Origin: Pseudomonadota bacterium
Lineage (GTDB): Bacteria; Pseudomonadota; Alphaproteobacteria; Acetobacterales; Acetobacteraceae
Reading direction: 5' to 3'
DNA: 64,000 nucleotides
Assembly: GCA_021805565.1 (NCBI GenBank)
Contig: JAJZFA010000045.1
Coordinates: 1-64,000 of the forward strand
In this document: piece after piece, positions 1 to 64,000 of the stretch
How positions within the stretch are numbered: the first letter of the stretch is position 1
How the letters are laid out: every line of letters begins with the position of its first letter
Notes under the pieces: model-generated
What the model was told of the DNA's origin: nothing
Seen by the model: the letters and a program-made list of their open reading frames with translations, nothing else
Database searches by the model: none
Made by a program: the position numbers and the translations under genes

Positions 1-227
1 GCATCGGGTTGTCCGTGGCTTGAATCGAGGTGGACGGCTAAATGAAAGTGTCGTCGAGACGAAAGACAGATTTGCAATCCCGGATGGCAGATTTGGATTC
101 TTTTCAGAATCCCAGATGGCTGGCTCCAATTTTTTTATGGCGCAACGGGTTCAAGAGGAAATGAGGGGAGGTTTGAGGGTGTATATGGTAACAGCCGTGA
201 AAAGTGACCGCGTTGGATACCATTGCC

Positions 228-1502
228 ATGAGCCGCTGTGCCCCGCATCAGGCTGCCGTTCGATTCAGTCCAATGGGCTGGGTCCGCCTGATCGTTTGCC
301 TCTCTGTCCTGTCCATCCTGGCGGCCTGCGGCGGCCATCCCGCACAACATGCGCGTGTCGAATATAATCCGTCCCGATATTACCCTCCGCCGGGTCCACG
401 CAACGATCCGTGGGGACCTTACATCCGCGAGGCATCGAGCCGGTTCGGCATCCCGGAAGCCTGGGTGCGTGGCGTCATGCATCAGGAATCCGGTGGCCAG
501 GAAGACGTTATCTCGTGGGCGGGTGCCATGGGTTTGATGCAGGTCATGCCTGACACATATAGCGGCCTGCGGGAGCGGTACAGCCTCGGCGACGACCCGT
601 TCGATCCGCATAACAATATCCTGGCCGGCACCGCGTATCTGCGGGAAATGTACGACCGGTTTGGGTCTCCCGGTTTCCTTGCCGCGTACAATGCAGGTCC
701 CAACCGGCTGGACAGCTACCTCGCGAACGGCCGTCCGCTGCCCGCGGAAACGGTCAATTACGTTGCGTCGATCGCCCCGCATCTTGGTTCGGACGTGCCA
801 ATGTCGGGCCCGCTGGCGGTTTATGGCAGCCCAGCCACCCGTTTTGCCGCACGGCCCACGCCGGCAGGATGCGATCCAGATGCCGCGTATAATCCCAGCG
901 GGCCGTGTACACCGATGCGTCCGGCCACCATCGTGGACGCCGGTCCTCCGCCCGCATATTCGGCACCCTATGCACAACAGGACGCCTGCGATCCTGATGC
1001 GGCCTACGATCCGAACCGTCCGTGCCAGCCGGTGCTAAAAGTCGCCGCGTCCGTACCGGTTTACGACCGGGCAGCCTGCGACCCCGATGCGGCTTTCGAC
1101 CCGGCCCGCCGATGCCCGCCGACCGCGGCCGGAGCGATGCCGTCTTCCGAACCGGTGCAATCCGTCCGCGTCGCCGCGATCCGGCGGCCCATTCAGGAAG
1201 GCATGAAGCTGCCCGTGGCCTTTGCACCCGGCCCGCCGCCCGGACGTTGGGCAATACAGGTCGGCGCATTCGCAAATCTGGCGACGGCGCAGGCCGCGGC
1301 CGAAAACGCTCGTTCGATTCTGCCGGATATGTTGCGCACCGCGAAGGTAGAACTTCCCGCGACGACGCCGTTCGGCGGCAAGGTGGCTTTCCGGGCGCGG
1401 TTGCTCGGTCTGTCCGAAACATCGGCCGCCGACGCCTGTTCGCGGCTGGGTGGCCGCGGCATTGCCTGCATAACCGTGCCGCCGAACCGGGATTCGTTCT
1501 GA
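228..1502 (+). CDS. Lytic transglycosylase lipoprotein with SLT and SPOR domains
   Basis: This predicted outer-membrane lipoprotein should cleave peptidoglycan glycan strands and bind denuded glycan. From the ATG at 228, a hydrophobic segment ends in the lipobox LAAC (Cys34). The SLT fold follows at about residues 60-170, with catalytic Glu87 in MHQESGG, then GLMQVMP and the AAYNAGP motif. Residues about 205-300 are a Pro-rich linker holding three copies of a CDPDAAYDPxxPC-like unit. A SPOR domain (RWAIQVGAFANLATAQ) closes the protein. A GTG at 204 and an ATG at 273 are alternative starts; the ATG at 273 would put the signal peptide right at the N terminus. The gene stands alone. The family call is firm, the exact start is not. 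Confidence 0.88.
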   Translation: MSRCAPHQAAVRFSPMGWVRLIVCLSVLSILAACGGHPAQHARVEYNPSRYYPPPGPRNDPWGPYIREASSRFGIPEAWVRGVMHQESGGQEDVISWAGAMGLMQVMPDTYSGLRERYSLGDDPFDPHNNILAGTAYLREMYDRFGSPGFLAAYNAGPNRLDSYLANGRPLPAETVNYVASIAPHLGSDVPMSGPLAVYGSPATRFAARPTPAGCDPDAAYNPSGPCTPMRPATIVDAGPPPAYSAPYAQQDACDPDAAYDPNRPCQPVLKVAASVPVYDRAACDPDAAFDPARRCPPTAAGAMPSSEPVQSVRVAAIRRPIQEGMKLPVAFAPGPPPGRWAIQVGAFANLATAQAAAENARSILPDMLRTAKVELPATTPFGGKVAFRARLLGLSETSAADACSRLGGRGIACITVPPNRDSF

Positions 1503-1830
1503 TCCGGACGCTATGCCGCTGCCATCGATTCCAATGGAGCAGAGCATATCGTATTAGCCGGATTCGGACATAGCAGGTTGCCTCAGACGGCGATGATTCT
1601 GGGAATAACCCGTCATTGTAATTACGATCATAAAATAAATTTGCGGCGCTGGCTTGCCAGACGCCACGATAGCTCCGAATATCTTGACCGGCCGCGTCTG
1701 TGCAGCCGATGGACAGCGACAAACGCTGCCGCATACGTTGCTTATCACGTGCGCGGATTATCGGCGGCCTGACCGTCCAAGCCGCGAAAACGCGAGCAGA
1801 TACGCTTATGCGAAGGCGAAAGAACCGCCC
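1503..1830. other. Intergenic region before the amidohydrolase cluster
   Basis: This gap of about 330 bases has a short AT-rich stretch around 1610-1640, which could hold a promoter for the amidohydrolase-Rieske operon. I could not place convincing -35 and -10 boxes. The open frame running into the downstream gene from 1654 shows no protein-like sequence. No RNA gene or repeat was recognised. Confidence 0.4.
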
Positions 1831-2922
1831 ATGGCCATTGCTACCGGTAACCGTCCGCCGATCGGCGCCATCGACTGCGACATCCATCCGGCTGTGCCGT
1901 CCACCCGCGTTCTGCTGCCCTATTTTGACGATTACTGGCGGGAGCATGTGCTGCGGCGGGGTCTGGAGCGCGAGAATCTGGAACCCAGCAGCTACCCCGC
2001 CAACGCCCCGATCAACGGACGGCCCGACTGGCATTTGTCGTCCGGCCCGCCCGGAAGCAGCCTGGCCGCGATGCAGTCCCACTTGCTCGACAGGCTCCGG
2101 CCAAGCTGGGCGATCTGCAATGTGATTCACGGGGCGCAGATGATGCTGAGCGAGGATCTGTCCGCCGCGTTCTGCAGAGCGATCAATAACTGGATAAGGG
2201 CGGAGTGGCTGGACCGCGACCCTCGACTGCGCGCGTCCATCGTCGTTCCGCCGCACAGCGCGGACCTCGCGGCCGAAGAGATCGCACGCCTCGCCCCCGA
2301 CCATGGCTTCGTCCAGGTTCTCTTGCTCGCGATGACCGAACTGCCGCTTGGGCGCCGCCAGAACTGGCCAATGTACAAGGCGGCCCAGGCGCACGGACTG
2401 CCCATTGGCATTCATGCCGGCAGCAGCTTCCGCCATCCACCCAGCGCGTTGGGCTGGCCATCGTATTATCTGGAAGACTACGTGTCCCAGGCCCAGGGTT
2501 TTCAGGCCGCGCTGAACAGTTTGGTGACCGAGGGTGTGTTCGTAAAATTTCCGGACCTGAAGGTCGTCCTGATCGAATCCGGCGCGACCTGGTTGCCGGC
2601 CTCGCTGTGGCGGCTGGACAAAACATGGCGCGGAGTCCGGGCGGAAGTCCCCTGGCTGGAACAACAGCCAACCGAAACAGTGCGCCAGCACGTCCGGCTG
2701 ACGCTGCAACCGTTCGACGCGCCGCCCACCGAACCCCAGCTTCGGACGCTGCTGGACCAATTTGGATCGGACCGGATGCTGTTGTTCTCGTCCGATTATC
2801 CGCACTGGCACTACGATGGCGACGATGCGTTACCCGTTGGCCTTTCGCCCGAACTGATCCAAAAAATCTGTGTCGATAATCCGCTGGAGACCTATTCCCG
2901 CCTGAAGGAAACATTGCGATGA
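1831..2922 (+). CDS. Amidohydrolase-2 family metal-dependent hydrolase, first paralogue
   Basis: This 363-residue protein belongs to the amidohydrolase-2 (ACMSD/LigW-like) TIM-barrel group, which hydrolyses or decarboxylates mostly aromatic or cyclic acids. The N-terminal metal motif is DCDIHP, the barrel His lies in IGIHAGSS, and the C-terminal metal Asp lies in FSSDYPHW. The ATG at 1831 starts the recognisable domain; an in-frame extension from 1654 lacks homology-like sequence. Its stop overlaps the start of the next, clearly related hydrolase by four bases, so the two are co-translated. The substrate cannot be told from sequence. Confidence 0.85.
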   Translation: MAIATGNRPPIGAIDCDIHPAVPSTRVLLPYFDDYWREHVLRRGLERENLEPSSYPANAPINGRPDWHLSSGPPGSSLAAMQSHLLDRLRPSWAICNVIHGAQMMLSEDLSAAFCRAINNWIRAEWLDRDPRLRASIVVPPHSADLAAEEIARLAPDHGFVQVLLLAMTELPLGRRQNWPMYKAAQAHGLPIGIHAGSSFRHPPSALGWPSYYLEDYVSQAQGFQAALNSLVTEGVFVKFPDLKVVLIESGATWLPASLWRLDKTWRGVRAEVPWLEQQPTETVRQHVRLTLQPFDAPPTEPQLRTLLDQFGSDRMLLFSSDYPHWHYDGDDALPVGLSPELIQKICVDNPLETYSRLKETLR

Positions 2923-4031
2923 ATGTGACCGTCCTGGATCGCAAGCCTGATCGTTCCGCCCAGACCCATATGGGCTTCATCGACTGCGACGTGCATCCTT
3001 ACGTGAAAGGGCCGAACGATTTCGACCCGTTTTTGTCGAAGCGCTGGCTTGAGCATAAGCGGACAATCGGGGGACGCTCGCGCCAGGGTCTGGCGAAGAC
3101 ACCGATGTATCCCCGCATGTCCCCCGGTTCGGGCATGCGGATGGATGGGTGGCCGAAGGGCGGCGGCCACCCTGGGTCCGATCTGCCGTTGATGCGCGAG
3201 CAATTGCTGGACCTGTTCGATGTCGCGTATGGGCTGCTCGCGCCGCTCGTGGGTGGGGCCGGCGGCGAACGCAATCTGGAATTCGGCGCCGCAATGGCGA
3301 CGGCGGTGAACGAATGGCAGTTGGCGCATTCGTGCGATCCAGATCCGCGCCTGCTTGGCGCGGTTCAGATCAATGCCGAATATACCGAGGCCGCGATCGC
3401 CGAGATCGAAAAACGCGCCGGCGACCGGCGTTTCGCCCAGGTGAACATTCCGCCGCGCGGGCTGGAACCGCTGGGGCGACGCCGGTACTGGCCGATCCTT
3501 CAAGCCTGTGCGGCCAATGGTTTCCCGGTATCGCTGCACCTGGGCGGTACCAGCGGCCATGCATCGACCGGCGGTGGGTGGCCATCGTTTTACCACGAGG
3601 AACACCCGTCCTATGTGCAGACGATGCAGACCCTGGTCACCAGCCTGGTCTGCGAAGGTGTGTTCGAACAAATCCCCAACCTGAAGATCGTGCTGGTGGA
3701 AGGCGGTTTTGCGTGGTTGCCCGCGTTGTGCTGGCGCTTGGACAAGCACTGGAAGCAACTCAAGGCGGAAGTGCCGCACCTGAAGCGCGCGCCGTCCGAA
3801 TACGTGCATGAACACATCTGGGTAACAACCCAGCCGATCGAGGAGCCCGAGCGTCCGGAGGATATGCTGTCCACGCTGGAATGGATCGGACCCGACCGGG
3901 TGATGTTCTCCACCGACTATCCCCACTGGGACCAGGACGACCCGCGTTACGCTTTCAAGATTCCGTTGCCGGACGACTGGAAACGCAAGATTTATCGCGA
4001 CAACGCCCGCGCCTTGTACACGCTGGACTGA
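2919..4031 (+). CDS. Amidohydrolase-2 family metal-dependent hydrolase, second paralogue
   Basis: This 370-residue TIM-barrel hydrolase is related to its upstream neighbour: DCDVHP at the N terminus, SLHLGGTSGH in the barrel, FSTDYPHWDQDD near the C terminus. The ATG overlaps the preceding stop (ATGA). The pair looks like a tandem duplication that has diverged, particularly in the N-terminal 100 residues, and may form a heteromer or act on successive substrates. The Rieske ferredoxin gene begins three bases after its stop, so all three probably serve one pathway. The substrate is unknown. Confidence 0.85.
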   Translation: MNVTVLDRKPDRSAQTHMGFIDCDVHPYVKGPNDFDPFLSKRWLEHKRTIGGRSRQGLAKTPMYPRMSPGSGMRMDGWPKGGGHPGSDLPLMREQLLDLFDVAYGLLAPLVGGAGGERNLEFGAAMATAVNEWQLAHSCDPDPRLLGAVQINAEYTEAAIAEIEKRAGDRRFAQVNIPPRGLEPLGRRRYWPILQACAANGFPVSLHLGGTSGHASTGGGWPSFYHEEHPSYVQTMQTLVTSLVCEGVFEQIPNLKIVLVEGGFAWLPALCWRLDKHWKQLKAEVPHLKRAPSEYVHEHIWVTTQPIEEPERPEDMLSTLEWIGPDRVMFSTDYPHWDQDDPRYAFKIPLPDDWKRKIYRDNARALYTLD

Positions 4032-4034
4032 TAC

Positions 4035-4448
4035 ATGGACCGTCACGTTGTTGGCAGTGTCACCGATATTCCGCCCGGAGGCCGCAAGATCGTCACCGTA
4101 AAAGGGCGCCAGATCGGTATTTTCCGGATCGGCGATGAATTCTTCGGCTTGATCAACCGCTGCCCGCACCAGGGCGCGCCACTGTGCAGCGGCGAAGTCG
4201 TCAGCCGGTTGGTTGCACCCAGCCCCGGCGACTACCGCCTGACGCGGGCCGGGGAAATGATCCGCTGCCCATGGCATTGCTGGGAATTCGATATTCGCTC
4301 CGGCCAGTCCCTGTGCGATCCAGACAGCGTCCAGGTTCGGTCCTTCGATGTCGCGGTCGAGGCGGGCAACGCCGTGGCGGAAGGCCGGTTCATCGCCGAA
4401 AGGGTGGAGGTGTCGGTCGAGGAACGTTATATCGTCGTCACCGTTTGA
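4035..4448 (+). CDS. Rieske [2Fe-2S] ferredoxin-like protein
   Basis: This 137-residue soluble protein carries a Rieske cluster site: Cys43-x-His45 in NRCPHQGAPL and Cys78-x2-His81 in RCPWHCWEFD. The 32 residues between the two pairs exceed the usual 15-17, so the protein has an inserted loop between cluster-binding loops. It has no membrane anchor or catalytic mononuclear-iron domain, so it is an electron carrier or a small regulatory component rather than a full oxygenase. It is the third gene of the amidohydrolase operon. Its electron partner is not in the window. Confidence 0.87.
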   Translation: MDRHVVGSVTDIPPGGRKIVTVKGRQIGIFRIGDEFFGLINRCPHQGAPLCSGEVVSRLVAPSPGDYRLTRAGEMIRCPWHCWEFDIRSGQSLCDPDSVQVRSFDVAVEAGNAVAEGRFIAERVEVSVEERYIVVTV

Positions 4449-4594
4449 TACCGGGTTATCATATCGGGTTATTCTGGCCATCGCCGTTTCGTGTTGCTGC
4501 TCGCGCTTCCGTGTGACCCGGGTTTATTGCGATCCGCCATATTTCCGCCTGCCCCGTATGATGCAACGGGGTCCCATCAGATCGGAGCCGATGC

Positions 4595-5464
4595 GTGATC
4601 AAAAAACTGCGCAAAGCCGTCCTTCCCGTCGCCGGCCTTGGCACCCGCTTTCTGCCCGCCACCAAGGCGATGGCCAAGGAAATGCTGCCAGTCGTGGATA
4701 AGCCGCTGATTCAATACGCGGTGGAGGAAGCGCGCGCCGCCGGGATCGAGCAGTTCTGTCTGGTCACCGGCCGCGGCAAGACCGCGCTGGTGGAGCATTT
4801 CGACGTTGCATTCGAGCTGGAAGCAACGCTGCGGGACCGCGACAAGAAAGAGGCTCTCGCGTCGCTCAGCGGTTCGCACAGCGAGCCTGGCTCGATCACC
4901 ACGGTACGGCAACAGACACCGCTCGGTCTTGGCCACGCGATCTGGTGCGCCCGAGCGTTTATTGGCGACGATCCGTTCGCCATCCTGCTGCCGGACGACC
5001 TGGTTCTGTCGGACAAGCCATGCCTCCAACAACTGGCCGAGGCCTATTATGAAACGGGTGGCAACATCGTTGCCGTCACCGAAGTTCCTCGTGAGCAAAC
5101 CAACCGATATGGCATTCTGAAAACCGGTTCGGACGACGGGCGTTTGGTCGAAGTCACCGGACTGGTGGAAAAGCCCGCCCCCAAGGACGCGCCGTCCAAT
5201 CTGTCCATCATCGGCCGCTATATTCTGATGCCGGAAGTCCTCGGCCATCTCGCCCGGATGGAGCGCGGGACCGGCAATGAGGTGCAGTTGACCGATGGCA
5301 TGGCGCGACTTATCGGCGAGCAACCGTTTCACGGACTCCGCTACGAAGGCCGTCGCTTCGATTGCGGCAACAAGATCGGATTCCTGGAGGCGCAGATCGC
5401 GTTCGCCCTCAAGCGGCCCGATCTGGCCGATGCCGTGCGTGCGTTCCTGAAGAATTATACCTGA
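4595..5464 (+). CDS. galU: UTP-glucose-1-phosphate uridylyltransferase
   Basis: GalU makes UDP-glucose from UTP and glucose 1-phosphate for polysaccharide and lipid glycosylation. The 289-residue protein has the nucleotidyltransferase signature at its N terminus (GLGTRFLPATKAMAKEMLP), followed by the DKPLIQYAVEEA substrate region and LPDDLVL. The GTG start at 4595 has a GGAG ribosome site seven to ten bases upstream. The phosphomannomutase gene follows after about 20 bases, giving a sugar-nucleotide precursor pair. Confidence 0.95.
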   Translation: MIKKLRKAVLPVAGLGTRFLPATKAMAKEMLPVVDKPLIQYAVEEARAAGIEQFCLVTGRGKTALVEHFDVAFELEATLRDRDKKEALASLSGSHSEPGSITTVRQQTPLGLGHAIWCARAFIGDDPFAILLPDDLVLSDKPCLQQLAEAYYETGGNIVAVTEVPREQTNRYGILKTGSDDGRLVEVTGLVEKPAPKDAPSNLSIIGRYILMPEVLGHLARMERGTGNEVQLTDGMARLIGEQPFHGLRYEGRRFDCGNKIGFLEAQIAFALKRPDLADAVRAFLKNYT

Positions 5465-5483
5465 CCCGCGAGTGATCCCGCCG

Positions 5484-6890
5484 ATGGCATTTTCCCATGA
5501 GTTCGACCCGACCATCCTGCGCGAATACGACATTCGCGGTATTGTCGGCCGTACGCTGCATTCCGCCGATGCCTTTGCAATCGGGCGCGTCTTCGGTTCC
5601 ATGGTTGCGCGCGACGGCGGCAGCCGGGTCGCTGTTGGCTATGATGGCCGCCTGACCAGCCCCGAATTGGAACAGTCGCTGACCGATGGCCTGCGCGCCA
5701 GCGGCATGCAGGTGCTGCGCGCCGGCCTCGGTCCGACACCGATGCTGTATTATACGGCGACCACGCTGAAGACCGACGGCGCCATCATGGTGACCGGATC
5801 GCATAATCCGCCGGACTACAACGGCTTTAAGATGATGTGGGGCCGCAAGCCGTTCTTCGGCGAGCAAATTCTCCGGATTGGCGCGCTGGCCCAGGCCGGG
5901 GATGTCATCCCGGAAGCGCAAGGCAGCGAACAGGCGATCGATATCGCCGGCGATTATGTCGCCAGATTGCTGGCCGATTGGGACGGCGGCGACCGGATGC
6001 TGAAAGTCGTTTGGGATAACGGCAATGGCGCCGCCGGCGACGTACTGGAAAAACTGGTCGCGTCGCTGCCCGGCGAGCATTTTGTGCTGAACGGCCCCAT
6101 CGACGGCCACTTTCCAGCCCATCATCCGGACCCGACAGTACCCGCCAATCTTGTGGAACTGATCGCCGAGGTGCGCGCCCGCGAGGCCGATATCGGCATC
6201 GCGTTCGATGGCGACGCGGACCGCATCGGTCTGGTCGATGACACGGGCGCCATCATGTTCGGCGACCAACTGATGGTGCTGCTGTCGCGCGATGTGCTGA
6301 GGTCGAACCCCGGCGCCACGATTATCGCGGACGTGAAGGCCAGCCAGGTATTATTCGACGAGATCGCTAAAGCGGGCGGTGTTCCGCTGATGTGGAAGAC
6401 CGGACACTCGCTGATCAAGTCGAAAATGGCTGAAACCGGTAGCCCGCTGGCCGGGGAGATGTCGGGTCATATTTTCTTCGCCGACCGTTGGTACGGCTTC
6501 GATGACGCGTTGTACGCCGCCGTCCGGACGTTAGGCATTATTGCCCGGATGGACGGGACGTTGTCGGACGTGCGCAAAGCCTTGCCCCATGTGGTCAACA
6601 CGCCGGAAGTCCGCTTCGACTGCGACGACCGCCGCAAGTTCGCGGTGATCGCGGAAGTCGCCGAACGGCTGCGCATTCAGGGTGCGACAGTGTCGGCAAC
6701 CGATGGCGTACGCGTGCAAACGCCGGATGGCTGGTGGCTGCTGCGGGCATCGAATACCCAGGCGGTGCTAGTCGCCCGCTGCGAGGCCTCGACCGAAACG
6801 GGGTTGAAACGACTGAAAGCCGCATTGGTGGATCAGCTCGCGGCGTCCGGGCTGAATCAACCCGATTTTTCCGGAAGTCATGCCGGCTGA
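5484..6890 (+). CDS. Phosphomannomutase/phosphoglucomutase
   Basis: An alpha-D-phosphohexomutase of about 468 residues interconverting hexose 1- and 6-phosphates. Visible are the N-terminal REYDIRG, the phosphoserine loop TGSHNPPDYNGFK, the metal loop AFDGDADRIG and the sugar-binding GEMSGH, in canonical order. The C-terminal phosphate-binding RASNTQAVLVARCE is also present. A GTG at 5472 is an alternative start 12 bases upstream. The gene sits just downstream of galU, as expected for GDP-mannose or UDP-glucose supply. Confidence 0.93.
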   Translation: MAFSHEFDPTILREYDIRGIVGRTLHSADAFAIGRVFGSMVARDGGSRVAVGYDGRLTSPELEQSLTDGLRASGMQVLRAGLGPTPMLYYTATTLKTDGAIMVTGSHNPPDYNGFKMMWGRKPFFGEQILRIGALAQAGDVIPEAQGSEQAIDIAGDYVARLLADWDGGDRMLKVVWDNGNGAAGDVLEKLVASLPGEHFVLNGPIDGHFPAHHPDPTVPANLVELIAEVRAREADIGIAFDGDADRIGLVDDTGAIMFGDQLMVLLSRDVLRSNPGATIIADVKASQVLFDEIAKAGGVPLMWKTGHSLIKSKMAETGSPLAGEMSGHIFFADRWYGFDDALYAAVRTLGIIARMDGTLSDVRKALPHVVNTPEVRFDCDDRRKFAVIAEVAERLRIQGATVSATDGVRVQTPDGWWLLRASNTQAVLVARCEASTETGLKRLKAALVDQLAASGLNQPDFSGSHAG

Positions 6891-7028
6891 TCCTTGTGGC
6901 TCGGGCAGCGCACGTCCCTTGGTAACCTGTCGCGGCGGACGGTTGCCGCCGCCGATCTTGTCCGGCCGCCGGCCGCGCCTTGTGGTTATCGCGTGCCAAG
7001 GCGTGGGCGGCGAACAGGGCGTCTGTTG

Positions 7029-7916
7029 TCAGGCGCGCACATCCTCGTTGAGCGCGGTTTCGTAAACCCGCATTATCGCCGCCGAGTCCGACGACCCCAG
7101 CCCCATGCCGCGCGCCATGCGCATCAGGCTCATGACCTGAGGCGCGATCATCCCAGGCACGCCAAGTTCGTCCGCCATCTGTAACGCCAGACGCATGTCC
7201 TTGTGAGCCAGATCGAGCGCGAATGTCGCTGTGAAATCTCCCGCCAGAACCTTGGCCGACAGATTGGCATACCCTGCCGACATGCCGCTGGCGTTGCGGA
7301 TCACAGCGTCCAGTTTCGTCAGGTCGATGCCGGAACGCTTCCCGATCATCAACGCCTCGGCCGCCGCGGCCGAATTGCAGAAAGCCAGCATATTGTTGAT
7401 CAGTTTCGCGGTGGAGCCATAGCCGATCCCGCCCATATGGATCACCTCACCGCTGAAGGATTTCAGTAGCGGCAGGTTTTGCTCGAACACCGTTTCGTCG
7501 CCGCCGACCATGATGACGATGGTACCGGCCGCCGCGCGGGCGGTACCGCCCGAAACCGGTGCTTCCAGCATTCGGATGCCCTTCGCGGCCATGCCCTCGG
7601 CGACGTGTTTGGCGGTCGCGGGCGAATTCGTCGAAAGGTCGATGAACACCGTCCCCGGTTTGGCACTGTCCGCGATGCCGCCGGCACCCAAGGTAACCTC
7701 TTCCACAATCCGTGGAATCGGTAACGAAGTAATCACCACATCGCACCGTGACGCCACATCGGCCACGGACGCGGCCGATGAGGCCCCGAGATCGGTGCAG
7801 GCCTTCACCGCACCGGGGCTGAGGTCGAAAACCACGACCTCATGGTTGGTGTTGCGAATGATGTTGCGGCACATGGGTCCGCCCATGTTGCCCACGCCGA
7901 TAAAGCCGATTTTCAT
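7029..7916 (-). CDS. 3-hydroxyisobutyrate dehydrogenase-like NAD(P)-dependent beta-hydroxyacid dehydrogenase
   Basis: This 295-residue oxidoreductase has the Rossmann motif GFIGVGNMGGPM at its N terminus, the substrate loop APVSGGTARAAAG and the catalytic Lys region GYGSTAKLINN. These define the beta-hydroxyacid dehydrogenase family (3-hydroxyisobutyrate, tartronate semialdehyde and related acids). The start at 7916 has an AAGGGGAA ribosome site about eight bases upstream; the 36 codons before it are not protein-like. The exact substrate is unresolved. It is transcribed against both neighbours. Confidence 0.88.
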   Translation of the reverse strand: MKIGFIGVGNMGGPMCRNIIRNTNHEVVVFDLSPGAVKACTDLGASSAASVADVASRCDVVITSLPIPRIVEEVTLGAGGIADSAKPGTVFIDLSTNSPATAKHVAEGMAAKGIRMLEAPVSGGTARAAAGTIVIMVGGDETVFEQNLPLLKSFSGEVIHMGGIGYGSTAKLINNMLAFCNSAAAAEALMIGKRSGIDLTKLDAVIRNASGMSAGYANLSAKVLAGDFTATFALDLAHKDMRLALQMADELGVPGMIAPQVMSLMRMARGMGLGSSDSAAIMRVYETALNEDVRA

Positions 7917-8228
7917 GTACCGATTCCCCTTGGTTTCGCCGGATCGTCCAGCCGTGCGGACAGCATGGCGGAAGTCCGGAGCGATGTCAGGGGCCAGGGG
8001 CGGAACGATCGCCGCATCGCCCACGACGGCGAACCTGACAGGCCTCGCAATTCAAGGCGATCGGGTGAACGCGGTGAAATGATTGCCGGTTCCTTAAGCA
8101 TGCATAGACGGCAACTTTTGCCCCGCGGCATGACCGGACCACGTCGGCCAAGGCCGGTCACCCGGTTGCCGCGCCGCTGAAATGCGGTTCGGTTGACAAC
8201 GGGCGCGGCGCGACCCCTACAAACCATT

Positions 8229-8876
8229 ATGACCTTGCGTTCCACGCCGCCGATCCCCGCCCACCCCGATGTGGTCATCGAATCCGAACGGCGTGTCTGG
8301 TCCGGCCGGTTTCCGCTGGATGTCGTGAAATTCCGCCACCGCCGGTTCGATGGCGCGATGTCGGACACCCGCACGTGGGAGCTGTGGCGGCGCGGACATG
8401 CGTCTGCGCTGCTGCCGTACGATCCGCTGAACGATACCGTGGTGCTGATCGAGCAGTTTCGCTTTCCCGCGCTGGCCTCGGGCGCCGATCCGGTGCTGAC
8501 CGAACTTCCGGCGGGTCTGTGCGAGGAGGGCGAGGACCCGGTGGCGACGATCCGCCGCGAGATGCGGGAGGAGATGAATCTCGAAGCAGACCGCATTGAA
8601 CGCATCGGCGGGTTTTTGCTGACCGCCGGGGGCGCCGACGAGTTCTGCCATTTGTATGCAGGCCGCGTGACGGCACCCGCCGCCGACGGTGAGGGCATAG
8701 CCGGATACGGCGGGGAAGCATCCGAAGGCGAAGATATCCGCGTACGGGTGTGGGATGCCGGCGACGCGATCCAGGCCGCGTTTGCCGGTCTGTTCGCCAA
8801 TTCCATCACCGTGATCGGATTGTTCTGGCTGGCGTCGCGGCGCGACTGGTTGAAACGGCAGTGGACGGCACAATGA
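8229..8876 (+). CDS. NUDIX hydrolase, ADP-ribose pyrophosphatase-like
   Basis: A 215-residue protein with a NUDIX box at residues 96-118 (GLCEEGE, then REMREEM), preceded by the LIEQFRFPAL strand typical of ADP-ribose or nucleoside diphosphate-sugar pyrophosphatases. The usual Gly near the end of the box is Asn here. The ATG at 8229 is preferred to the upstream TTG at 8193 because the fold begins after it. Its stop overlaps the ATG of the alaX-like gene (ATGA), so the two are translationally coupled. Confidence 0.88.
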   Translation: MTLRSTPPIPAHPDVVIESERRVWSGRFPLDVVKFRHRRFDGAMSDTRTWELWRRGHASALLPYDPLNDTVVLIEQFRFPALASGADPVLTELPAGLCEEGEDPVATIRREMREEMNLEADRIERIGGFLLTAGGADEFCHLYAGRVTAPAADGEGIAGYGGEASEGEDIRVRVWDAGDAIQAAFAGLFANSITVIGLFWLASRRDWLKRQWTAQ

Positions 8877-9589
8877 CCCAGCGACTTTTCCTTGACGACC
8901 CGGCCCTGGCCACGACGGCGGCGACGGTTTTGACGGCCGGACCCGGCGGCATCGTTCTCGACCGCACCGTGTTCTACGCCCGTGGCGGTGGCCAGCCCGG
9001 CGATAGCGGTGTCATACGCTGGGATGGTGGCGAGATAATCATCGCCGAGGCGGTCAAAGGGGATGGCGACGCGATCCTGCACATTCCTGCCCCGGACGCG
9101 CGCCTGCCCCCGGCCGGTGCTACCGTGGAGGCAGCGATCGACTGGGGGCGCCGTTATGCTCACATGCGGATGCACACTGCGATGCACCTGTTGTGCAGCC
9201 TGATCAAGGGCGCGGCGGTGACCGGCGGCGCCGTCGGCGCGGAGAAGTCCCGGCTCGATTTCGACCTGCCCGCTCCGCCGCCGAAGGAGGAAATCGAAGC
9301 TGGGCTCAACGCCCTGATCGCGGCCGACCTGCCAGTTCGCTTCGAGTGGGTGGATGAATCCGTGCTCGATACCGATCCCGGCCTGGTTCGCACCCTGTCG
9401 GTGCAGCCACCGCGCGGGACCGGCCGCCTGCGGCTGATGCGGATCGGGGCGGGGGACGGGCTGGTCGATCTACAGCCATGCGGTGGCACGCATGTCGGGC
9501 GGACGGGCGAAATCGGCCCGATGCGTGTGCTGAAAATCGAGAACAAGGGCAAACAGAACCGCCGCATCGTCATCGGGTTCGCCGATTAG
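8873..9589 (+). CDS. Alanyl-tRNA editing protein, AlaX family
   Basis: A free-standing editing domain that should hydrolyse mischarged seryl- or glycyl-tRNA(Ala). The 238-residue protein carries the two zinc motifs of the AlaRS second additional domain: His101-x3-His105 (HTAMH) and Cys203-x3-His207 (CGGTH). The GGGQPGDSG motif is near residue 40. It lacks the aminoacylation domains of AlaRS. The start overlaps the NUDIX stop, so the two form a small operon. Confidence 0.92.
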   Translation: MTQRLFLDDPALATTAATVLTAGPGGIVLDRTVFYARGGGQPGDSGVIRWDGGEIIIAEAVKGDGDAILHIPAPDARLPPAGATVEAAIDWGRRYAHMRMHTAMHLLCSLIKGAAVTGGAVGAEKSRLDFDLPAPPPKEEIEAGLNALIAADLPVRFEWVDESVLDTDPGLVRTLSVQPPRGTGRLRLMRIGAGDGLVDLQPCGGTHVGRTGEIGPMRVLKIENKGKQNRRIVIGFAD

Positions 9590-9688
9590 GGAAGCATCGA
9601 CGATGGATGCGTCAGCACGCCGATAACGCTGCCTGCCTTTAACCGGGGCTGGGGCCACGATGGTTGTCGGACCAGTCCTCAGGCGCCT

Positions 9689-10783
9689 CTACACGTTAAA
9701 GCGGAACAGTAGAACGTCGCCGTCCTTCACCACGTATGTCTTGCCCTCGATCCGCATCTTGCCCGCTTCCTTGGCGCCCGGTTCGCCACGTCCGGCGACG
9801 AAATCGGCGTAGGCGATGGTTTCGCACGCAATGAAACCGCGTTCGAAATCCTTATGGATAACCGACGCGGCCTGCGGGGCTTTCGTGCCCTTGGTAATGG
9901 TCCAGGCTCGGGTTTCCTTCGGGCCGCAGGTAAAATAGGTCAGCAATTCCAGCAGATCGTAGCCCGCCCGGATCACCTGATCCAGGCCGCTTTGGGTGAG
10001 ACCGAGCGTGGCGAGGAATTCGGTGCGGTCGGTCTGGGGAAGCTGGGAGACTTCCGCCTCGATTGCCGCCGAAACGACAATGGCGGGCGCGCCTTGCGCC
10101 GCGGCCCAGTCGCGCACCCGGGCGGAGAAGGCATTGCCGGTCGCGGCCGATGCCTCTTCCACGTTGCAGACGTACAGCACGGGCTTGGAGGTCAGCAGTT
10201 GCAGGCGGCGCACCGCGTCTTCCTCGCCGGGGGGAATGGCGGTTCGGGCGGGTTTGCCGTCCTGCAGCGCGGCGACAATCGGTTCCATGATCGCGACAGC
10301 GGCGATGCTTTCCTTGTCGCCGCCTTTGGCCCGCTTTTGCGCCTGGATCAGCCGCCGTTCCAGGCTGTCCAGGTCGGACAGCATCAATTCGGTTTCCACG
10401 ACCTCGATATCGCGCAGCGGGTCGATGGAGCCTTCGACATGGACGATATCGGTGTCCTCGAAGCAGCGCAGCACATGGATGATGGCATCGACTTCGCGAA
10501 TATTGGCCAGGAACTGGTTGCCCAGGCCCTCGCCCTTGGATGCGCCGCGCACCAGCCCTGCGATATCGACGAACTCCAGGCTGGTGGGGATAATTTTGAT
10601 GGATTTGCCGATGTCCGCCAGTACGCCGAGGCGCGGGTCGGGTACGCCGACGCGGCCGATATTGGGTTCGATGGTGCAGAACGGATAATTCGCGGCCTGC
10701 GCCGCGGCCGTGGCGGTCAGGGCGTTAAACAGGGTCGATTTGCCGACATTGGGCAGGCCGACGATGCCGCAGTTGAAACCCAT
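9689..10783 (-). CDS. ychF: Ribosome-binding ATPase YchF (Obg family)
   Basis: A 364-residue universal TRAFAC-class ATPase acting near the ribosome. The P-loop GLPNVGKST lies at about residues 9-17 and DIAGLVRGASKGEGLGN is the G3 region. The C-terminal TGS-like domain ends in the typical KDGDVLLFRFNV. Its start shares one base with the stop of pth, an arrangement common in bacteria (pth-ychF). Confidence 0.97.
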   Translation of the reverse strand: MGFNCGIVGLPNVGKSTLFNALTATAAAQAANYPFCTIEPNIGRVGVPDPRLGVLADIGKSIKIIPTSLEFVDIAGLVRGASKGEGLGNQFLANIREVDAIIHVLRCFEDTDIVHVEGSIDPLRDIEVVETELMLSDLDSLERRLIQAQKRAKGGDKESIAAVAIMEPIVAALQDGKPARTAIPPGEEDAVRRLQLLTSKPVLYVCNVEEASAATGNAFSARVRDWAAAQGAPAIVVSAAIEAEVSQLPQTDRTEFLATLGLTQSGLDQVIRAGYDLLELLTYFTCGPKETRAWTITKGTKAPQAASVIHKDFERGFIACETIAYADFVAGRGEPGAKEAGKMRIEGKTYVVKDGDVLLFRFNV

Positions 10784-11364
10784 TACCTTAAATCCTGTGT
10801 GTGCAACGCGACGTTGGTCATGAAATCCGGGCGTTTGCCCTGCGCCAACAGGCCGGCGGCGTCAGCCAACGCGTCCAGCAGCGCGATCAGCCACGGCTTG
10901 TCGTCCTTATCGAAGTTGCCGAGGACGTAGCCGAGCACGCGGTCTTTGGAGCCGGGATGACCGATACCGAGGCGGACGCGCCAGTAATCCTGGCTGCCCA
11001 GCATCTTGTCCATGCTGCGCAAACCGTTGTGGCCGGCCGCTCCGCCGCCCTGTTTGACGCGCATCTTGCCGGGGGCGAGATCGAGTTCGTCGTGGAAAGC
11101 GGTGATCGAGTCAGGCGGCAGTTTGTAGAAGGCGGCGGCTTCCTGCACCGACTCGCCGGAACTGTTCATATAGGTCAGCGGCTTCAGCGCCAGGATTTTG
11201 TCCCCGGCGACGGTGCCCTCGGCGAACGCGCCCTTGAACCGGCGCCGCCACGGCGAGAAGCCGTGGCGGGTGGCGATGGTATCCAACGCCATGAAGCCGA
11301 TGTTGTGGCGGTTGGCCGCCATGGCTGGCTCCGGATTGCCTAAGCCGACCCAGAGCTGGGTCAT
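10783..11364 (-). CDS. pth: Peptidyl-tRNA hydrolase
   Basis: This enzyme releases peptides from peptidyl-tRNA dropped by ribosomes. The 193-residue protein starts with WVGLGNPEP and has catalytic His20 in NRHNIGF. The [19 protein letters not shown] segment with its conserved Asp and the HNGLRS motif are also present. It sits between rplY upstream and ychF downstream; rplY ends five bases before it, so rplY-pth-ychF is one translation-related operon. Confidence 0.97.
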
Positions 11365-11369
11365 GAATG

Positions 11370-12047
11370 CTAGCCCTTCTTGGCGGGCGCCTTGGCGGGG
11401 GCCTTGCCCGGTGCCTTGGTGCCGCCCTTGGCGGGCGCGGCGGCCGGCGCACCGGGGGCAGCCGCTTCGGCGACCACTTCGATCTTGGTTGGCGGCACGA
11501 CGGTGGCCACCACGAAATCGCGGTCGATCACCGGCTTGACGTTCTCGGTGCCCTTAAGGTCGTGCCAGCGGACATTGTCGTTGAAGTCCAGCGGACCGAG
11601 GTCGGCGGTGAACTGTTCGGGAATGTGGTCCGCGTCGCAATACACTTCCACGGCGTGACGGACGACGTTCAGCACGGCGCCGCGCTTGATGCCGGGGCTG
11701 ATGCCGTCATTCTCGAAATGGACGGGAACGGCGACCTTGATACGCTGCCCGGCGACGAGGCGCTGAAAATCGACGTGTTCCGGCGTATCGGACACTGGGT
11801 GGAACTGCACGCCGCGGATCAGCGCCCGGACCGGTTCGGCGCCGCCGGTAATTTCATACAGACGGGACTGCCAGCCGGCTTTGTGGAGTTCGCGGATCAC
11901 GACGCGGGGGTCGAGCGCGATCAGGTTGGGTTCCTGCTTTCCGCCATAGATAACCGCAGGCACTTTGCCTGCGCGCCGAGTCGCCCGCGCCGCCCCCTTA
12001 CCGCTTCGCGCACGAACCTCGGCCTCGATTGTAACAACGTTGGCCAT
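11370..12047 (-). CDS. rplY: Large ribosomal subunit protein bL25, CTC form
   Basis: A 225-residue bL25/general stress protein CTC, which binds 5S rRNA. The N-terminal 5S-binding domain ([21 protein letters not shown]) is followed by the beta domain and a low-complexity Ala/Pro/Lys tail over the last 35 or so residues, as in many alphaproteobacteria. A GGAG ribosome site lies seven bases before the ATG. It is the first gene of rplY-pth-ychF. Confidence 0.95.
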
Positions 12048-12206
12048 GGTATGCTCCTAAATGACGTGCGCCGGCCTCCAGGGGTGCCGACGCGGAGGGG
12101 CGTTTAGCGCAGGGTTAGGCCGGGGGCAAGGGATTTGGCGGGGCGACGGAGCTTGCCGCGTATCCACATTCTTTACACAGGTTTTGAAAGCGAGTATCGA
12201 TTTGGG

Positions 12207-12396
12207 ATGAACAGCCGTGATATCGTTCGCGCTATTAAAAAGGCCGGATGGGTTCATGCCGTCACCATAAGGCGATCATTGGCAGTTCACGCACCCCACG
12301 GTGCCGGGCCGTGTCACGGTGCCACATCCTAAGCGAGACCTTCCAATCGGGACGGTTCGCAGCATCGAAAAGCAGTCCGGCGTGAAACTCAGGTGA
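12207..12396 (+). pseudogene. hicA: HicA toxin gene with a one-base frameshift
   Basis: Reading from the ATG at 12207 gives a typical HicA N terminus (MNSRDIVRAIKKAGW), but the frame then leaves the family and stops at 12332. The second half of HicA is intact in another frame: GDHWQF, then TVPHPKRDLPIGTVRSIEKQ, ending at the TGA at 12394-12396. Dropping the single T at 12268 restores one 62-residue HicA, reading AVTKGDHWQF across the joint, with the catalytic His at position 24 as in known HicA RNases. The hicB ATG follows four bases after the stop. It is either a genuine inactivating insertion or a sequencing error; as written no full toxin can be made. Confidence 0.85.
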
Positions 12397-12400
12397 TGCC

Positions 12401-12787
12401 ATGACGGCCTACATCGCATTGTTGCGCAAGGAACCAGGTTCCGACTTCGGGGTCGATTTTCCTGATTTCCCTGGCTGCGCGACGGCGGGTGAGACACTGG
12501 ACGAGGCTCGGAAGATGGCGACCGAGGCACTGGAACTGCACATTGAAGGCATGCTGACCGACCGGGCGCCAATTCCCGAACCATCGTCGCTCGATACGAT
12601 CATGAACGATCTGGAAAACCGCGATGCGGTCGCGTTCCTGGTTGAATCCGCGACACGGCCGGCGCAGTCGGTCCGGATCAATGTGATGCTGCCGAAGGAC
12701 GTTGTTGCGGCGATCGATCGGGTGACGGCCAACCGGTCCCGGTTTTTGGCAGAGGCGGCGAAGGCGAAGCTGGTCGCAAAGGCCTGA
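12401..12787 (+). CDS. hicB: HicB family antitoxin
   Basis: This 128-residue antitoxin partners HicA. The N-terminal half has the degenerate RNase-H-like HicB fold (FGVDFPDFPGCATAGETLDEA). The C terminus holds a ribbon-helix-helix segment (RINVMLPKDVVAAIDRVTANRSRFLAEAA), typical of HicB forms that bind their own operator. It is intact although the upstream toxin gene is frameshifted. It ends just before a GC-rich hairpin. Confidence 0.92.
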   Translation: MTAYIALLRKEPGSDFGVDFPDFPGCATAGETLDEARKMATEALELHIEGMLTDRAPIPEPSSLDTIMNDLENRDAVAFLVESATRPAQSVRINVMLPKDVVAAIDRVTANRSRFLAEAAKAKLVAKA

Positions 12788-12788
12788 C

Positions 12789-12809
12789 GGGGCGGCTCGG
12801 TGCCGCCCC
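12789..12809. terminator. GC-rich hairpin between convergent hicB and hydroxyacid dehydrogenase genes
   Basis: A perfect 8-bp stem (GGGGCGGC with GCCGCCCC) and a 5-base loop lie one base after the hicB stop and nine bases from the end of the opposing gene. There is no T-run on either side, so intrinsic termination is plausible but not certain. Confidence 0.5.
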
Positions 12810-12817
12810 GAATACGA

Positions 12818-13798
12818 TCAGCCGAACACCTCTGGATTGATCGCATTCGCCTTGTTCGGGGTACCGTCCAGCACTCCCAGTATGTTTTGCGCCGTGGCGA
12901 CTGCCATGGCTGCCATGGATTCGACCGTGACCCCCGCCATGTGCGGCGATGCGATTACCGTATCAAGGGTCAGCAAATCGTTGTTGACCGGCGTCGGCTC
13001 CATGTCGAACACGTCCAGCCCCGCCCCGCCAAGATGGCCGGATTTCAACGCATCGTAGAGCGCTGGTTCGTCGATAATGCCGCCGCGGGCGGTGTTCACC
13101 AGAAATGCGCCGGGTTTCATCAGCGCCAGCCTTGCCACACCAATCAACCCGATGGTGGCCGGGCTTTTCGGACAGTGGACGGAAACAAAATCGGCGCGCG
13201 GCAGGGCTGCGTCCAGATCGGCCACGGCCTCGCAGCCGGCGGCAACGATCGACGCCGGGTCCACATATGGATCGAAGACCAGCACGTTCATGTCGAAGCC
13301 GAGGCAGCGACGGGCGGAACGGGTGCCGATCCGGCCGAAACCGACGATCAGGACGGTTTTGCCCGCGATCTCCATCGGCAAATGGCTGTGACGGTCGGTC
13401 CATTTGCCGTCCTTCACCAGCCTGTCCATCGCGCGGTTCTTCTTCGCCAGCGCGATCATCATGTGGAATGCCTGCTCCGCGACGCTCGTTGAATTGGCGG
13501 TTCCCGCGACCATCAGTGGAACCTGCCGGACGGTCAGGGCGGGGACTTCGACGGCGTCGTAGCCGACGCCGATGCGGGCCACGACGCGCATGGCCGGGGA
13601 TGCGTCCATCTCGGTCTGTTTGAACGGCGTGCCGGACAGGGCGATGCCGGCGCAGTCGGCCAGTTGCGGCAGCAGATCGGCCTGCCCGATGCCAGCGGGG
13701 TAGATGACCATGTGGATGTCGTCGCGGGCGCGGATAATGGCGATGCCCTGCTGGTCCATGACGTGGGGCAGCAGCACTTTGCGTTTGTTGGTGGCCAT
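12818..13798 (-). CDS. D-isomer-specific 2-hydroxyacid dehydrogenase
   Basis: A 326-residue NAD-dependent oxidoreductase of the phosphoglycerate/formate/glycerate dehydrogenase family. It has the nucleotide-binding GFGRIGTRSARR, the VNTARGGIIDEPAL segment after the catalytic Arg, and the catalytic His in ASPHMAGVT. The start at 13798 is backed by an AAGGAA ribosome site; 27 upstream codons in frame are not family-like. It diverges from the box operon. The substrate is unknown. Confidence 0.88.
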   Translation of the reverse strand: MATNKRKVLLPHVMDQQGIAIIRARDDIHMVIYPAGIGQADLLPQLADCAGIALSGTPFKQTEMDASPAMRVVARIGVGYDAVEVPALTVRQVPLMVAGTANSTSVAEQAFHMMIALAKKNRAMDRLVKDGKWTDRHSHLPMEIAGKTVLIVGFGRIGTRSARRCLGFDMNVLVFDPYVDPASIVAAGCEAVADLDAALPRADFVSVHCPKSPATIGLIGVARLALMKPGAFLVNTARGGIIDEPALYDALKSGHLGGAGLDVFDMEPTPVNNDLLTLDTVIASPHMAGVTVESMAAMAVATAQNILGVLDGTPNKANAINPEVFG

Positions 13799-13985
13799 GG
13801 TGAATTCCTTGGGTGCGTTCCGGTATCGCGGCATACCCCGGCATCCGCGTCGGCGCCAGTGCCAGCCCCTGCCCGACACCTATGGCCGATGCTGTCCTTT
13901 GCGTTTCCCTTTCGGCGCAACATGCAGTATAATGCATAAAAATCGGATGGCGGGATCATGAACGATCTGGGAGCAGCGTAGCGGA

Positions 13986-15497
13986 ATGAGTTCGGGCAAT
14001 GCGGTCGAATGGTTCGTGGACCGGCACGTGGCCCTCGGCGATGGAGCGCGCCTGGCGTTCCGCGATCCGTGGCGGTCGTTGACCTATGGCGAACTGGCGA
14101 CCGCGGTTTCCCGCTTTTCCAACGGCTTGCGGAACGCTGGGGTTGGCCGGGAACGACGGGTTGTGCTGTTGTTGGAAGACACGATCGATTTTCCTGTCGC
14201 GTTTTGGGGCACGATGCACGCTGGCGCCGTGCCGGTACCGATCAACACGCTGCTGACGCCGGAAACGGTTGGTTACATCCTGACGGATTGCCGCGCCGAT
14301 GCCGTGGCAATGTCGGCGGGTCTGATGGCAACGCTGGGGGCGGCGGTGCGGAACACTGGCGTGCGTCAGGTTATTGTATCGTCCGCGGAACAGGGATTCG
14401 GCGATTTCCTGGCGGACGGCGATACGCCGGCTACCCCGGCGTCGCCGGACGAAGTCGCGTTCTGGCTGTATTCGTCGGGGTCCACTGGCGCGCCCAAGGG
14501 TGTCCGGCATATTCATTCCAGCCTTCGCTTCACGGCGGAATCGTATGGCGCGAAAGTGCTGGGAATCCGCCCGGACGATACGATGTTCTCCGCCGCCAAG
14601 GCGTTTCATGCGTATGGGCTGGGCAACAGCCTGACGTTTCCGCAGTCCGCCGGGGCCTGTTCCGTGCTGCTTCCCGGGCGGCCCACGCCCGATGCGGTGC
14701 TGGAGACGATGCGGACGCATAACCCAACGCTGTTCGGCGGTGTGCCAACGCTGTACGCCGGGCTGCTGGCCAATCCATTCATCGGGCCAGGTGCCGGATC
14801 ATCGAGGCTGCGACGCTGCATTTCCGCCGGCGAGGCGCTGCCGGCCGATATCGGCACGCGGTGGAAGTCGATCGTCGGGATCGATATCCTCGATGGCATC
14901 GGGTCCACCGAGTTGTTGCATATTTTCCTTAGCAACCATCCCGACGATATCCGGTACGGCAGCAGCGGCAAACCGGTGCCCGGTTACGACGCGCGTATCG
15001 TCGATGAGCACGACCGGCCGGTGCCGCATGGGGAAGCCGGGGAACTCGTGGTCCGGGGCGACAGCGCGGCCGAGGGATACTGGAACCAGCGTGCCAAGAC
15101 GCGACGGACGTTCCAGGGCGAATGGACCTATACCGGCGACACCTACACACGCGACGCGGATGGTTATTTCCGATTTCAGGGCCGCGGCGATGAAATGTTG
15201 AAGGTTAGCGGCGTCTGGGTATCTCCGTTCGAGGTCGAGGAGGCGTTGATCGCTCATCCCGCGGTTCTGGAAGCCGCCGTGATCGGCAAGCGCGACAGGG
15301 ATGGGCTGGTAAAGCCGAAAGCGTTTGTCATCCTGCGCGACGGCGGTGCGGGCGTCGATGGGCTGGCCGCGGCTTTGCAAGCCCATGTGAAGGGCCGGAT
15401 CGGCGTGTGGAAGTATCCGCGCTGGATCGATTTCGTGGACAGCCTCCCCAAGACGGCGACAGGAAAAATCCAGCGTTTCCGACTGCGGGACGTGTGA
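13986..15497 (+). CDS. Benzoate-CoA ligase family protein
   Basis: A 503-residue AMP-forming acyl-CoA synthetase of the benzoate-CoA ligase group. Motifs seen are SSGSTGAPKGVRH (P-loop-like A3), the acyl-site region FGGVPTLYAGLL, GRGDEMLKVSGVWVSP at the hinge, and the catalytic Lys in PKTATGKIQRF. It is first in an operon with an alpha/beta hydrolase, boxC and boxB, so benzoate or a close analogue is the likely substrate. It would generate the benzoyl-CoA that BoxB epoxidises. The stop overlaps the next ATG. Confidence 0.88.
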   Translation: MSSGNAVEWFVDRHVALGDGARLAFRDPWRSLTYGELATAVSRFSNGLRNAGVGRERRVVLLLEDTIDFPVAFWGTMHAGAVPVPINTLLTPETVGYILTDCRADAVAMSAGLMATLGAAVRNTGVRQVIVSSAEQGFGDFLADGDTPATPASPDEVAFWLYSSGSTGAPKGVRHIHSSLRFTAESYGAKVLGIRPDDTMFSAAKAFHAYGLGNSLTFPQSAGACSVLLPGRPTPDAVLETMRTHNPTLFGGVPTLYAGLLANPFIGPGAGSSRLRRCISAGEALPADIGTRWKSIVGIDILDGIGSTELLHIFLSNHPDDIRYGSSGKPVPGYDARIVDEHDRPVPHGEAGELVVRGDSAAEGYWNQRAKTRRTFQGEWTYTGDTYTRDADGYFRFQGRGDEMLKVSGVWVSPFEVEEALIAHPAVLEAAVIGKRDRDGLVKPKAFVILRDGGAGVDGLAAALQAHVKGRIGVWKYPRWIDFVDSLPKTATGKIQRFRLRDV

Positions 15498-16282
15498 TGC
15501 GGGACGGATTTATTCAGGTGGATGGCGGTATGTTGGAAGCCGCCTGGTGGGGCCCGGACCCGGCCGTGGCGCCGACGCTTGTGCTGCTGCACGAAGGGTT
15601 GGGCTGTGTGGCCCTGTGGCGCGACGTGCCGGAACAGCTGGCGGCGGCGACAGGCTGGGGGGTGTTCGCCTATTCGCGGTTTGGCTACGGGCAGTCCGCC
15701 GGAACGGCGCTGCCCCGGCCGATGACGTATATGCACGACGAAGCGCTTACGGTGCTGCCGCGGGTGCTGGCGGCCGCCGGTATCCGTCAGGCAGTGCTGG
15801 CCGGGCATTCCGATGGCGCGTCGATCGCGGCGATCAATGCCGGGTCGGGGGGAACGGGTCTTCTCGGCCTTATCACCATCGCGGCGCATTTTATTGTCGA
15901 AGACATGAACATCGACAGTATCCGCAGGATAAAGCAGGATTACGACACCGGCGCGCTGCGTCCGCGTTTGGCACGATACCATCGTGACGTGGACACTGCG
16001 TTCCGGGGTTGGAACGATGCCTGGCTGGACCCGCGCTTCCGGGCCTTCGATATCACCGGCTTCCTGCCGCATATCCGCGTGCCCATCCTGGCGCTGCAAG
16101 GCTCGGACGATCCATACGGTTCGGACGAACAGCTTCGCATCTTCCAAGCCAATGCCGGTGTTCCCATAACGACATTGTCGATCGCCGGGGCCCGGCATTC
16201 GCCGCATCTGGAGGCCAGGGAGGCAACCCTGACCGCCATCGCCAGCTTCATCGCCACTCTGCCGCGGGGTGCTTCAACGTGA
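15497..16282 (+). CDS. Alpha/beta hydrolase in the box operon
   Basis: A 261-residue alpha/beta-hydrolase with oxyanion motif LLHEGLG, nucleophile elbow GHSDGAS and a C-terminal His in ARHSPHLE. The ATG at 15497 overlaps the ligase stop, and its own stop overlaps the GTG of boxC, so it is tightly coupled to benzoyl-CoA catabolism. It may remove a lactone or thioester intermediate or side product; that is inference from position only. Confidence 0.85.
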   Translation: MRDGFIQVDGGMLEAAWWGPDPAVAPTLVLLHEGLGCVALWRDVPEQLAAATGWGVFAYSRFGYGQSAGTALPRPMTYMHDEALTVLPRVLAAAGIRQAVLAGHSDGASIAAINAGSGGTGLLGLITIAAHFIVEDMNIDSIRRIKQDYDTGALRPRLARYHRDVDTAFRGWNDAWLDPRFRAFDITGFLPHIRVPILALQGSDDPYGSDEQLRIFQANAGVPITTLSIAGARHSPHLEAREATLTAIASFIATLPRGAST

Positions 16283-17922
16283 TCGATTTCCAGACCGACC
16301 CGGCCCGCTATCGCCATTGGAAACTGTCCTTTGACGGGCCGGTGGCAACCCTGACAATGGATGTCGATCCCGCCGGCGGATTGATGGAGGGGTATGAGCT
16401 GAAACTGAATTCGTACGACCTGGGGGTGGATATAGAACTAGCCGATGCGGTGCAGCGGCTGCGGTTCGAGCATCCGGAAGTCAAAACCGTGGTGCTGCGA
16501 TCCGGCAAGGAGGGCGTCTTCTGCGCCGGTGCCAATATTCGCATGCTCGGCAAGTCCTCGCACGGCCACAAGGTCAATTTCTGTAAATTCACCAATGAAA
16601 CCAGGTTATCGATCGAGGATGCATCCGAAAATTCCGGTCAGATCTATCTGGCGGCGATTGCCGGCAGCGCGGCCGGAGGCGGGTACGAACTCGCGGTGAC
16701 GGCCGACCACATTATGCTGATCGACGACCGGCGCTCATCTGTTTCGTTGCCAGAATTGCCCTTGCTTGCGGTTTTGCCGGGAACCGGCGGTCTGACGCGG
16801 CTGACGGACAAGCGCCGCGTGCGCCGCGACCGGGCGGATATTTTCTGCACGGCCGAGGAAGGCGTGCGCGGCAAGCGAGCGGTAGAATGGCGGCTGGTGG
16901 ATGAGGTCGTTCCGCCGTCGGCATGGGAGGCGAAAGTGACGGAACGCGCCCTGGAACTGGCGGCCCGGTCGGATCGGGCTGGCACCAGGGGCGTCGCTCT
17001 AACACCGCTCGGTCGCACGATTGGCACCGATAAGATTGCTTATCGGCACGTCCATGCCGTGCTGGATCGTGCAGGCCGTTCGGTTACCATTACGATCCGC
17101 GGGCCGTCCGACCTGCCGGGCGACCTGCGCGGTGTCCATGACCAGGGTGCGGCATTCTGGCCGCTAGCGATGGCACGCGAACTGGATGACGTGCTGCTGC
17201 ATTTGCGATTGAATGAGCCGTCGATCGGGCTGATCGTTTTTCGTTCCGTGGGCGATCCGGCATTGGTTCTGGCGGCCGACAGCCTGCTGGAACAGTACCA
17301 GACCGATTGGTTGGTGCGCGAAATCCGACTGCTGCTGAAGCGGGTGTTCAAGCGCACCGATATGATGGCACGCAGCCTGATCGCGCTGATCGATCCGGGA
17401 AGCTGCTTCGCCGGAACCCTGGCCGAACTGGTGTTCGCGGCGGATCGTTCGGCGATGTTCGCCGGGCACCTCGCGGGCGATAATCGCGGGCCGGCGACGC
17501 TGCATCTGTCGGCGCTGAATTTCTCGGCGTTTCCGATGGGCAACGGCATGTCCCGCCTCGCCAACCGATTTTACGGGGAACCGGAGTCGCTGACGACCGC
17601 TGCCGGACTGATCGGCGATACGCTGGACGCGGCCGCCGCCGAAGATCATGGCCTGGTCACGTTCGCCTACGACCAAACCGACTGGGACGACGAGGTGCGG
17701 CTGATCCTGGAAGAACGCGCATCGTTCTCCCCCGATGCGTTGACCGGCTTGGAAGCCAATTTGCGGTTTTCCGGACCAGAAACGATGGAAACCCGCATCT
17801 TCGGACGCCTGACAGCATGGCAGAACTGGATATTCCAGCGGCCGAACGCCGTGGGCGAAACCGGCTCGCTGAAACGCTATGGGTCCGGCATACGGCCGGA
17901 CTTCAACACAGAACGCGTCTGA
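16279..17922 (+). CDS. boxC: Benzoyl-CoA-dihydrodiol lyase BoxC
   Basis: BoxC cleaves 2,3-epoxybenzoyl-CoA hydrolytically to open the ring in the aerobic benzoyl-CoA pathway. From the GTG at 16279 the protein has 547 residues, close to the usual 550. It shows the crotonase features of BoxC: GVFCAGANIRMLG, GSAAGGGYELA and ELPLLAVLPGTGGLTRL, plus a long C-terminal half. The GTG overlaps the hydrolase stop. An in-frame extension to 16009 overlaps the hydrolase gene and is not real. boxB follows after 13 bases. Confidence 0.94.
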   Translation: MIDFQTDPARYRHWKLSFDGPVATLTMDVDPAGGLMEGYELKLNSYDLGVDIELADAVQRLRFEHPEVKTVVLRSGKEGVFCAGANIRMLGKSSHGHKVNFCKFTNETRLSIEDASENSGQIYLAAIAGSAAGGGYELAVTADHIMLIDDRRSSVSLPELPLLAVLPGTGGLTRLTDKRRVRRDRADIFCTAEEGVRGKRAVEWRLVDEVVPPSAWEAKVTERALELAARSDRAGTRGVALTPLGRTIGTDKIAYRHVHAVLDRAGRSVTITIRGPSDLPGDLRGVHDQGAAFWPLAMARELDDVLLHLRLNEPSIGLIVFRSVGDPALVLAADSLLEQYQTDWLVREIRLLLKRVFKRTDMMARSLIALIDPGSCFAGTLAELVFAADRSAMFAGHLAGDNRGPATLHLSALNFSAFPMGNGMSRLANRFYGEPESLTTAAGLIGDTLDAAAAEDHGLVTFAYDQTDWDDEVRLILEERASFSPDALTGLEANLRFSGPETMETRIFGRLTAWQNWIFQRPNAVGETGSLKRYGSGIRPDFNTERV

Positions 17923-17935
17923 AAGGATTATCCCA

Positions 17936-19384
17936 ATGCCCGACGGCGGCCAGATCGACTACGACGGACTGATCCCCAACAATGTCGGGCTTGCCGGCGA
18001 TTTGCGTGTTCGCAAGGCGCTTGAAACCTGGCACCCCGGCTATATCGACTGGTGGAAATCGATGGGACCGGAAGGCTTTCAGGATTCCGCCGTGTATCTG
18101 CGCACGGCGGTGGGCGTGGGCAGCGAGGGATGGGCGAAATTCGGCTTCGTGCGGATGCCGGAATATCGCTGGGGCATTCTGCTGGCGCCGGCGGTCGAGG
18201 GCCGCACCATCCCGTTCGGCGCGCATAAGGGCGAACCGGCCTGGCAGGAAGTCCCTGGCGAATATCGCGCCATGCTGCGCCGCCTGCTGGTTATTCAAGG
18301 CGACACCGAACCCGCCTCGGTCGAGCAGCAACGCCACCTGGGCGCCACCGCGCCATCGCTGTACGACATGCGGAATCTGTTTCAGGTGAATGTGGAGGAA
18401 GGTCGCCATCTGTGGGCGATGGTGTACCTGCTACAGAAATACTTCGGTCGCGACGGACGGGAGGAAGCCGACGACCTGCTGCGTCGCCGCTCCGGCCATC
18501 AGGACACGCCGCGCATGCTGGGGGCGTTCAACGAACAGACGCCCGATTGGCTGTCGTTCTTCATGTTCACGTTCTTCACCGACCGCGACGGCAAGATGCA
18601 GTTGGCGGCACTGGCACAATCTGGCTTCGATCCGCTGTCGCGCACCTGCCGCTTCATGCTGACGGAAGAAGCCCATCACATGTTCGTCGGTGAAACCGGC
18701 GTCGCCCGGGTGATCCAGCGCACCGCCGAAGCGATGAAGCAGGCAGGGATAGAAGATCCGTACGATATCGAACGGGTGCGCGCGCTGGGCGTGATCGATC
18801 TGCCGACAATTCAGAAAAAGGCCAATTTGCACTTTTCCCTGACGCTGGATTTGTTTGGTAACGAAATCAGCACCAATGCCGCCAATGCTTTCAATTCCGG
18901 TTTGAAAGGACGGTACCGGGAAGACAAGTTGACCGACGATCACCTGCTGACGTCGTCGGTTTATCCGGTGCTCCGGCCGCGCAACGGGATGATCGTCAAC
19001 GAGGACGTTCCAGCGCTTTCGGCACTGAATATGCGGTTGCGCGACGATTATGTGGACGACGCAGCGGCCGGGGTTGCCCGCTGGAACCGGGTACTGGAAC
19101 GCGAGGGCATGGCATTCCGCATAGACTTGCCGCATGTGGCGTTCAACCGGCGTATCGGGGAATTCAGCGCGATCCATACCGACACGGCGGGGCGGATTTT
19201 AAGCAGCGAGGACTGGCAGGCGCGCCGGGAAACGATGCTGCCATCGCTGGCCGACAATCTTTTCATTGCCAGCCTGATGCACGCCGCGTTGCTGCCCGGT
19301 CAGTATGCCGGCTGGATCGCCCCGCCCCGGCAGGGTATCGACAATATGCCGGGGGACTTCGAATACGTCCGCCTGGCAAGCTGA
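17936..19384 (+). CDS. boxB: Benzoyl-CoA 2,3-epoxidase subunit BoxB
   Basis: The di-iron oxygenase subunit that epoxidises benzoyl-CoA. The 482-residue protein has two carboxylate/His iron motifs, EEGRHLWAM and TEEAHHMFVGETG, in the order of BoxB and other class I di-iron proteins. The ATG at 17936 has an AAAGGA ribosome site. BoxB needs the reductase BoxA; no BoxA gene is present here, so electrons must come from elsewhere in the genome. Confidence 0.94.
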   Translation: MPDGGQIDYDGLIPNNVGLAGDLRVRKALETWHPGYIDWWKSMGPEGFQDSAVYLRTAVGVGSEGWAKFGFVRMPEYRWGILLAPAVEGRTIPFGAHKGEPAWQEVPGEYRAMLRRLLVIQGDTEPASVEQQRHLGATAPSLYDMRNLFQVNVEEGRHLWAMVYLLQKYFGRDGREEADDLLRRRSGHQDTPRMLGAFNEQTPDWLSFFMFTFFTDRDGKMQLAALAQSGFDPLSRTCRFMLTEEAHHMFVGETGVARVIQRTAEAMKQAGIEDPYDIERVRALGVIDLPTIQKKANLHFSLTLDLFGNEISTNAANAFNSGLKGRYREDKLTDDHLLTSSVYPVLRPRNGMIVNEDVPALSALNMRLRDDYVDDAAAGVARWNRVLEREGMAFRIDLPHVAFNRRIGEFSAIHTDTAGRILSSEDWQARRETMLPSLADNLFIASLMHAALLPGQYAGWIAPPRQGIDNMPGDFEYVRLAS

Positions 19385-19469
19385 AGCCAGTTTGGAGCGG
19401 TTTGAACGTTCCTGCAAGAAGACGATGCCGGTAATCGCCGAACTGGCGCATGCCTGGATGGCGAATTAG

Positions 19470-20063
19470 GTGACGGGCCGGATTTATCTCGCGGGGCCGA
19501 TGGTCTTCGCACCCGACCCGGGTGCGATCTTCGGCCGGATGAAAACGCTCTGCCAAATGCAAGGCGTGGTGGGCGTCGCGCCGTTGGACAACCAAGTCGG
19601 CCTCGAAGGCCTCGCGCCCGGCAAGGATTTACTGGAACGGATCGTCCGAGCCGACATCGCGCTTATGGACAGCCTGGATGCCGCGGTGTTCTGCCTCGAT
19701 GGGTTTCGCCGAACCCCCGAAATGGACCCCGGCACGGCGTTCGAGGTGGGGTATATGAAAGCCCTGGGCAAGCCGCTCGCCGGTTGGACTAGCGATGTGC
19801 GTCCCTATCCACGGCGGGTCGCCGATTTCTTCCAGTCTGTGTTCGGGCAAGGACTGACGCGGACAGAAGCCGGCCCGGTTGGCGGCACATCCGGCGGCCT
19901 GCGCGATCCGGACGGCATTCTGGTGCATTCAGACGGTTGCATGCAAAACGCGATGATTCATACCGGAATTGAATTGTCAGGTGGAATCGTTTCAGTCGAT
20001 CCAGACTGGGAGAAAGCGTTCAACCGAGCAGTTGCGGCGGTGGCGGAACGGCTTCGGAGATGA
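19470..20063 (+). CDS. Nucleoside 2-deoxyribosyltransferase family protein
   Basis: A 197-residue protein with the nucleoside 2-deoxyribosyltransferase signature: IYLAGPMVF at the N terminus and DPGTAFEVGYMKALGKPL around residues 90-107, which includes the conserved Glu. Members transfer deoxyribose between bases or hydrolyse nucleotides. The GTG start at 19470 overlaps a TAG. Its 3' end overlaps the opposing Pat-like gene by 44 bases. Confidence 0.85.
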   Translation: MTGRIYLAGPMVFAPDPGAIFGRMKTLCQMQGVVGVAPLDNQVGLEGLAPGKDLLERIVRADIALMDSLDAAVFCLDGFRRTPEMDPGTAFEVGYMKALGKPLAGWTSDVRPYPRRVADFFQSVFGQGLTRTEAGPVGGTSGGLRDPDGILVHSDGCMQNAMIHTGIELSGGIVSVDPDWEKAFNRAVAAVAERLRR

Positions 20064-22557
20064 GTAGCGTTGCTTCCATGACCTCGGGATCGTCCGGCAT
20101 GCGATGTACCGTAAAGCCCAGGTGCCGAACGAATGCCAGCATCGGCCGGTTATCTGCCAGAATTTGCCCGGCGATAGTGGTCAGGCCGCGCATTCGCGCC
20201 CAGGCGATCAGCGGTTGCATCAGCAGCGATGCAATGCCGCGTCCCTTTTTGTCCGCCTGCACGATGATCGCGAATTCCCCGGAACGCCGGTCGGAATCGC
20301 AGGCCAGCCTGGAAACGCCGATCGTGTCGCCGGTTGCGTCGTCGATGGCGATGAACGCCATTTCCCGGTCGTAATCGACCTGGGTCAGCCGCGCGGTCTG
20401 TTCGGCGGACAAGGCGCGCATCGCACTGAAGAAGCGATAGCGGACGTCTTCGGGAGACAGCCGGCCGAAGAATGCGATGTGGGCGGCGGCGTCTTCTGGC
20501 CGGATCGGGCGGATGGTCAAACGATCCGCGCCCGCCGCCACGTATTCGGTCAATTCCACCGGATATGGCGCGATGGCCAGCGGCATGACAGACTCTTCCG
20601 GCGCGCGCAGCCGCAGCCAGGCATCGACGGCCAGCACCCCGATCGGACCGGCGAACAACGACGGCACTTCCAGCACCGCGATGTCCGGGAAATCGATAAT
20701 GGCTTGACTGATCCGCACCAGCGCCTGTGCCACGGCCTCGCTATCGGCCGGGGCGTGGTCGCGCAGCTTGTGTTCCAGCATTGCGCCGGTGCGGGAGCGC
20801 CGGATCAGGGCCTGTGCCAGCGGCAGGTTCAGCGGCGGCAGATCGGCCGCCCGGTCTTCGGGGCTGGCCGCCGTTCCCCCGCCGCCGAATACGATCGTTG
20901 GACCAAATGTCGCGTCGTCGGCGACCCGTATCGCGACTTCCCGTGCGCGGGCGGCATGGCGCTGCACCAGTACCTCCCCGCTCAGGCCGTGGCGGCGCGC
21001 CCGGGCGGACAACAAGGCGGTTGCTCCCGCGACCTGCGCGGAGTCGTACAGGTCGAACATAACACTGCCGAACAGTCGGTCTGTCGGAGCGGCGGTGTCG
21101 CGAATCTTTAACACCGTTGGGAAGCTCAGCGACTCCGCCGCCGCTGCCGCATCCGCCGCACTGGCCGCGACGCGGGCCGGCGTGGTAGGGATCCCGCAGG
21201 CGGACAGAACGCCCAATGCCTCGTCCTGGGTCAAGGAAAGGCGTCCGCTCGCCCGTACACGGGCGAAACACCGGCGTATCCAATCCCGGTCGGGGTGCTG
21301 ATCCAATACGGTGCTGGGCGGAAGTTCGCGTGCGGCTTCGCGATTGCGGCTGTCGCGCACCAAATGCTCGAAGCCCTGAACGGCCTGATCGGGCGTGGCG
21401 AAGACCGGCAAACCGGCGCGCGCCAGTGTCCGGCGGTGAATCGCGCCAGTGGTTTCGCCCATTGCGCACACCAGCAGCGGGGCGCGCAACCCGTGCGGCG
21501 GCTGGCACAGCCTAGCGATGGCCGCGTCATCCTGCCGGCCGTGCGGGGCGTGGACCGCCAGCACTCCGCCGGCATCCGCCAGCGCGGCGAGGGCAAAGGC
21601 AGTGGACGCAAGATCGGCAGGTGTAACCACCGTTATCGCCTCATCCGCCCGCAGGCGCAGGCCATGGCGCAGCACGCTGTCCGCGGCAAGGCGACCGGGG
21701 CCGATGGCGGTGCTGACGATCGCAAGCGTGTCGCGGAACGGGCCCGAACGCACGGCTGTCGCGCGGGACAAGGTTTCGGCGGCCGCCAGAAGGTCTTCCC
21801 ACCGTTCGACGAACAGCACGCCGGCTCGGCGCAACGCGGCCTCGAACGACAACGCCGCGGCGCCGTCCCCGTCCAGAAGGCGCAGCCCGGCCCGGATGGC
21901 GACCACGGGGCGTAGCTTAGCGGCGGCGCGCGCGGCGGACAGAAATACGCGGTGGTTCTTGATGCGGCGAATGTCCAGCAGGATGGTGCCGGTGCCCGGG
22001 CCGCGCGACAGCCAGTCCAGGGCGATGCCGAATCCGATATCGGCGTTGCGGCCTAGGCCAACGATGTGGCTGAAGCCAACGCCGTTCGGCTCCGCCCAGT
22101 CGATCGCCGTCCGGGCCAGGGACGACGATTGGCAGACCAGCGCCAGCCGGCCCGGCGGCGGCGGAAGATGGGACCGGCTGGCATTCAGGTTCAGGCGGGG
22201 GATGGCGATGCCGAACGCGTGCGGCCCAAGGGCGCGAACACCGGTGCGCGCTGTGTGTTCGTGCAGGTCTTCGCATGGCCCCGGGACGATCGCGGCGAAG
22301 CAGCCACGCGCCGCCAACTGCGCCATGGACTGCCCGATCCGGTCCGTCGGGACGGCCACGACGGCAAGCTGGGGGCCGGACGCCAGGTCCGCGGCATCCC
22401 GCACCGCCTGCAAATCGCCAGTGAAACCCGACAGCGCGAGATTGGCGGCGAAATGGGCGCCGGTTTCGGTTTCCGCGCCGATTACGGCAACCGATGCCGG
22501 GCGAAACAAGCAGGCCGGATCGAAGCGGCCGGAGGAGTTGAAACGCGGAACAGTCAT
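20020..22557 (-). CDS. Pat/PatZ-type protein acyltransferase: ADP-forming acyl-CoA synthetase fused to GNAT
   Basis: An 845-residue fusion. About 455 residues resemble NDP-forming acyl-CoA synthetase (CoA-binding domain then two ligase domains). An ATP-grasp region follows (about 455-670, with FPTVLKIRD and PTIVFGGGGTA). The C-terminal 170 residues are a GNAT domain with the acetyl-CoA loop KKGRGIASLL and NRPMLAFVRHLGF. Proteins of this layout acetylate lysines, for example of acetyl-CoA synthetase, and many have lost synthetase activity; I cannot tell which applies here. Confidence 0.88.
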   Translation of the reverse strand: MTVPRFNSSGRFDPACLFRPASVAVIGAETETGAHFAANLALSGFTGDLQAVRDAADLASGPQLAVVAVPTDRIGQSMAQLAARGCFAAIVPGPCEDLHEHTARTGVRALGPHAFGIAIPRLNLNASRSHLPPPPGRLALVCQSSSLARTAIDWAEPNGVGFSHIVGLGRNADIGFGIALDWLSRGPGTGTILLDIRRIKNHRVFLSAARAAAKLRPVVAIRAGLRLLDGDGAAALSFEAALRRAGVLFVERWEDLLAAAETLSRATAVRSGPFRDTLAIVSTAIGPGRLAADSVLRHGLRLRADEAITVVTPADLASTAFALAALADAGGVLAVHAPHGRQDDAAIARLCQPPHGLRAPLLVCAMGETTGAIHRRTLARAGLPVFATPDQAVQGFEHLVRDSRNREAARELPPSTVLDQHPDRDWIRRCFARVRASGRLSLTQDEALGVLSACGIPTTPARVAASAADAAAAAESLSFPTVLKIRDTAAPTDRLFGSVMFDLYDSAQVAGATALLSARARRHGLSGEVLVQRHAARAREVAIRVADDATFGPTIVFGGGGTAASPEDRAADLPPLNLPLAQALIRRSRTGAMLEHKLRDHAPADSEAVAQALVRISQAIIDFPDIAVLEVPSLFAGPIGVLAVDAWLRLRAPEESVMPLAIAPYPVELTEYVAAGADRLTIRPIRPEDAAAHIAFFGRLSPEDVRYRFFSAMRALSAEQTARLTQVDYDREMAFIAIDDATGDTIGVSRLACDSDRRSGEFAIIVQADKKGRGIASLLMQPLIAWARMRGLTTIAGQILADNRPMLAFVRHLGFTVHRMPDDPEVMEATLLISEAVPPPPQLLG

Positions 22558-22674
22558 GGGTGTCTATCGATGTTGCATCGCAGCATAACGGATCGCCAGG
22601 GACCGGAGGCAAGTTGCAATCTCATGCGGCCTGACGTTGCATAGCAGGCTCACGCTGGGAGAGGAGACGCAAGA

Positions 22675-23628
22675 ATGCCGGATCGATCGCGCTGGGACCC
22701 GGAAATGGCCGCGTTCACCGCCGAACAAGAGAAAGCAGCGGCCGCCTATCCGGCCGTTAAGGTGGAACTGCCCCTGGCGCCGCATCGTCGGATCAACGAC
22801 CTGCTGGGGATGCGAACCGCGTCCGGCGGGCCGGCCATGGCGGAAACCGCCGACCGGTACGTGGACGCGCGCGGGCGGCGGATATTCTGCCGGGTGTTCC
22901 GGCCGGTCACGGATCGACTTGTCCCCACGCTGGTCTATTTCCATGGCGGCGGCTGGGTGTGGGCGAATGTGGACACGCATGACCGGATGACGCGGGAATA
23001 TGCGGCGTCGGGCCCGGTCGCGGTGGTCAGCGTGGATTATGCGTTGTCGCCGGAGGCAAAATTCCCCCAGGCGCTGGAGGAATGTGCCGCCGTGGTACGG
23101 TTTGTGTCGGAACACGGTTCGGATTGGGGTCTGGATCCGACCCGGATTTTCGTTGGCGGCGATTCGGCGGGCGGCAATCTGGCCCTGGCGACGGCACTGC
23201 TGCTGCGCGATACCGGCGGTCCTGTTCTGGCCGGGATACTGGCGAATTATCCGGTCAGCGATTCGCGGTTCGACACGCCCAGCTACCGCGAATTCGGCGC
23301 GGGCGGGTTCGGGCTGAATACCGAACGGATGGCGTTTTACTGGAGCGTATATGTGCCGCACGACATCGACCGACTGCACCCGCTGGCGGCGCCGCTGCGC
23401 GCCGATCTGACCGGTTTGCCGCCTGTCATGGTGCTGCTGGCGGAACTGGATGTGCTGCGATCGGAAGGCGAGGCGCTGGTGGCGAAGCTGCGCGCATCCG
23501 GGGTGGCGGTGGAAACAGCGACGTTCGCCGGCACGGTACATGGCTTCCTGCGTGCCACCGGAGCGGTGCGGAAAGCCAGGGACGCCGTGGCGATGGCGGG
23601 GGCCTGGATGGTCCGGGTGGCTGGCTAA
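22675..23628 (+). CDS. Alpha/beta hydrolase, hormone-sensitive lipase family
   Basis: A 317-residue esterase with the HSL motifs: HGGGWVW (oxyanion hole) near residue 91, nucleophile elbow GDSAGGN near residue 162, and a C-terminal His in GTVHGFLR. It has no signal peptide, so it is cytoplasmic. A GAGGAGA ribosome site precedes the ATG. It likely hydrolyses short-chain carboxylic esters; the natural substrate is unknown. Confidence 0.9.
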   Translation: MPDRSRWDPEMAAFTAEQEKAAAAYPAVKVELPLAPHRRINDLLGMRTASGGPAMAETADRYVDARGRRIFCRVFRPVTDRLVPTLVYFHGGGWVWANVDTHDRMTREYAASGPVAVVSVDYALSPEAKFPQALEECAAVVRFVSEHGSDWGLDPTRIFVGGDSAGGNLALATALLLRDTGGPVLAGILANYPVSDSRFDTPSYREFGAGGFGLNTERMAFYWSVYVPHDIDRLHPLAAPLRADLTGLPPVMVLLAELDVLRSEGEALVAKLRASGVAVETATFAGTVHGFLRATGAVRKARDAVAMAGAWMVRVAG

Positions 23629-23682
23629 GGCCGCGGTTCGGCTAGGCAATCCGCGCTGGTTGTTTGCCTTGGCGCGCCGGCC

Positions 23683-24399
23683 ATGGCCATATGCGCTCCC
23701 TTTTCCACGGAACCGGCCGCCTTACGCATGAATTCCATCTTCGACGGCGATCTCAGTACGCGCAAAGGCCGTCTTGTCGCCTGGATCGACTCGCTGTTCA
23801 TCGACCATGCGGTGTTCCGGCTGATCTGGGGCAACCTCGCGCCCGTGCTTCCGGGCAAGGTTTATCGCTGTAACCATCCAACCCCGGTCCGGCTGCGCCG
23901 GATGGCGCGGCGTCTGGGGGTGCGGACCCTGATCAACCTGCGCGGCAAGACCCAAAGCGGATCCGACGCCCTATCGCGCGAAGCCGCCCTGGCGCTCGGC
24001 CTGGACTTCCACGACATGGCGTTTGAAAGCCGCGGCGCGCCGCAACGGGACCGGATCATGCGCTTGTATGGCATCTATGCATCGATGCGGACGCCCGCCG
24101 TGATGCACTGTAAGTCCGGCGCGGACAGGGCGGGGCTGGCCTCCGGATTGATGACGATGTTCGCGGGCGGCACGGCGGCCGATGCGTTGCGCCACTTGTC
24201 CTGGCGGTTCGGACACATCCGGCAGGCCCGGACGGGTATTCTGGATGCTTTCTTCTTGCGGTACCAGCGGGACGCCGAGGGACGCAAGCCGTTTCTGGAC
24301 TGGGTACGCGACGATTACGATGAAGCCGCCCTGCGCCGGGATTTCCACGCGAACGGGCTGGCCAGCTTTATCGACGACTGGATTCTGGCCCACGAATGA
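23683..24399 (+). CDS. Tyrosine/dual-specificity phosphatase-like protein
   Basis: A protein of about 238 residues with the CX5R active-site loop HCKSGADRAG and the upstream VRTLINLRGK strand found in bacterial dual-specificity phosphatases. Homologues act on phosphoproteins, phosphoinositides or lipid A intermediates; the substrate here is open. An ATG at 23728 (protein starting MNSIFDGD) is an equally credible start, since neither has a strong ribosome site. Confidence 0.82.
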   Translation: MAICAPFSTEPAALRMNSIFDGDLSTRKGRLVAWIDSLFIDHAVFRLIWGNLAPVLPGKVYRCNHPTPVRLRRMARRLGVRTLINLRGKTQSGSDALSREAALALGLDFHDMAFESRGAPQRDRIMRLYGIYASMRTPAVMHCKSGADRAGLASGLMTMFAGGTAADALRHLSWRFGHIRQARTGILDAFFLRYQRDAEGRKPFLDWVRDDYDEAALRRDFHANGLASFIDDWILAHE

Positions 24400-24404
24400 C
24401 GGGC

Positions 24405-24620
24405 CTATTGCGCTTGCGAGGCCTGCTTCTGCTTTTTCGCCGCCATATGATGCCCCACCGCGCAACCGCCGGCCGCGCCCAGAACCCCGTGATGCGCCAT
24501 ATGACCGGCAACACCGCCGACAACGGCACCCTTGATGCAGCCCTTTGCCATCGCTGGTGCCGCACCGGCGACGAACAGGCCGAAGCCGGCGATCACCGGA
24601 AGAATTAAGGTTTTCATCAT
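24405..24620 (-). CDS. Small secreted glycine- and histidine-rich protein
   Basis: A 71-residue protein with a clear Sec signal peptide (MMKTLILPVIAGFGLFVAG, cleavage likely after APAMA). A short mature part follows, rich in Gly, Ala and His (GAVVGGVAGHMAHHG, GCAVGHHM), with two Cys and a Lys/Gln tail. The Gly spacing recalls glycine-zipper envelope proteins, and the His could bind metal. The function is unknown. A longer frame from 24752 starts in non-protein-like sequence. Confidence 0.7.
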   Translation of the reverse strand: MMKTLILPVIAGFGLFVAGAAPAMAKGCIKGAVVGGVAGHMAHHGVLGAAGGCAVGHHMAAKKQKQASQAQ

Positions 24621-24718
24621 TGTATGACTCCGCGTTTGCTCCGCGCTGTAACGCCAGAAGCTATAGCGGGTTGCCGGCCTCGGACGCTCAATCGCCAGAG
24701 AAACGCGTTGAAGGGGGA

Positions 24719-24749
24719 CGATCGCTCCCACGGACACGTAGAGCGATCG
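24719..24749. repeat. Inverted repeat upstream of the small secreted protein gene
   Basis: Two perfect 9-bp arms (CGATCGCTC and GAGCGATCG) are separated by 13 bases, in the gap between the hbd-type gene end and the secreted protein gene, both on the minus strand. It could be an operator for the small gene or a stem-loop after the etf-hbd operon. No T-run follows on either strand. Confidence 0.4.
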
Positions 24750-24884
24750 CACAAAGCCGGAGGGTTATTGCAGGGGCCGCCGATCCCAACTCCCGCGGGA
24801 ACGGACGTGTGAGCAGTATCCTGCGAAAGTCCGGCATTATGCTGCGGAAATACCGCGGCAAGCGGCTTAAATGGCCTACTTTGC

Positions 24885-25829
24885 TTATCGGGTCGGACGA
24901 GGCGGAGTCTGTGTATAATCGTAAAATCCCCGGCCGGTTTTGCGGCCGTACCAACCAGCTTCGACATATTTTACCAGCAGTGGGCACGGCCGATATTTGC
25001 TGTCGGCAAGGCCTTCGTGCAGCACTTGCATGATCGACAGACACGTATCCAGCCCAATGAAATCAGCGAGTTCCAGCGGACCCATCGGGTGGTTGGCGCC
25101 CAGCTTCATAGACGTATCGATCGCCGAAACAGATCCGACGCCTTCGTACAGGGCGTAAACCGCCTCATTAATCATCGGTACCAGAATACGGTTCACGATG
25201 AAGGCCGGAAAATCCTCCGACACCGCACTGACCTTGCCGAGCTTTTGCGCCAGATTGCGCACGGCCTGAAAGGTTGGTTCGTCCGTCGCGATGCCACGGA
25301 TGATTTCGACCAGCTTCATGACCGGAACGGGATTCATGAAGTGCATGCCGATAAATTTTTCCGGTCGGTCGGTCGCCGCGCCGAGCCGGGTAATGGAGAT
25401 GGATGAGGTATTGGACGCTACCAGGCAAGACGGCTTTAGGTTCGGGATCAGCGCCTTAAATACAATGCGCTTCACGTCTTCTTTTTCAGTCGCCGCCTCG
25501 ATCACCAGATCCACGGTGCCCAACGCTGCATATTCGGTGGAGGTACTGACCAAAGCCAGCGCTTCGTCCCGCTGATCCGACGAGATGATAGACCGGTTGA
25601 CCTGCCGGGCCAGGTTGCGGCCCATAATCGTCATAGCCTTGCTGAGCGCATCCTGCTTGATATCGACGATCGTCACGGGCAAGCCCGCCAGGGCGCACAC
25701 ATGGGCGATACCGTTGCCCATCTGCCCAGCACCGATAATCCCAACCGACCGAATGTTGGGCGGTTCGGTGGCTAAGGGCGCCATGCTTCCACTCGGCTGG
25801 CCCGTAACGAGATTGACGTCGATATTCAT
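24885..25829 (-). CDS. 3-hydroxybutyryl-CoA dehydrogenase
   Basis: A 314-residue NAD-dependent 3-hydroxyacyl-CoA dehydrogenase with Rossmann motif GIIGAGQMGNGIA near residue 32. It also has the catalytic-domain signature HFMNPVPVMKLVEII and the C-terminal NHPMGPLELADFIGLD. A tail of about 25 extra residues precedes the Rossmann fold. It starts directly at the etfA stop, forming etfB-etfA-hbd, which links beta-oxidation or butyrate metabolism with electron transfer to quinone. Confidence 0.92.
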   Translation of the reverse strand: MNIDVNLVTGQPSGSMAPLATEPPNIRSVGIIGAGQMGNGIAHVCALAGLPVTIVDIKQDALSKAMTIMGRNLARQVNRSIISSDQRDEALALVSTSTEYAALGTVDLVIEAATEKEDVKRIVFKALIPNLKPSCLVASNTSSISITRLGAATDRPEKFIGMHFMNPVPVMKLVEIIRGIATDEPTFQAVRNLAQKLGKVSAVSEDFPAFIVNRILVPMINEAVYALYEGVGSVSAIDTSMKLGANHPMGPLELADFIGLDTCLSIMQVLHEGLADSKYRPCPLLVKYVEAGWYGRKTGRGFYDYTQTPPRPTR

Positions 25830-26765
25830 TCAGGAGCGCTCCAGTTCGGCCGCCAGTTCCGGCAGCGCGGTGAACAGATCGGCTACCAGGCCGTAATCGG
25901 CGACCTGGAAGATGGGCGCTTCCTCATCCTTGTTGATCGCTACGATGACCTTGCTGTCCTTCATGCCGGCCAGATGCTGGATGGCACCCGAAATACCGAC
26001 AGCGATATAAAGGTCTGGCGCGACGATTTTTCCGGTCTGTCCGACCTGGAACTCATTGGGCACGAAGCCTGCATCCACGGCGGCTCGCGATGCACCGACC
26101 GCCGCGCCAAGCTTATCGGCGATCGGCTCGATAAGCTTAAAGTTATCGCCATTCTGCATACCGCGTCCGCCAGAAATCACCACCCTCGCCGCGGTTAGTT
26201 CTGGCCGTTCGCTTTTGGATAGCTCGGCCGATACAAATCTTGACAGGCCGGGCATGGCGCCAACCGTCACGTTCTCGATCGTGGCATTGCCGCCTTCGGC
26301 GGCGATCGGGTCAAAGCTCGCGGCACGAACCGTGATGATTTTTTTGGTGTCGGACGATTTCACCGTCGCCAGTCCGTTGCCGGCATAGATCGGCCGGATG
26401 AACGTGTCGGCGTTCTCCACACCTGCTATGTCGCTGATCGGCTGCACGTCCAACAGCGCGGCAACCCGTGGCATCACATTTTTGCCCACCGCTGTCGTGG
26501 CCGCCAGCAGATGCGAATAGGCCGGTGCCAGCGACAACAGCAGCGCCGCCGCCGGTTCTGCCAGAAGATGATCCAGCACGGGATGATCCGCCACCAATAC
26601 CTTTGTCACACCGGGCAGTTTCGCCGCTGCCGCCACGGCATCTCCCAGGCCGGCGCCAGCCACCAGAACATGGACCTCGCCCAGGGCGGAAGCGGCGGCC
26701 ACGGCGCTGCGGGACGGTTGCTTGATGCCCGATGCGTCGAACTCAAGAAGAACCAGGCTCGTCAT
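25830..26765 (-). CDS. etfA: Electron transfer flavoprotein alpha subunit
   Basis: A 311-residue ETF alpha subunit (FixB family), which binds FAD. The C-terminal FAD domain shows [36 protein letters not shown] and the [20 protein letters not shown] end signature. It is encoded two bases after etfB and abuts the hydroxybutyryl-CoA dehydrogenase gene. With EtfB it accepts electrons from acyl-CoA dehydrogenases. Confidence 0.96.
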
Positions 26766-26767
26766 CG

Positions 26768-27517
26768 TCAGATCACCTTCGCTTCGGTTTTCAGTTTGCT
26801 CACCAATTCCGCCACCGATCCAACCTTCTGTCCGGCCTTGCGTTTCGGCGGTTCGGAAACCTTGATGACGGTCAGGCGCGGCGTCACATCGATGCCCAGA
26901 TCGGCCGGCTTCATGGTGGCGATCGGCTTTTTACGCGCCTTCATGATGTTCGGCAGCGACGCGTAGCGCGGTTCGTTCAACCGCAAATCCGTCGTCACTA
27001 TGGATGGCAGGGTCAGCGCGACCGTTTCCAGCCCGCCATCGACCTCGCGGGTTACGATCAATGTATCGCCCTCGACCGCCAGTTTCGACGCGAAGGTACC
27101 CTGCGACCAGCCGAGCAGCGCCGCCAGCATCTGGCCCGTGGCGCTCATGTCGTCGTCGATCGCCTGTTTTCCAAGGATCACGAGCTGCGGTTGTTCCTGA
27201 TCAACGATTGCCTTCAACAACTTGGCTACGGCCAGTGGCTGCAGCTCGGCATCGCTTTCTACCAGGATCCCGCGATCGGCACCCATCGCCAGCGCGGTAC
27301 GGATGGTTTCCGCGCATTGCGCGACACCCATGGACACCGCGATAATTTCGGTTGCCACACCCTTTTCCTTCAGGCGCACGGCTTCCTCGACGGCGATTTC
27401 GTCGAACGGATTCATCGACATTTTTACGCCGGCGGTCTCGATCCCGGTCCCGTCGGACTTCACGCGGACCTTGACGTTATAGTCGACAACCCGTTTGACG
27501 GGGACAATTATCTTCAT
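26768..27517 (-). CDS. etfB: Electron transfer flavoprotein beta subunit
   Basis: A 249-residue ETF beta subunit (FixA family) that binds AMP. It begins [16 protein letters not shown] and has the AMP loop [21 protein letters not shown] and the [21 protein letters not shown] signature. It is first in etfB-etfA-hbd. Confidence 0.96.
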
Positions 27518-27681
27518 GGGAAACCGTACCGCTTCCTAAGGACGTTGATGAACACGCAGCCATCGCGATTGGTACACGCTTTGTTCCGACCGCCATTTCG
27601 CACCTGCGAGAGGATGGCGGACCATATTGACCGGGTTTCCGTATGTCAAACGTGGGCGGCAACACGCCATCGATACGCGGA

Positions 27682-27873
27682 TCAGGAGCGCAAAAGGCTC
27701 ATAAGGATCACGAACAACAGGACCGTCGCGCCTTGAAGAATAACCCGCCACTGCATCAGTTTGTTAGACCGTCGCGGATCGGTTTCGCGTGCCATCCCTA
27801 CCATGCCAGCAACCAGGACGCCCAGGGTGGCCAACATGAGGATTCCGATCAGGGCGATCATGACATTGTGCAT
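27682..27873 (-). CDS. HIG1-type twin-transmembrane small protein
   Basis: A 63-residue inner-membrane protein with two predicted helices (about residues 4-26 and 44-61) joined by a charged loop. The loop has SNKLMQWRVILQG, close to the HIG1 motif R-x-R-x3-Q but with Gln at the first Arg. HIG1 proteins associate with respiratory complexes in alphaproteobacteria and mitochondria. It lies upstream of etfB on the same strand, about 165 bases away. A long in-frame extension beyond 27873 overlaps the divergent MscS gene and is not real. Confidence 0.75.
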   Translation of the reverse strand: MHNVMIALIGILMLATLGVLVAGMVGMARETDPRRSNKLMQWRVILQGATVLLFVILMSLLRS

Positions 27874-27994
27874 TAGCGGATAATAGTATGTTCCATGACT
27901 TTGTGCAGGTCGCACCGCGCGCGATGCCCGCGCCGATGATCGATTTCCGGAATTACATTGACCGGCCCGCGGCAATTGTGGTCGTACCCGCCGG

Positions 27995-30391
27995 ATGATA
28001 CGCGCTATCCTTATCCTTCTTGCCTTTGCCTTATCCTGGGTGCCGGACCCCGTTTCGGCACAGAAAGCCGGAGCCGCGCCGCCCGCGATCTCGGCCGAAC
28101 AAGCGCGCACGGCGCTGGAGGTCTTGTCCGATCCCGCCAAACGCGCGGAGTTCGCGGCGACCCTGAGCGCGATCGTCAAGGCGCAGCCGGCGGCGCCGAC
28201 CGGGACAGCGGCACTCAAACCGGCCACCCCCGCCGCCGTAACCGGCGTCGAGGGCCTGAAAATCCAACTCCCGCCCAATAGTCTTGGCGCACAGGTGCTG
28301 TTTCGGGCATCCGAATTTGTCAGCCAGATGGGCGACCGGGCGATGGATGCCCTCAACGCCGCGCAAAGCCTGGCCTTGTTGTACGGCTGGGTGGTCGTGA
28401 TGACGACCAACCAAACCGCGCGTTCGCTTCTGGCCGATACGATCTGGCGCATTGCCCTGGTCCTGGCCTGTGCCGCCGCTGTCGAATATGGCCTGCGCTG
28501 GATCATGCGCCACCCAATCGAACGGCTGGAGGGCCTGGCCCCCTTCGTCCGGCCAGTCGCTGCCGGCGATAGTCCCTCCGAACCCGTGGCCCCGGCGACC
28601 GACGATGCGGAGGACGCGCTGGCGCGTGCCGAGGCCGGCAACACAGAAGCGCCTGCCCTCAAGCGATCCGGCCCCACACCATGGATCCTGCTCAAGCGCA
28701 TTCCGCTCATGTTCTCGCGGCTGCTGCTGGAATTGGTGCCGGTTATCGCTATTCTGCTGATCGGCCACCTGATCGCTGGGACCAGCCTGGGAGGGCACCC
28801 CGAAAGCCGGCTGATTGTTCTGGCCGCGATCGATTCATACGCACTCTGCGCGGCGTTGCTCTGCGTTGTACACATGCTGCTGTCGCCAAACGCCTCCCGC
28901 CTGCGGCTGTTTCAGTTGCGCGATACAAACGCGATCTACCTCATGCGCTGGAGCCGCCGGCTCATTCTAATCGGCGTGATCGGCTATGCGATCGGCGAAG
29001 CCGGACTTTTGCTTGGCCTTTCGGATCTCGCTCACGATGCGCTGGACAAAGCCGTTAGTCTGGTTCTGCATATCTGTGTGGCGATCATGGTCGTCCAGAA
29101 GCGTCGGGCCGTGCGTCACTGGCTGCGCGCCGAAGCGGAGGCGACAGGACCGGTTGCAACCGTGCGTAATCGCTTCGCCGGATCGTGGCACTGGATCGCG
29201 CTGTTCTTTTTGACCGCGTCCTGGCTGATATCGGCGATCGAGGTCCGCGATGGATATGTAGTGGTCCTGCATTATTTCATAATCACCGCACTTGTGATGA
29301 TCGGTGCGCGGCTGGCGCTGGTGGTTTTACTGGGAGTAGCGGATCGAATCCTGCTGCCGGCCGTCTCCGAAACCGCCATGCTGTCGCCTGGCCTGCAAAC
29401 AAGACTGCGCCGCTACCATCCGGTGGTGACGCTTGCCTTGCGGGCGATGATCTATCTGTTGGCCATACTTGGTTTGCTGCAACTTTACGGGCTCAACACC
29501 TTCCTCTGGCTGATCGATAGCAACCTTGGCCAACGCATTCTGTCGGCCAGCGGATCGCTGATGCTGACGATCGTTATGGCGTTCGGCGTTTGGGAGGCGA
29601 TCAACGGCGGGTTTCAGCAATATCTGGACCGGCTACAGCGAGAAGCTCAGCTAGCCAAGTCCGCTCGGTTACGAACTTTGCTGCCGCTATTGCGTACAAC
29701 GGTGCTGATCGCGATTGCCGTGGTTGCCGGCCTGATGATCCTGGGAGAAGTCGGAATCAACATTGCGCCTTTGCTGGCCGGTGCGGGCATCGTCGGCGTT
29801 GCTATCGGCTTCGGTTCGCAGAAATTGGTGCAAGACCTGATCACAGGGATTTTTCTTCTGCTGGAAAATGCCATGCAGGTCGGCGATTTCGTTTCCGTCT
29901 CTGGCCTTTCCGGTGTTGTGGAAGCGCTGTCGGTTCGTACCATCCGTCTTCGCGCGGGCGACGGATCGGTCCACATCATTCCGTTCAGTTCGGTGACCAG
30001 CGTGACCAACAGCAATCGTGGACTGGGCAACGCAGCAGTTTCGGTCAGCGTCGGCTATGACGAAGATACCGACCGGGTCGCTGGAGAACTCAAGGAAATC
30101 GTGGCCGGTATGCGGGCCGAGTCCGATTTTTCGGCCAGGATGCTGAGCGACTTCCAGCTTTGGGGAATCGATAAGGTCGATGGAGCACAGGCGACGATCG
30201 TCGGACAGATAGTATGTACGGATTCCGGCCGATGGAGCGTGCAACGCGAATTCAACCGGCGCATGAAGCGACGGTTTCAGGAGCTGGGGATCAGGATTTA
30301 CAACCCGGCACAGTCGGTCGCTGTGACAATGCCGGTCCAGACCCCTGCCGCGAAGGGGGAAGACCATGCACACGCTCAAGCAGCTAACTGA
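27995..30391 (+). CDS. MscS family mechanosensitive channel, large multi-helix type
   Basis: A 798-residue channel with a Sec signal peptide (cleavage near VSAQ, residue 22), a periplasmic stretch to about residue 90, many membrane segments, then the MscS core. The pore helix shows LLAGAGIVGVAIGFGSQKLVQDLI, read in pieces around residues 590-615, with the beta domain GDFVSVSGLSGVVEALSVR. It belongs with the large YbiO/MscK-like channels that release solutes on hypo-osmotic shock. The 2OG-Fe dioxygenase gene overlaps its end by 26 bases. Confidence 0.9.
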   Translation: MIRAILILLAFALSWVPDPVSAQKAGAAPPAISAEQARTALEVLSDPAKRAEFAATLSAIVKAQPAAPTGTAALKPATPAAVTGVEGLKIQLPPNSLGAQVLFRASEFVSQMGDRAMDALNAAQSLALLYGWVVVMTTNQTARSLLADTIWRIALVLACAAAVEYGLRWIMRHPIERLEGLAPFVRPVAAGDSPSEPVAPATDDAEDALARAEAGNTEAPALKRSGPTPWILLKRIPLMFSRLLLELVPVIAILLIGHLIAGTSLGGHPESRLIVLAAIDSYALCAALLCVVHMLLSPNASRLRLFQLRDTNAIYLMRWSRRLILIGVIGYAIGEAGLLLGLSDLAHDALDKAVSLVLHICVAIMVVQKRRAVRHWLRAEAEATGPVATVRNRFAGSWHWIALFFLTASWLISAIEVRDGYVVVLHYFIITALVMIGARLALVVLLGVADRILLPAVSETAMLSPGLQTRLRRYHPVVTLALRAMIYLLAILGLLQLYGLNTFLWLIDSNLGQRILSASGSLMLTIVMAFGVWEAINGGFQQYLDRLQREAQLAKSARLRTLLPLLRTTVLIAIAVVAGLMILGEVGINIAPLLAGAGIVGVAIGFGSQKLVQDLITGIFLLLENAMQVGDFVSVSGLSGVVEALSVRTIRLRAGDGSVHIIPFSSVTSVTNSNRGLGNAAVSVSVGYDEDTDRVAGELKEIVAGMRAESDFSARMLSDFQLWGIDKVDGAQATIVGQIVCTDSGRWSVQREFNRRMKRRFQELGIRIYNPAQSVAVTMPVQTPAAKGEDHAHAQAAN

Positions 30392-31076
30392 TTTGCTCCG
30401 GATCGATGGTTACACCTTCGTTCGGGGTGAGGCGATGCGCGGTTTGCTGGGACAAGCGGGCTCCCTGACCGATTGGGACGTGTTTGCCGCCAGTTGGGAC
30501 GATCTGGGATCCGATACTTACATGGCCGATGGCGGACGATACCGGAAACGGCGCCACGCCGTGTTCGCGGTCGGCGCCGCGGGCGTGGCGCGCCAACCCG
30601 CCCAGCCGCACTACCAAAGCCGCGATTACAATACGCTGAACGGAGGCATCGAACGCTGGTTCGAGCCGGTGACGGAGGTCGTGGGCGCCGGGCCCACGAT
30701 GACCACGATCCTGGTCTTCTGCCGGGACTTATTCGGCATGATCGGCCCAGCCCCTGTCTGGCATGTGGAAATCCACCAGTTCCGCATCGAGGCAAGGTTC
30801 GGCCTGGAGGGCCGCCCGACCCCCGAGGGCCTGCATCGCGATGGCGTGGATTACGTGCTCGTGCTGATGGTGAACCGCCGCAATATCGCCAGCGGTATGA
30901 CCTCGGTACATGATCTGGCGGGGACCGCACTAGGCCACTTCACCCTGACCGCGCCGTTCGACGCGGCCCTGGTGGACGATGCACGGGTGTTGCACGGGGT
31001 AACGCCGGTGGAGCCGCTCGATCCGGCGGAACCCGGCTATCGCGATGTGCTGGTGGTGACGTTCCGTCGCGGCTAA
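30366..31076 (+). CDS. 2OG-Fe dioxygenase family protein
   Basis: A 236-residue protein of the 2OG-Fe dioxygenase family (type typified by isoleucine/leucine hydroxylases). The double-stranded beta-helix metal site is HRDGVDYVLVLM (His-x-Asp) near residue 155, and the distal His is probably in ARVLHGVTPV near residue 210. It overlaps the MscS reading frame by 26 bases, so expression is likely coupled. Small-molecule or amino-acid hydroxylation is likely; the substrate is unknown. Confidence 0.8.
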   Translation: MHTLKQLTDLLRIDGYTFVRGEAMRGLLGQAGSLTDWDVFAASWDDLGSDTYMADGGRYRKRRHAVFAVGAAGVARQPAQPHYQSRDYNTLNGGIERWFEPVTEVVGAGPTMTTILVFCRDLFGMIGPAPVWHVEIHQFRIEARFGLEGRPTPEGLHRDGVDYVLVLMVNRRNIASGMTSVHDLAGTALGHFTLTAPFDAALVDDARVLHGVTPVEPLDPAEPGYRDVLVVTFRRG

Positions 31077-31168
31077 GCCATTGCGGCAAACGGTTGCCGA
31101 TCCGGTCCTCTCTCTCATTACGACATCCACCCGCCGGTGCAGGCTGTTTTCCATGCCGAACCACAGTC

Positions 31169-31203
31169 CGGCACCGCAATCCGAAGCGATCGTTGCTCGG
31201 CGT
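31169..31203. repeat. Dispersed 35-base repeat, copy 1
   Basis: This intergenic 35-mer matches 38656-38690 at 30 of 35 positions, including an exact 17-base core CCGCAATCCGAAGCGAT. It sits four bases from the hemC stop, between convergent genes. The second copy has the same placement relative to a minus-strand stop. Confidence 0.6.
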
Positions 31204-31207
31204 ATTC

Positions 31208-32149
31208 TCAGGCGAACAGATCGGCGGGGCTGTTGCCGCGCAGCATCGCGCCGAGTTCCTCGCCCATGCGCTTTGCGTCGGTCGCAGCGCCATCCAGCGT
31301 GCGTTTCAGCAGGAACGATCCGTCGGCACGGGCGACCAGGCCCGTCAGCGACAGACGTCCATCCGGCAACAGGCGGGCGTGGGCGCCGATCGGGGTGCGG
31401 CACGACCCGTCCAGGCTGGCCAGCAATCCCCGTTCCGCCGTGGCGGCGATGCGGGCAGCGGAGTCCTCCATTGCCGCCAGCGTCGCGCGCAGCCTTGTAT
31501 CCCCGGCGCGCACTGTCACGCCGACAATGCCCTGCGCAGCCGCGGGGACCATGATATCCGGGTTCAGGACGACCATGCCTGGCACGTCGATTTCCAGTCT
31601 GCGCAGGCCGGCCAGTGCCAGCAGGCTGGCCTGGAACTCGCCAGCGTTCAGCTTACGCAGCCGGGTTTGCACATTGCCTCGGATGGACGCGACCCGCAGA
31701 TCGGGCCGGCGGTGCAGCAACTGCGCCTGGCGGCGAACCGACGACGTGCCGACCAGTGCCGCATTCGGAAGGGCATCGAACGGATCGGGGGCCTCCGCCG
31801 CTGATCGCGGATCGCTTATTATAAGAACATCGCGCGGGTCTTCGCGCCGCAGCACGCAGCCAAGCTCGATCCCCGGCGGCAATGCCGTTTCCAGGTCCTT
31901 CAGGCTGTGAACCGCGCAGTCGATGCGGTTGTCCAGCAGCGCCTCATGAATTTCCTTGGCGAACAATCCCTTGCCGCCGATATCGGCCAGCGGCCGGTCC
32001 AGAATCGCGTCGCCGGTGGTGGCGATAACGATTTCTTCCCCTGCGTCCGCGCCGGGAATGGCGGCGAGAAGTCGCAGAAAGGTGCGGGTTTGCACCAGCG
32101 CCAGCGGGGAACCCCGGGTGCCGGTGCGGATGGATGGGGCGGTGTTCAT
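31208..32149 (-). CDS. hemC: Hydroxymethylbilane synthase (porphobilinogen deaminase)
   Basis: This enzyme polymerises four porphobilinogens into hydroxymethylbilane in heme biosynthesis. The 313-residue protein has TRGSPLALVQ at the N terminus, AVHSLKDLE, GTSSVRRQAQLL, and the dipyrromethane-cofactor Cys250 in LDGSCRTPIGAHA. It follows pgm on the same strand after 41 bases. Confidence 0.97.
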   Translation of the reverse strand: MNTAPSIRTGTRGSPLALVQTRTFLRLLAAIPGADAGEEIVIATTGDAILDRPLADIGGKGLFAKEIHEALLDNRIDCAVHSLKDLETALPPGIELGCVLRREDPRDVLIISDPRSAAEAPDPFDALPNAALVGTSSVRRQAQLLHRRPDLRVASIRGNVQTRLRKLNAGEFQASLLALAGLRRLEIDVPGMVVLNPDIMVPAAAQGIVGVTVRAGDTRLRATLAAMEDSAARIAATAERGLLASLDGSCRTPIGAHARLLPDGRLSLTGLVARADGSFLLKRTLDGAATDAKRMGEELGAMLRGNSPADLFA

Positions 32150-32190
32150 GCCGCCTGTTTAGCAGTTCGGTGCGGCGCCGGAAGGGGCGA

Positions 32191-33849
32191 TCAGGGCCCT
32201 TCCGCCGCAAACAGCCGCGAAACGGCGTCCTGCGCCTCATGCTGGATGCGTCGCAGTTGGTCTTCGCCGTGGAAACTCTCGGCGTAGATTTTATAGACGT
32301 CTTCGGTTCCGGACGGCCGAGCGGCGAACCAGCCGTTTTCTGTGACAACCTTGATGCCGCCGAACGCGGCGTTGTTTCCGGGCGCGGTCGTCATTGCCGC
32401 GACGACCGGATCCCCAGCCAGGGTTTTCAGGCCAAGGCGGTCCGGTGTCGCCCGTTTCAGCACATCCTTCTGCCGAACCGTTGCCGGCGCGTCGATCCGT
32501 TCGTAAAACGGCACGCCCAGCGATCCGGTTAGCTTATTGAACATTTCGTTCGGGTCGCGTCCGCTAACGGCGGTTATTTCGGCGGCCAGCAGTCCGGCGA
32601 TCAGGCCGTCCTTGTCCGTGCTCCATACCGATCCGTCGCGGGCGGAGAACGACGCGCCAGCGCTTTCCTCCCCAGCGAAACCCAGCGACCCATCGATCAG
32701 GCCATCGACGAACCATTTGAAGCCGACAGGGACCTCGAGGACCGGGACGCCTAGGCTGGCCGCCACCCGGTCGATGATGCCGCTGCTGACGATGGTTTTG
32801 CCGACGGCGCGCCCGCTGCCCCAGCCGGGGCGGTTGGCGAACAAATAAGCGATGGCCGCGGCAAGGTAATGGTTCGGGTTCATCAGACCGCCCGACCGGG
32901 TGACGATCCCGTGCCGGTCGGCATCGGTATCGTTGGCGAACGCCACGTCGAACGAGTCGCGCATGCCGATCAGCCGCGCCATGGCATAGGGGGAGGAGCA
33001 ATCCATGCGGATTTTTCCGTCCCAGTCGGCGGTCATGAAGCCGAACGCCGGATCGACCGTGTCGCTGACGACCGCCGCGGCGATGCCGTAGCGCTCGATG
33101 ATGGGTTGCCAGTATTGCACGCTGGCGCCACCCAGCGGATCGATTCCGATCTTCACGCCGGACGCCCGGATCGCCGCCATATCCACAACGCCGCCGAGGC
33201 CGGCGACGTAGGGTCCGATATAGTCGTGACGATGGACGTTGGGCGCGGTCAGTGCCCGGTTTAGCGGGATGCGGCGCACCCCGTTCAGGCTGTTTTCCAG
33301 CAGCGCGTTGGCGGCGCGTTCGATGGCGCCGGTAATCGCGGTATCCGCGGGTCCCCCATTGGGCGGGTTGTATTTGAAGCCGCCGTCTTCCGGCGGGTTA
33401 TGCGACGGGGTGATCACGACCCCGTCGGCCAGGTTATGCGTGCGGTTCCGGTTGTAGGTCAGGATGGCATGAGAGATGACGGGCGTGGGCGTAAAGCCGC
33501 CTTGCGCGTCGATCATGGTTTCAACGCCGTTGGCGGCGAACACCTCCAGCGCGCTGGCAAAGGCCGGTTCCGACAAAGCGTGGGTGTCGATGCCGACGAA
33601 CAGCGGACCGCCGATGCCGGCCTGAATCCGGTGCTGACAGATGGCTTGGGCGATCGCCAGGATATGGGCTTCGTTGAACGCATTGGCGAAGGCCGATCCG
33701 CGATGGCCGGACGTGCCGAAGGCGACACGTTGCGCTGCGATTCCCGGGTCGGGCCGGCCGGCGAAGTAGGCGGTAACGAGCCGCGGCGTGTTGACCCGCG
33801 CCGCCGGAGCGAGCGTTTTCCCTGCGTATGGACTGATTGTGTGCGCCAT
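32191..33849 (-). CDS. pgm: Alpha-D-glucose phosphate-specific phosphoglucomutase
   Basis: A 552-residue phosphoglucomutase interconverting glucose 1- and 6-phosphate. It has GTSGHRGSA near the N terminus, the phosphoserine loop [20 protein letters not shown] (about residue 135), the metal loop [10 protein letters not shown] and GEESAGASF. The gene is first of a two-gene set with hemC. Confidence 0.95.
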
Positions 33850-34223
33850 TGCCGTTTTCCTTCCAAACTGCCGGTATTAAGCCAATGCGCCATCCGGGCG
33901 GCGACGGAAAACTGGGGGCGCGACTGGCATCTGTGACAAAAATACTACAGCCCGTGTCTCTTACACCATCGCAGGCGTTCCAGCGGTTGACGCTATCGGC
34001 TCAACGCGCATAACGTGTTTTTAACAAAACGCCATCCCTGTCGTCACGGCAGTCGAATATGTCGACACGGCGTAGCGATCGGGAGCGGTATAAAAATAGT
34101 TGCGCGTAACGGGTCAGGCACACGAAATCGGCGTATTGCCTGTGGCCTCAATCCAAACCTGCCTGCTTCGGTCGCCCATTGGGAAGCCGGCGACAGTCAG
34201 TCTGTTTCGGAGGAATGTTCGTT
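33850..34223. other. Intergenic region between divergent pgm and lipoprotein genes
   Basis: This divergent promoter region of about 370 bases is slightly AT-richer than the flanks around 33930-34100. I could not assign promoters with confidence. No ORF with protein-like sequence, no tRNA and no riboswitch was recognised. A strong GGAGGA ribosome site at its right end serves the lipoprotein gene. Confidence 0.4.
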
Positions 34224-34967
34224 GTGATATCGGTTCTCAATAGTAATTTCCTGGTCCGTGCGTTGCGTGAAATGCCACGTATGGCTGCGATTCCATCGGC
34301 TTCGGTGGCTGCTGTTGTGCTGCTTCTGTCAGGCTGCGCCAATCCTGGCGCCACGGCACTGGACACAAACGTTCCCCTGAAAGCCGCGCCCGATCTGGCT
34401 GGGGCGGCGACCCCCGGTGCGCGGGTTTGGCGGTCGCCGGACATTGCGTCTTATGATCGTTCGATCAAGGCTTACATGATTCCGGCTGCCACGGTGTTTC
34501 GTGGTCAGGGTTCTTCATTTGCCGATTTGACTCCGGAACAGGCCGATTCGGTGGCGGCTAACCTGACCAAGGAAGTCCGGGCCGAAATGGGCCACCGGTT
34601 CAAGATCGTGAACGCCGCCGGTCCTGGGGTTGCCACAATCGATCTGGTTGTGGCGAAAATTTCGCCGCCGCAGCCGAATTACAATCAAAGCGGCATCTAT
34701 CCGGAACCTTTGCCGGGCATGCCCAACAGAAACGTGTTTTTGCCGGGCACAGTGACGATTTCCGGTAAGATTGTCGATTCTACGTCCGGCAATCTGGTAG
34801 CGGCTTTCGTGGCGCCGGTCAGCCCAACCGTGATGGATCTGCCAAATCCTGGACAACCGGCCCGGGCGCTGGATTACGCGATGGCGGCAAACAGTCAGTT
34901 TGCGGCCGATCTGACCCGGTCGATTGTTCGCGAACGTCAGGCCAGCTCGGCGATGACACCGAAATAA
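34224..34967 (+). CDS. DUF3313-like lipoprotein
   Basis: A 247-residue predicted lipoprotein. A Sec type II signal ends at Cys38 (LLLSGC), followed by a soluble domain with the DUF3313 pattern (SIKAYMIPAATVF, then VDLVVAKISP-like strands and AAFVAP). The GTG at 34224 is favoured because GGAGGA lies nine bases upstream; the ATG at 34215 is only one base from that site. Function is unknown, probably envelope-associated. The OprB-like porin follows after about 105 bases. Confidence 0.75.
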   Translation: MISVLNSNFLVRALREMPRMAAIPSASVAAVVLLLSGCANPGATALDTNVPLKAAPDLAGAATPGARVWRSPDIASYDRSIKAYMIPAATVFRGQGSSFADLTPEQADSVAANLTKEVRAEMGHRFKIVNAAGPGVATIDLVVAKISPPQPNYNQSGIYPEPLPGMPNRNVFLPGTVTISGKIVDSTSGNLVAAFVAPVSPTVMDLPNPGQPARALDYAMAANSQFAADLTRSIVRERQASSAMTPK

Positions 34968-35073
34968 GTTTACGAATCGTCCGGTGCGACCCGATGTCCG
35001 GGCGCGCCGGGTGGCCGATGTCCTAAACCGTTGCATCGGCAACGTCCTTAGACACTCTAAACAGGAGACTTAA

Positions 35074-36399
35074 ATGAGTAAGAAACGTGGTGTCACTTAC
35101 ACCAGCCGGGCGGTGGTAGCCTGTGCCTTGGCAGCAGTCGGAGCGCCGGCTTTTGCTCAAAGTGCAGCGCCTGCCGCGGCTCCCACAAACGGGTTCGATT
35201 CCATTGTCGCGCTTGGCCAAAATCTGGCGGCGAAGGGCGTGTTTATCGACCTGGGTTACAACGAAACCGTCTCGGCACTCGTTTCGGGTGGCCTTGGGCA
35301 GAAGGGTGTCATGCCCGCGGGAAACGCGGCTGCCTTTATCACTCTCGATCTTCAAACGATGCTGGGTATTCCAAGCGCATCGTTGCACATTGCGTTTAAC
35401 GAACGTAGCGGCATCGGCCTTGGCTACGGCGGACTGGGTGGGACAAGCGCCCTGCTGCAGGCTGACCAGGAGCCGCTGAACTGGAATATGTCGCAGTTCT
35501 TCTGGGAACAGGGTTTCCTGAACGACCGTATTGACATCGTTGCCGGCCGCACTCAGCCGACATTCGACTTCATGTTCTCCGACGTGTCGTGTGCGTTCGT
35601 CAGTTCCATTATTTGTGCGCAGCCGGGTTCGTTCTACTTCATGCAGGACAGTTCCCCGTTCGGTTGGTCACAGTGGGGCGGTCGCATCAACATCCAGGCG
35701 ACGCCGGAGATTTACATCCGCGCGGGTTTGTATAACGAGGATCCGAGCCAGGCTGGATATATGTCCACCGGTTTCAACTGGAACGCAGAGCACTCGGTCG
35801 GTGTGTTTGCCCCAGTTGAGGTCGGCTATCAGACAAGCTTCAGATCCGCCGCCCTTCCCTCGAAATACGATGTTGGCTTCTACGTGGACACCGCTGCCTA
35901 TGCTCCTGTCGGTGGCGGGGCGGAAAAGCGGGATCGTACGTCGTTCTGGGCGCAGGCCGAGCAGACAATCTGGCGTCCGAATCGGGAAACCAATCAGAGT
36001 GTGACACTGTTCGCCGGTGCGGTTACTTATAGCGGCGGCGGCCCGTTCTGGGGGCAGTATGACGTTGGTCTGTACGACCGGGCACCGTTTGGTGCGGTCA
36101 GGCCGCGCGACACCTTGGGGTTCATTGCTACCAAGTATATCGAAAATACGGCGTACAGCAGCCCCGCTTACAGGGCTAACCCGAACAACCAGTATGCGTT
36201 CGAACTGAACTACGCCCTGAGCATCATCCCAGGGCTGACGCTGACGCCGTTCGTCCAATATGTGATCAATCCTGACAACCCGTTCAATCAGGTAAACACG
36301 TCCGGATCGACACACCTGGCAAACGACACCGTCGTCGGTTTTCAGGTGATTATCAGCCCCACGGCTATCTTCCAGTTCCCGCACTTCATTCCGCACTAA
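35074..36399 (+). CDS. OprB-family carbohydrate-selective porin
   Basis: A 441-residue outer-membrane beta-barrel with a Sec signal (cleavage near PAFAQ, residue 29). The body alternates aromatic-rich amphipathic strands (LNWNMSQFFWEQGFLNDRIDIVAGR, read in parts) and includes the OprB-type FAFELNYALSIIPGLTLTPFVQY-like end. GGAGA precedes the ATG. A strong hairpin terminator follows. It probably mediates sugar uptake and lies next to zwf. Confidence 0.88.
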   Translation: MSKKRGVTYTSRAVVACALAAVGAPAFAQSAAPAAAPTNGFDSIVALGQNLAAKGVFIDLGYNETVSALVSGGLGQKGVMPAGNAAAFITLDLQTMLGIPSASLHIAFNERSGIGLGYGGLGGTSALLQADQEPLNWNMSQFFWEQGFLNDRIDIVAGRTQPTFDFMFSDVSCAFVSSIICAQPGSFYFMQDSSPFGWSQWGGRINIQATPEIYIRAGLYNEDPSQAGYMSTGFNWNAEHSVGVFAPVEVGYQTSFRSAALPSKYDVGFYVDTAAYAPVGGGAEKRDRTSFWAQAEQTIWRPNRETNQSVTLFAGAVTYSGGGPFWGQYDVGLYDRAPFGAVRPRDTLGFIATKYIENTAYSSPAYRANPNNQYAFELNYALSIIPGLTLTPFVQYVINPDNPFNQVNTSGSTHLANDTVVGFQVIISPTAIFQFPHFIPH

Positions 36400-36437
36400 C
36401 CACTGCGGCTAAAGCCTGACGGCCTCAGCCAATATGT

Positions 36438-36472
36438 AAGGGCGGCGGAGCAATCCGCCGCCCTTATTCGTT
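36438..36472 (+). terminator. Intrinsic terminator after the porin gene
   Basis: A perfect 12-bp stem (AAGGGCGGCGGA with TCCGCCGCCCTT) and a GCAA tetraloop are followed by a T-containing tail, 39 bases after the porin stop. It may also act on the convergent zwf transcript. Confidence 0.85.
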
Positions 36473-36586
36473 TGTGTTCGGTGCCAGGCATATTCCCGGC
36501 ACGCAATTCAAAGCGCGGACACCGGCGTCCGCCGGTTTGTCGGGCGGAATCGAAGTCCCGGCTCTGGGCTGGCCGGTGCGAGAAAC

Positions 36587-38062
36587 CTATGGTACTTCCT
36601 CATGCCACGTCCGCCCGTCACGTTCGATCAGTGCGATCGCCGCGGTCGGACCCCAGCTTCCCGCCGGATAGGGGCGAGGATGATCCGGCCTTGCGGCCCA
36701 GGCTTCCAGGATCGGCTCGACCCAGGTCCAGGCGGCTTCCACTTCGTCGTGGCGCATGAACAGGGTCGGGTTGCCGCGCACGGTGTCCATCAGCAGGCGC
36801 TCATACGCATCGGGGAAGCGCTTGCCGAAAGTCTTTTCGAAGCTGATATCCAGGCCGGTGGGCGATAGCCGCAACCCGCCGGGACCGGGGTCCTTGGTCA
36901 TCATCTCCAGCCGCATGCCTTCCTCGGGTTGCAGCCGGATAATCAGCGTGTTGGGGCGCCAATCGGCCGTTTCGGGGGGGAAGATGGAGAATGGCGGCGA
37001 ACGAAACTGGATGACGATCTCGGATCCTTTCGCCGGCAGCCGCTTGCCGGTGCGGAGGTAGAACGGCACGCCGGCCCAGCGCCAGGTGCGAATTTCCGCC
37101 TTCAGCGCGACGAAGCTTTCGGTGGAAGACGGGTCTTCCGCGCCCAGGTCTTCCAGGTAACCGGGCACCGGCTTGCCGTCGATGGCGCCCCTCGTGTACT
37201 GGCCGCGCACCGTCAGGGCGGCGACCTCATGCGGTTCCATCGGTTTCAGCGCGCGCAGCACCTTCAGCTTTTCGTCGCGCACCCGGTCGGCATCCAGCGA
37301 CACCGGCGGGTCCATCGCGATCAGGCACAGCAGTTGCAGCATGTGGTTCTGCAGCATGTCGCGCATGGCGCCGGATTTGTCGTAATAGCCGCCGCGGCCT
37401 TCCAGCCCAACGGTTTCGGATACCGTGATTTGCACATGGTCGATGACATCGGCGGTCCACAGGCGCTCGAAGATCGTGTTGGCGAAACGCAGCGCCATCA
37501 GGTTCTGCACGGTTTCCTTGCCAAGATAGTGATCGATGCGGAACGTCTGCGATTCGGTAAAGACCTTGCCCACGTCGTCGATGATCGTCCGGGCGGAGGC
37601 GAGATCGTGGCCGATCGGCTTTTCCAGTACGACGCGGGACAGGTCGGTGACCAGCCCGTTGGCGCCCAACGCCTGACAGACCGGGCCATAAAGATCGGGC
37701 GAGGTGGCGAGGTAAAATACGCGCACGCGGCCTTTATCGAGTACCCGGTCGAACAGGGTCCAGTCCGCGTCCGGGGCGGTGGCGTCGATCGCCACGTAAT
37801 GGAGTTGCCCGGCGAAGGCGCGTATCGCGTCCTGGTCCTGGTCGCCGGCGGCGACGTGCTGTTCCAGCGCCCTGATGGCCCGGGCGCGAAAATCGTCATC
37901 CGTCAGTCTAGACCGAGCGGCGCCGACGATGCGGGATCCGGCCTGCATCTGGCCATCGCGAAAGCGGTAGTACAATGCAGGTAGCAATTTCCTCAGTGTC
38001 AGGTCGCCGGTGGCGCCGAAGACGACGCAATCGAAAACGGCGACGGGAATGATCTTTGGCAT
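36587..38062 (-). CDS. zwf: Glucose-6-phosphate 1-dehydrogenase
   Basis: This enzyme oxidises glucose 6-phosphate to 6-phosphogluconolactone for the pentose phosphate and Entner-Doudoroff routes. The 491-residue protein has the N-terminal FGATGDLTLRKLLPALY cofactor site, catalytic RIDHYLGKETVQNLM and EKPIGHDL. It is alone on its strand, convergent with the porin; no pgl or gnd gene is adjacent. Confidence 0.96.
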   Translation of the reverse strand: MPKIIPVAVFDCVVFGATGDLTLRKLLPALYYRFRDGQMQAGSRIVGAARSRLTDDDFRARAIRALEQHVAAGDQDQDAIRAFAGQLHYVAIDATAPDADWTLFDRVLDKGRVRVFYLATSPDLYGPVCQALGANGLVTDLSRVVLEKPIGHDLASARTIIDDVGKVFTESQTFRIDHYLGKETVQNLMALRFANTIFERLWTADVIDHVQITVSETVGLEGRGGYYDKSGAMRDMLQNHMLQLLCLIAMDPPVSLDADRVRDEKLKVLRALKPMEPHEVAALTVRGQYTRGAIDGKPVPGYLEDLGAEDPSSTESFVALKAEIRTWRWAGVPFYLRTGKRLPAKGSEIVIQFRSPPFSIFPPETADWRPNTLIIRLQPEEGMRLEMMTKDPGPGGLRLSPTGLDISFEKTFGKRFPDAYERLLMDTVRGNPTLFMRHDEVEAAWTWVEPILEAWAARPDHPRPYPAGSWGPTAAIALIERDGRTWHEEVP

Positions 38063-38287
38063 GCGGCGGTCTCCTGGCCGGCGGACTTCGCGGGTGCAAT
38101 ATTACCTGTAGCTCAAGTGTGAGGATCCGGCCACGGGGGCCTGTTATTCCGGTTCGGCGGCGGTGCCGGCTGGCAGGGTGGTAATGCGATCCGGTGCCGC
38201 GTGCGGCAATGCCGGTTAAGCGGTGCTCTGGCCGAGCGCTGGGTGTTGGCTTAAAAGGCAGCGAACTGTTTCAATCAGGAGCGCATC

Positions 38288-38638
38288 ATGAGCAAGATCA
38301 TCCGTACCGAACCCGGTTCGATTCTGTCCAAGGCCGTTGAATATCACGGTTTTGTCTATCTTCCGGGCATTGTCGCGCGCGACACGAAACTGGATATCAA
38401 GGGCCAGACCGCCGACGTGCTGGATCAGATCGATGCGATGCTGGAGCTTCACGGCACCGACAAGACCCGCTTGCTGCAAGCAACGATCTGGGTGAAGGAC
38501 ATCGCACAGCGCGGCGCGATGAACGAGATATGGGCGCCCTGGCTGCCGAAGGACGGCGCCCCGGTGCGTGCCTGCGTCCAGGCCGAGATGGCCGCGCCCG
38601 ATGTGCTGGTTGAGATCATGATCACCGCCTGCAAATAG
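38288..38638 (+). CDS. RidA family (YjgF/UK114) protein
   Basis: A 116-residue RidA-like protein; canonical members hydrolyse reactive enamine/imine intermediates. It shows the YLPGIVA strand, ATIWVKDIAQRGAMNEIW, and the conserved Arg in VRACVQAEMA with a C-terminal Glu (VEIMITA). GGAGCG precedes the ATG. It may belong to a RidA subfamily without deaminase activity. Confidence 0.9.
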   Translation: MSKIIRTEPGSILSKAVEYHGFVYLPGIVARDTKLDIKGQTADVLDQIDAMLELHGTDKTRLLQATIWVKDIAQRGAMNEIWAPWLPKDGAPVRACVQAEMAAPDVLVEIMITACK

Positions 38639-38655
38639 CGCGGTTACCGTATGTT

Positions 38656-38690
38656 CGGCGCCGCAATCCGAAGCGATAATTGTTAGGCGT
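38656..38690. repeat. Dispersed 35-base repeat, copy 2
   Basis: This second copy of the intergenic 35-mer at 31169-31203 (30 of 35 identical) lies between a convergent plus-strand gene end and a minus-strand SDR stop, three bases from the latter. The core is 38661-38677. Confidence 0.6.
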
Positions 38691-38693
38691 TGC

Positions 38694-39473
38694 CTAAGCC
38701 GTGGCGCCGCCGTCCACCGGCAGGGCAACGCCGTTCACGAACGATGCCTCATCCGACAGCAGGAACAGCGCCGCGTTGGCGATTTCGGCCGGCTGGGCCA
38801 CGCGGCCCATCGGGTTCAGACCGCCGCGCTTGACCACCAGGGTTTCGGGGGTTTCGCCCGGCGGTAACTGGCTATCCGGCCGGGCAACGAACACCCGCAG
38901 CATCGGTGTGTCGGTGGTGCCCGGACAGACCGCGTTGACCCGGATATTTTCGTGTCCGTATCGTTTCGCCAGACCCTTGACCAAGCCCACGACCCCGAAT
39001 TTCGCGATATTATAGACCGGGCTGTAGGGCGATCCTTGCAAGCCCGATGTGGATGCGGTGAACAGCAGCGATCCACCGCCCCGGGCGCGCAGTTCGGGCA
39101 GTGCGGCCTCGGTCGTGACCAGCACCGACCGGACGTTCAGGTTCATCGCGAAGTCGAAGTCCTTCCAGTCCAGGCCCTCGATCAATGCGGGTCCGGGTGT
39201 GCCGACATGGTTCCACACGAAATCGAGGCCGCCGAAATGGCTGGCGGTCCGCCGCACGATATCGCGGGCGAAGTCGTCGCTGGTCAGGTCGCCGGACAGG
39301 CCGATCGCCTTGCCGCCCGCGGCGGTAATCCGATGAACGACCGCGGCGGCGGCGTACCCGTCCAGATCCACCACGGCCACCGATGCTCCTTCGGCCGCGA
39401 AACGAATGGCGCCTTCGCGGCCCATGCCGGATGCCGCCGCGGTTACGATGCCGATCTTGTTGGCCAGGCGCAT
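38694..39473 (-). CDS. SDR family NAD(P)-dependent oxidoreductase
   Basis: A 259-residue short-chain dehydrogenase/reductase with cofactor motif TAAASGMGRE near residue 11, catalytic Ser in FTASTSG and Tyr154-x3-Lys158 (YNIAK). The specificity is unknown. It leads a same-strand series running sulfurtransferase, SDR, phosphatase, photolyase, though gaps vary and they need not be one operon. Confidence 0.9.
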   Translation of the reverse strand: MRLANKIGIVTAAASGMGREGAIRFAAEGASVAVVDLDGYAAAAVVHRITAAGGKAIGLSGDLTSDDFARDIVRRTASHFGGLDFVWNHVGTPGPALIEGLDWKDFDFAMNLNVRSVLVTTEAALPELRARGGGSLLFTASTSGLQGSPYSPVYNIAKFGVVGLVKGLAKRYGHENIRVNAVCPGTTDTPMLRVFVARPDSQLPPGETPETLVVKRGGLNPMGRVAQPAEIANAALFLLSDEASFVNGVALPVDGGATA

Positions 39474-39497
39474 TGCCGTTTCCTCCAGGTTATTGGT

Positions 39498-40367
39498 TTA
39501 GTCGCCGGTTTCCATTGGAAGGCTGTCATCCTTTGCCCATTCCGACAGCGATGCGTCGTAGATTTTCACGTCGCGATGGCCCAGCATCGTCAGCACGAAC
39601 GCATCCGCGCTGGCGGCGATGCCGCCTCCGCAATACGCGATAACCGGGCGGTCGAGCGCGCCGACCGCATCCAGGCGGCGGCGGAGTTCATCGGGCGGGA
39701 GAAAGGTATTCGTTGCTGGATCGAGCAAATGAGCGGCGGGCAGATTGACGCTGCCGGCGATGCGGCCGGGACGGCCATAGCTGTTGCCGCCCGAACCGGA
39801 ATGCTGCGCGGGCAACAGTGCGTTCAACGTGCAGATGGACGCATCGCCGATGGCGGCTTGCACCGCGTCCTTGCCTGCCATCAGGTTGCGGACGTCGCGC
39901 ACCACGAAATCCCCGGCGGCCCGTTGTATGGCCGGCCCGGTTTCCACGGCAAGGTGTTCGGCCGTCCATTTCTGCCAGCCACCGTTCAGAACCGCCGCAT
40001 TGTCGTGGCCGAATTCCCGCAACAGCCACCAGACTCGCGTCGCCCACCATGCGTTGCCGGTGCTATAAGTCACCACGCGGGTACCGTTGCCAATACCGAA
40101 ACGGCGCATGGCCGCGGCGAAATCGTCCGGTGCCGAACGCATGAAATTGAGTTTTTGCGTCGTATCCGAAACGTCCCGCGACACGTCGCAGAATTGCGCG
40201 CCCGGTATGTGGCCGCGTTCGAAATCCTCGCGTCCGGGTTTCACGATGTAAGTCGTTTCCGGATCGGGGATCAGATGCGTGGTACAATCCAGCAGGATTA
40301 CGTCGTTGAGATGTTCGGCGAGCCAGTCTGTCTCGGTCAGGTATTCGGGGTGCACAAAGCCGGTCAT
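39498..40367 (-). CDS. Rhodanese-domain sulfurtransferase (thiosulfate/3-mercaptopyruvate type)
   Basis: A 289-residue two-domain rhodanese. The N-terminal inactive domain covers about residues 1-140 and the C-terminal one carries the active Cys246 in YCGGGIAAS. That loop is CGGGIA rather than the CGSGVTA of mercaptopyruvate enzymes or CRKGVTA of rhodanese, so the donor is unclear. Confidence 0.9.
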   Translation of the reverse strand: MTGFVHPEYLTETDWLAEHLNDVILLDCTTHLIPDPETTYIVKPGREDFERGHIPGAQFCDVSRDVSDTTQKLNFMRSAPDDFAAAMRRFGIGNGTRVVTYSTGNAWWATRVWWLLREFGHDNAAVLNGGWQKWTAEHLAVETGPAIQRAAGDFVVRDVRNLMAGKDAVQAAIGDASICTLNALLPAQHSGSGGNSYGRPGRIAGSVNLPAAHLLDPATNTFLPPDELRRRLDAVGALDRPVIAYCGGGIAASADAFVLTMLGHRDVKIYDASLSEWAKDDSLPMETGD

Positions 40368-40425
40368 GTCTCGCTGTCCTTTCGCGCAATCGGCGGGTTC
40401 GGTCGCGATCTTTCGCTGCGGTCGA

Positions 40426-41178
40426 TCAGGAAACCGTGACGCCGCTGTCCACCGGATAAATATGTCCGGTTACCTTACTGGACTCGCCGGATGCCAGAAA
40501 CAGCGCCATGTTGGCGATATCCGAGGGGTCGATCAGTCCCACCAGATGGGAACTGGCCATTTTGTCGAGTGCCGCGTTGCCGGCGACGAGTTGCTTCGCT
40601 CGGTCGGTCAGCGTCACCGACGGTGCGATGGCATTGACGCGGACTTCCGGGGCGAATTCCACGGCCATGGAGCGGGTTATCGCGGCGACGGCGCCTTTCG
40701 CCGCGGTGTAGCAATCCCGCCCGGCGATCCCCATCAACGCGACGGTGGACGACATGTTGATCACCGATCCGCCACCGGATGCGGCGATTGCGGGAATGCC
40801 GAACCTGCAACCCAGGACTGTGCCGAACAGATCCAGTTTGATGACGCGCCAGAATTCGTCTAGCGGCACGTCGGTGACGTTGCTGTCGCGCGATGTGGAC
40901 CCGCCGGCGTTGTTGTGCAGCACATGCAGCCCGCCAAAGTGGCGAACCGCCGTGTCGATGGCGCGCTGGATACTGTCGGGTTCGGTGACGTCGGTGGTGA
41001 CGGCGATGGCCTGTCCGCCGGCCTGCGCGATCAGGTGTGCGGTTTGTTCCCCGGAGGTGGCGTTCAGTTCCGCGATGACAACCCGAGCGCCTTCCCGGGC
41101 GAACAGTTGGGCGGTCGCTTGGCCGATTCCTGTCCCCGCGCCGGTTATGAGGGCGACTTTACCTTGCAGGCGCGGCAT
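40426..41178 (-). CDS. SDR family oxidoreductase, glucose-1-dehydrogenase-like
   Basis: A 250-residue classical SDR with TGAGTGIGQA near residue 12, NNAGG in the centre, catalytic Ser in NMSSTVA and YTAAK. The C-terminal DSGVTVS completes the fold. It is 58 bases upstream of the sulfurtransferase on the same strand. The substrate is unknown. Confidence 0.9.
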   Translation of the reverse strand: MPRLQGKVALITGAGTGIGQATAQLFAREGARVVIAELNATSGEQTAHLIAQAGGQAIAVTTDVTEPDSIQRAIDTAVRHFGGLHVLHNNAGGSTSRDSNVTDVPLDEFWRVIKLDLFGTVLGCRFGIPAIAASGGGSVINMSSTVALMGIAGRDCYTAAKGAVAAITRSMAVEFAPEVRVNAIAPSVTLTDRAKQLVAGNAALDKMASSHLVGLIDPSDIANMALFLASGESSKVTGHIYPVDSGVTVS

Positions 41179-41264
41179 GTGCGATGTCCTCCCCGTGACG
41201 TCGATTCATCGTCCCCCGTCGCGCGCCGGGGATCAAGGGGGACGCCGGTAGCGTAAGCAGGTCT

Positions 41265-41942
41265 TTATAGATCGATCCACGACAAATGACCGCCCTTGCC
41301 GGCGCCGGTGTCCAGGAAAACGGCTGTGCCCCCGGCCTGGCCGTTGCGCACGTAGGGGCGACCGTCGTTGCTGCGGCGATCGTGGCCGCAATACACGGTG
41401 ATGCCCGCCGGTATCCGGTCCACCCAGCGCAGGCTGCGTTCGGGGTAACCGTCGGGTTGAATGCGGCCGGTCGGCTCGCCGTACAAGGCCCGCGCCACGG
41501 GGCCGAACGGACGTTCCAGGCCGTGATCGGGCGATGGCTGTTCCAGCATGACGGTGTGAAATCCGCCGTGAACGAACAGGGCCGATCCGTATCGCAGCCA
41601 GGCGGGGGCGTCGGCCACCCGCCGCGGCGTTTGTGCCTTCAAGGTGTCGTCGAGCTGATCGATGGAGGTCTGTACCACCGGATCGATGCGCACCTGATCG
41701 CCAGACAGCGTGCGAGCCAGCTTCAGGTCATGATTGCCCAGGATGAACAGGCCGCGTTCGGCATCCTGCAGATCGAACATCATGCGCAAAGTGCCGGCGC
41801 TGTCCGGGCCGTGATCGACCAGATCTCCGAGTTGCACGATAAAACGATCGGTGGCGATGGCATAGGCGAAGGCGGCGGCGTCGCCGTGGACATCGCCGAC
41901 AACGCGGATTCTGGCGTCGGGAGGAATCTGGGGAATGGTCAT
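41265..41942 (-). CDS. Calcineurin-like metallophosphoesterase
   Basis: A 225-residue phosphoesterase with the dimetal motifs GDVHGD, GDLVDHGP, GNHDL and the distal GHDRR, in order. The layout is close to bacterial ApaH/PrpE-like phosphatases of diadenosine polyphosphates or phosphoproteins. The start at 41942 is preferred over 41984. It is 60 bases downstream of the photolyase gene. Confidence 0.87.
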   Translation of the reverse strand: MTIPQIPPDARIRVVGDVHGDAAAFAYAIATDRFIVQLGDLVDHGPDSAGTLRMMFDLQDAERGLFILGNHDLKLARTLSGDQVRIDPVVQTSIDQLDDTLKAQTPRRVADAPAWLRYGSALFVHGGFHTVMLEQPSPDHGLERPFGPVARALYGEPTGRIQPDGYPERSLRWVDRIPAGITVYCGHDRRSNDGRPYVRNGQAGGTAVFLDTGAGKGGHLSWIDL

Positions 41943-42002
41943 CGGCGTTGCTTGACAGGTTGGTATTCCGGACCGCCCTGGCAACGGGCGAACGACAGAA
42001 TC

Positions 42003-43433
42003 TCACGCATTCCGGCGGATTTCGGCATAGGCATCGAGCGCTCGGGCCCGGCCGGCGGCCAAATCCACGATCGGTTTGGGATAGGATTTGCCAAGCGTCA
42101 CGCCGGCCCTGGCCAGGGCATCCGGGGGTGCCTGCCAGGGCGCGTGAATGTGCCTGGCGTCCAGCCTTGCCAGTTCCGGGACGAACCCGCGGACGTAATC
42201 GCCCTGGGGGTCGAACTTTTCGCCCTGCAAAACCGGGTTGAAGATGCGGAAATACGGCGCGGCGTCGGCGCCGCAGCCGGCGACCCATTGCCAGTTGCCG
42301 GCGTTGCTCGCCAGATCGGCATCCACCAGCGTGTCCCAGAACCAGGCCTCGCCGTCCTGCCACGGGATCATCAGGTGCTTGATAAGAAAACTGGCGACGA
42401 TCATGCGGACGCGGTTGTGCATCCAACCGGTTTGCCAAAGCTGGCGCATGCCGGCATCGACGACCGGTACGCCGGTCTGACCCTTTTGCCAGGCCGCCAG
42501 TGCCGGCCTGTCATCGCGCCAGGGCATCCGGGCAAACTCGGGCTTGAGCGGCGATTCCGGCAAGCCTTGGTTATGCCACAGCAGGTTGGCGCAGAATTCG
42601 CGCCACAACAGTTCCTTGATGAAGATATCGCGGCCCTTTCCGGCGGGCCGAACCAGCGCCTTGTGCCAGAGCTGGGCGGCGGAAATCTCGCCGAAATGGA
42701 GATGCGGCGACAGCATGGACGTTCCGTCGCCCGCCGGGCGGTCCCTGGCGTCCGCGTACCCGGAAAGCCCGTGTGTCAGAAAGCTATCCGCGCGATCCAT
42801 GGCGCCGGTTTCGCCTGGTTCCCAGGTTTCGCGCAGCCCGGCGGCCCAATCCGGTTTGGTGGGCAGCAAATTCCAGTCTTCCAGCCGATCGGACGGAATA
42901 GTGGCCAGGTCTCGGGCGGGCACGGCCGGGATAGTGCCTGGCGCGCTGTCCGGTTGCCTGGGGCCGCCGAGGGCAAGGCAGGCGTTAGCGAATGGCGTAT
43001 AGACACTATACGGACCACCGGTTTTCGTAAGGATCGAGTCCGGATGGAACAGCGTTGCGGTGCGCATCCGGTGGACCCGTCCGGGCAGGGCGTCCGACAC
43101 GGATTTGTCCAGGCGGCGCGCCCAGGGATCCGGTGAGCCGCCCGTGAAGACCTCGGCGCCGCCGGCGGCCAGTGTGGCGATGATTGTCAAGCTGTCGCCC
43201 CGGCGCAACGTCAGGTGGCTGCCGCGCTGTTCCAGCGATCGTTGCAGGGCGGTCAGGCTGCGATGCAGCCACCAGCGGGACGCGCCGCCCGGCGACCATT
43301 GGCCGGCGGCTGCGTCATCCAGGATGAAAAGGGGAAGCACGGGGCGCCCGGTTTCCATCGCGGCCCGCAGGGCGGCATGGTCGGACAGGCGCAGATCGTT
43401 GCGGAACCACAGAATTGCGGGGGGGATTGTCAT
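42003..43433 (-). CDS. Deoxyribodipyrimidine photo-lyase (cryptochrome/photolyase family)
   Basis: A 476-residue light-driven DNA repair enzyme. The N-terminal antenna domain starts AILWFRNDLRLSDHAAL. The C-terminal FAD domain shows GVPVVDAGMRQLWQTGWMHNR, DGEAWFWDTLVDADLASN and NWQWVAGCGADAAPYFRIFN, which include the conserved Trp and Asn of class I CPD photolyases. An in-frame extension to 43508 is less protein-like. Confidence 0.94.
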   Translation of the reverse strand: MTIPPAILWFRNDLRLSDHAALRAAMETGRPVLPLFILDDAAAGQWSPGGASRWWLHRSLTALQRSLEQRGSHLTLRRGDSLTIIATLAAGGAEVFTGGSPDPWARRLDKSVSDALPGRVHRMRTATLFHPDSILTKTGGPYSVYTPFANACLALGGPRQPDSAPGTIPAVPARDLATIPSDRLEDWNLLPTKPDWAAGLRETWEPGETGAMDRADSFLTHGLSGYADARDRPAGDGTSMLSPHLHFGEISAAQLWHKALVRPAGKGRDIFIKELLWREFCANLLWHNQGLPESPLKPEFARMPWRDDRPALAAWQKGQTGVPVVDAGMRQLWQTGWMHNRVRMIVASFLIKHLMIPWQDGEAWFWDTLVDADLASNAGNWQWVAGCGADAAPYFRIFNPVLQGEKFDPQGDYVRGFVPELARLDARHIHAPWQAPPDALARAGVTLGKSYPKPIVDLAAGRARALDAYAEIRRNA

Positions 43434-43593
43434 CGGCGGGTGCGGGTGCGTCCATGCAGCGGGTTGGAGTGCGGTGCGCCAGGCGGCACACGCGCCTGCC
43501 CTTATCACGGAGGATATAGCGGATGCACGGAGAGGTTCGGACGGGACAAGTCGGGTGTCGCGGCTGGATGACAGCCGGCCGGGGAGCTCCGGG

Positions 43594-43794
43594 ATGACGG
43601 ACGCCCATAGCGCGGACTTCCTGGCCGGATGGGCCGCGGCCCTTCTGGCCGCCCGGTCCTGGCATGAGGGACAGGCGAAGCAGGCGCTGGTTCAGGCCAG
43701 ACGGTCGCGGTTTCCGAAGAACCTGGAACGGGAGTCGGCGGTGCATACGCACTCGGCCGAGATGATCGTGACGTTAAGCCCGGAGGACGTTTAA
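43594..43794 (+). CDS. Hypothetical 66-residue protein
   Basis: A small soluble ORF with a GGGGAGC ribosome-like site upstream. The sequence has an N-terminal amphipathic helix (FLAGWAAALLAARSWHEG), a basic centre (ARRSRFPKNLERE) and an acidic C-terminal end. It reads like a real small alphaproteobacterial protein, but I assign no family or function. It lies between the photolyase gene and the VapBC region. Confidence 0.5.
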   Translation: MTDAHSADFLAGWAAALLAARSWHEGQAKQALVQARRSRFPKNLERESAVHTHSAEMIVTLSPEDV

Positions 43795-44204
43795 TCGTCA
43801 GGCTTGCCGGGGGCTGGTGTGGCTGCATCCGGCCGTTCAGGGCGCCGGACACGGATCTCGATAGAAGGGCGACGAATTATACCGGTACGCCGCACGGGTC
43901 CGGGGTAATGGGCTTGTTCGTGGCACCGGACTTTAGCGACGGGACGCTGGGCAGGCTTGCCGCGGTGTCTTATGCCGGCCGGAAGCGCGCGATCTGGCAT
44001 GGGATTTCCAGACCGGTCCGTCGGCGAGACGCGCTGGCTTACCCAATCCTTTGCCGGCGGTGCGGGTGCGGCCGGTGTGCGATGCGGGGTTGTCCGGGGC
44101 GGGCGGCGATGTGCTTGCATGACCGGCCGAATTTGCTTGAAAGCGGGATGAAACGTGGCTACACGTAGGGATAGATATGCCTTTACAGTCACACAAGGTG
44201 TGTA
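43795..44204. other. Intergenic region upstream of vapBC
   Basis: This gap of about 410 bases has no convincing ORF. Its right end becomes less GC-rich and carries two short palindromes just upstream of vapB. No RNA gene was recognised. Confidence 0.45.
44153..44202 (+). promoter_or_regulatory. Two palindromes forming a putative VapBC operator
   Basis: ACGTG-gcta-CACGT lies at 44153-44166 and CACAC-aag-GTGTG at 44190-44202, ending two bases before the vapB ATG and covering its ribosome site (AAGG). VapBC complexes usually repress their own promoter by binding such palindromes; operator function here is inference. Confidence 0.45.
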
Positions 44205-44444
44205 ATGTCCCTGAATATTCGCAGCGAAGCGGTGGACCGTTTGGCCGAATCTCTCGCCGCCCGCACCGGCACCACCAAGACGGATGCGGTCGCACGGGCG
44301 CTGCGCAATGAACTGCAACGTCTGGACGATGCAACGCCGTTGCGCGAACGGTTGCGTCCAATCCAGACGCGCGTCATGTCTCGCCCCGCCACGGGGCTGG
44401 AAGCCGACAAGGCCTTTTACGACGACCTTGACGGCGCGTTTTAA
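44205..44444 (+). CDS. vapB: VapB-type antitoxin
   Basis: A 79-residue antitoxin of the Rv0623-like VapB family: MSLNIRSEAVDRLAESLAA opens a ribbon-helix-helix domain, TTKTDAVARALRNEL is the second helix, and the C terminus (FYDDLDGAF) should contact the toxin. The last base of its stop is the first base of the vapC ATG, typical of toxin-antitoxin pairs. Confidence 0.9.
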   Translation: MSLNIRSEAVDRLAESLAARTGTTKTDAVARALRNELQRLDDATPLRERLRPIQTRVMSRPATGLEADKAFYDDLDGAF

Positions 44445-44842
44445 TGTTTGTCGATGCGTCCGCCATCGTCGCCATCCTGACCAATGAGCCGGAGGCGGAT
44501 GCGCTGATCGATCGCCTGGAACGCGCGGTCCGCCCCATCGTCTCCGCCATCGCCATTTTCGAAGCCACGCTCGGCCTGTGCCGCAAGACCCACGTCACTG
44601 TCGCGGAGGCCGAGGCCGACATCGCCGACTTCATGACCCAGGCGCGGATAACGCTGGTTCCCATCGCCGCGCCGGAGGCTTCGCTCGCTTTGCGGGCATT
44701 CGATCGCTATGGCAAGGGCCGTGGGCATCCCGCCCAGCTCAACATGGGCGACTGTTTTTCGTATGCCGTGGCCAGCAATCACCGGGCATCGCTGCTGTAT
44801 AAGGGCAACGACTTCAGCCAGACGGATATAAAGGACGGTTAG
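44444..44842 (+). CDS. vapC: VapC PIN-domain ribonuclease toxin
   Basis: A 132-residue PIN-domain RNase with all four acidic residues: Asp4 (MFVDASA), Glu40 (IFEATLG), Asp103 (NMGDCFSYA) and Asp123 (KGNDFSQTD). The domain is complete, so unlike the nearby HicA the toxin appears functional. VapC proteins cut tRNA or rRNA; the target here is unknown. Confidence 0.93.
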   Translation: MFVDASAIVAILTNEPEADALIDRLERAVRPIVSAIAIFEATLGLCRKTHVTVAEAEADIADFMTQARITLVPIAAPEASLALRAFDRYGKGRGHPAQLNMGDCFSYAVASNHRASLLYKGNDFSQTDIKDG

Positions 44843-44989
44843 AGCAGTCCCTGCCCGATCATGCGTCCGATGGCTGAACTACGGAGTTTTTGCCTCGGCC
44901 GGAGCGGAGCGGGATGAAAAGATCGACAGGCGGCAACACATCTGCAATCCGTGCTTGCCCGCCACGCCTGGACGGTTGACAATCCTCGG

Positions 44990-46072
44990 ATGATTCAGGC
45001 GCAGGCCTTAACCGAGCTTGATACCGCCGTGCGGTGCGACGATGTGCGGGTCGATGAATCGCGTGCCGATCCGGTTCGCCGGGTGTTCGGGCCGGCTTTC
45101 GCGGCGTTGGACCTGGGGACCAACAATTGCCGCATGCTGATTGGCACGCCGTCGGGCGATGGATTCCGAGTTCTGGATAGTTTCTCCCGCATCGTCCGCC
45201 TTGGCGAGGGGCTGCATGGCGCCGGGTGTTTGAACGAAGCGGCGATGGACCGGACGATCGAGGCGCTGCAGGCCTGCGCCGTCCGGCTGGCGCGCCGGCA
45301 GATTCGCGGGGTGCGGGCGATCGCCACCGAAGCATGCCGGCGCGCCACCAACGGCCCTGCGTTTCTGTCGCGCGTCAGGCAGGAAACCGGTTTCGATTTC
45401 GGGATCATCAGCAGCCGCGAGGAAGCCGAACTGGCGCTGGAATCCTGCACGCCGCTGCTGCCCTGCGACGGGCGGCGTGCGCTGCTGTTCGACATTGGGG
45501 GCGGGTCCACCGAACTGGCCTGGGTGCGCCTGACCGACGGTAAACCGCAGCTGATAGGTTATGAATCGTTGCCGGTTGGTGTCGTAACGCTGGCGGAGCG
45601 TTGGGGCGGGGCCGGTTTCACGGCCGAAGGTTTCGACGCGATGGTCGCGGACGTGGTGGAACGGCTGCGGCCGTTCGAAACGGTCCATTGCATTGCCCGC
45701 GAAATTCGCGACGGCGGCGTCCGTCTTCTGGGCACCAGCGGAACCGTCACGACGCTGGCCGGTGTCGCGCTCAATCTGGAACGCTATCGCCGCTTCGCGG
45801 TCGATGGGGTCGAGCTATGCGGGCTTGAGGCCGCCGACGCGCTGGCCCAATTACGGGCGCTCGGGCGGGACGGCCTTATGCAGCACCCGTGCGTCGGACC
45901 GGATCGCGTGGAGTTCGTACTGCCTGGCTGCGCGGTGTTCGCCGCGATTACCCAGATGTGGCCTGCGTCGCACGTGATCGTCGCCGACCGCGGGCTGCGG
46001 GAAGGCATCCTTTTGCGCCTGATCCGCGCTGACCGCTTGCGCCAGGGGCGGCGACGTGATCCTTGCCGGTAA
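44990..46072 (+). CDS. Ppx/GppA family exopolyphosphatase or (p)ppGpp phosphatase
   Basis: A 360-residue actin-fold phosphatase: phosphate 1 motif AALDLGTNNCRMLIG near residue 36, the conserved VRAIATEACR strand, and phosphate 2 motif LFDIGGGSTELAWV. It degrades polyphosphate or guanosine pentaphosphate; the short form without a C-terminal HD extension fits the alphaproteobacterial type. GTG at 44951 is an alternative start. The stop abuts the rlmE ATG. Confidence 0.9.
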   Translation: MIQAQALTELDTAVRCDDVRVDESRADPVRRVFGPAFAALDLGTNNCRMLIGTPSGDGFRVLDSFSRIVRLGEGLHGAGCLNEAAMDRTIEALQACAVRLARRQIRGVRAIATEACRRATNGPAFLSRVRQETGFDFGIISSREEAELALESCTPLLPCDGRRALLFDIGGGSTELAWVRLTDGKPQLIGYESLPVGVVTLAERWGGAGFTAEGFDAMVADVVERLRPFETVHCIAREIRDGGVRLLGTSGTVTTLAGVALNLERYRRFAVDGVELCGLEAADALAQLRALGRDGLMQHPCVGPDRVEFVLPGCAVFAAITQMWPASHVIVADRGLREGILLRLIRADRLRQGRRRDPCR

Positions 46073-46759
46073 ATGAGCCGTCCGCCTGTCAAATCGCCGT
46101 CGCGAAGCCTGTCGGTCTTCGTTAAAACCGCCAAAAGTCGCAGTCAGGCCTCTTCGCGATGGCTGGCGCGCCAACTCAACGACCCATACGTAGTGGCGGC
46201 GAAACAGCAAGGCTGGCGATCCCGGGCCGCGTTCAAGCTGCTGGAACTCGACGATAAGTTCAAACTGATCCGCAAGGGCATCCGAGTGCTCGACCTGGGC
46301 GCGGCGCCGGGCGGGTGGACGCAGGTGGCGGTGAAGCGCGGCGCTGCGTTCGTGCTGGCGGTGGATCTGCTGCCGATCGATCCGATCCATGGCGCGGCGA
46401 TCGTGCAAGGCGATTTCGCCGATCCGGACATGCCGGTTCGGCTGGCCGCGGAACTTGGCGGCGGCGCGGATTTGGTATTGTCGGACATGGCGCCGAACAC
46501 CACCGGGCATGCGTCCACCGACCATATCCGGATCGTTGCGCTGGCGGAAATGGCGCTGGACTTCGCGATCGGCGTTCTGTCGCCTGGGGGCGCTTTTATT
46601 GCGAAAGTGTTCCAGGGTGGATCGGAGAAGCCGTTACTGGATGCCCTAAAGCAGAATTTTGCTAGCGTCCGCCACGCAAAACCGCCGTCGAGCCGTAAGG
46701 AATCCAGCGAGTTGTATGTCGTGGCAACAGGTTTCAAAGGGCGGCCGTCCTCCGTCTGA
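46073..46759 (+). CDS. rlmE: 23S rRNA (uridine-2'-O-)-methyltransferase RlmE
   Basis: This FtsJ/RrmJ enzyme methylates U2552 of 23S rRNA. The 228-residue protein has the catalytic tetrad regions: WRSRAAFKLLE (Lys), DLGAAPGGWTQV for SAM, LSDMAPNTTGH (Asp), FIAKVFQGG (Lys) and SRKESSELYVVA (Glu). It starts on the base after the Ppx/GppA stop, a common pairing in alphaproteobacteria. Confidence 0.95.
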   Translation: MSRPPVKSPSRSLSVFVKTAKSRSQASSRWLARQLNDPYVVAAKQQGWRSRAAFKLLELDDKFKLIRKGIRVLDLGAAPGGWTQVAVKRGAAFVLAVDLLPIDPIHGAAIVQGDFADPDMPVRLAAELGGGADLVLSDMAPNTTGHASTDHIRIVALAEMALDFAIGVLSPGGAFIAKVFQGGSEKPLLDALKQNFASVRHAKPPSSRKESSELYVVATGFKGRPSSV

Positions 46760-46870
46760 CGGCGTCGCATAAACACTGCACGTCGCGGCGGGCGCGGATC
46801 GCCGGGGTGCCCGCGATTGGCTTGGCGGCGAGCAACCGCTAGATATTCGGAAACCATGCAAGGCAGGACG

Positions 46871-47920
46871 ATGGCCGATCCGAACGATGGCGCCGGCGAA
46901 ATGCTGCGGGAAACCGCGGATCGGCTGTTCCAGTCCCATTGCGATACCGCGACGCAACGAACCGTCGATGCGGGCGTTTGGCCGGCGGCGCTTTGGGCGG
47001 CGGTGGAAGACGCCGGCCTTCATCGCGCCCTGGTGCCAGAAATATCCGGAGGCTTCGGAGTCGCGGTGCCCGATGCCCTGTCGCTGCTGATGGTGGCTGG
47101 CGCCCATGCCGCGCCGGTTCCGCTGGCGGAAACGATGCTGGCAAGCTGGCTGCTGGCGGGCGCCGGCCTGGACATTCCCGGCGGGCCGCTGACGGCTGGG
47201 CCGGTGCGGGACACCGAGTCCGTGCGGCTGCAACAAGGGCCGGACGGCTGGCATGTGACCGGAACATTGACGCGGATTCCCTGGGGACGAAACGCCGATC
47301 GGCTGGTGGTGCTGGCGGACGGCCATGTCGCCCTGATCGGCAAGGACGCGTGGTCCATCGACCCTGGCGAGAACATCGCGCGGGAGCCGCGCGATACGAT
47401 ACGATTGGATGGTCCACCCATCGCTTGCGGCCGCACCGCGACCTCGGCAGCGGATCTGATCGCCGTGGGCGCCGCGATGCGCACTCAACAAATGGCCGGT
47501 GCGCTAACACGGTTGGTGGAAATCGCGACGCAATACGCCACGGATCGGGTCCAGTTCGGCCGCCCGATTGGCAAGTTTCAAGCGGTGCAGCAGAACCTCG
47601 CGATAATGGCTGGACAGGCCGCCGCCGCGGTGGCCGCCGCGGGCATGGCTGCCCAAGCCGTGGCGGATGGCGTGAGGATATTGCCGGTCGCGGCGGCCAA
47701 GGCGCGGGCGGGCGAAGCCGCGGGCATCGCCGCCGGGATCGCGCATCAGATTCACGGCGCGATCGGCTTCACGCTGGAACACAGGCTGAATTTCCTGACG
47801 CGCCGCCTGTGGTCCTGGCGGGACGAATTTGGCAAGGACGCGGTTTGGAACCGCCTACTGGGCATGCACATGGCCGCGGCGGGGGCCGACCGCCTGTGGG
47901 CGGAGATCGTGGAGGCCTGA
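46871..47920 (+). CDS. Acyl-CoA dehydrogenase family protein
   Basis: A 349-residue FAD-dependent dehydrogenase. The C-terminal helical bundle is clear (RVQFGRPIGKFQAVQQNLA, then IHGAIGFTLEHRLNFLTRRLWSWRDEF). The N-terminal domain is shorter and diverged, as in the small subunit of ChsE-type heteromeric enzymes, and I cannot point to a catalytic Glu. ATG at 46871 has an AAGG site; 46856 and 46817 are alternatives. It begins an acyl-CoA catabolic run, and a partner subunit is not adjacent. Confidence 0.83.
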   Translation: MADPNDGAGEMLRETADRLFQSHCDTATQRTVDAGVWPAALWAAVEDAGLHRALVPEISGGFGVAVPDALSLLMVAGAHAAPVPLAETMLASWLLAGAGLDIPGGPLTAGPVRDTESVRLQQGPDGWHVTGTLTRIPWGRNADRLVVLADGHVALIGKDAWSIDPGENIAREPRDTIRLDGPPIACGRTATSAADLIAVGAAMRTQQMAGALTRLVEIATQYATDRVQFGRPIGKFQAVQQNLAIMAGQAAAAVAAAGMAAQAVADGVRILPVAAAKARAGEAAGIAAGIAHQIHGAIGFTLEHRLNFLTRRLWSWRDEFGKDAVWNRLLGMHMAAAGADRLWAEIVEA

Positions 47921-47987
47921 TTTCCGGCATCGGCGCGGTTCGGGAGTTGTTACTTATGATTATCGATAGCCGGACGGGAGAACTGCG

Positions 47988-48995
47988 ATGAAGGCAATGA
48001 TTTGCGAGCGTTTCGGTGGCCCGGAGGTATTGGCGGAACGCGACGTCAATGACCCGGCGCCGCCCGGTCCGGGTGAGATTCAGGTCCGTATCGCGGCGCG
48101 TGGCGTGCAGTATGTCGATGTATTGATGCTTGCTGGCACATACCAGTTTCGTCCGGAACCGCCGTTTATTCCGGGCGGGGAGGCCGCCGGGTATGTCGTC
48201 GCCGCCGGGCCAGGCGTGACCGGTTTCGCCATCGGCGATGCGGTTATGTCGCGGCATGGGCTCGGTGCGTTTGCGGAACTGGCCAATGCGAAGGCAGTGT
48301 TGTGCGACAAAATGCCAACGGGCCTGACCATGGCGCAGGCCGGGGTGTTTCGCGGCGCCTACACCACCGCGTACCACGCCCTGCTGCAACGCGGGCGGCT
48401 GAAGGCCGGCGAATGGGTGCTGATTCACGGCGCCGCCGGCGGTATCGGCATTGCCGCGATCCAGGTGGCGAAGGCGTTCGGCGCCAAGGTCATCGCCACC
48501 GCGGGCAGCGACTTAAAACGCTCGGCCTGTTTGGAGGAAGGCGCCGATCACGCGATCGATTACCGGTCCGGGTTTGTCGATGCGGTCAAGGCGCTAACCG
48601 GCGGGCGCGGCGTCGATATCGTCTACGATCCCATCGGCGACAAGGTCGCGGAGGAATCGTTGCGCTGCCTGGCATGGGGTGGGCGGCTGCTGATCCTGGG
48701 ATTTCTGGGGGGCGGGCCAACTAATATCAGAAGCAACTATCTGTTGATCAAGGGAATCGATGTGGTCGGCGTGCGTATCGGCGGGCTGAACGAGGCCGAT
48801 CCCACGCTTGCCGGCGCCAATATGAGGGCACTGCTGGCGTTGGCGGAACAAGGCAAGCTGAAACCCCGGATTTCCCACTCGTTCCGGTTGAATCGGGCGG
48901 CCAATGCCTTGCAAGCGGTGATCGATCGGGCCGTGATCGGCAAGGCAGTGCTGTTAAGCGACGCCGGCGCGCCGGCCCCGGCGGTTGCCCGATAG
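47988..48995 (+). CDS. NADPH:quinone oxidoreductase (MDR, QOR-type)
   Basis: A 335-residue medium-chain reductase without the zinc ligands of alcohol dehydrogenases. It has GEIQVRIAARGVQYVD at the N terminus and the cofactor motif GAAGGIGIAAIQVAKAFGA around residues 147-165. Such enzymes reduce quinones, enals or enoyl-CoAs. Its place between the acyl-CoA dehydrogenase and DUF35/thiolase genes suggests an enoyl-CoA or quinone role; that is inference. Confidence 0.88.
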   Translation: MKAMICERFGGPEVLAERDVNDPAPPGPGEIQVRIAARGVQYVDVLMLAGTYQFRPEPPFIPGGEAAGYVVAAGPGVTGFAIGDAVMSRHGLGAFAELANAKAVLCDKMPTGLTMAQAGVFRGAYTTAYHALLQRGRLKAGEWVLIHGAAGGIGIAAIQVAKAFGAKVIATAGSDLKRSACLEEGADHAIDYRSGFVDAVKALTGGRGVDIVYDPIGDKVAEESLRCLAWGGRLLILGFLGGGPTNIRSNYLLIKGIDVVGVRIGGLNEADPTLAGANMRALLALAEQGKLKPRISHSFRLNRAANALQAVIDRAVIGKAVLLSDAGAPAPAVAR

Positions 48996-49043
48996 GCGAT
49001 CGACGGCTAACGTCGGCATCATCGGACAGGAGGATAACGAATC

Positions 49044-49454
49044 ATGGCGACACCCGGACGCGCATTGCCGCAGCCGACCCCGGAAACCCAGCATTTTTGG
49101 GACGGCACCAAGGTGAACGAACTGCTGCTTCAGCGTTGCGACGAATGCAGCAAGGTGTATTTTCCGCCGCGCCCGTTCTGCCCGGTTTGCGCATCCCGGA
49201 ACGTGTCGGTCACCAAGGCGAGCGGCAAGGCGAAGCTGTACAGCTATGTAATTCATCACCGGCCCGCGCCCGGGTTTACGCCGCCGTATGCCATCGCGGT
49301 GGTGGAACTGGACGAAGGCCCGCGCATGATGACCAACATCGTCGAATGCCCGCAAACGCCGGAGGCGCTGGTGCTGGACATGCCGGTGGAGGTGGTCTTC
49401 GAACCGCAAACCGATACCATTACGCTTCCCGTGTTCCGTCCGGCGAAAGGCTGA
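49044..49454 (+). CDS. Zn-ribbon and OB-fold (DUF35) protein
   Basis: A 136-residue protein with a four-Cys zinc ribbon (RCDECSKVYFPPRPFCPVC), followed by an OB fold. DUF35 proteins bind and activate thiolase-like or ChsH-type partners. The GGAGGATAACG ribosome site is strong and the thiolase gene starts four bases after its stop, the usual arrangement for an obligate partner pair. Confidence 0.92.
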   Translation: MATPGRALPQPTPETQHFWDGTKVNELLLQRCDECSKVYFPPRPFCPVCASRNVSVTKASGKAKLYSYVIHHRPAPGFTPPYAIAVVELDEGPRMMTNIVECPQTPEALVLDMPVEVVFEPQTDTITLPVFRPAKG

Positions 49455-49458
49455 TCCG

Positions 49459-50601
49459 ATGCCGCACAATACAGTCGCCGTTGTCGGCGCCGCCGAAACG
49501 ACCCGCCTGGGCGTTATCCCCGAACTGTCGCAACTCGGGCTGCACGCCGACGCGGCGTTGAACGCGATGGCCGAATGCGGCCTGAAGCCGAAGGACATCG
49601 ACGGGATCGCCACCGCCGGTGAAACGCCGGTGCAGTTGGCGCATTACCTCGGCATCACCCCAACCTGGGTCGATGGCACGTCCGTCGGCGGTTGCAGCTT
49701 CATGATCCACGTCCGCCATGCGGCGGCGGCGATCCAAGCCGGGCTGGCGAAAACCATCCTGATCACGCACGGCGAATCGGGAAAATCCCGCGTCGGCAAC
49801 CCGATGCGTTCGATTCACCCGCAGTCGCTGAACGGTCAGTTCGAACAGCCGTTCGGGCCGATGGGGCCGCCGTCGATGTTCACCATCCCGGTGCTGCGGT
49901 ACATGAAGACCTATGGTGTGACGGTGGAGCAGATCGCTCAGGTCGCCGTGGTGCAGCGCGAGTGGGCGGCAATGAATCCACGGGCAACGTTCCGCACCCC
50001 GATCACCACGGAAGACGTGCTGAACAGCCGGATGATTGCCTATCCGTTTCGCTTGCTAATGTGCTGTCTAGTGACCGACGGCGGTGGCGCGCTGATCCTG
50101 ACATCCGTCGAACGTGCCAAGGATTTTCCCACCAAGCCAGTTTATATCCTGGGCACGGGGGAAAGCGCGGAAACCCCGATGGTGAGCCAGATGGAGGATT
50201 TCACGTCCTCGCGCGCGTTCCGGGTGGCCGGACCGACGGCGTTCAAGGAGGCCGGGATTACGCATAAGGATGTCGATCACCTGATGATCTACGATGCGTT
50301 CGCGCATCTGCCGGTCTATGGCCTGGAAGACCTCGGGTTCCTGCCGAAGGGGGAGGCGGCGGGCTTCATCGCCGCCCGCAACACCGCACCCGGCGGGTCG
50401 TTGCCGATGAATACCAACGGCGGCGGTCTGTCGTATATGCATTCGGGCATGTACGGGATGTACGCGTTGCAGGAAAGCGTGCGGCAGATGCGCGGCGTGG
50501 CGCCGGCGCAGATTCCGGGCGCGAAAATTTCGGTCTGCCACGGCGTTGGCGGAATGTTCGCTGCATCCGGAACGATTATCTTCAGTAATCAGGCGCCGTG
50601 A
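49459..50601 (+). CDS. Thiolase family protein (acetyl-CoA acetyltransferase-like, DUF35 partner)
   Basis: A 380-residue thiolase-fold protein of the SCP2/Ltp2-like group: AVVGAAETTRLG at the N terminus, DGTSVGGCSFMIHV in the position of the nucleophile Cys, YDAFAHLPV and PMNTNGGGLSYMHSGMYG with the catalytic His region. DUF35-linked thiolases often act as acyl-CoA thiolases or retro-aldolases. It is immediately downstream of its DUF35 partner. Confidence 0.9.
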   Translation: MPHNTVAVVGAAETTRLGVIPELSQLGLHADAALNAMAECGLKPKDIDGIATAGETPVQLAHYLGITPTWVDGTSVGGCSFMIHVRHAAAAIQAGLAKTILITHGESGKSRVGNPMRSIHPQSLNGQFEQPFGPMGPPSMFTIPVLRYMKTYGVTVEQIAQVAVVQREWAAMNPRATFRTPITTEDVLNSRMIAYPFRLLMCCLVTDGGGALILTSVERAKDFPTKPVYILGTGESAETPMVSQMEDFTSSRAFRVAGPTAFKEAGITHKDVDHLMIYDAFAHLPVYGLEDLGFLPKGEAAGFIAARNTAPGGSLPMNTNGGGLSYMHSGMYGMYALQESVRQMRGVAPAQIPGAKISVCHGVGGMFAASGTIIFSNQAP

Positions 50602-50605
50602 TACC

Positions 50606-51802
50606 ATGACGGAAAGCCTGTTCACCGGCCTGAAAGTGATCGATTGCGCGAGCTGGATCGCCGGACCCGCGGCAGCCACCATGCTGTCCGATTTCGGCGC
50701 CGACGTGATTAAGATCGAACCGCTCGGTGCGGGCGACCCATGGCGGGCGGCGCAGCCCGTTCCGGGCAAATCCGCCGATTATTACTGGCAACTGACGTCG
50801 CGGAACAAGCGCAGTCTGGCGCTCGATCTGAAACACCCGGACGGTCAGGCGGTGTTGCACCGCCTGGTCGCCTCGGCCGATGTTTTCATTACCAACTTTC
50901 CGCTGCCGGTGCGCGATCGCCTGAAGCTTGCGGCGGCCGATCTGACACGGTTGAATCCGCGGCTGATCTATGCGTCGTTCACGGCGTACGGGGAGGAAGG
51001 CGAGGAAGCGGCAAAGACCGGCTTCGATTCGACCGCATACTGGGCGCGCACCGGCCTGATGGATATGGTGCGTTCGGACGCCGGCACGGTGCCGTCGCGG
51101 TCGATGCCCGGCATGGGCGATTTTCCCAGCGCCACGGGGGTCTATTCCGCTGTCGTTACGGCATTGTACCGGCGGGAAAAGACAGGGCTGGGCGGCGTGG
51201 TCCGATCGTCGCTACTGCAAAACGGATTGTGGGCGAACGGCTGCGCGGTGCAGGTGCGCCTGTTCGGCGAGGATGTGGCGCTGCGTCCGCATCGCGACGA
51301 CGCGCCAAACGCGCTGGCCAATCATTACCGGTCGCGCGATGGTCGCTGGTTCATCATGGCGCTGTTCAATGAACAGCGGCAGTTGCGGTCGTTTTTGGGT
51401 GCGATCGGACGCGAGGAACTGACAGACGATCCCCGATTCGCCACGACCGAGGCCCGCAAGCAACATGCCCGCGAGCTGGTCGTTATTCTGGATGAGGTGT
51501 TTGCCGGCAAGGACCTGGCCGAATGGCGAACCATCCTGGACGGGGTGGGCCTGACGTTCGGCATAGTCGCCACGGTCAATGAGGCGCTGGACGATCCGCA
51601 GATGCGCCATGCGGGCGCGCTGGTGCCGTTTGCGGACGGGCAAGGCCTGACCGTGATGACGCCGTTCCATATCGACGGTATAGACAAAGTGTCGGCGGCA
51701 CGCGCCCCGTCGGTCGGCCAGCACAACGAAGCGGTACTGCGCGAAGCCGGCTACTCCGCGTCCGATGTGGAGCGTCTGCGCGGCCTGGGCGTGGTGGCTT
51801 AA
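50606..51802 (+). CDS. CaiB/BaiF family CoA-transferase
   Basis: A 398-residue class III CoA-transferase beginning LKVIDCASWIAGPAAATMLSD, with the characteristic DFGADVIKIEP, SRNKRSLALDLKHP and YASFTAYGEEG motifs. Members move CoA between acids such as succinate, formate or carnitine. It starts four bases after the thiolase stop, so it probably activates the acid feeding that pathway. Confidence 0.93.
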   Translation: MTESLFTGLKVIDCASWIAGPAAATMLSDFGADVIKIEPLGAGDPWRAAQPVPGKSADYYWQLTSRNKRSLALDLKHPDGQAVLHRLVASADVFITNFPLPVRDRLKLAAADLTRLNPRLIYASFTAYGEEGEEAAKTGFDSTAYWARTGLMDMVRSDAGTVPSRSMPGMGDFPSATGVYSAVVTALYRREKTGLGGVVRSSLLQNGLWANGCAVQVRLFGEDVALRPHRDDAPNALANHYRSRDGRWFIMALFNEQRQLRSFLGAIGREELTDDPRFATTEARKQHARELVVILDEVFAGKDLAEWRTILDGVGLTFGIVATVNEALDDPQMRHAGALVPFADGQGLTVMTPFHIDGIDKVSAARAPSVGQHNEAVLREAGYSASDVERLRGLGVVA

Positions 51803-51832
51803 ATCGCGCTGCTGTCCATCGCCGTCTGGGTT

Positions 51833-52168
51833 TTGACGCTGGCGGTGGCGGCAGGCACCGTTCTGGCGCTGTGGCATTTGCGCGCCACGGAAGGTGCGTC
51901 GCGACCGCCGCTTGCCGCGGGCATTGCCCATGGGGTGGCCGGTGCCGTGGGGCTGGCGGTTTTGTGGTTTGCGGTGCGCGGCCCCGAACGTGGTGTGGCG
52001 GCGGGGGTTGGGTCGTTTGGCGTAATGGCGGCGGCGTTGTTCGCGGGTGCCCTGGTAACCGGGATCGCGATACTGGCGCTCCGCCGGAAGGCGATTGCCA
52101 TGACAATCCACGCCGGAATCGCGATCGCCGGTTACGTTCTGCTGCTAGCCTGGAATGCGCTGGGTTAG
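51833..52168 (+). CDS. Small four-helix membrane protein
   Basis: A 111-residue hydrophobic protein with about four predicted helices (near residues 1-17, 27-47, 57-80 and 87-108). Codons 51803-51832, directly after the CaiB stop, continue the first helix in frame but contain no ATG, GTG or TTG before the TTG at 51833, so the start is uncertain. It may use a rare start or have lost it. I recognise no family. Its stop abuts the stop of the opposing gene. Confidence 0.5.
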   Translation: MTLAVAAGTVLALWHLRATEGASRPPLAAGIAHGVAGAVGLAVLWFAVRGPERGVAAGVGSFGVMAAALFAGALVTGIAILALRRKAIAMTIHAGIAIAGYVLLLAWNALG

Positions 52169-53221
52169 TTAGCCAACCGCAATGGAATAGATGTCTTTCA
52201 CCCCGGCCGGCAACGGCAGGGACTCCCAGGTCGCCCCGCCATCCTCGGTGCCGTAAATCTCCCCATCGTAACGCGCGCCGAAATAAACCCGGTCAGGATC
52301 GTTGGCATGGAGCGCCACCGACATGATCGTTCCATGCACCTGCACCTTATCGAAACGTTTCCATGTCGCGCCCTTATCCTGGCTGCGATAGATCGCGCCG
52401 TCCTTGCTGGATGCGGCCACGCTCAGCGCCGCGTACAGCGTGTTGCCGTCCCGCGGTGACACCCGGATATCCCGCCCGTACGTGATGGGCGAGAACCGCC
52501 CCACCTCCATATCCCGCCAGGTCCGGCCTTCATCTCCGGATTCGAACAAACCCATCCGCACCGCCAGGATCACCTTATCCGGATCGGCCGGGCTGATAGC
52601 GATGGCATGTCCGTCCAGCATGCCTTCATTATACGTATCGCTGACGATCTTGCTTTTCAGATGCGGCTGCTGCGCCAGCCGGATCAGATCGGCGCTGCAA
52701 TCGGTCCAGCTTTCGCCGGAATCGTCCGTCCGCATCGCCCCGTTGACCTCCAGCGCCGCGAACATCGTGTGCGGCTTTCGCGGATGCTGCGTCATCCGCA
52801 TCACACGGCAGGCGAACGGCATCGCCGCGCGGTTGGGCATGCCGGGATCGGGCAGCTTCCGCCATGTTTCGCCGGTATCTTCGCTGCGATACAGGCCGAC
52901 CGGCGAGGCGCCCGCATAGATCGACGTCCGGTCGGCCGCATCGACCAGGAACGACCAGATCTGCACGCCTTTGCCGGGGAAATTCGTCCGCTGGAACGTC
53001 TTGCCGCGATCGGTGCTGCGATAGACGCCATCCGCGGTACCGGCGAACACCACATCCGGGTCGGTTGGGTGAACCGAGACGGTGTAGGCTTCATGATCGG
53101 TCAGCACGTGTTCCCACCGTCCGGTGCCGGCAGCGCGCGCAAAAACCCCTACCGCACCGGTCTGATCCGCCCGTCCGACATAGCCCGCGACACCGGCATA
53201 GACATTGGATTTGCTCGCCAT
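52169..53221 (-). CDS. Asp-box (BNR/sialidase-like) beta-propeller protein
   Basis: A 350-residue soluble protein with six Asp-box repeats spread along it: STDRGKTF, SEDTGETW, TDDSGESW, SGDEGRTW, SQDKGATW and TEDGGATW, the hallmark of sialidase/Vps10-like propellers. It has no signal peptide and no catalytic Arg triad I can confirm, so I call the fold only. GGGAG precedes the ATG. It is a likely glycoside or protein-binding domain. Confidence 0.85.
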   Translation of the reverse strand: MASKSNVYAGVAGYVGRADQTGAVGVFARAAGTGRWEHVLTDHEAYTVSVHPTDPDVVFAGTADGVYRSTDRGKTFQRTNFPGKGVQIWSFLVDAADRTSIYAGASPVGLYRSEDTGETWRKLPDPGMPNRAAMPFACRVMRMTQHPRKPHTMFAALEVNGAMRTDDSGESWTDCSADLIRLAQQPHLKSKIVSDTYNEGMLDGHAIAISPADPDKVILAVRMGLFESGDEGRTWRDMEVGRFSPITYGRDIRVSPRDGNTLYAALSVAASSKDGAIYRSQDKGATWKRFDKVQVHGTIMSVALHANDPDRVYFGARYDGEIYGTEDGGATWESLPLPAGVKDIYSIAVG

Positions 53222-53327
53222 GACCCGCTCCCTTGGTTCTTGCCGACAGGCTACGCCGGTTCCGCCGTTCTGGCCAACAGCGCCGCACCGGGCTAGCCTG
53301 CCCGCGAGGAAAAAGTGGAGAGAGACC

Positions 53328-54377
53328 ATGCCTACTGTGTCAGCCGAAAAACTGATCGAGATCGCCAAGGGCCTGTTGATCGCGGCCGGCGCTTCGGAAG
53401 ATGAGGCGGCCGTGGTTGCCAGGTATAACATCGGCGCCAATCTGGTTGGGCACGACAGCCATGGTATTATCCTGATCCCGACGTACATCGACCGGATCAA
53501 GGCCGGCCACATCGTGCCAGGGGCGCCGTGGGTCATTACGCAAGAGACCGATACCACAACAGTTATCGACGGAAACTGGGGTTTTGGCTATGCCGTGACC
53601 GATCGGGCAATGCGCTATACGATCGAAAAGGCGAAGACGCAGAATGTCGCCGCCACAACCGTCTTCCGGCAAAGTCACATCGGGCGCCTCGCCGGCTATC
53701 CGCTGATTGCCGCCGGCGAAGGCATGATCGCAATGATCACGGCGGATTCCGGCCGCGGTCCCAAGCACGTCGCGCCATTCGGCGGCGCCAAGGCCCGGCT
53801 CGGCACCAACCCTATTTGTTTTGCGGTTCCTTCCAACCTGGACGGCCCGCTGGTGTTCGATATGGCGACGTCCGCCGCGGCCGCCGGCAAGATCAATGTG
53901 GCGACCGCACGTGGCGATCAGGTCCCCGGCGGGTGGCTGATCGATGCGGATGGTAAACCGTCGAACGATCCGCGCGTGCTGAAAGCCGGCGGGGCGTTGT
54001 TACCGCTGGGCGGCACCGAAGGCTACAAAGGGACCGGACTTGCCGCGATCGTCGAAATATTGTCGGGACTGCTGACTGGCCTGGGATACGGTGTCGAGCC
54101 GACCGGCCGTCACAACGACGGCTGTTTCATCGCCGTCTTCAAGGTCGCGGCCTTCCGGTCGCTGGCAACGTTCCGGCAGGAAGTGACCGACTTCGCGCAG
54201 TACCTGAAAGCGACCCCGCCGGCCGAGGGCTTCACCGAAGTCTTCTACCCCGGGGAAATAGAATTCCGTAAGGAGCAGGATCGACGCAAGAACGGCGTGC
54301 CGGTCGAAGACGCGACCTGGACCAAAATCCGCGAATTGGCTGAAGAATACGGCCTGACGGGTAAACTCGGACTTTGA
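53328..54377 (+). CDS. Malate/lactate/ureidoglycolate dehydrogenase-family oxidoreductase
   Basis: A 349-residue Ldh-family (LDH2/MDHG) enzyme, NAD(P)-dependent but unrelated to Rossmann lactate dehydrogenases. It shows VGHDSHGIILIPTYI, TTVFRQSHIGRLAGYP, GTNPICFAVP and DMATSAAA. The start at 53328 has a GGAGAG site. It is translationally coupled (TTGA overlap) to a molybdenum hydroxylase large subunit gene, hinting at a shared hydroxyacid or heterocycle pathway; that is inference. Confidence 0.9.
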   Translation: MPTVSAEKLIEIAKGLLIAAGASEDEAAVVARYNIGANLVGHDSHGIILIPTYIDRIKAGHIVPGAPWVITQETDTTTVIDGNWGFGYAVTDRAMRYTIEKAKTQNVAATTVFRQSHIGRLAGYPLIAAGEGMIAMITADSGRGPKHVAPFGGAKARLGTNPICFAVPSNLDGPLVFDMATSAAAAGKINVATARGDQVPGGWLIDADGKPSNDPRVLKAGGALLPLGGTEGYKGTGLAAIVEILSGLLTGLGYGVEPTGRHNDGCFIAVFKVAAFRSLATFRQEVTDFAQYLKATPPAEGFTEVFYPGEIEFRKEQDRRKNGVPVEDATWTKIRELAEEYGLTGKLGL

Positions 54378-56629
54378 CGTTCATCGGCCAATCTACTCGA
54401 AGGCTGGAAGATGCCCGGTTTCTGACCGGAACCGGCGTGTTCGTCGAAGATGTGAACGTGCCGGGGCAGGCCATCGCCCAGGTCGTCCGATCGCCGCATG
54501 CGCACGCGGCGATCGGACGGATCGATACCGGGGTCGCCCGGGCGATGCCGAGTGTACTGGGTATCTACACGTATAAAGACATCGCCGGTCTGGGCGATCT
54601 GCCCTGCGCGACCCGGGTTGCCACCGTCGCGCCGATGATCGTGCCGCCGCGTCCGGCGCTTGCGAACGGGAAAGTGCGCCATGTTGGCGATCCGGTCGCC
54701 TTCGTGGTCGCCGAAACCGCAAGCGCCGCGCGAGACGCGGCGGAACGTGTAACGGTAGAGTACACGCCGCTGTCCTGTGTCGTCGATACCGCCGCCGCCC
54801 TCGCCCCGAACGCACCCGCGCTGTGGGAAACCGGTAACGAATCCTACCGCTTTCAGCTTGGCGACAAGGCCGCGGTACAAGCCGCCTTCGCCGCCGCCGC
54901 CCATGTCGTGGAAATCGTCGTCGTCAACAATCGCCTTGTCGCCGCGCCGATCGAAAGCCGGGCGGCGATCGGGACCTTCAGCGACGGCAAATTCGATCTG
55001 TTCGTTACCGCCGCCAGCGTGCATGCGATCCGCGACCAACTCGCCAACGACGTGTTTCGCTGCGCACGCGAACAGATCCGGGTGTCGGCGCCCGATGTTG
55101 GCGGCGGCTTTGGAATCAAGAATTGTCTGTATCCCGAATGGGTCATGCTGCTGTGGTGCGCGCGCCACCTGGGCCGTCCGGTGAAATGGACCGGAGATCG
55201 CTCCGAGGACTTCGTGTCCACCGCGCACGGGCGCGACAATCGCTCCGTGGCCCGGTTGGCACTGGACGAAGACGGCCGGTTTCTGGCGCTGGATGTCGAT
55301 ACCGTCGCGGGCCTCGGCGCTTACATGTCCGGCGGCGGTCCGGGCAGTTCCACCAACGCCCCGGCCGCGGCGATGGGCGGCGGTTATGTCATTCCAGCGA
55401 TTTTCATGGATGTGCGGGCCGCCTTTACCAACACCGCCCCGATCGACGCCTATCGCGGGGCCGGCAAACCGGAAGCGAACTATCTGATCGAACGCCTGAT
55501 CGATGCGGCCTCGCGCCAATGCGGTTTCGGCCGGATCGATCTGCGCCGTCGCAACGCGATCGCGTCCTTCCCATACCGCAAGGCGCTCGGTACCACCGTC
55601 GATTGCGGCCGTTTCGCCGCCAATATCGACGGCGTGCTGGCATTGTCCGGCCATACCGGTTTTGCCGCTCGCCGAACCGCCAGCGAGGCTGACGGCATGC
55701 TGCGCGGCCTTGGCATCGCCTGCTTTTTGGAAACCGCCCGTGGCGCGCCGGATGAGGGCGCCGAACTGCGCTTTGGCGACGATGGGCTGGTCAGGATCCT
55801 GGTGGGAACGCAAAGCAACGGCCAGGGGCATGAAACATCCTATCCGCAGATCGCCGCCGACCTGCTGGGACTGCCGATCCAGCAGTTCCGTTACATTCAG
55901 GCCGACACCGCGGAAATCGCGGAGGGAAACGGTCATGGCGGTGCGCGATCCATGCACATGGGCGGCGCCGCGCTGTTCGCCGCCGTGCGGCAGGCGATCG
56001 AGAAAGCCAAACCAGTCGCGGCGCGGCTGCTGCAAACGTCGCCAGATCGGGTTGTGTTCGCGAACGGGTGTTTCGCCGCCGGCGATCGTTCGGTCGATCT
56101 GCCGACCGTCGCACGCGATACATCGCTGGACACCCAGGTCTGGAACCTGCTCGGCGTCGTTACTTTCCCCAACGGCTGCCACGTCGCCGAGGTTGAGATC
56201 GATCCGGAGACCGGCCTGGTGACGCTGGATCGCTATACCGGGGTGGACGATTACGGCACCGTTATCAACCCGATGCTGACCATCGGGCAGGTTCAAGGCG
56301 GCGTCGCCCAGGGCATCGGGCAGGCGCTGACGGAACACACTATTTACGACCCGGTGTCCGGCCAGATGCTGAGCGCGTCGTTCATGGACTATCAGTTGCC
56401 GCGCGCGGCCGATCTGCCGGACCTGACCATCGCGCTGTCCGGTGTCCCGACCGAAGCCAACCCGCTGGGTGTAAAAGGGTGCGGGCAAGCCGGTGCGATC
56501 GCCGCCCCGCAAACCATCGTCAGTGCCATATTGGACGCCCTGGCGCCGCTGGGCGTTACCCATATCGACATGCCGGCCACGCCGGAGCGAGTCTGGCAGG
56601 CAATCACGCAGGCGCGGAAACGGCTGTGA
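54374..56629 (+). CDS. Xanthine dehydrogenase-family molybdopterin-binding subunit
   Basis: A 751-residue large subunit (CoxL/XdhB-like): SPHAHAAIGRID at the N terminus, VGGGFGIK around residue 240, AYRGAGKPEANYLIERLID, and QSNGQGHETSYPQIAADLL for the cofactor. The GCGxAG motif, where family members carry the catalytic Glu, reads GCGQAG: residue 705 is Gln (codon CAA at 56486-56488). No FAD or 2Fe-2S subunit gene is adjacent. TTG is the start; GTG and ATG are absent nearby. Confidence 0.86.
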   Translation: MTFIGQSTRRLEDARFLTGTGVFVEDVNVPGQAIAQVVRSPHAHAAIGRIDTGVARAMPSVLGIYTYKDIAGLGDLPCATRVATVAPMIVPPRPALANGKVRHVGDPVAFVVAETASAARDAAERVTVEYTPLSCVVDTAAALAPNAPALWETGNESYRFQLGDKAAVQAAFAAAAHVVEIVVVNNRLVAAPIESRAAIGTFSDGKFDLFVTAASVHAIRDQLANDVFRCAREQIRVSAPDVGGGFGIKNCLYPEWVMLLWCARHLGRPVKWTGDRSEDFVSTAHGRDNRSVARLALDEDGRFLALDVDTVAGLGAYMSGGGPGSSTNAPAAAMGGGYVIPAIFMDVRAAFTNTAPIDAYRGAGKPEANYLIERLIDAASRQCGFGRIDLRRRNAIASFPYRKALGTTVDCGRFAANIDGVLALSGHTGFAARRTASEADGMLRGLGIACFLETARGAPDEGAELRFGDDGLVRILVGTQSNGQGHETSYPQIAADLLGLPIQQFRYIQADTAEIAEGNGHGGARSMHMGGAALFAAVRQAIEKAKPVAARLLQTSPDRVVFANGCFAAGDRSVDLPTVARDTSLDTQVWNLLGVVTFPNGCHVAEVEIDPETGLVTLDRYTGVDDYGTVINPMLTIGQVQGGVAQGIGQALTEHTIYDPVSGQMLSASFMDYQLPRAADLPDLTIALSGVPTEANPLGVKGCGQAGAIAAPQTIVSAILDALAPLGVTHIDMPATPERVWQAITQARKRL

Positions 56630-56725
56630 TCCTCGACGCCCGCAGCCGCTTGCCCGGCGCATTAAAACCGTCGCGGAAACGTCGCAACGCTTCATTTACC
56701 TGTGGGCAAGCCTTATAGTGGCTAC

Positions 56726-57844
56726 ATGCCCTTCGACGTTTTAGAATTCCCCGATGCTTCCCGCATGGATCGCGCCGCGACGCGGCAAAGCCGCAGGCTG
56801 GTGGCTATCTGGCTATTCTCCGTTGCGGCCATGATCATGGTTATGATCGTGCTGGGCGGTGCTACCCGTTTGACCGGATCCGGCCTGTCGATCATGGAAT
56901 GGGCGCCATTGATGGGCACCGTGCCGCCGCTCGGAGATGCGGAATGGCAACGCCTGTATACGCTTTATCAAAAAATTCCTCAGTATGCGCTGGTTAATCA
57001 GGGGTTTGGGCTCGACGGCTTCAAGCACATATTCTGGCTGGAATGGACCCACCGTCTTTGGGGCCGCCTCATCGGTGCCGTGTTCCTTCTGCCGATGCTG
57101 TGGTTATGGGCGACAGCGCGGCTCGAACGTAAGTTGCTGCCACGTCTGGCGCTGCTGTTCGGTATCGGCGGTCTGCAGGGCGCGGTTGGCTGGTTCATGG
57201 TCGCCTCCGGCTTTTTGCCCGATGCGACCTCGGTATCGCCCTATCGTCTGGTCGTTCATCTTGCGCTGGCGCTAACGCTGTATGCCGCGATCGTCTGGAC
57301 CGGACTTTCGGTGCTGCATTCCGCACCCTTCCGACCGGCGACGCCGCCCGCGATGCGCCGGTTGGCATTACTGTGTCTGGCGATGGTCAGCCTGACGATC
57401 GTGGCTGGCGGCTTCACAGCCGGGCTGCATGCCGGCCTCGGTTACAATACATTCCCGTTGATGGACGGTCGCCTGGTGCCGGACGGCTATGCGATGCTGC
57501 ACCCGTTACTCCGCAATCTGACTGAAAACGTTGCGGCGGTGCAGTTCGATCATCGCGTGCTGGCGACGGCGACCCTGGTTCTGGTCTCAGCCCTGGCCGT
57601 GCTGGGTTGGCGGGACGGTCTGCCCCATCCGCTTGCGGTTTGCCTCGCCGCGGCGGTCGCTGCTCAGTATCTTCTTGGTGTCGTCACGCTTCTGCTGGTG
57701 GTTCCGGTTCCGGTGGCGGCTTTGCACCAAGCGGGTGCCGCTGTGTTGCTGACCGTCGTTCTGGCGGTGGTGCATCGTCTATCCGGCCCTGGCCGCCGTG
57801 TCGCCGGATTGCCGTCGTCACCGGCCGAGACATTGATGGCATGA
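56726..57844 (+). CDS. ctaA: Heme A synthase (CtaA/Cox15)
   Basis: This enzyme oxidises the C8 methyl of heme O to make heme A for cytochrome aa3 oxidases. The 372-residue protein has about eight membrane helices and the heme-ligand His regions FWLEWTHRLWGR, YRLVVHLALA, FDHRVLATATLVL and LHQAGAAVLL. The ATG at 56726 is preferred to the GTG at 56702. Its stop overlaps the ATG of the downstream sensor kinase. Confidence 0.92.
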   Translation: MPFDVLEFPDASRMDRAATRQSRRLVAIWLFSVAAMIMVMIVLGGATRLTGSGLSIMEWAPLMGTVPPLGDAEWQRLYTLYQKIPQYALVNQGFGLDGFKHIFWLEWTHRLWGRLIGAVFLLPMLWLWATARLERKLLPRLALLFGIGGLQGAVGWFMVASGFLPDATSVSPYRLVVHLALALTLYAAIVWTGLSVLHSAPFRPATPPAMRRLALLCLAMVSLTIVAGGFTAGLHAGLGYNTFPLMDGRLVPDGYAMLHPLLRNLTENVAAVQFDHRVLATATLVLVSALAVLGWRDGLPHPLAVCLAAAVAAQYLLGVVTLLLVVPVPVAALHQAGAAVLLTVVLAVVHRLSGPGRRVAGLPSSPAETLMA

Positions 57845-60102
57845 GCAACCGTGTCACGGTTTCGCTGGAAACCGTATTCGATGCGATTCCGGTCGGATTG
57901 GGTTTGGTCGATCCCGGACGCCGGATCGTGTTGATGAACCGGTCGTTCCGGGAATCGCTGGATCTTCCGCTCGATGCGTTTCCGCCGGGCACGCCTGTGG
58001 AAGACGCGGTTCGCGCTTCGGCTCTGCGCGGTGTGTATGGTCCCGGCGATCCGGACGCCCAGGTCGCGGCAGTCATGGCACCCGACCGCACCCGTGCGGG
58101 ACGGCTGCGCCGCCGCACCTTCGGCGGCCGCACGTTCGATTTGCACAACACGCCGCTGCCGGACGGCAGTTATATCGTCAGTGCGGTCGAAACCACCGCG
58201 CTGCTCGCCGCCCGGGCCGATGCCGAGAATGCGCTGGGTCAAACCGCGAGCGCGCTTTCGGCGCTGCGGATCGGGCTTGCGGTGTTCGATTCCCAGCGGC
58301 GCCTGCTGCTGGTCAATCCACGCTTTTCGTCGTTGTTGATGTTACCGCCGGATCGCCCGGCAGCGGGAACGGATTTCGGCGCGATGCTTGACCTGATGGC
58401 AACGCGCGAGGAATACGCCAATTCAGAAGGGGTCGCATTCATTGCCGCCCTGCGCGGCGCCGCACCCGGCGTTGGTCTGACGCAGAGCAGGTTGCGATCC
58501 GATGGGCGGACAGTCGAGGCACTGTTCGATCCTTTGCCGAACGGCGGCTGCGCGATCTCTATCAGCGACATCACGCCGCAAGTCAGGTCGGAGGACGATG
58601 CCCGCCGCCGAGCCTTGTTGCTGGACATGGTGCTGCTGAATATTCCGCACGGCATCTGCGTGTATGGCCCCGATCGCCGGGTGACGATGGTCAACGACAC
58701 TTATCACACAGTGATGGACGGTGCGCCGTTGCGGATCGGCGAAGTCCGGGCGGAGATCGTGCAACGCCGCTTCGCGGCTGGCGAATACGGCCAAGGCGCA
58801 GCGGCCGAGGCAGTAAGATCGGAGGAAATGACGCAAATCTTCGACGCGCCGCACGTGCGCCGGCGCGTTCGCCCGAACGGCACCGTAATCGATGTTCGCA
58901 CCGCGCCGCTGCCGGACGGTGGCCATATCCGGGTCGTGACGGATGTTTCGGCGCTGGTTCAGGCCGAGGCGGAACTGTCCCGCCGGGCAGCAGAAATGAG
59001 CACGATGCTGGGCAATATTCGTCAGGGCATCTTGCTTTGGGATGGCGACCGCCGCCTTGTGGCAAGCAACGCGGCGGTAGCCGATCTGCTCGGGCTGCCG
59101 GACGGACTGTTGGTTCCCGGCAAGCCGGAGTCCGACCTTACCGGTGTTATGGCCGGCCTTGGCCTTTTCGGCCCACCCGAAGACGCGGCCGAAATGGTTA
59201 ACATATTAAAGCATCTTGACCGGTCTGTCCCATTCGACCGCGAACTAAAAATTTTATCCGGGCGCACTCTGCATGCGCAGTCCAATCCGGCACCGGCCGG
59301 AGGCTGGATCACCACCTTCACCGACATCACGCTGACGCGGGAAACCGAAGCTGAATTGCGCCGGTCGAAAGACCGGGCAGAGGCGGCAAACCAAGCGAAA
59401 TCCCGGTTTCTGGCGACCATGAGCCATGAATTCCGCACCCCGCTGAACGCCATCATCGGCTTTTCGGAATCGATGATGCAGGATAACGGCGCGGTGCCGG
59501 CCGACGTGGTCGCGGACTACAGCGGCCAAATCAACGCGGCCGGCAAGCAGCTATTGTCGCTGATCAATGTCGTCCTGGATGTTGCCCGGATCGAGAGCGG
59601 GCGGTTTCAGCCGGCTGCCGAGAGTGTCGATATAGCCACAGCGCTGCGAAACGCGGTGCGACAATGCGGCAGCGTGGCGCGGGCTGGGGAGGTTTCGGTT
59701 GTGCTGGACATTCCCGGCGATCTGCCTTTGGTTCGCGGCGATGAGCGTCGCATCGCGCAGACCTTGTCAGACCTGCTGTCGAATGCGGTGAAATTCACCG
59801 ACGCCGGCGGGGCGGTTACAGCGCGTGCCGGGTTGACGGACGATGGGGATTTGCTTGTATCCCTCACCGATACCGGCATTGGGATTCCCGGCGAGGATTT
59901 GGAAAGGGTCTTCGAACCGTTCACTCAGTTGGATGAAACCTTGGCGCGGCGGTATTCCGGCGCCGGGCTAGGCCTGTTCACCGCCCGGGCGGTCGTCGTC
60001 GCGCATGGCGGCCAGTTGACGCTGACGAGTCGGGTGGGTGTGGGAACCACGGTGCGGATCGTGCTGCCCAGGTCTCGTATCTTGCCTCCGGCCGATCCGT
60101 AG
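57841..60102 (+). CDS. Soluble PAS-domain sensor histidine kinase
   Basis: A 753-residue cytosolic kinase without membrane segments. Four PAS-like segments with the same strand pattern (for example AIPVGLGLVDPGRRIVLMN and NIPHGICVYGPDRRVTMVN) lie at about residues 10-115, 135-235, 255-370 and 385-500. HisKA follows with phospho-acceptor His529 in MSHEFRTPLN, then the ATPase motifs LSDLLSNAVKFTD, DTGIGIP and YSGAGLGLFTAR. It starts inside the ctaA stop. No response regulator is adjacent, so the partner is elsewhere. Confidence 0.92.
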   Translation: MSNRVTVSLETVFDAIPVGLGLVDPGRRIVLMNRSFRESLDLPLDAFPPGTPVEDAVRASALRGVYGPGDPDAQVAAVMAPDRTRAGRLRRRTFGGRTFDLHNTPLPDGSYIVSAVETTALLAARADAENALGQTASALSALRIGLAVFDSQRRLLLVNPRFSSLLMLPPDRPAAGTDFGAMLDLMATREEYANSEGVAFIAALRGAAPGVGLTQSRLRSDGRTVEALFDPLPNGGCAISISDITPQVRSEDDARRRALLLDMVLLNIPHGICVYGPDRRVTMVNDTYHTVMDGAPLRIGEVRAEIVQRRFAAGEYGQGAAAEAVRSEEMTQIFDAPHVRRRVRPNGTVIDVRTAPLPDGGHIRVVTDVSALVQAEAELSRRAAEMSTMLGNIRQGILLWDGDRRLVASNAAVADLLGLPDGLLVPGKPESDLTGVMAGLGLFGPPEDAAEMVNILKHLDRSVPFDRELKILSGRTLHAQSNPAPAGGWITTFTDITLTRETEAELRRSKDRAEAANQAKSRFLATMSHEFRTPLNAIIGFSESMMQDNGAVPADVVADYSGQINAAGKQLLSLINVVLDVARIESGRFQPAAESVDIATALRNAVRQCGSVARAGEVSVVLDIPGDLPLVRGDERRIAQTLSDLLSNAVKFTDAGGAVTARAGLTDDGDLLVSLTDTGIGIPGEDLERVFEPFTQLDETLARRYSGAGLGLFTARAVVVAHGGQLTLTSRVGVGTTVRIVLPRSRILPPADP

Positions 60103-60172
60103 TTGCCGTGTGGGTGGTCAAACCCGGCCGGACATACCATCTATCTGTTTACACGATTTGAAGGTCCCCCGC

Positions 60173-61612
60173 ATGAGTGCCATCGCCGCCACCGACGCGC
60201 TGTTTTTCGAACGGGCGGACGCCGCGCTCGATCGGGCTGCCGCCGAACGCATCGTCGGTTCGGCGCTGGCCGGCAGCGACGACGGGGAATTGTTCCTGGA
60301 ATATCGGGAAAGCGAATCCATCGGCCTGGACGATGGCAACATCCGGTCGGCGAATTTCGATTCTGGCCTGGGATTCGGCCTCCGGGCGGTAGCGGGCGAG
60401 GCGACCGGCTACGCGCATTCGGGTGAAATCTCCGAGGAAGCGCTGCGCCGGGCGGCTTCGACGGTGTCGGCGATTGCGGCGGGGCATTCCGGAACGGCGG
60501 CCGAACCGCCGCGATCGACCAATTCCCGGCTTTACTCCGATGCCAGTCCGCTGCGGCTGATGGATTTTTCGGCGCGCACGTCGTTGCTGGGCGAAATCGA
60601 CGCCTATGCGCGCGGCAAGGATGCCAGGGTAAAGCAGGTGATGGCGTCGATTTCCGGGGAATGGCAGGCGGTGCAGATCATGCGCCCCGATGGCACGCGG
60701 GTCGCCGATCTTCGTCCGCTGGTCCGGCTGAATGTGTCGCTGGTGGTGGAACAGGGCGGCCGGCGGGAAACCGGCGGTCATGGTACGGGTGGGCGGTTTT
60801 CCTATGACTTCGTCACGCAAGAGGCAACATGGCGGGGCGCCGTGGATGAGGCGTTGCGTCAGGCGCTGGTCAACCTGGACAGTATTCCCGCGCCTGCCGG
60901 CGAGATGCCGGTGGTGTTAGGGGCCGGCTGGCCGGGCATTCTGCTGCATGAGGCGATCGGCCACGGACTGGAAGGCGATTTCAACCGCAAAAAGACCTCG
61001 GCTTTCGCGGGGTTGATGGGCCAGCGTATCGCGTCGCCGGGGGTTACGGTGGTCGATGACGGCACGATGCCGGATCGCCGGGGCAGCCTGACGGTCGATG
61101 ACGAGGGCACGCCGACCAGCCGGACGGTGTTGATAGAGGACGGCATTCTGGTCGGATATTTGCAGGACCGGTTAAATGCTCGGCTGATGGGCATGCGGGC
61201 TACGGGCAACGGCCGCCGGCAATCCTATGCGCACGCGCCGATGCCGCGCATGACCAATACCGTGATGCTGGGCGGATCGCATACGCCGGAGGAAATGATC
61301 GCGTCGGTTAAGCGCGGGCTGTACGCGGTGAATTTCGGCGGTGGGCAAGTGGATATTACCTCCGGGAAGTTCGTCTTTTCCGCCAGCGAAGCCTATATGA
61401 TCGAGGACGGAAAAATCGGTGCGCCGGTCAAAGGGGCTACGTTGATCGGCAACGGGCCGGACTCGCTGACCAAGGTGCAAATGATCGGGAACGACATGGC
61501 GCTGGATCCTGGGATTGGGACGTGCGGGAAGAATGGTCAGGGGGTACCGGTGGGTGTGGGCCAGCCGACGCTTAAACTTTCTGGACTGACAATTGGCGGG
61601 ACTGCATCTTGA
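60173..61612 (+). CDS. tldD: TldD zinc metalloprotease
   Basis: TldD, with TldE/PmbA, forms a heteromeric protease that acts on peptides such as microcin precursors and CcdA. The 479-residue protein has the HExxxH motif HEAIGHGLEGDF (His259, Glu260, His264) and the zinc-coordinating C-terminal region. The start at 60173 agrees with the domain start. TldE is not in the window. A strong terminator follows the stop. Confidence 0.94.
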   Translation: MSAIAATDALFFERADAALDRAAAERIVGSALAGSDDGELFLEYRESESIGLDDGNIRSANFDSGLGFGLRAVAGEATGYAHSGEISEEALRRAASTVSAIAAGHSGTAAEPPRSTNSRLYSDASPLRLMDFSARTSLLGEIDAYARGKDARVKQVMASISGEWQAVQIMRPDGTRVADLRPLVRLNVSLVVEQGGRRETGGHGTGGRFSYDFVTQEATWRGAVDEALRQALVNLDSIPAPAGEMPVVLGAGWPGILLHEAIGHGLEGDFNRKKTSAFAGLMGQRIASPGVTVVDDGTMPDRRGSLTVDDEGTPTSRTVLIEDGILVGYLQDRLNARLMGMRATGNGRRQSYAHAPMPRMTNTVMLGGSHTPEEMIASVKRGLYAVNFGGGQVDITSGKFVFSASEAYMIEDGKIGAPVKGATLIGNGPDSLTKVQMIGNDMALDPGIGTCGKNGQGVPVGVGQPTLKLSGLTIGGTAS

Positions 61613-61640
61613 ATTAACGGTTTGTAACCATCTAATTCTG

Positions 61641-61676
61641 AGACCCAGCTATGATTAAGTGGCTGGGTCTTTTTTA
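61641..61676 (+). terminator. Intrinsic terminator after tldD
   Basis: A perfect 9-bp stem (AGACCCAGC with GCTGGGTCT), a 12-base loop and six consecutive T, about 30 bases after the tldD stop. Confidence 0.9.
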
Positions 61677-61842
61677 TCGCTATAATTCTGGTCATTTCGG
61701 ACGACGGTCATCCCATTAAGCAATTACGCGCGCACAAGACGATATAAATTTAAGTATTAAAATTACGTCGCAAGTGCAGTTGTAATAAAGCGTCAACCAA
61801 GAAATTCAAACTATTTCGTATTTGTAGTCGAAACGCAGACGA

Positions 61843-61865
61843 TTTGACGTTAACTTAACGTCAAA
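61843..61865. promoter_or_regulatory. Perfect 23-bp palindrome upstream of the repeat gene
   Basis: TTTGACGTTAA and TTAACGTCAAA are perfect inverted arms around a single C, followed by an A-run. There is no T-run after it, so it is not a forward terminator. It lies 108 bases before the preferred ATG and contains TTGACG, a possible -35 box without a good -10 at normal spacing. A repressor or activator operator for the repeat gene is likely. Confidence 0.55.
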
Positions 61866-61973
61866 AAAACGACAATAAATTCTCATTCTGTAAACATGTC
61901 TCCATCGACGGATCGCAAACGGTTTCCTGAGCGGTTCGTGATGTTGAAACATAATCACAGAAGGGTCACGCCA

Positions 61974-62735
61974 ATGTCTGCTTTCGCCACTGTCTCCGCT
62001 CTGATTTCCGTCAGCGACGCATCGAAGGTCCGCATGGGCGGGTTCGCACCCACGCTGGCAACGGCCGACGCATCGAAGGTCCGCATGGGCGGGTTCGCCC
62101 CCACACTGGCAACGACCGACGCGTCCAAGGTTCGCATGGGCGGGTTCGCCCCCACACTGGCAACGACCGACGCGTCCAAGGTTCGCATGGGCGGGTTCGC
62201 CCCCACCCTGGCAACGGCCGACGCATCGAAGGTCCGCATGGGCGGGTTCGCCCCCACGCTGGCAACGGCCGACGCATCGAAGGTCCGCATGGGCGGGTTC
62301 GCCCCCACCCTGGCGACGGCCGACGCGTCCAAGGTCCGCATGGGCGGGTTCGCCCCCACCCTGGCGACGGCCGACGCGTCCAAGGTCCGCATGGGCGGGT
62401 TCGCCCCCGCCCTGGCGACGGCCGACGCATCGAAGGTCCGCATGGGCGGGTTCGCCCCCACGCTGGCGACGGCCGACGCATCGAAGGTCCGCATGGGCGG
62501 GTTCGCCCCCACACTGGCGACGGCCGACGCGTCCAAGGTCCGCATGGGCGGGTTCGCCCCCACACTGGCAACGGCCGACGCATCGAAGGTCCGCATGGGC
62601 GGGTTCGCCCCCACGCTGGCGACGGCCGACGCATCGAAGGTCCGCATGGGCGGGTTCGCACCCACGCTGGCGACGGCCGACGCGTCGAAGGTTCGCATGG
62701 GCGGGTTCGCCCCGGCGCTTGCAACCAAAAGATGA
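61974..62735 (+). CDS. Tandem-repeat protein of 14 near-identical 17-residue units
   Basis: A 253-residue protein with a short leader MSAFATVSALISVS, then 14 consecutive copies of the 17-residue unit DASKVRMGGFAPTLATA, ending in KR. Each unit holds one Met and one Phe, Gly-Gly and a Pro, and no Cys. Substitutions are few: Thr for the last Ala in units 2-3, Ala for Thr in units 8 and 14. The ATG at 61974 has a GAAGGG ribosome site 8-10 bases upstream. No signal peptide or known fold is seen. It could be a multi-core precursor peptide or a repetitive surface or structural protein; I recognise no family. Confidence 0.85.
   Translation: MSAFATVSALISVSDASKVRMGGFAPTLATADASKVRMGGFAPTLATTDASKVRMGGFAPTLATTDASKVRMGGFAPTLATADASKVRMGGFAPTLATADASKVRMGGFAPTLATADASKVRMGGFAPTLATADASKVRMGGFAPALATADASKVRMGGFAPTLATADASKVRMGGFAPTLATADASKVRMGGFAPTLATADASKVRMGGFAPTLATADASKVRMGGFAPTLATADASKVRMGGFAPALATKR
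62016..62729 (+). repeat. Tandem array of 14 x 51-bp units within the gene
   Basis: Fourteen direct head-to-tail 51-bp units fill almost the whole gene without spacers. A 16-base core, CGCATGGGCGGGTTCG, is identical in all 14. Other differences fall nearly all at third codon positions of the plus-strand frame. Whole-unit recombination would keep the frame. Confidence 0.97.
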
Positions 62736-62846
62736 ACCCGGCATTCACAGGCGTATGATATCTGGCGCCTTATGCGATAACGTGACAGGCCGAACCCACG
62801 GGAACGGTCTGTCTTCGCGTTTGCACCCTTCAAGGACGATGCCATC

Positions 62847-63635
62847 GTGAATATACCTCCACCCGCCGCCACCCCGGCCGCCAAGCCCAAGCTCGTAACC
62901 TTTCATCGTATGATCTCGACCGCGCGCATGCCGCAACGCGCCGACCGATCGGCGGCCGGATCGCTGCCGACACGCGCGTTTCGGTATTGCGAGGCGGCAA
63001 CCTCCGCCGCCGCGTTCGGGTACTACCTGTTTCCGCCGATCGGCTTTTCCGTCCAATGGGATGGCCACGACATTATATGGACGTTCGAGGGTGCGGGCGA
63101 CTGGTTCCCGCTGAATTCCGCCGTCCAGTTCCCTGGATTCCGCGACCAGTTCGACGCGGTCGCGCCGGATGAGATCAAGGAATTCTCCCCGCCGTTTCTC
63201 GGAGCGTTGCAGGAACCGGGGCTGATCCAGCTCTGGATGGGCCTTGTTGTCCGGACTGCTCCTGGCTGGAGCCTGCTAGTCCGAGCGCCCGCCAATCTGC
63301 CGCGTAGCGGCGGGTGGGAGCCGTTCGAGGGAATCATCGAAACCGACCGTTGGTTCGGACCGCTGATCACCAATCTGCGGCTGACCAAAACGAACGTGCC
63401 GATCGACTTCAAGCCCGACTTTCCCCTGTTGCAGGTTCAACCGATTCCGCGCCATGTCTATGAAGACGCGACCCTCAACAACTATGAGATCGTGCCGGAA
63501 CTGACCCAACTGACTCCGGAAGACTGGGACGATTATTATGATACGGTCGTCCGCCCCAATTCGCAGGTTGTTCGCCCGCGCGGTCAATATGCCGCCGCCG
63601 CGCGCAAACGGCGGAATGCCGAAGACGGCGGATAG
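62847..63635 (+). CDS. DUF6065-like protein next to the repeat gene
   Basis: A 262-residue soluble protein with GTG start and an AAGGA site 11 bases upstream. It has an N-terminal Pro/Ala-rich segment, then a domain with FGYYLFPPIGFSVQWDG, GDWFPLN, PGWSLLVRAP, GIIETDRWFGPLITNLRLT and LLQVQPIPRH. From memory this matches the DUF6065 family (uncharacterised); I cannot confirm by search. It lies 111 bases after the repeat gene on the same strand, so it may act on or with the repeat protein. Confidence 0.65.
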   Translation: MNIPPPAATPAAKPKLVTFHRMISTARMPQRADRSAAGSLPTRAFRYCEAATSAAAFGYYLFPPIGFSVQWDGHDIIWTFEGAGDWFPLNSAVQFPGFRDQFDAVAPDEIKEFSPPFLGALQEPGLIQLWMGLVVRTAPGWSLLVRAPANLPRSGGWEPFEGIIETDRWFGPLITNLRLTKTNVPIDFKPDFPLLQVQPIPRHVYEDATLNNYEIVPELTQLTPEDWDDYYDTVVRPNSQVVRPRGQYAAAARKRRNAEDGG

Positions 63636-63751
63636 GCCGATGGTTTCCCTTTAGAGCGATTTCGCGCTATGGCCGACCGCCGCCGTCCGGAGTAACCGGA
63701 ACCGGAATGGCCAGTCGGTTCGAATGCGGGTTGCCCCGCGGAGGGAAAGCA

Positions 63752-64000
63752 ATGTCAACAACCACGGGTTCGGTGCCAACTGGCACCGCCGGACCAACCG
63801 CATCCGCCATCCTGGCACGGCTCGATCGCCTGCCCGCCAGCCGTCACATATGGACGATGGTGACGCTGTTGTCGCTGGGCGGCATGTTCGAGTTCTACGA
63901 CCTGTTCATGACTGGCTATGTCGTTCCCGGCCTGGTCAAGGCTGGGTTGTTGACCGGTATCTCCATCGGCATGTTTTCCGGCCCGGCGCTGTTCGTTGCC
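63752..64000 (+). CDS. MFS transporter, N-terminal part (runs off the window)
   Basis: The first 83 codons of a major facilitator superfamily transporter. A 31-residue soluble start precedes helix 1 (MVTLLSLGGMFEFYDLFMTG) with the acidic motif FEFYD of the aromatic acid/sugar symporter group, then the second helix begins. GAGGGAAAGC precedes the ATG. It is third in line after the repeat gene and the DUF6065-like gene; whether it is in that unit cannot be settled because the gene is incomplete. Confidence 0.85.
   Translation, partial: MSTTTGSVPTGTAGPTASAILARLDRLPASRHIWTMVTLLSLGGMFEFYDLFMTGYVVPGLVKAGLLTGISIGMFSGPALFVA

Follow-up and report, generated by a model that had tools for sequence, protein, structure and literature searches.

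A recurring set of tandem peptide units and a DUF6065 protein with a predicted dUTPase fold in Acetobacteraceae

The array gene and its units

The window, that is, the whole 64,000-nucleotide stretch of DNA analysed, carries on the plus strand an array gene (61974..62735, ATG start) of 253 amino acids. It consists of a 14-residue N-terminal stretch or 'leader', MSAFATVSALISVS (61974..62015), which is unlike that of most other loci, followed on the same strand by 14 units of 17 residues, DASKVRMGGFAPTLATA, and a final Arg (62016..62732); the units, of 51 bp each, occupy 62016-62729 and the stop codon follows the Arg. A second ATG in frame with the open reading frame (ORF) is located at 61896. 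A gene for a DUF6065-subfamily protein, hereafter the partner, lies 111 bp 3' of the array on the plus strand (62847..63635), and a perfect 23-bp inverted repeat, TTTGACGTTAA-C-TTAACGTCAAA (61843..61865, unstranded), ends 109 bp before the array. TRF assigned the array a period of 51, 13.9 copies, and a score of 1163, the remaining two rows for the window scoring only 62 and 63. The ORF analysis and TRF agree on the 14 tandem 17-residue units behind a 14-residue stretch described in the original prediction, including its start and end. A weak 12-bp tandem repeat with five copies is present elsewhere in the window (11379-11438).

The core of each unit can be written as D-x-G/S-K-V-R-L/M-G-G/A-x-x-P-S/T-L, followed by a variable linker. 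A few units deviate: units 8 and 14 have Ala in place of Thr13, units 2 and 3 have Thr in place of Ala17, and unit 14 has Lys at position 17. Pairwise comparison of units 1-13 gave 222 synonymous versus 34 non-synonymous differences (pS 0.199, pN 0.012, pN/pS 0.06), and these units vary at third codon positions, save for the first positions of codons 13 and 17. Since the differences are mostly synonymous, it is the peptide sequence itself that has been conserved, under strong amino-acid constraint. Cys is absent from the array, as originally noted, and is present in a second copy in the same genome. This second module (L135, G000:C62:19000-27000) comprises a SARP gene, a YeiH-family gene, a peptide gene, and a DUF6065 gene, and its peptide has four Cys-containing units, ADTGKIVLGGGCRLPVKT.

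Two family matches of the array protein, to the lasso peptide J25 family (NF033471; whole-protein score 23, equal to the cut-off, with 9 residues matched) and to DUF3299 (PF11736; whole-protein 35.1 bits, above the cut-off of 22, over 28 of 139 positions), were rejected because they are sums over repeats with no single stretch passing. A secretion signal was not seen on the array protein by eye. As for a defence system, PADLOC at E up to 0.01 matched no family with any of four proteins, namely the array, the window's DUF6065 protein, a SARP homologue (L009), and the YeiH-family protein of the second module.

The homologue and neighbour search proposed with the original prediction recovered related arrays in 63 of the 397 sampled Acetobacteraceae genomes and in 25 of 102 genera; neighbours were conserved, and nothing marks the homologues as adhesins. 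Named relatives are Rhodopila, Acidisphaera, and Roseomonas, which together with a proteobacterial MAG account for six loci and suggest that the window itself belongs to Acetobacteraceae. An array is present in Acidisphaera sp. S103 (L010), on a contig that ends before a partner is reached. The number of units ranges from one, in a 33-residue peptide, MKQTGSPASSATKDVGRIRLGGGWRLPSSKPNR (L181), to at least 20 (L067, counted in an open frame), with contigs frequently breaking within arrays. Single-unit peptides of about 33 residues also occur at L177, L180, L182, L185, and L187. At another locus (L173) the unit is composite, with VRLGAMSPA-VRLGAMSPALPVADAAK alternating as a unit within a unit.

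The consensus from 355 units of 58 loci is T-A-D-A-G-K-V-R-L-G-G/A-x-A/S-P-S/T-L. The units were cut by a pattern requiring K/R, V/I, R/K/Q, L/M/I/F, and G, and those columns are conserved partly by construction; the narrow residue choice inside the pattern is also informative, and so are the columns outside it, D (99%), P (86%), and the final L (97%). Many arrays end directly after P-S/T-L, so the functional unit probably extends from D to L, with the linker in between. The variable segments diverge strongly among lineages (GFAPTL, GGYRLP, AGLR, GLQRAI). On inspection the short N-terminal stretches vary from locus to locus in both length and sequence, with no leader peptide conserved across them. 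Since the conserved D-x-G-K/R-V-R-L-G sits inside every unit, recognition is probably embedded in the unit rather than in a classical leader.

The DUF6065 partner and its predicted fold

The partner matches PF19541 with an E value of 1.3e-14 (54.7 bits; curated cut-off 26.6), which places it in DUF6065, in a subfamily distinct from canonical DUF6065; with Pfam matches listed at E up to 10, all 57 subfamily members match DUF6065. In 41 of 51 genomes, neighbour clustering places the DUF6065 family next to an array, the median distance being 81 bp; contigs commonly end inside the array. Subfamily profile A1, built from 57 sequences (the window's and 56 of the 65 passing a length filter), matches 119 of the 397 genomes at E up to 1e-40. 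These include 60 of the 63 array genomes versus 59 of the 334 without a detected array (Fisher p 1.2e-33), the former count being not fully independent since many of the A1 sequences adjoin arrays. The Pfam DUF6065 model gave 60 of 63 versus 84 of 334, and missed the same three array genomes, G082 (73% complete), G094, and G334 (68% complete).

The association was also approached from the partner side. Forty DUF6065 loci were taken from Pfam-model matches and five canonical ones were set aside; the remaining 35 genome loci were joined by 12 loci of the viral collection, each having 150 bp or more of upstream sequence, and by five loci from other families, which makes 52 in all. Scored with a matrix built only from array-first loci, leaving out one locus at a time, 38 of the 52 have an upstream unit peptide above a threshold of 4.7, which is the best score of 90 downstream controls (the best of 91 reverse-strand controls is 5.7). 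After iteration of the matrix the number rose to 41 of 52, with a control maximum of 13.0. Six peptides added by eye, as a matter of judgement, bring it to 47 of 52: repeated FGDGGCIYR (L136), repeated FRFGAGMQP (L137), QVGGGYRLP twice (L168), repeated KVKLGMMAPAFGKS (L211), HIANKSPAF three times, one copy with Met for Ala (L214), and, as the weakest case, GGTNR twice (L192). No upstream peptide was seen at five of the 52 loci (L141, L142, L146, L162, and L189). Three of these, L142, L146, and L162, belong to genus g98, of which two genomes (G233 and G264) keep an array elsewhere (L097 and L089, respectively).

Array and partner can thus lie apart, as in g98 with arrays L089, L097, and L103 and partners L142 and L146; the genomes of these three arrays hold the subfamily away from the array, a natural split arrangement, and another g98 locus (L081) has array and partner together. 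Similarly, three arrays of genus g58 (L063, L066, and L086) have no adjoining DUF6065 gene, yet their genomes encode the subfamily elsewhere. The pairing extends beyond Acetobacteraceae to three loci of family f41 (L210, L212, and L213), one of f66 (L211), and a Rhizobium plasmid (L214). The partner subfamily is homologous to canonical DUF6065 (PF19541); the five canonical loci (L155-L159), unlike it, lack the unit motif within 1 kb upstream. Overall, the best-supported statement is that the peptide units and the dUTPase-fold protein belong together.

The original prediction had allowed for a repetitive surface or structural protein; as an adhesin or coat protein, the array would stand beside its neighbour by chance. 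The array is repetitive, of low complexity, and without a known fold, as such a protein would be; yet the 33-residue single-unit homologues, the recurrence of partner and regulator across families, and the lack of a visible secretion signal disfavour this role and make it very improbable. Equally far-fetched, in our estimation, is that the array is an upstream ORF merely controlling translation or attenuation of the DUF6065 gene, its peptide being irrelevant. The common strand and the short distance, 111 bp in the window and a median of 81 bp in relatives, would suit such control, but the strong purifying selection on amino acids, the core recurring across families, and the arrays that lie apart from DUF6065 genes argue against it.

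Relatives of the window's partner were found in nine of 337 genomes of a class-wide sample (G000, G436, G562, G658, and G580 at E <1e-100) and in one of 299 of a phylum-wide sample, which is the window's own. There were none in named phage records and two in plasmid records, both from Rhizobium, of which one was inspected. In a viral collection the window protein found no relative, profile A1 found 18, and profile A3 found seven. Two of the subfamily genes lie within a few kb of phage-type genes, namely a terminase-like frame at L184 and genes for endolysin and integrase at L192; prophages may therefore carry the module. Canonical DUF6065 homologues are also found in the interior of 26-56 kb viral-collection contigs (L194, L195, L197, L198, and L199). 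Canonical frames at L131 (1462-3168), L129, L130, and L133 are longer, with 554-570 aa, and the one of these four that was scanned (L131) is fused at the C-terminus, unlike the partner subfamily, to a Cupin_8/JmjC-like domain, a possible functional hint for DUF6065.

AlphaFold2 modelled the partner with a pLDDT of 86.3 and a pTM of 0.77 from 29 sequences (the window, L009, L011, L014, and 25 viral-collection loci); with four sequences it was uninformative (pLDDT 34.4). In Foldseek, 47 of the best 50 rows have a title naming a dUTPase, and chains of 6h4c make up the remaining three; the best E value is 3.6e-5, with a TM score of 0.38 by partner length and 0.78 by dUTPase length. In VIA-align all of the best 50 rows have such a title, and 3ecy_A aligns over 119 of 119 residues with Z 11.7 and rmsd 2.9. 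Viral predicted structures that match the partner are dUTPases and uncharacterised phage proteins. When profiles A1, A3, and A4 were compared with a profile of dUTPases from 19 loci, none gave a significant match (probability <2%), and the link to dUTPases therefore rests on the predicted structure.

As in the dUTPase superfamily (PF00692), the match covers the full dUTPase length; unlike in dUTPases, about half of the partner lies outside the match, and a PF00692 match (0 of 57 subfamily members), motif 2 PRSG, and motif 5 are lacking. A weak alignment of A4 with the 19 dUTPases sets the dUTPase motif-3 region against GIIETDRWFG, the motif-4 region against PLLQV, and motif 2 PRSG against APAN; motif 5, RGxGGFGSTG, is missing from the partner's C-terminus in the 29-sequence alignment. 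Invariant residues of the subfamily include R43, C48, W78, N150, E161, W169, G171, and R253, with no His among them. PDB sequence searches with partner profiles gave an atrazine-binding protein at E 0.095, no match, and a match at E 0.71, which were taken as chance. By prediction, then, the partner has a dUTPase fold and is not a dUTPase.

One alternative is that the uncut array is a multivalent intracellular ligand or inhibitor, which would titrate or assemble the dUTPase-fold protein and perhaps act as a switch for the SARP regulator. dUTPases are commonly trimers, and titles in the fold search include dUTPases complexed with the repressor protein Stl; moreover, the core is present in every unit, the copy number varies freely, and one partner is well conserved. 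Against this, 33-residue single-unit peptides lie beside the same partner, so that multivalency is not essential, and the variable segments are strongly lineage-specific. We consider such a role unlikely.

The SARP-type regulator, promoter repeats, and other neighbours

The regulator that often accompanies the set is a protein of about 700 aa with BTAD and TPR matches. BTAD was found in the three homologues scanned (L009, L014, and L103; E 4.9e-14), the TPR matches are mostly weak, and one homologue also has a weak TolB_N match. Of 97 partner loci, 45 have a SARP homologue within the fetched stretch, the lengths of which differ; by group, these are 28 of 35 partner-first genome loci, two of 18 viral-collection loci, one of five other-family loci, and 14 of 39 array-first loci. 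Among loci having 3 kb on both sides it is present at 16 of 30, whereas the stretches of the three f41 loci and the Rhizobium locus lack it. Gene calls in these neighbourhood analyses came partly from a simple codon score. The gene may be downstream and convergent, upstream and divergent, or on the same strand, and it adjoins two of the arrays that lie apart from their partner (L089 and L103). Across seven whole genomes there is about one closest SARP copy per partner locus, and G235 and G580 hold extra distant copies.

In the window's genome, SARP copies are on contigs C58 and C62 and partners on C29 and C62. The C58 copy is 81% identical to the Rhodopila SARP and is the closest regulator to the window's array; it adjoins cytidylate-kinase-like and aroA-like genes, both named by inspection. 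Since the SARP gene follows array and DUF6065 gene beside a cytidylate-kinase-like gene at L009, L011, and L046, this shared neighbour suggests that the window's regulator has probably been separated from its array.

According to the passages drawn from a review of SARPs (PMC10972967), classical binding sites are direct repeats in 11-bp units. The regulators here resemble the SARPs of those passages in the BTAD domain and the upstream repeats with an 11-bp period, and differ from the Streptomyces proteins reviewed there in being alphaproteobacterial and in joining BTAD to TPR, one with a weak TolB_N. The 23-bp inverted repeat is the sole match in the 4.49-Mb genome even with up to three mismatches, and its minus strand continues as TTGTCG/TTGACG/TTAACG at 11-bp spacing. 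Of 90 upstream regions, eight carry TTGACG-type pairs as direct repeats with 11-bp spacing in one orientation and 11 do so in the other, and 17 have them inverted with 15-bp spacing; none of 96 downstream controls has such pairs. Shuffling the sequences 60 times gave, in the same order, means of 1.3, 1.9, and 3.0 and maxima of 4, 6, and 8. The 90 regions are 92 minus two near-copies; related genomes supplied several of them, and since the hexamer was selected once the promoters had been viewed, the enrichment is only suggestive. The stronger part is that exact or near-exact direct repeats reach the remote loci L154, L160, L161, and, in Rhizobium, L214.

Genome-wide, one-mismatch 11-bp pairs number nine forward and 11 reverse, versus seven and six for a backward-pattern control. 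A single pair is therefore not specific; three such pairs overlap at the array promoter. The 23-bp inverted repeat is a candidate SARP operator. TTGACG-N5-TTAACG-like sites are also present in the genome at C39:18392, C39:33067, C51:9995, C51:10316, C54:5962, C61:105290, and C63:14967; some of them share a spacer, and they could be further targets of the regulator or an unrelated element.

Peptide signals are sensed by a TPR receptor in RRNPP systems, and the array could similarly belong to a signalling circuit, in which freed units would be the signal, the TPR part of the SARP the receptor, and the DUF6065 protein the maker or carrier of the signal. BTAD and TPR occur together in the SARP homologues, close SARP copies track the module, and repeats are found upstream of the peptide genes. 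The TPR matches are mostly weak, however, and TPR commonly mediates protein contacts, as the same passages state (PMC10972967). The array also shows no secretion signal by eye, and its closest regulator is on another contig (C58). A circuit of this kind seems to us quite improbable.

TldD, a family linked to microcin B17, is encoded upstream of the window's array (Pfam), and tldD-like genes are directly upstream in 26 of 51 array-first genomes; they are found in the stretch at 11 of 97 partner loci and at one of 35 partner-first genome loci (L149). A terminator-like hairpin of 13 pairs followed by a T run (61640-61671) parts tldD from the array, a call that rests on stem length, since the terminator scan gave two sites versus 2.4 in shuffles. 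On account of this separation and the scarcity at partner loci, TldD was regarded as an old neighbour, and a role for it as the processing protease as less likely. Apart from TldD, Pfam identified none of the known RiPP enzymes among five proteins of the window and nine from relatives, NCBIfam gave no tailoring enzyme for the five window proteins, and ATP-grasp, YcaO, radical-SAM, and lanthionine enzymes were absent from the neighbours scanned. Exporter genes vary by lineage, with EamA at six and the YeiH family at seven of 97 loci and most stretches having neither. By inspection, both the window and the Rhizobium locus continue with an MFS-like gene.

A possible role for the set

Multi-core RiPP precursors include microviridin AMdnA, cyanobactins, cyclotides, orbitides, and ustiloxins, and multi-core processing is described as rare in the excerpts of PMC5934393 on which we draw. 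The array resembles the precursors in these excerpts in that one gene encodes several near-identical short peptides and adjoins a conserved protein, here a candidate modifier. It is unlike them in having no conserved leader, a conserved core in each unit, up to at least 20 units, and, among the neighbours scanned, none of the four enzyme types named above. A ribosomal peptide beside a conserved candidate modifying gene, the arrangement of a RiPP precursor, is thus present. Of the multi-unit precursor originally proposed, the units themselves stand and have gained homologues in many genomes, a conserved DUF6065 partner, and a recurrent SARP; the classical leader finds no support.

From what was computed, i.e. 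the array, its conservation, the association of partner and regulator, the predicted fold, and the repeats in part of the promoters, we infer binding, modification, cleavage, export, and regulation in the following scheme. A recognition core, D-x-G-K/R-V-R-L-G, would be repeated in every unit, with a variable segment and a linker behind it. A DUF6065-subfamily protein without the motif-2 Arg-Ser or motif 5 would bind each unit, each unit being a putative recognition site for the partner as the simplest link between the two genes, and would most probably modify what it binds. Some protease would then free the small peptides; for their export, some lineages may use a transporter encoded nearby, whether EamA, a YeiH-family protein, or the product of the window's MFS-like gene. 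The SARP/BTAD-TPR regulator would switch the set on through the 11-bp repeats upstream of the peptide gene.

Modification and cutting are suggested by the architecture, namely small ribosomal peptides, a dedicated partner, a SARP-type regulator, and lineage-dependent transporters, and by the invariant Cys and the acidic and aromatic residues of the partner. A precursor is made less certain by the few neighbours scanned, which showed none of the known RiPP tailoring domains, by inconsistent exporters, by a SARP that is not universal, by the five partner-first loci where no peptide was seen upstream, by arrays apart from their partner, and by a predicted fold that is silent on peptide chemistry. 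On balance, we give about an even chance to the reading that the array is a precursor of several peptide units, or a peptide substrate with many sites, which the DUF6065 protein would bind and probably also modify and which the SARP would control. A more specific version is tentative and somewhat doubtful: the set would make a new class of ribosomal peptide product or signal, in which a dUTPase-fold enzyme without dUTPase catalysis modifies leaderless peptides of one to 20 or more units at their cores, and a TPR-SARP controls the set and may sense the product.

Judged by titles and the beginnings of abstracts, no paper in the open-licence PMC literature concerns an array-DUF6065-SARP system, and none there mentions DUF6065. 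The combination of three genes fits no known kind that we can name, and on that ground the set is judged new; it is apparently an undescribed recurring bacterial gene set of peptide units, a dUTPase-fold partner, and often a SARP, in which a small peptide product is most likely made from the units. We know of no RiPP class that uses a dUTPase-fold partner, and the dUTPase fold is otherwise known to us only from nucleotide chemistry and regulator binding.

Should the set turn out to be a RiPP system, the kind would be known and the class new. DUF6065, a Pfam family without an assigned function, gains a clue in its predicted dUTPase fold and in a subfamily tied to short conserved peptides; and if the partner modifies these peptides, the dUTPase fold would acquire a role in peptide tailoring. 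A precursor that needs no leader, is recognised unit by unit, and varies freely in copy number would suit the production of many peptides from one gene.
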